Translations under genes and position numbers: made by a program
The notes under the pieces: model-generated
The model's input: the letters and a program-made list of their open reading frames with translations, nothing else
Told to the model about the DNA's origin: nothing
The model's database searches: none
Origin: an uncultured Bacilli bacterium
GTDB lineage: Bacteria > Bacillota_I > Bacilli_A > RF39 > UBA660
NCBI GenBank assembly: GCA_944331815.1
Contig: CALVIQ010000052.1
Location: 1 to 10,627 of the forward strand
DNA: 10,627 nucleotides
Reading direction: 5' to 3'
In this document: piece after piece, positions 1 to 10,627 of the stretch
Layout: the number at the start of each line of letters is the position of its first letter
How positions within the stretch are numbered: position 1 is the stretch's first letter

Positions 1-711
1 TGGTCTCATTATTTAGAAATAATAAAAATAACTGATGATGATAAAAGAAATTTTTATTTGCATGAAGCAATTAATTCTATGTGGAGTGTAAGGGAACTTC
101 AAAGACAAATATGTTCATTATTGTATGAACGTTTAAAATTATCAAAAGATAAAGACAAAGTTTTAGAATTAGCAAATAAAGGACAAACTATAAATGGATT
201 AGAAGATTTAGTTAAAGATCCTTTTATATTAGAATTTTTAGATATCAAAGAAAATACTATATATTTAGAATCTGATTTAGAGAAAAACATTTTAAAACAT
301 TTAAAAGAGTTTTTACTTGAATTAGGACGTGGATTTATGTTTGTTGGTTCTCAAGTTAGAATAACAATTGAAGAAGATCATTTTTATCCGGATTTAGTAT
401 TTTATAATAGAATTATGAAATGTTTTGTAATAATAGATTTAAAGACTACTAAAATAACTCCACAAGATATCGGACAAATGCAGTTATATGTTAATTATTA
501 TGATAGAGTAATTAAAGATAAAGAAGAAAATTCAACTATTGGTATTTTATTATCAACTGATAGAAATAAAACAGTTGTAAAATATACTTTACCAAAAGAT
601 AATAAAACAATTTTTGCTTCACAATATAGATTAAATTTTCCTACTGAAGAACAATTAATTGAGATAATTGAAGAAGAAAAGAAAAACTTAAATCTAATTG
701 AAAAATCCTAA
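1..711 (+). CDS. DUF1016/YhcG-family PDDEXK nuclease domain protein (5' end outside window)
   Basis: Partial gene: the frame is open from base 1, and the residues before the first possible start (WSHYLE..., then NSMWSVRELQRQI) already match the family, so the true start is upstream. 236 codons are visible; family members are usually about 340-370 aa, so roughly the N-terminal third is missing. The visible part holds the end of the helical N-terminal domain and the C-terminal PDDEXK nuclease fold. Counting from the first visible codon, the nuclease core is HFYPD131 ... IID146-L-K148 followed by QMQLY (Q159, Y163), the PD-(D/E)xK-QxxxY arrangement of this superfamily. The active-site residues look intact, so DNA cleavage is plausible. 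Such proteins often occur as accessory genes near restriction-modification systems, but no partner is visible here. The stop codon lies inside the terminator stem. Family assignment is confident; biological role is not established. Confidence 0.9.
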   Translation, partial: WSHYLEIIKITDDDKRNFYLHEAINSMWSVRELQRQICSLLYERLKLSKDKDKVLELANKGQTINGLEDLVKDPFILEFLDIKENTIYLESDLEKNILKHLKEFLLELGRGFMFVGSQVRITIEEDHFYPDLVFYNRIMKCFVIIDLKTTKITPQDIGQMQLYVNYYDRVIKDKEENSTIGILLSTDRNKTVVKYTLPKDNKTIFASQYRLNFPTEEQLIEIIEEEKKNLNLIEKS

Positions 712-728
712 AATTTAGGATTTTTTTT
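701..728 (+). terminator. Intrinsic terminator of the DUF1016 gene
   Basis: AAAAATCCTA and TAGGATTTTT form a perfect 10-bp stem around a 5-nt AAATT loop, and the T run continues to base 728. The TAA stop codon (709-711) is built into the stem. It separates this gene from the operon that follows. Confidence 0.85.
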
Positions 729-743
729 GAAATTATTTTAATA

Positions 744-772
744 TTGATTTAATCATATATTTATATTATAAT
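744..772 (+). promoter_or_regulatory. Sigma-A type promoter of the 794-4069 operon
   Basis: TTGATT (744-749), a 17-nt spacer, and a perfect TATAAT (767-772). The predicted transcript starts about 15 nt before a strong AGGAG ribosome binding site (782-786). It lies just after the preceding terminator, as expected for the start of a new operon. Confidence 0.75.
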
Positions 773-793
773 GTTATTGTTAGGAGTGAAGAT

Positions 794-1255
794 ATGAAGT
801 TTATGAAAAAAAATAAAACAATTGTAATTGTAGGAATTATTTGTTTAGTATTATTTATTTTAATGGCTTTTGCAGTTTATCGTATGTTTTATCCTAGTAG
901 TGAAAGTGTATATGGTGATAGGCTAGACAATGCCCCAGAAATTGATAATGCTGTAATTGAACAAATTAAATCAAAGATAATGGATTCGAATTTAGTGGAA
1001 GAAGTAAAGTATGAAACAAATGTGGCAGTTATGAAATTTTTTATAAGTGTAAAAGATAGTACTAAATTAGCTGATGTTCAAAAGTTAGGTGATATCATAT
1101 TAGATACTTTGAGTACTAAAGTAATTAGCTTTTATGATATAGAGGTTTATTTGACAAATGAAAATAATGAACAATATCCATCTATTGGATACCATTCAAA
1201 AAGTGCTTCTTCATTTAGTTGGACTAATAATGTAGGTGAAGAAGATGAAGAATAA
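794..1255 (+). CDS. Hypothetical single-pass membrane-anchored protein (153 aa)
   Basis: Not recognised as a named family. The start is well supported: AGGAG at 782-786 sits 7 nt before the ATG. The protein has a short basic N-terminus (MKFMKKNK), one hydrophobic segment at about residues 9-28, then an extracellular domain of about 120 residues with alternating strand- and helix-like stretches and a very acidic C-terminus (EEDEE). No cysteine pair, lipobox or catalytic motif is evident. It is the first gene of an operon, and its last 11 nt overlap the preferred start of the GGDEF receptor gene (1245), suggesting translational coupling. The shared operon suggests a partner or accessory subunit of that receptor, but this is inference only. 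Confidence 0.7.
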   Translation: MKFMKKNKTIVIVGIICLVLFILMAFAVYRMFYPSSESVYGDRLDNAPEIDNAVIEQIKSKIMDSNLVEEVKYETNVAVMKFFISVKDSTKLADVQKLGDIILDTLSTKVISFYDIEVYLTNENNEQYPSIGYHSKSASSFSWTNNVGEEDEE

Positions 1256-3269
1256 AAAAGTAATTATAATAAGCGTTATAGTTGTAGTATTATTAATAAT
1301 TGGATTATTGGTATACAATTTTTTAACTAAAGAAGATAAAATAACAACTTTAAATTTGTTTGAAAAACAATGGATTGAAAGCAACAAAAATAATGTTATT
1401 GACATGTCAATAATTGATGGTATTCCTATTTTAAGTTATAATGGTGAAGGAATAATTATAGATTTTTTAGATTCATTAAATAAAGAAACAAATTTATCAT
1501 TTAATAAGGTATCTTATAAGTTAGGTGATGAAATAAAATCAGATTATTCATTTAAATTAGTTGAAAATGTTTCTGAAAATCAGATTACAATTTATGAAGA
1601 TAATTATGTTTTAGTTACAAAAAATGAAACATTTTTAACAATTGATGAATTAAAAGGATTAACTATTGGTGTTTTAAATGAAAATCTAAATAATATTAAT
1701 AATTATTTGTTCAAAGCTGATGTAAGTTATAAAACATATGATAGTGAAGAAGAATTGATAAATGAATTTAATAAAGATGATACAAAATTAAATGCAATTG
1801 TAATGCTTAAGACTACTAATTTAAAACAATTAATTGATAATAATTATAAAATTGCTTATAATATAAGCGATTATAAAAAATATTATGTTTTAGATTTAGG
1901 TGAAACAGAAAAATTAAATACTATTTTAACGAAATATTACAATAAATGGGCAAGTAATAATTATGACGAATTATATAATAAATATCTATCAAAAAATTAC
2001 TTAAATTTTAAAAATATTAATGATGAAGAAACTGTTAAATTTCGTAGTAAAAGGTATGTTTATGGATTTATTGAAAACGCACCTTACGATACTTTGTTAG
2101 ATAATAAATTAGCTGGAATAAATTATCAATTATTATCTAGTTTTTCAAAACTAACTAATGCTGAAATTAGTTATAAAAAATATAATAATATAAATAGCTT
2201 ATTAGAAGCATTTAATACTAATCAAATTGATTTATTTTATGGAATAAATTCTAATACAAATTATAATATTGATACATATAAAACAGTTCCAGTTTATGAA
2301 AATTCAATTATTATTTTAAAACATTCATCAAATGATAAAATAATTAATTCAATTAAATCATTAGATAATGTTGTATCATTAGAATCTACTAATGTTTCAG
2401 AATATTTAGTTAATAATAATATAACTGTTACTGCATATTCTAATATGGAAGATCTAATTAACAACATTAACGAAGATAGTGTTATAGCTTTAGACACTTA
2501 TAATTACAATTATTATACAAATGATTTGAAAAATTATATTATAGCTTATCAATATGATTGTGATAATAATTCATTTATAAGCAGAGATATTTCTGATAAT
2601 GAAATATTTAATAATTTTTTTGATTTTTATATAAGATTTAACGATACTCAAAAATTTATAACTGATGGTTTAAGTGAACTATTGCTAGTTAACAAAACGC
2701 CAATAGTCTTAAAAAATTTTGCAGTTATTTTAGGTAGTATTGTTGGTATTTTATTAGTGGTTTTAGCAATAATAAAAATAAAACCAAAGAAAAAAAATAA
2801 GAATTTATCAAAAGAGGATAAATTACGTTACATTGATGCTTTAACATCTTTAAAAAATCGTACTTATTTAAATGATTCTATTGAAAGATGGGATAATACT
2901 GATGTGTATCCTCAAACTATAATTATAGTTGATTTAAATAATATTGCATATATTAATGATAATTATGGACATTCTGAAGGCGATGAAGTAATTAAGCAAG
3001 CCGCAAATATATTAATTTTAAATCAAATGGAAAATAGTGAGATAATAAGAACTAATGGAAATGAATTTTTGATATATTTAATAGGGTATGAAGAAAAACA
3101 AGTTATTACATATATGAGAAAATTAGGAAAAGAATTAAAAGAATTGAAACATGGTTTTGGTTCTGCTATTGGTTATAGTATGATAAATGATGCTATAAAA
3201 ACTATTGATGATGCTATAAATGAAGCAACTTTAGATATGAAGAATAACAAAGAGGAACAAAAGGATTGA
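1245..3269 (+). CDS. Membrane receptor: two solute-binding-protein-like domains plus degenerate GGDEF domain
   Basis: About 674 aa from ATG 1245, preferred because AGGTGA (1234-1239) lies 5 nt before it; the alternative GTG 1236 overlaps that site. The order is: membrane helix (about residues 6-27); two extracellular modules resembling family-3 solute-binding proteins (about 35-265 and 270-480, the second with LLEAFNTNQIDLFYG, like the family's GxxDLxxG segment); a second membrane helix (about 491-513); then a cytoplasmic GGDEF domain (about 525-670). The GGDEF domain keeps DALTSLKNR, the DL of the first metal site, IND, GH and GD. The signature itself is NGNEF (3054-3068): the third, metal-binding acidic residue is Asn, and the lysine of the DxDxFK motif is missing. 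No RxxD inhibitory site precedes it. The fold is confident; cyclic-di-GMP synthesis is doubtful, so it more likely acts as a nucleotide-binding or regulatory module. Ends in TGA, overlapping the next gene's start. Confidence 0.85.
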   Translation: MKNKKVIIISVIVVVLLIIGLLVYNFLTKEDKITTLNLFEKQWIESNKNNVIDMSIIDGIPILSYNGEGIIIDFLDSLNKETNLSFNKVSYKLGDEIKSDYSFKLVENVSENQITIYEDNYVLVTKNETFLTIDELKGLTIGVLNENLNNINNYLFKADVSYKTYDSEEELINEFNKDDTKLNAIVMLKTTNLKQLIDNNYKIAYNISDYKKYYVLDLGETEKLNTILTKYYNKWASNNYDELYNKYLSKNYLNFKNINDEETVKFRSKRYVYGFIENAPYDTLLDNKLAGINYQLLSSFSKLTNAEISYKKYNNINSLLEAFNTNQIDLFYGINSNTNYNIDTYKTVPVYENSIIILKHSSNDKIINSIKSLDNVVSLESTNVSEYLVNNNITVTAYSNMEDLINNINEDSVIALDTYNYNYYTNDLKNYIIAYQYDCDNNSFISRDISDNEIFNNFFDFYIRFNDTQKFITDGLSELLLVNKTPIVLKNFAVILGSIVGILLVVLAIIKIKPKKKNKNLSKEDKLRYIDALTSLKNRTYLNDSIERWDNTDVYPQTIIIVDLNNIAYINDNYGHSEGDEVIKQAANILILNQMENSEIIRTNGNEFLIYLIGYEEKQVITYMRKLGKELKELKHGFGSAIGYSMINDAIKTIDDAINEATLDMKNNKEEQKD

Positions 3270-4069
3270 AAAAATTTTTAATTAATTTATGGCATGTGCT
3301 AAGATTACCAGAAATGTTGATACTTCCTGGTAATCTGGCTTTTTTTCTTATTCTTTCTTTAGCTCCAATAGCATCGTTATTTGGTATGGTTGCATCTAGT
3401 TTATCTTTGTCAACAACTAGTATTGTTAATTATATTAGTAATTTGTTTCCAGACGAAGTTGTAGAAATTGTTTTACCTTTTTTTGATGGCTTAAATGTGA
3501 CAAATATAATATTCGTTATAATTGGTTTTTTTGTTGCAAGTAATGCATCTGATAGTTTAATAACAGCTTCTAATATGTTATATAAAATTAAAAGTAAAAA
3601 CTATATTTATCGAAGAATTAAAGCTTTATTTATGACTTTTTGGTTATTAATATTATTTGTTGTAACATTAATTGTTTTAGCTTTTGGTTCATTTATATTA
3701 ACAAAATTATCATCTTTTGGCATTCTAGGTGAATTTATTGCTAGTAATTATATAATTATTTTAATAGTAAAAACTATAGTTGCTTTCTTTACTATATTTT
3801 TAATTATTAAAATTCTTTATACTCTAGCACCAGACAAAAAAATAAAAAGTAAATATGTAAATCATGGTAGTTTATTTGCTACTATTGCCATCATTATTGT
3901 TAGTACTTTTTATTCATTTTATGTAAATAATATTGCTCATTATGATATTATTTATGGTAGTTTAGCAAATATTGCAATCTTAATGTTATTAATTTATTTT
4001 ATATCTTATATTATTGTTCTTGGAATAGCAATTAATCATAATTACTATGAAATGAATAATAGTGATTAA
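3266..4069 (+). CDS. YihY/BrkB-family inner-membrane protein
   Basis: A polytopic membrane protein of 267 aa with about six hydrophobic segments. The first is preceded by the characteristic N-terminal stretch LPGNLAFFLILSLAPIASL, which matches the family's conserved aaLaFxxxxSLaP pattern. Members are widespread; they were once annotated as ribonuclease BN or serum-resistance BrkB, neither of which is a safe functional assignment, and the transported substrate, if any, is unknown. The start is TTG at 3266, overlapping the upstream TGA by two bases, with AGAGGA (3251-3256) placed 9 nt ahead; no ATG occurs until residue 17, after conserved sequence has begun. It is the last gene of the sensor operon, so it may be co-regulated with, or controlled by, the GGDEF receptor (inference). 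Confidence 0.88.
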   Translation: MKKFLINLWHVLRLPEMLILPGNLAFFLILSLAPIASLFGMVASSLSLSTTSIVNYISNLFPDEVVEIVLPFFDGLNVTNIIFVIIGFFVASNASDSLITASNMLYKIKSKNYIYRRIKALFMTFWLLILFVVTLIVLAFGSFILTKLSSFGILGEFIASNYIIILIVKTIVAFFTIFLIIKILYTLAPDKKIKSKYVNHGSLFATIAIIIVSTFYSFYVNNIAHYDIIYGSLANIAILMLLIYFISYIIVLGIAINHNYYEMNNSD

Positions 4070-4082
4070 AATGAGTATAATA

Positions 4083-4106
4083 TATTTGAATATATATATT
4101 CAAATA
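4083..4106. repeat. Perfect 24-bp palindrome in the 3' untranslated region
   Basis: Two 12-base halves are exact reverse complements (arms begin TATTTGAATA, centre TATATA). It could fold into a 10-bp stem with a TATA loop in RNA. No T run follows (next bases CATAGAC), so it is not a normal intrinsic terminator. The AT-only centre makes chance origin easier than the length implies. Its role is unknown; it could be an mRNA-stabilising hairpin or a protein-binding site. Confidence 0.6.
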
Positions 4107-4166
4107 CATAGACTACATTTAGTACCGATGAAGTTTCAATTTTAAACTTATAAGTATTAATGTATG

Positions 4167-4192
4167 ACGACTAATTTTTTAGTCGTTTTTTT
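4167..4192 (+). terminator. Intrinsic terminator of the 794-4069 operon
   Basis: ACGACTAA and TTAGTCGT form a perfect 8-bp stem with a TTTT loop, followed by a T run to 4192. It lies about 100 nt after the BrkB stop codon. The stretch between holds only the 24-bp palindrome and a few small inverted repeats; no gene is seen there. Confidence 0.88.
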
Positions 4193-4193
4193 A

Positions 4194-4222
4194 TTGATAA
4201 ATTATTTATTATTTGATATAAT
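4194..4222 (+). promoter_or_regulatory. Sigma-A type promoter of the pilin/lectin-fold gene
   Basis: TTGATA (4194-4199), a 17-nt spacer and a perfect TATAAT (4217-4222), immediately after the terminator. Predicted leader of about 20 nt carrying AGAGGGTG (4234-4241), 6-8 nt before the TTG start at 4248. One of the best promoter matches in the window, implying a strongly expressed single-gene transcript. Confidence 0.8.
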
Positions 4223-4247
4223 TTTTATAGTAAAGAGGGTGTTAAAA

Positions 4248-5702
4248 TTGAATAAGAAAGGTTTTGCAATATCTGGTATTATATATTCGTTGTTAATATT
4301 ATTTTTATTATTATTGTTTAGTATTTTAAGTATTATGGGTGCTAGGAAAATGATTTTAGATAAACTTAAAAATGAAGTAATGGAAGAATTAAATGGCGAA
4401 TCTGGAAATAGTGAAGAAATAACTAATGAATATACGGATAACAGCGGGGCAAATATTCCTAAATTATTAGATAAAATGGTGCCTATTAAATATGAAAATG
4501 ATAATTGGGTAGTAGCAGATACTAAACAAAAATGGTATGATTATGATGCCAAAGAATGGGCCAATGCAGTAGTATTAAATACAACTAAAAATGTAGGCGA
4601 AGTAGTTACAGAAGATGATATTGATTTGTGGTATGTATGGATACCAAGATATAAATATCAGTTGTTTAATGCAAATAATGGAAGTGTAGAACCACAAGAA
4701 ATTCAAATACAATTTGAAAGTGGAACTTCTTCAACTGGAACAGTAAGTTGTATGGATGCAATTTCAACATCGGGAACAACAAGTGAAATTTGTACAAATG
4801 CAACCAATGGTGCTTGGTATACTCATCCAGCATTTACCTTAGGAGATACAGAATTAACAGGCTTTTGGGTAGGAAAATTTGAAGTAAGTGGAAGTACAAG
4901 TAAAATAACTATAAAACCAAATGTAACAAGTTTAAGAAGTCAAACAGTATCTTCATTTTTCACAGCCATTCAAAATATAAATACAACCTATAATTTAAAC
5001 GGCGATAGTCATATGATGAAAAATATGGAATGGGGAGCAGTAGCATACTTATCTCATAGTAAATATGGAATGACTGAAGAAGTATATATAAATAATAGTA
5101 GTAGTTATTATACGGGAAGAAGTGGAGGAAATGTTGGAGGAAGTACTAATACTGTAGCAACCCAATATCCAAGTAGTTCAACATCTTCAAATATATATTA
5201 TAATTATGGATATTATACTTATGATGGCAAAATTGTAAATTATGATGGAAGTATTGGGGATTATGCAAGTGATCGAACATTAGGAACAAAAGCAAGTACG
5301 ACCGGGAATATCTATGGGATATATGATATGAGTGGAGGAGTTTGGGAGTATGTAATGGGCAATATGGTAAATAGTAGTGGAGCATTTTATTCAAGTAGTG
5401 CAGGGTTTAGTACCCCACCAGATTCAATATATTACGATAGCTATACATATGGAACTTCTAATAGTACCCACGGACGAGGAAAATTAGGAGATGCAATAAA
5501 AGAAACATTAAAGACTTTTGGAAGTAGTTCAGGTGGATGGTATAGTGATTACGCGTACTTTCCGCGCTCTAGTTATTCTTGGTTCTATCGGGGCGGCCGC
5601 TTCGATGAAGGTTCGAATGCCGGTTTGTTCAACTTCTCTAGGAACATAGGTAGTAGTAGTTTCTTCTATTCCGCCCGTGCAGTTGCGTGTGTTCGCGGGT
5701 AG
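4248..5702 (+). CDS. Pilin-like anchored FGE/C-type-lectin-fold surface protein, probable DGR target
   Basis: 484 aa from TTG 4248. The frame is open back to an ATG at 4164, but that lies inside the preceding terminator and upstream of the promoter; AGAGGGTG precedes the TTG. The N-terminus, MNKKGFAISGI followed by about 20 hydrophobic residues, resembles a type IV prepilin (basic leader, Gly-Phe, hydrophobic helix, then a charged amphipathic stretch), but the usual Glu at +5 is absent. After a short linker, residues about 120-484 resemble the formylglycine-generating-enzyme/sulfatase-modifying C-type-lectin fold: DLWYVWIPRYKY, GFWVGKFEVSG (205-215), MEWGAVAYLS, DMSGGVWEY (360-368) and a final WFYRGGRF ... 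AGLFNF ... ARAV block (445-479). This fold with a GGR/AGxF end is typical of variable proteins diversified by retroelements. The last 150 bp differ sharply in composition. No enzyme activity is implied; a ligand-binding surface display role is inferred. Confidence 0.85.
   Translation: MNKKGFAISGIIYSLLILFLLLLFSILSIMGARKMILDKLKNEVMEELNGESGNSEEITNEYTDNSGANIPKLLDKMVPIKYENDNWVVADTKQKWYDYDAKEWANAVVLNTTKNVGEVVTEDDIDLWYVWIPRYKYQLFNANNGSVEPQEIQIQFESGTSSTGTVSCMDAISTSGTTSEICTNATNGAWYTHPAFTLGDTELTGFWVGKFEVSGSTSKITIKPNVTSLRSQTVSSFFTAIQNINTTYNLNGDSHMMKNMEWGAVAYLSHSKYGMTEEVYINNSSSYYTGRSGGNVGGSTNTVATQYPSSSTSSNIYYNYGYYTYDGKIVNYDGSIGDYASDRTLGTKASTTGNIYGIYDMSGGVWEYVMGNMVNSSGAFYSSSAGFSTPPDSIYYDSYTYGTSNSTHGRGKLGDAIKETLKTFGSSSGGWYSDYAYFPRSSYSWFYRGGRFDEGSNAGLFNFSRNIGSSSFFYSARAVACVRG
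5550..5702 (+). other. Probable DGR variable region (VR)
   Basis: The 3' end of the lectin-fold gene counts 77 G/C in 150 bases (5551-5700; 51%) against 55 in the preceding 150 (37%) and far less in neighbouring genes. Codons switch to TAC, GCG, CGC, GGC, TTC, TCG and AAC, which are rare elsewhere here. The encoded residues 435-484 end the C-type-lectin fold, exactly where adenine-mutagenised variable regions lie, with constant positions (W445, RGG 448-450, G455, AG 458-459, F461, F463, G468, R477, V479) separated by candidate variable ones. The last stretch (5671-5699, 21 of 29 G/C) would suit the IMH-like end where template-primed replacement initiates. The template repeat and reverse transcriptase are not in the window, so the call rests on composition, fold and position. 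Confidence 0.72.
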
Positions 5703-5729
5703 CAAATTTTAGTTTGCTACTTTCCTTTT
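5699..5729 (+). terminator. Hairpin directly after the variable region: weak terminator and/or DGR hairpin
   Basis: GTAGCAAA (5699-5706) and TTTGCTAC (5713-5720) form a perfect 8-bp stem around a 6-nt TTTTAG loop; the TAG stop codon sits inside the left arm. The following TTTCCTTTT is a broken T tract, so termination may be modest. DGR targets characteristically carry a hairpin/cruciform of this size just after the VR that promotes retrohoming, although the best-studied ones have a 4-nt loop. Confidence 0.65.
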
Positions 5730-5740
5730 CAATACAAATA

Positions 5741-5769
5741 TTGTAAAATTTATCTATAAATGATATAAT
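5741..5769 (+). promoter_or_regulatory. Promoter for a probably leaderless metalloprotease mRNA
   Basis: TTGTAA (5741-5746), a 17-nt spacer and a perfect TATAAT (5764-5769). The ATG begins only 7 nt after the -10 box, so the transcription start should fall on or next to the A of the start codon, leaving no room for a ribosome binding site; none is visible. Confidence 0.65.
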
Positions 5770-5775
5770 TTATAT

Positions 5776-6399
5776 ATGACATATGTAGTTGATAATATTG
5801 AATATGAAGTAGTGATAGAAAAAAAGAATAATAAAAATACTTATATTAGAATAAGAGATAATAAAATATATATAACAACTAATTATTTTGTAAATAAAAG
5901 TTATATTGAAAATTTATTAGACAAAAATTATGATGTTATAAAAAAAATGATTGAAAAAAGTAATCAAAAATTAGAAAGAAATAATAGATTTTATTATTTA
6001 AATAAAGAATATGATATTATATTTGTTAATTATTGTGATATTGAAATAAGTAACAATAAAATATTTGTTAAAAGTGAAGATTATTTAAATAAATGGTTAA
6101 AGAAGAATACGGAAATAATATTTAAAGAAAGGTTAGATTATATTTATAATTTATTTGAAGAAAGGATTCCTTATCCTAAATTAAAAATAAGAAAAATGAA
6201 GACTAGGTGGGGAGTTTGTAATAAAAATAATAGTATCACTTTAAATAGTGAATTAATTAAATATGGTTATGAGCAAATTGACTATGTAATTGTTCATGAA
6301 CTGAGTCATTTTATTCATTTTGATCATTCAAAGAATTTTTGGAGTTTAGTATCTAAATATTGTAAAAATTATAAAGAAATAAGAAAATCATTAAAATGA
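5776..6399 (+). CDS. YgjP-type (DUF45, M48-like) zinc metalloprotease
   Basis: 207 aa, a normal length for the YgjP/DUF45 family of SprT-like predicted zinc metallopeptidases. The N-terminal half is a strand-rich lysine-heavy domain starting IEYEVVIEKK. The catalytic part contains R144-W-G-V-C148, matching the family's RWGxC signature, then HELSHFIHFDHSKNFW: zinc ligands H174 and H178 with catalytic E175, and a third histidine (H184) six residues on, followed by the conserved NFW. All expected residues are present, so it should be active; physiological substrates are unknown. No signal peptide or membrane helix, so probably cytoplasmic. The start is taken as ATG 5776 because the family domain begins within a few residues of it; there is no Shine-Dalgarno sequence, fitting leaderless translation. 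It ends in TGA, 46 nt before the small gene that follows, with no terminator between. Confidence 0.9.
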   Translation: MTYVVDNIEYEVVIEKKNNKNTYIRIRDNKIYITTNYFVNKSYIENLLDKNYDVIKKMIEKSNQKLERNNRFYYLNKEYDIIFVNYCDIEISNNKIFVKSEDYLNKWLKKNTEIIFKERLDYIYNLFEERIPYPKLKIRKMKTRWGVCNKNNSITLNSELIKYGYEQIDYVIVHELSHFIHFDHSKNFWSLVSKYCKNYKEIRKSLK

Positions 6400-6445
6400 C
6401 AATTTTGGATGTTTTAATGTGTTATTATTATTTAGGTGAAAAAAA

Positions 6446-6613
6446 ATGAAAGTTAAAATATTTGATGAAGGTCATGAAAAAGATCTAGAAGATAGTGTTA
6501 ATGAATTTATTAAAGATAAAGAAGTTATCGATATTAAATATCAAGTTGCAATTAGTATAGTAGGAGAAGAACAATTATATTGTTTTTCTGCTATGATAAT
6601 TTATGGGAAGTGA
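6446..6613 (+). CDS. Cse60-like small protein (55 aa)
   Basis: A short gene with a well-placed AGGTGA (6434-6439), 6 nt before the ATG. The 55-aa product begins MKVKIFDEGHEKDLEDSVNE and ends with EEQLYCFSAMIIYGK, the pattern I recognise from the sporulation protein Cse60 family of Bacillota: a small alpha/beta protein starting with a strand, then a helix, then a strand hairpin (VIDIKYQVAISI). In Bacillus subtilis the family founder is sporulation-associated, but homologues occur in non-sporulating relatives, so the role here is unknown. It is cytoplasmic by sequence. Its TGA stop lies 5 nt before the GTG start of the flippase gene, so the two are probably cotranscribed and the ribosome can pass directly from one to the other. 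Confidence 0.78.
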   Translation: MKVKIFDEGHEKDLEDSVNEFIKDKEVIDIKYQVAISIVGEEQLYCFSAMIIYGK

Positions 6614-6618
6614 TTATA

Positions 6619-8241
6619 GTGAAAAAAAACAGCTTTGTTGAAGGAGCATTGGTATCGACAATTGGAATAGTATTATGTAAAATATTAGGAATAATTTATG
6701 TTATTCCTTTTAGAGCTATTATAGGAACACAAGGTGCTGTTTTATATAGTTATGCTTATACCATATATGCAGTATTTGCATCACTTTCTTCAACAGGAAT
6801 ACCTAGTGCAATGGCTAAAGCAGTTAGTGAATATAATACTTTAAGTTACTATGATGCGCAGGAAAGAGCATACAAAATAGGTAAATATATAATAGTTATT
6901 TTAGGACTGATTAGTTTTTTAATTTTATTTATTTTTGCACCTCAAATTTCTTATTTGATAATAGGGGATATTGAAGGTGGTAATACAATAGAAGATATAA
7001 CATTTGTTATTAGAATTATATCAACTGCTTTATTGTTTATTCCTATTCTAAGTGTTAGTAAAGGATATGTTCAAGGTCATAGAATGATGGTAGTTCCTGC
7101 TATAGCTAATGTAATAGAACAATTAGTAAGAGTAATAGTAATTGTAGGTGGAAGTTATTTAACTTTAAAAGTATTTAATTTATCTATTACAACAGCAGTT
7201 GGCGTAGCTACATTTGGAGCAACAGCTGGTGCTTTAATAGCATATTTGTATATTATTAATAAAATAAATAAAAATAGAGAAGAATTGAAACGAGATGAAA
7301 AACCAAAAAAAGAAGAATTAAAATTAACTAACAAATTAATATTTAAAAGAGTAGTTATTTATTCTTTGCCGTTTATTTTAATTGAATTTATTAGATCTAT
7401 TTATAATACTGTTGATATTTTTACTGTAGTTAAAGGATTAGTTTATTTAGGTTATGATGTTAATACTGCTGAAAATATTTTAAGTATTGTCACTACTTGG
7501 GGATCTAAATTAAATATGATAATTTTAGCTATAACATTTGGTCTTACTATGAGTATTATACCTAATATTGTAAGAAGTGCTACTTTAAAAGATTATAAGG
7601 ATGTATCAGTTAAAATAAATCAATCTTTGAAAATAATTTTATATATTGCTTTACCAATGACTTTAGGTATTTGGTTTTTGTCTAGTAGTGTTTGGACAAT
7701 ATTTTATGGTTATGACAAATTGAGTGTTGATGTATTTAGTTTTTTTATTTTACAATCTATTATTAATTCTTTTTTCTATGTTTTAGTTGATACTACTAAT
7801 GCTTTAGATAGACCTAAAATAGCATTAGGTACCTTACTAGGTAGCTTTATTTTAAAAGCAATATTAAATATACCAATGATGCACTTTGTAAAATTTATAG
7901 GTTTTGAAGCTTACTATGGTAGTATTGTTACAACTATGCTTGTACAATTTTTAGCTGTTATTTATCTATTATATAAATTGAAAAAAGAATATAAAGTCAA
8001 TTATAAAAATAGTGTTGAAACATTTATAAAAATATTATTGATAAACGGTATTATGTTATTAAGTATAATGATTGTAAGATTATTTTTAGGAGATTTTGAA
8101 ACAACAAGATTGTGGGCTTTATTAGAAATAATAATATATGCCTTAATTGGTGGAGCTATTTATTTAGTATTATCAATTAAAAATAATATGTTAGAAGAAG
8201 TTTTTGGAAAAAATTTTATTAATAAGATATTTAGAAAGTAG
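6619..8241 (+). CDS. MOP-superfamily lipid/oligosaccharide flippase, YtgP/MurJ-SpoVB type
   Basis: 540 aa from GTG 6619. The frame is open back to an ATG at 6580, but that would overlap the Cse60-like gene and add 13 residues foreign to the family; GGGAAG (6605-6610) precedes the GTG. The product is a polytopic membrane protein with about 14 hydrophobic segments. It starts with the family pattern (FVEGALVSTIGIVLCKILGI, then IPFRAIIGTQGAVLYSYAY and STGIPSAMAKAVSEYN) close to Bacillus YtgP, and has the conserved SKGYVQG segment and a charged cytoplasmic loop (about 215-240) between the two halves. Members flip lipid-linked cell-wall precursors or other oligosaccharides across the membrane. YtgP is a lipid II flippase; SpoVB is a sporulation paralogue and other members serve polysaccharide export. 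I favour the YtgP/MurJ-like role, but no peptidoglycan gene adjoins to confirm it. Confidence 0.87.
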   Translation: MKKNSFVEGALVSTIGIVLCKILGIIYVIPFRAIIGTQGAVLYSYAYTIYAVFASLSSTGIPSAMAKAVSEYNTLSYYDAQERAYKIGKYIIVILGLISFLILFIFAPQISYLIIGDIEGGNTIEDITFVIRIISTALLFIPILSVSKGYVQGHRMMVVPAIANVIEQLVRVIVIVGGSYLTLKVFNLSITTAVGVATFGATAGALIAYLYIINKINKNREELKRDEKPKKEELKLTNKLIFKRVVIYSLPFILIEFIRSIYNTVDIFTVVKGLVYLGYDVNTAENILSIVTTWGSKLNMIILAITFGLTMSIIPNIVRSATLKDYKDVSVKINQSLKIILYIALPMTLGIWFLSSSVWTIFYGYDKLSVDVFSFFILQSIINSFFYVLVDTTNALDRPKIALGTLLGSFILKAILNIPMMHFVKFIGFEAYYGSIVTTMLVQFLAVIYLLYKLKKEYKVNYKNSVETFIKILLINGIMLLSIMIVRLFLGDFETTRLWALLEIIIYALIGGAIYLVLSIKNNMLEEVFGKNFINKIFRK

Positions 8242-8247
8242 GTTATT

Positions 8248-8970
8248 ATGAAAAAAATATTTATTATAATGATTTTATTATTAAGTGGTTGTAGTGTAAA
8301 AGAAAATATACATACTAAGATTAATGAAAATCAGTCTATGGAATTAACTATTATTTCAGCTTTTGATGATGAATTTTTAAATGGAGCTATGAATGAAATT
8401 AACAAAACTGATGACAAAAAATATACAGAAAAAGAAATGTGGAGTTTTTTAGAAGAAAGGATTTCTCCAGAAAAAGAAAAAGGATATTATGAAATAGAAA
8501 AATATGAAAAGGATGGTTATAAAGGCTATACTTTCACTTTGAAAATAGATAATATTGACGATATAACTTCTGATGATGCTAGTTTTGATATAAGAGATTA
8601 TACATTTTTACCTGAACAAAAACTATTTAAAAAAGAAGGAGAAAAATATATTTCAAAAATATATTATAGTGAAATTAGTGGAGAAAAATATGTCGATTAC
8701 GATTTAACTTTTGAAATAACTTTACCTTATGAAACATTAAGTAATAATGCTGATGAGGTATCTTCAGATGGAAAAACATTAAAATGGAACACCGCTTCAG
8801 GAGAAAAAGGCGAAATTAATTTTGAATTTAGTTTTAATCCAGATTATAAGGATAAAATAAATGATAATATTGTAAATTCAAATATTTATTTAATTATTGG
8901 ATCAACAGTTATTTGTGTTATATTAGTAGCAGGTATACTTTTATTCATAAAAAAAAGAAATAAAGCATAA
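8248..8970 (+). CDS. LppM-like lipoprotein with C-terminal membrane helix
   Basis: 240 aa. The N-terminus MKKIFIIMILLLSGC is a lipoprotein signal with lipobox L12-S-G-C15, so Cys15 should be lipidated after export. The body (about 18-205) is rich in beta-type sequence. Its ends (HTKINENQSMELTI near the start; LTFEITLPYETLSNNADEV, then DGKTLKWN and INFEFSF near the end) resemble the LppM/DUF3153 domain. A hydrophobic segment (about 213-234) followed by KKRNK gives a second, C-terminal anchor with the tail in the cytoplasm. Function is unknown; homologues are envelope proteins. The start lies 6 nt after the flippase stop codon, so the genes form an operon; only a weak AGTAGG precedes the ATG. 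A terminator follows immediately. Confidence 0.8.
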   Translation: MKKIFIIMILLLSGCSVKENIHTKINENQSMELTIISAFDDEFLNGAMNEINKTDDKKYTEKEMWSFLEERISPEKEKGYYEIEKYEKDGYKGYTFTLKIDNIDDITSDDASFDIRDYTFLPEQKLFKKEGEKYISKIYYSEISGEKYVDYDLTFEITLPYETLSNNADEVSSDGKTLKWNTASGEKGEINFEFSFNPDYKDKINDNIVNSNIYLIIGSTVICVILVAGILLFIKKRNKA

Positions 8971-8997
8971 AAAATACTTATGAGAAGTATTTTTTTG
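8969..8997 (+). terminator. Intrinsic terminator after the lipoprotein gene
   Basis: AAAAAATACTT (8969-8979) pairs with AAGTATTTTTT (8985-8995) around an ATGAG loop, followed by further T. The TAA stop codon overlaps the base of the stem. It ends the transcription unit that began at the metalloprotease or the small gene. Confidence 0.85.
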
Positions 8998-9053
8998 TTT
9001 TAATAAAATACTATATATTAAATTAATGGTAACAAATTGTTATAGTTAATTAA

Positions 9054-9085
9054 CAAAATTTGACGTTAAAACTTGACAAATTTTG
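9054..9085. repeat. 9-bp inverted repeat overlapping the -35 box, possible operator
   Basis: CAAAATTTG (9054-9062) and CAAATTTTG (9077-9085) are exact reverse complements separated by 14 nt, and the right copy covers the end of TTGACA (9073-9078). Just upstream are TAACAA-A-TTGTTA (9030-9042) and GTTAATTAAC (9045-9054). The cluster could be a repressor-binding region, but AT-rich DNA yields such repeats readily. Confidence 0.3.
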
Positions 9086-9100
9086 AAAATTTAGTAGAAT
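9073..9100 (+). promoter_or_regulatory. Consensus promoter of the 9145-10627 unit
   Basis: Perfect TTGACA (9073-9078), a 16-nt spacer and TAGAAT (9095-9100). This places the transcript start about 35-40 nt before the gene and shows that the TTG at 9073, although in frame with the gene, belongs to the promoter rather than to the protein. The leader has a small possible hairpin (GAGAA 9112-9116 with TTCTC 9123-9127). Confidence 0.75.
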
Positions 9101-9144
9101 ATAAAGTGTTAGAGAAACTATGTTCTCGAAAGGTGGTGAGTTTT

Positions 9145-9450
9145 ATGGAAAAGAAAGAAAAAATAACTGAAAACAAAAACACTGAAAAAAAGAATATTTT
9201 TAAGAAAATTTTTGATGTTGTATTTTGGATAGTTATTATTGGTCTTGCTATCATTTGGTTAACAGATTTTATTAATGTTAAAAATGATAAAGATCCAGTA
9301 TTCTGCATAAGTCAAAAAACACATACATTTGATGATGGAACTGTAGAAGAATGTGTTGGTTTAGGTTATAAAGTTTATACCTATGACAGAAGTTCTTTTA
9401 GTAAAGGTCGTCAATTTGGTCCATTCTTTATAGGAATGAGAGAAAGTTAA
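9145..9450 (+). CDS. Small conserved-looking membrane-anchored protein (101 aa)
   Basis: The start is ATG 9145, supported by a strong AAAGGTGGTGAG (9129-9140); the frame extends back to TTG 9073, but that is the -35 box. The product has a very lysine/glutamate-rich N-terminus (about 22 residues), one hydrophobic helix (about 24-42), and an outer domain of about 60 residues with two cysteines (FCI and EEC) flanking THTFDDGTVEECVGLGYKVY and ending FGPFFIGMRES. The TH.(F/Y)DDGT..E..GLGYK pattern recalls small uncharacterised proteins of Bacillota; I know no function. The cysteine spacing would allow a disulfide. It is followed 15 nt later by the large surface protein gene under the same promoter, so the two may act together (inference). 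Confidence 0.78.
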   Translation: MEKKEKITENKNTEKKNIFKKIFDVVFWIVIIGLAIIWLTDFINVKNDKDPVFCISQKTHTFDDGTVEECVGLGYKVYTYDRSSFSKGRQFGPFFIGMRES

Positions 9451-9465
9451 GGGAGGTAAGGAAAA

Positions 9466-10627
9466 ATGGATAAAAAGAAAATTATAGCAATTATATTATT
9501 TATTTTATTAGGTTTATTTATTTTCACATTCGCTAATCCAGGACCTTCTACATTAGATCCAGTAGAAGTACCAGGTCAAGGTGAAGAAGATAAAGATGAT
9601 AATAAAGAACAAGATGAAACTCAAGATGAAGAAAATCAAGATGATGAACAAGACGAAAATAATAATGATCGTCCAGTTGTTGAAGTAGATGAAGCACCAG
9701 TAATTGAAATTAATCCAACAACAGTAACAATTTTATTTGGTCAAAATTATGATGTCATGACTGGCGTTAAAGCTAGAGATGATAATGATATTGTAAGAGT
9801 AACTTCATCTATTACTGATACAACTAAATTAGAAGTTGGAACTCATACAATTACATATGCAACTACTGATACAGCTAATCATACAACTACAGCAACAAGA
9901 ACTATCATTGTATTAGATCCAAAAGGAGATAATGATGATGATGGTTATACTAACGAAGAAGAAATAGAAAATGGAAATAATCCAGATGATAAAGAAGATC
10001 ATCCAGATTACAATTCAAATCCAACAATAGATTTTAGCTCATGTATGACTTCTATGGTAGTTTATGATGAATTACCAAATTTTGAAGAATGTGTTAAAGC
10101 AACTGATGAATTTTATGGAACAGAAGGAGTTACTATAGAAGTAACTAATGATGTTAATCCAAATCAATTTGGAAAATATACAATAACAGTAGTAGCAAAA
10201 GATAATTTAAATAATGAAACTACTGAAAGTTTTGAATTTGAAGTATTAAAAAGAAATGTAACAGTTACTATTAATAATGTAGAAGCAATTTATAAAGATG
10301 AAGTTAAACCATTAACATCAAATGCTTTAGAAATGGCTTATAATGGTAACGAAATTGATGTACAATTAAGTACTGAAGTAACTAATACTACACCTACTGG
10401 TAAATATGCAATTACTGGTACTTGGACAAATGAAAACTACAATGTTACATTTGTTGATGGTGTATATTCAATCACTTCAAAAACAATAACAGAAGAAGAT
10501 ATTAAAGAATTAGGTATCGAATTTAATGATGCAACATTTATATATGATGGAACAGAAAAATCATTATCAGTAAATAATTTACCAGAAGGATTTACAGTAA
10601 GTTATGAAAATAATGGTAAAGTAGATG
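9466..10627 (+). CDS. Large Ig/MBG-repeat surface protein with calcium-binding loop (3' end outside window)
   Basis: Open from ATG 9466 to the window end (387 codons, no stop), with GGGAGG (9451-9456) 9 nt upstream. An N-terminal signal/anchor helix (about 5-23) is followed by a low-complexity linker rich in Asp, Glu, Asn and Gln (about 38-70). Next comes an Ig-like module (about 78-150; ILFGQNYDVMTGVKA ... VGTHTITYATTD), of the DUF5011/HYR type. Residues 155-166 form a clean EF-hand-like loop (D155, D157, D159, G160, N163, E166), as in thrombospondin-3 or dockerin-type repeats. A second Ig-like module (about 186-262) has Cys193 and Cys209. An MBG-type module (about 263-345, ending NYNVTFVDGVYSI) follows, and another begins near 358 (FIYDGTEKSL). 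This is a typical adhesin-like stalk architecture. The C-terminal anchor, repeat number and function cannot be seen; extracellular location is well supported, adhesion is inferred. Confidence 0.85.
   Translation, partial: MDKKKIIAIILFILLGLFIFTFANPGPSTLDPVEVPGQGEEDKDDNKEQDETQDEENQDDEQDENNNDRPVVEVDEAPVIEINPTTVTILFGQNYDVMTGVKARDDNDIVRVTSSITDTTKLEVGTHTITYATTDTANHTTTATRTIIVLDPKGDNDDDGYTNEEEIENGNNPDDKEDHPDYNSNPTIDFSSCMTSMVVYDELPNFEECVKATDEFYGTEGVTIEVTNDVNPNQFGKYTITVVAKDNLNNETTESFEFEVLKRNVTVTINNVEAIYKDEVKPLTSNALEMAYNGNEIDVQLSTEVTNTTPTGKYAITGTWTNENYNVTFVDGVYSITSKTITEEDIKELGIEFNDATFIYDGTEKSLSVNNLPEGFTVSYENNGKVD

Follow-up and report, generated by a model that had tools for sequence, protein, structure and literature searches.

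What places a GC-rich patch at the very end of a gene in an otherwise GC-poor stretch of bacterial DNA? In the 10,627 nucleotides from an uncultured Bacilli bacterium analyzed here (the window), the last 150 bases before the stop codon of the gene at 4248..5702 (+ strand) include 77 G or C (51%; positions 5550..5699, + strand), the highest value among all 150-base stretches of the window. Elsewhere such stretches reach at most 40.7%, and the same gene upstream of the patch is 31.5% G+C. An initial annotation of the window had recorded this count, which our recount reproduced, and an abrupt change of codon choice near 5550, where composition indeed shifts abruptly. It had read the patch as the likely variable region (VR) of a diversity-generating retroelement (DGR). 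Such bacterial systems rewrite the ends of genes from a template whose copies are randomized at adenines. It had also stated that the window holds neither a reverse transcriptase (RT) nor a template. Ten open reading frames of the window were scanned with Pfam and gave no RT match, and a repeat scan of the window returned no second copy of the patch. We consider it very likely (probability of roughly 0.92) that 5550..5699 is the VR of a DGR target gene rewritten in trans; in relatives of the same genus, the cassette of template repeat (TR), MutS-domain-I-like gene, avd, and RT resides elsewhere on the chromosome.

The gene begins at a TTG codon (4248), ends at a TAG codon (5700..5702), and encodes 484 amino acids, with a KKGF-type pilin-like N-terminal helix preceding an FGE/C-type-lectin-like body. 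The closest fold to its AlphaFold model (pLDDT 72, with low confidence at residues 293–321 and 451–472, the latter part of the VR and below 50) is TaqVP of Thermus aquaticus (PDB 5vf4), a known DGR variable protein, which was matched by both structure and profile at 17% identity over 233 aligned residues. FGE-type and Mtd structures followed at lower Z, in agreement with the C-type-lectin/FGE fold originally proposed for the C terminus. The leader (4248..4394, + strand) consists of KKGFAISG and a long hydrophobic helix (model residues 4–49) and is pilin-like by sequence, model, and family profile, the last of which matches type IV pilins (PilE1, E 1.1e-6). Glu at mature position 5 is absent from the protein sequence, and the protein has no match to Pfam N_methyl (PF07963) up to E 0.1. 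The little-changed 3′ end of the VR (5670..5699, + strand, with a putative boundary) is a candidate initiation-of-mutagenic-homing (IMH) segment.

The gene is flanked by a BrkB-family gene (3266..4069, + strand), recognized by Pfam and in relatives, and by a YgjP-like metallopeptidase gene (5776..6399, + strand); a similar open reading frame also lies 3′ of the ortholog in the relative G001 (L298:13550-14173). At one edge, the window start cuts into a DUF1016/YhcG-type PDDEXK nuclease gene and leaves its 3′ part (1-711); at the other lies a surface protein (9466-10626), open at the window end, that bears Ig-like PF16403 and MBG domains. PF16403 is also found on some relatives of the target protein among the matches listed.

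A protein search with residues 280–484 returned 5652 relatives from 7994 scored candidates. Among the 120 matches listed, a frame of the form WYSDYAxFPxSSxSWFxRGG...AGLFxF...SARAV recurs behind differing N termini, and its variable places hold N, S, Y, D, H, F, G, R, and I, among others. For the closest 20 of the matches listed, column entropy averages 1.13 bits over residues 435–484 and 0.30 over residues 155–434. Residues 405 and 427 (window 5460-5462 and 5526-5528), which lie upstream of the template's reach, are hypervariable in these 20 as well. Bacterial genome contigs were then scanned with a 40-sequence alignment, and the best 80 of at least 502 confirmed relatives were kept. They represent 78 distinct loci, and the metagenome-assembled genomes that hold them carry the labels uncultured Bacilli, Bacillales, or Tenericutes. 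A BrkB gene was found in all 12 relatives examined as genomes, and a VR gene lies immediately 3′ of it in 11 (the exception is G004), which marks the window target as a fixed chromosomal gene.

Among the 78 loci, the C terminus encoded in the window also retrieved five Asn-rich copies lying outside variable genes (L005, L009, L033, L070, and L073), one example translating as ANFPNSSNSWFNRGGNYNNGSNAGLFNFNNN... at L005:9271-9417. Such copies are TRs; overall, TRs were located in G004 (L005:9268-9417) and, one each, in G008, G009, G011, and G012. The near-copy that the initial annotation had suggested seeking is thus present in relatives of the window's organism. The G004 TR is 47% G+C within surroundings of 24%, so the GC-rich patch of the window can be understood as the imprint of a GC-rich template.

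The L005 locus reads variable gene, TR, MutS-domain-I-like frame, Avd (114 amino acids), and RT (344 amino acids, with IPIGNYTSQ and FMDDF motifs). The IGNYTSQ motif is of the IGxxxSQ type anticipated for a DGR-type RT beside the template. An RT with IGNYTSQ, an Avd-like frame, and a MutS-I-like frame occur downstream of the TR at L005, L009, L070, L073 (where the Avd frame is in two pieces), and G009:C76 (L086/L139). In L086, the three cassette genes share a contig with the TR. Four of the five TRs first retrieved therefore adjoin all three genes; the fifth, L033 in G012, has no such RT adjacent, and none was found elsewhere in the G012 genome. Pfam matches over the cut-off were obtained for RVT_1 and bAvd in L005 and for MutS_I in the G009 cassette, and the small L005 protein carries the PHROG label "Avd protein of DGR." The best PDB sequence match of the RT is 8ub7 (E 6e-45), which we take to be the RT of phage BPP-1.

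The composition shift at 5550 could alternatively mark DNA of foreign origin or a structured RNA element, in which case the lectin likeness would be incidental. We give this almost no credence: the patch is in frame and aligns from end to end with same-genus TRs and VRs, an alignment that refutes both forms of the reading, and the target protein has no match in the phage records searched. An RNA gene at the patch was rejected on the lack of an Rfam match. Neither the target protein nor the RT matched a viral contig collection when queried with single-protein patterns, which are sensitive to close relatives only; the RT matches 133 phage records, every one below 60% identity.

At E 1e-40 or better, the RT is found in 7 of 18 genus genomes. 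Full-length copies at least 64% identical are carried by G004, G008, G009, and G011, the G005 match is partial (93%) amid frames that carry stops (L307/L310), and those of G001 and G286 are 39–41% identical. TR/VR matches at E 1e-10 extend to 12 of the 18 genomes. At the family level, 291 genomes were sampled: RT matches at E 1e-20 or better, which include distant RTs, occur in 79 of them, and matches to a TR query at E 1e-5 in 33. No TR belonging to the window's own species was recognized in the 12 relatives, the 18 genus genomes, or the family matches inspected, a part of those from the 291 genomes. Several elements appear incomplete, including the G012 TR (L207) without such an RT, the RT fragment of G005, and a TR-like remnant in G058 (L227) whose 5′ part is template-like and whose 3′ part is not, in a genome with no close RT. 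G119:C14 holds equal RT scores near 20128 and 149841 with equal spacing to TR-like matches, perhaps a duplicated cassette.

Adenine specificity was assessed by comparing 28 VR genes in the five TR-bearing genomes, each with its own genome's TR; genes with 0–4 non-A differences per ~100 positions were termed in step. Thirteen of the 28 fall in this group (G004 1/2, G008 1/8, G009 8/9, G011 3/5, and G012 0/4), while the other 15 have at least 16 non-A differences. The VR adjacent to the G004 TR differs at 15/36 A and 0/110 non-A positions, with one 3-base gap, and its G008 counterpart at 10/39 A and 0/110 non-A. Three of the five G011 VRs have 0–3 non-A differences per ~100. One of these, L208 (G011:C26), carries an in-frame TGA where the G011 TR has AGA, which random replacement of A could yield.

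G009 provides the most extensive case. Eight of its nine VRs differ from the single TR at 14–22 of 38–39 A positions and at 1–4 of ~100 others (pooled, 145/306 A vs 21/803 non-A), and the eight genes are spread over eight contigs, one of which is the TR's own. Among them is the ortholog of the window gene (L191), which differs from the TR at 21/38 A and 3/100 non-A positions. Given that the TR lies on another contig, this ortholog is a target in trans. The proposal that the window gene is diversified from a distance, as one of several targets of one element, therefore finds its counterpart in G009. Not every ortholog stays in step with its TR, as those of G011, G008, and G012 have 19/100, 31/91, and 21/66 non-A differences, respectively. 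For the relatives, sequence thus establishes the pairing of TRs with VRs, its adenine specificity, the genes for RT and Avd, and the existence of remote matching targets.

The same pattern extends to the window. By sequence comparison, the window VR fits the G004 TR, from which it differs at 19/39 A and 10/111 non-A positions (Fisher p 5e-7). Seven of the 10 non-A differences are common to at least one other VR of the group. The remaining three, at 5606, 5609, and 5662, are private to the window VR among ten other VRs compared and fit no template seen. Excess variation at template adenines among strains, which the initial annotation had named as a check, is apparent in the orthologs: the window VR differs from that of G002 at 21/39 TR-A columns and 5/111 non-A columns, from that of G003 at 22/39 and 11/108, and from that of G001 at 25/39 and 11/102. 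Differences between these genomes are thus strongly, though not absolutely, concentrated at TR-adenine columns. Relative to G002, G003, and G001, changed codons in the VR are 3/15, 1/17, and 1/19 synonymous/nonsynonymous, compared with 70/53, 68/49, and 73/61 upstream. The patch is accordingly well supported as a DGR VR by the TR alignment, the adenine-biased differences, and the RT and Avd genes of relatives, and it is very probably diversified from a distance, as in at least one relative's ortholog.

A variable lectin end might also arise with no retroelement involved, through ordinary diversifying selection or through gene conversion between paralogs. Paralogs with the domain are indeed numerous (56 matches in the 12 relative genomes, although 5 of these are TRs), and residues 405 and 427 vary outside the reach of the TR. 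Selection, however, would not limit changes to the A positions of a separate noncoding copy while sparing other bases, third positions included, and the TRs adjoin MutS-I-like, Avd, and RT genes in four of five cases. We regard this origin as very improbable.

DGR target sites can be marked by a hairpin near the stop codon. In BPP-1, this hairpin is required, with stem structure mattering over stem sequence and the loop acting in a sequence-dependent manner, according to the accessible text of PMC3240598. The window contains a candidate counterpart at 5700..5719 (+ strand), an AT-rich inverted repeat that includes the TAG stop (TAGCAAAT-TTTA-GTTTGCTA; 8-bp stem with one G-T pair and a 4-base loop). 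Similar inverted repeats number 7 in the window versus 4.1 expected, so the window hairpin alone is no evidence. Across the relatives, an 8–10-bp stem with a 4-base loop at the stop was found for 10 of 13 in-step VRs and for 1 of the 15 others (L204); the out-of-step L197 and L200 have different inverted repeats there, with 3-base loops. Stems vary by group (TAGCAAAC or GATTTCAAAC), as do loops (TTTA, GTCA, GAAA, and GAGA). GAAA and GAGA occur in G009 and G011; the loop criterion for phage DGRs is GRNA, while the window loop is TTTA. Since L191 is in step without a hairpin, the structure is not indispensable.

A DGR may have made the patch and since been lost or have decayed in the window's strain, leaving the VR to drift slowly. 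This scenario is a subcase of the DGR origin and differs from it on present activity. The genus contains decayed or incomplete elements (in G012, G058, and G005), no RT close to this type was found in G001, G002, G003, or G007, whose VRs most resemble that of the window, and the three private non-A differences and the out-of-step orthologs of G008, G011, and G012 would also fit. Against such drift, the window and G002 VRs differ at only 5 of 111 non-A columns, compared with third-position differences in 94 of 428 upstream codons; the VR frame is therefore more recent than the remainder of the gene. Moreover, incomplete assemblies can drop a repeat-bearing cassette; that of G009 sits on a 3.1-kb contig starting inside a VR gene. 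On balance, loss of the element seems unlikely, albeit a possibility of some weight. For the DGR reading with a remote cassette, we infer that the window's own genome carries the same cassette, that it is presently active, and that the target proteins are displayed on pili and bind ligands.

Drawing on established DGR knowledge, the TR would be transcribed, and a complex of Avd and RT would copy it, placing random bases opposite adenines. The resulting cDNA would take the place of the VR that closes each of several pilin-like genes. The common 3′ end would mark the target, together with the stop-codon hairpin at most of the in-step sites. Variable loops would then cap an FGE/C-type-lectin-like domain on a pilin-like stalk, the likely output being a repertoire of surface-displayed binders.

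The pilin connection recurs among the relatives. All five readable N termini among the eight in-step G009 targets are pilin-like, and the paralogs L008:6278-7915 and L008:4243-5961 match PF07963 over the cut-off. Locus L008 (G007) encodes a T2SSF protein and an A24 prepilin peptidase. Directly after them come two prepilins, of which the first to be named carries DUF6273 and, on visual inspection, a pair of VR-like ends, and the other has a window-type end. The pilus machinery families PF00482 and PF00437 occur in 12/12 relatives, but their similar frequency in control genomes (13/14 and 14/14) means that their presence says little about pilus assembly.

Eight of the 12 genomes carry a second MutS-I/Avd/RT operon (RT of 332 amino acids in G004, with IGNLTSQ), counted where RT identity was at least 75%, and a TR was seen by eye in 6 of 10 stretches upstream of such operons. 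Comparison of this second template with the neighboring prepilin gene covered five cases: L145 (A 14/27, non-A 0/51), L131 (10/29, 2/58), L130 (12/29, 4/58), L132 (11/27, 6/59), and L128 (13/27, 9/60). The operon adjoins prepilin genes in L132 and L131, and DUF6273 is Pfam-confirmed in L132 and L008; the genes at L132:3806-5509, L131:3515-5530, and L008:4243-5964 each have two VR-like ends by eye. From these comparisons, the second DGR of the relatives is assigned DUF6273 prepilins as its targets. The genus may run two separate DGRs that both act on type IV prepilin-like genes, the first diversifying FGE-like domains and the second DUF6273 domains, with two templates continually re-randomizing the binding ends of dispersed pilus subunits to give a diversified pilus repertoire. 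We judge the odds of this broader proposal to be even.

The relatives offer a natural system of one template and many targets, with in-step and out-of-step copies, suited to asking which features (hairpin, common 3′ end, or distance) turn a remote site into a target. They also link type IV pilin-like proteins with hypervariation by DGRs. The locus also illustrates that a remote DGR target with no retroelement nearby can be detected from the composition of raw sequence alone. A large metagenomic survey states that its own method would miss such targets (PMC8144416, in the part available). The literature on DGRs, pilins, and prepilins within our scope, outside which most subscription papers fall, contained no type IV pilin as a DGR target in its accessible text; putative pilin structures linked to DUF1566 targets are mentioned there from earlier work (PMC6642488).

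The kind of element is already known; new here are a single template that matches as many as eight dispersed genes, a pair of DGRs aimed at prepilin-like targets, and a conserved place for a remote target. As in the Bordetella phage BPP-1 DGR (mtd, TR, avd, and brt), the TR-to-VR pattern is adenine-specific, Avd accompanies the RT, the VR ends a C-type-lectin-fold gene, and a candidate hairpin with an 8-bp stem and 4-base loop lies by the stop codon (PMC3240598, accessible text). Unlike BPP-1, the cassette here is away from most targets, one template serves many genes, a MutS-domain-I-like gene precedes avd, the targets are pilin-like, and the candidate hairpin of the window has an AT-rich stem-loop with TTTA as its loop. 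TaqVP shares the fold, but the N-terminal pilin-like helix of the target lies outside the aligned range (model residues 75–482). The cellular DGRs of Thiohalocapsa PB-PSB1 similarly include several DGRs per genome, FGE/CLec targets, and candidate in-trans targets; there, nine loci and 15 target genes are tied to NACHT/STAND-type conflict systems (PMC10907252, in the text available), whereas here one TR matches eight dispersed G009 genes. DUF6273, the domain of the second DGR's targets, is C-type-lectin-like and carries the VR in phage DGR targets, receptor-binding proteins included (available portions of PMC11792537 and PMC10743442), whereas the genes described here are chromosomal and have N_methyl prepilin leaders. 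Finally, Bacteroides DGRs that target the tip pilins of type V pili (a finding cited by PMC12632263) likewise diversify pilin-type surface proteins in gut bacteria, while the proteins considered here combine type IV pilin-like leaders with FGE-like and DUF6273 domains in Bacilli.
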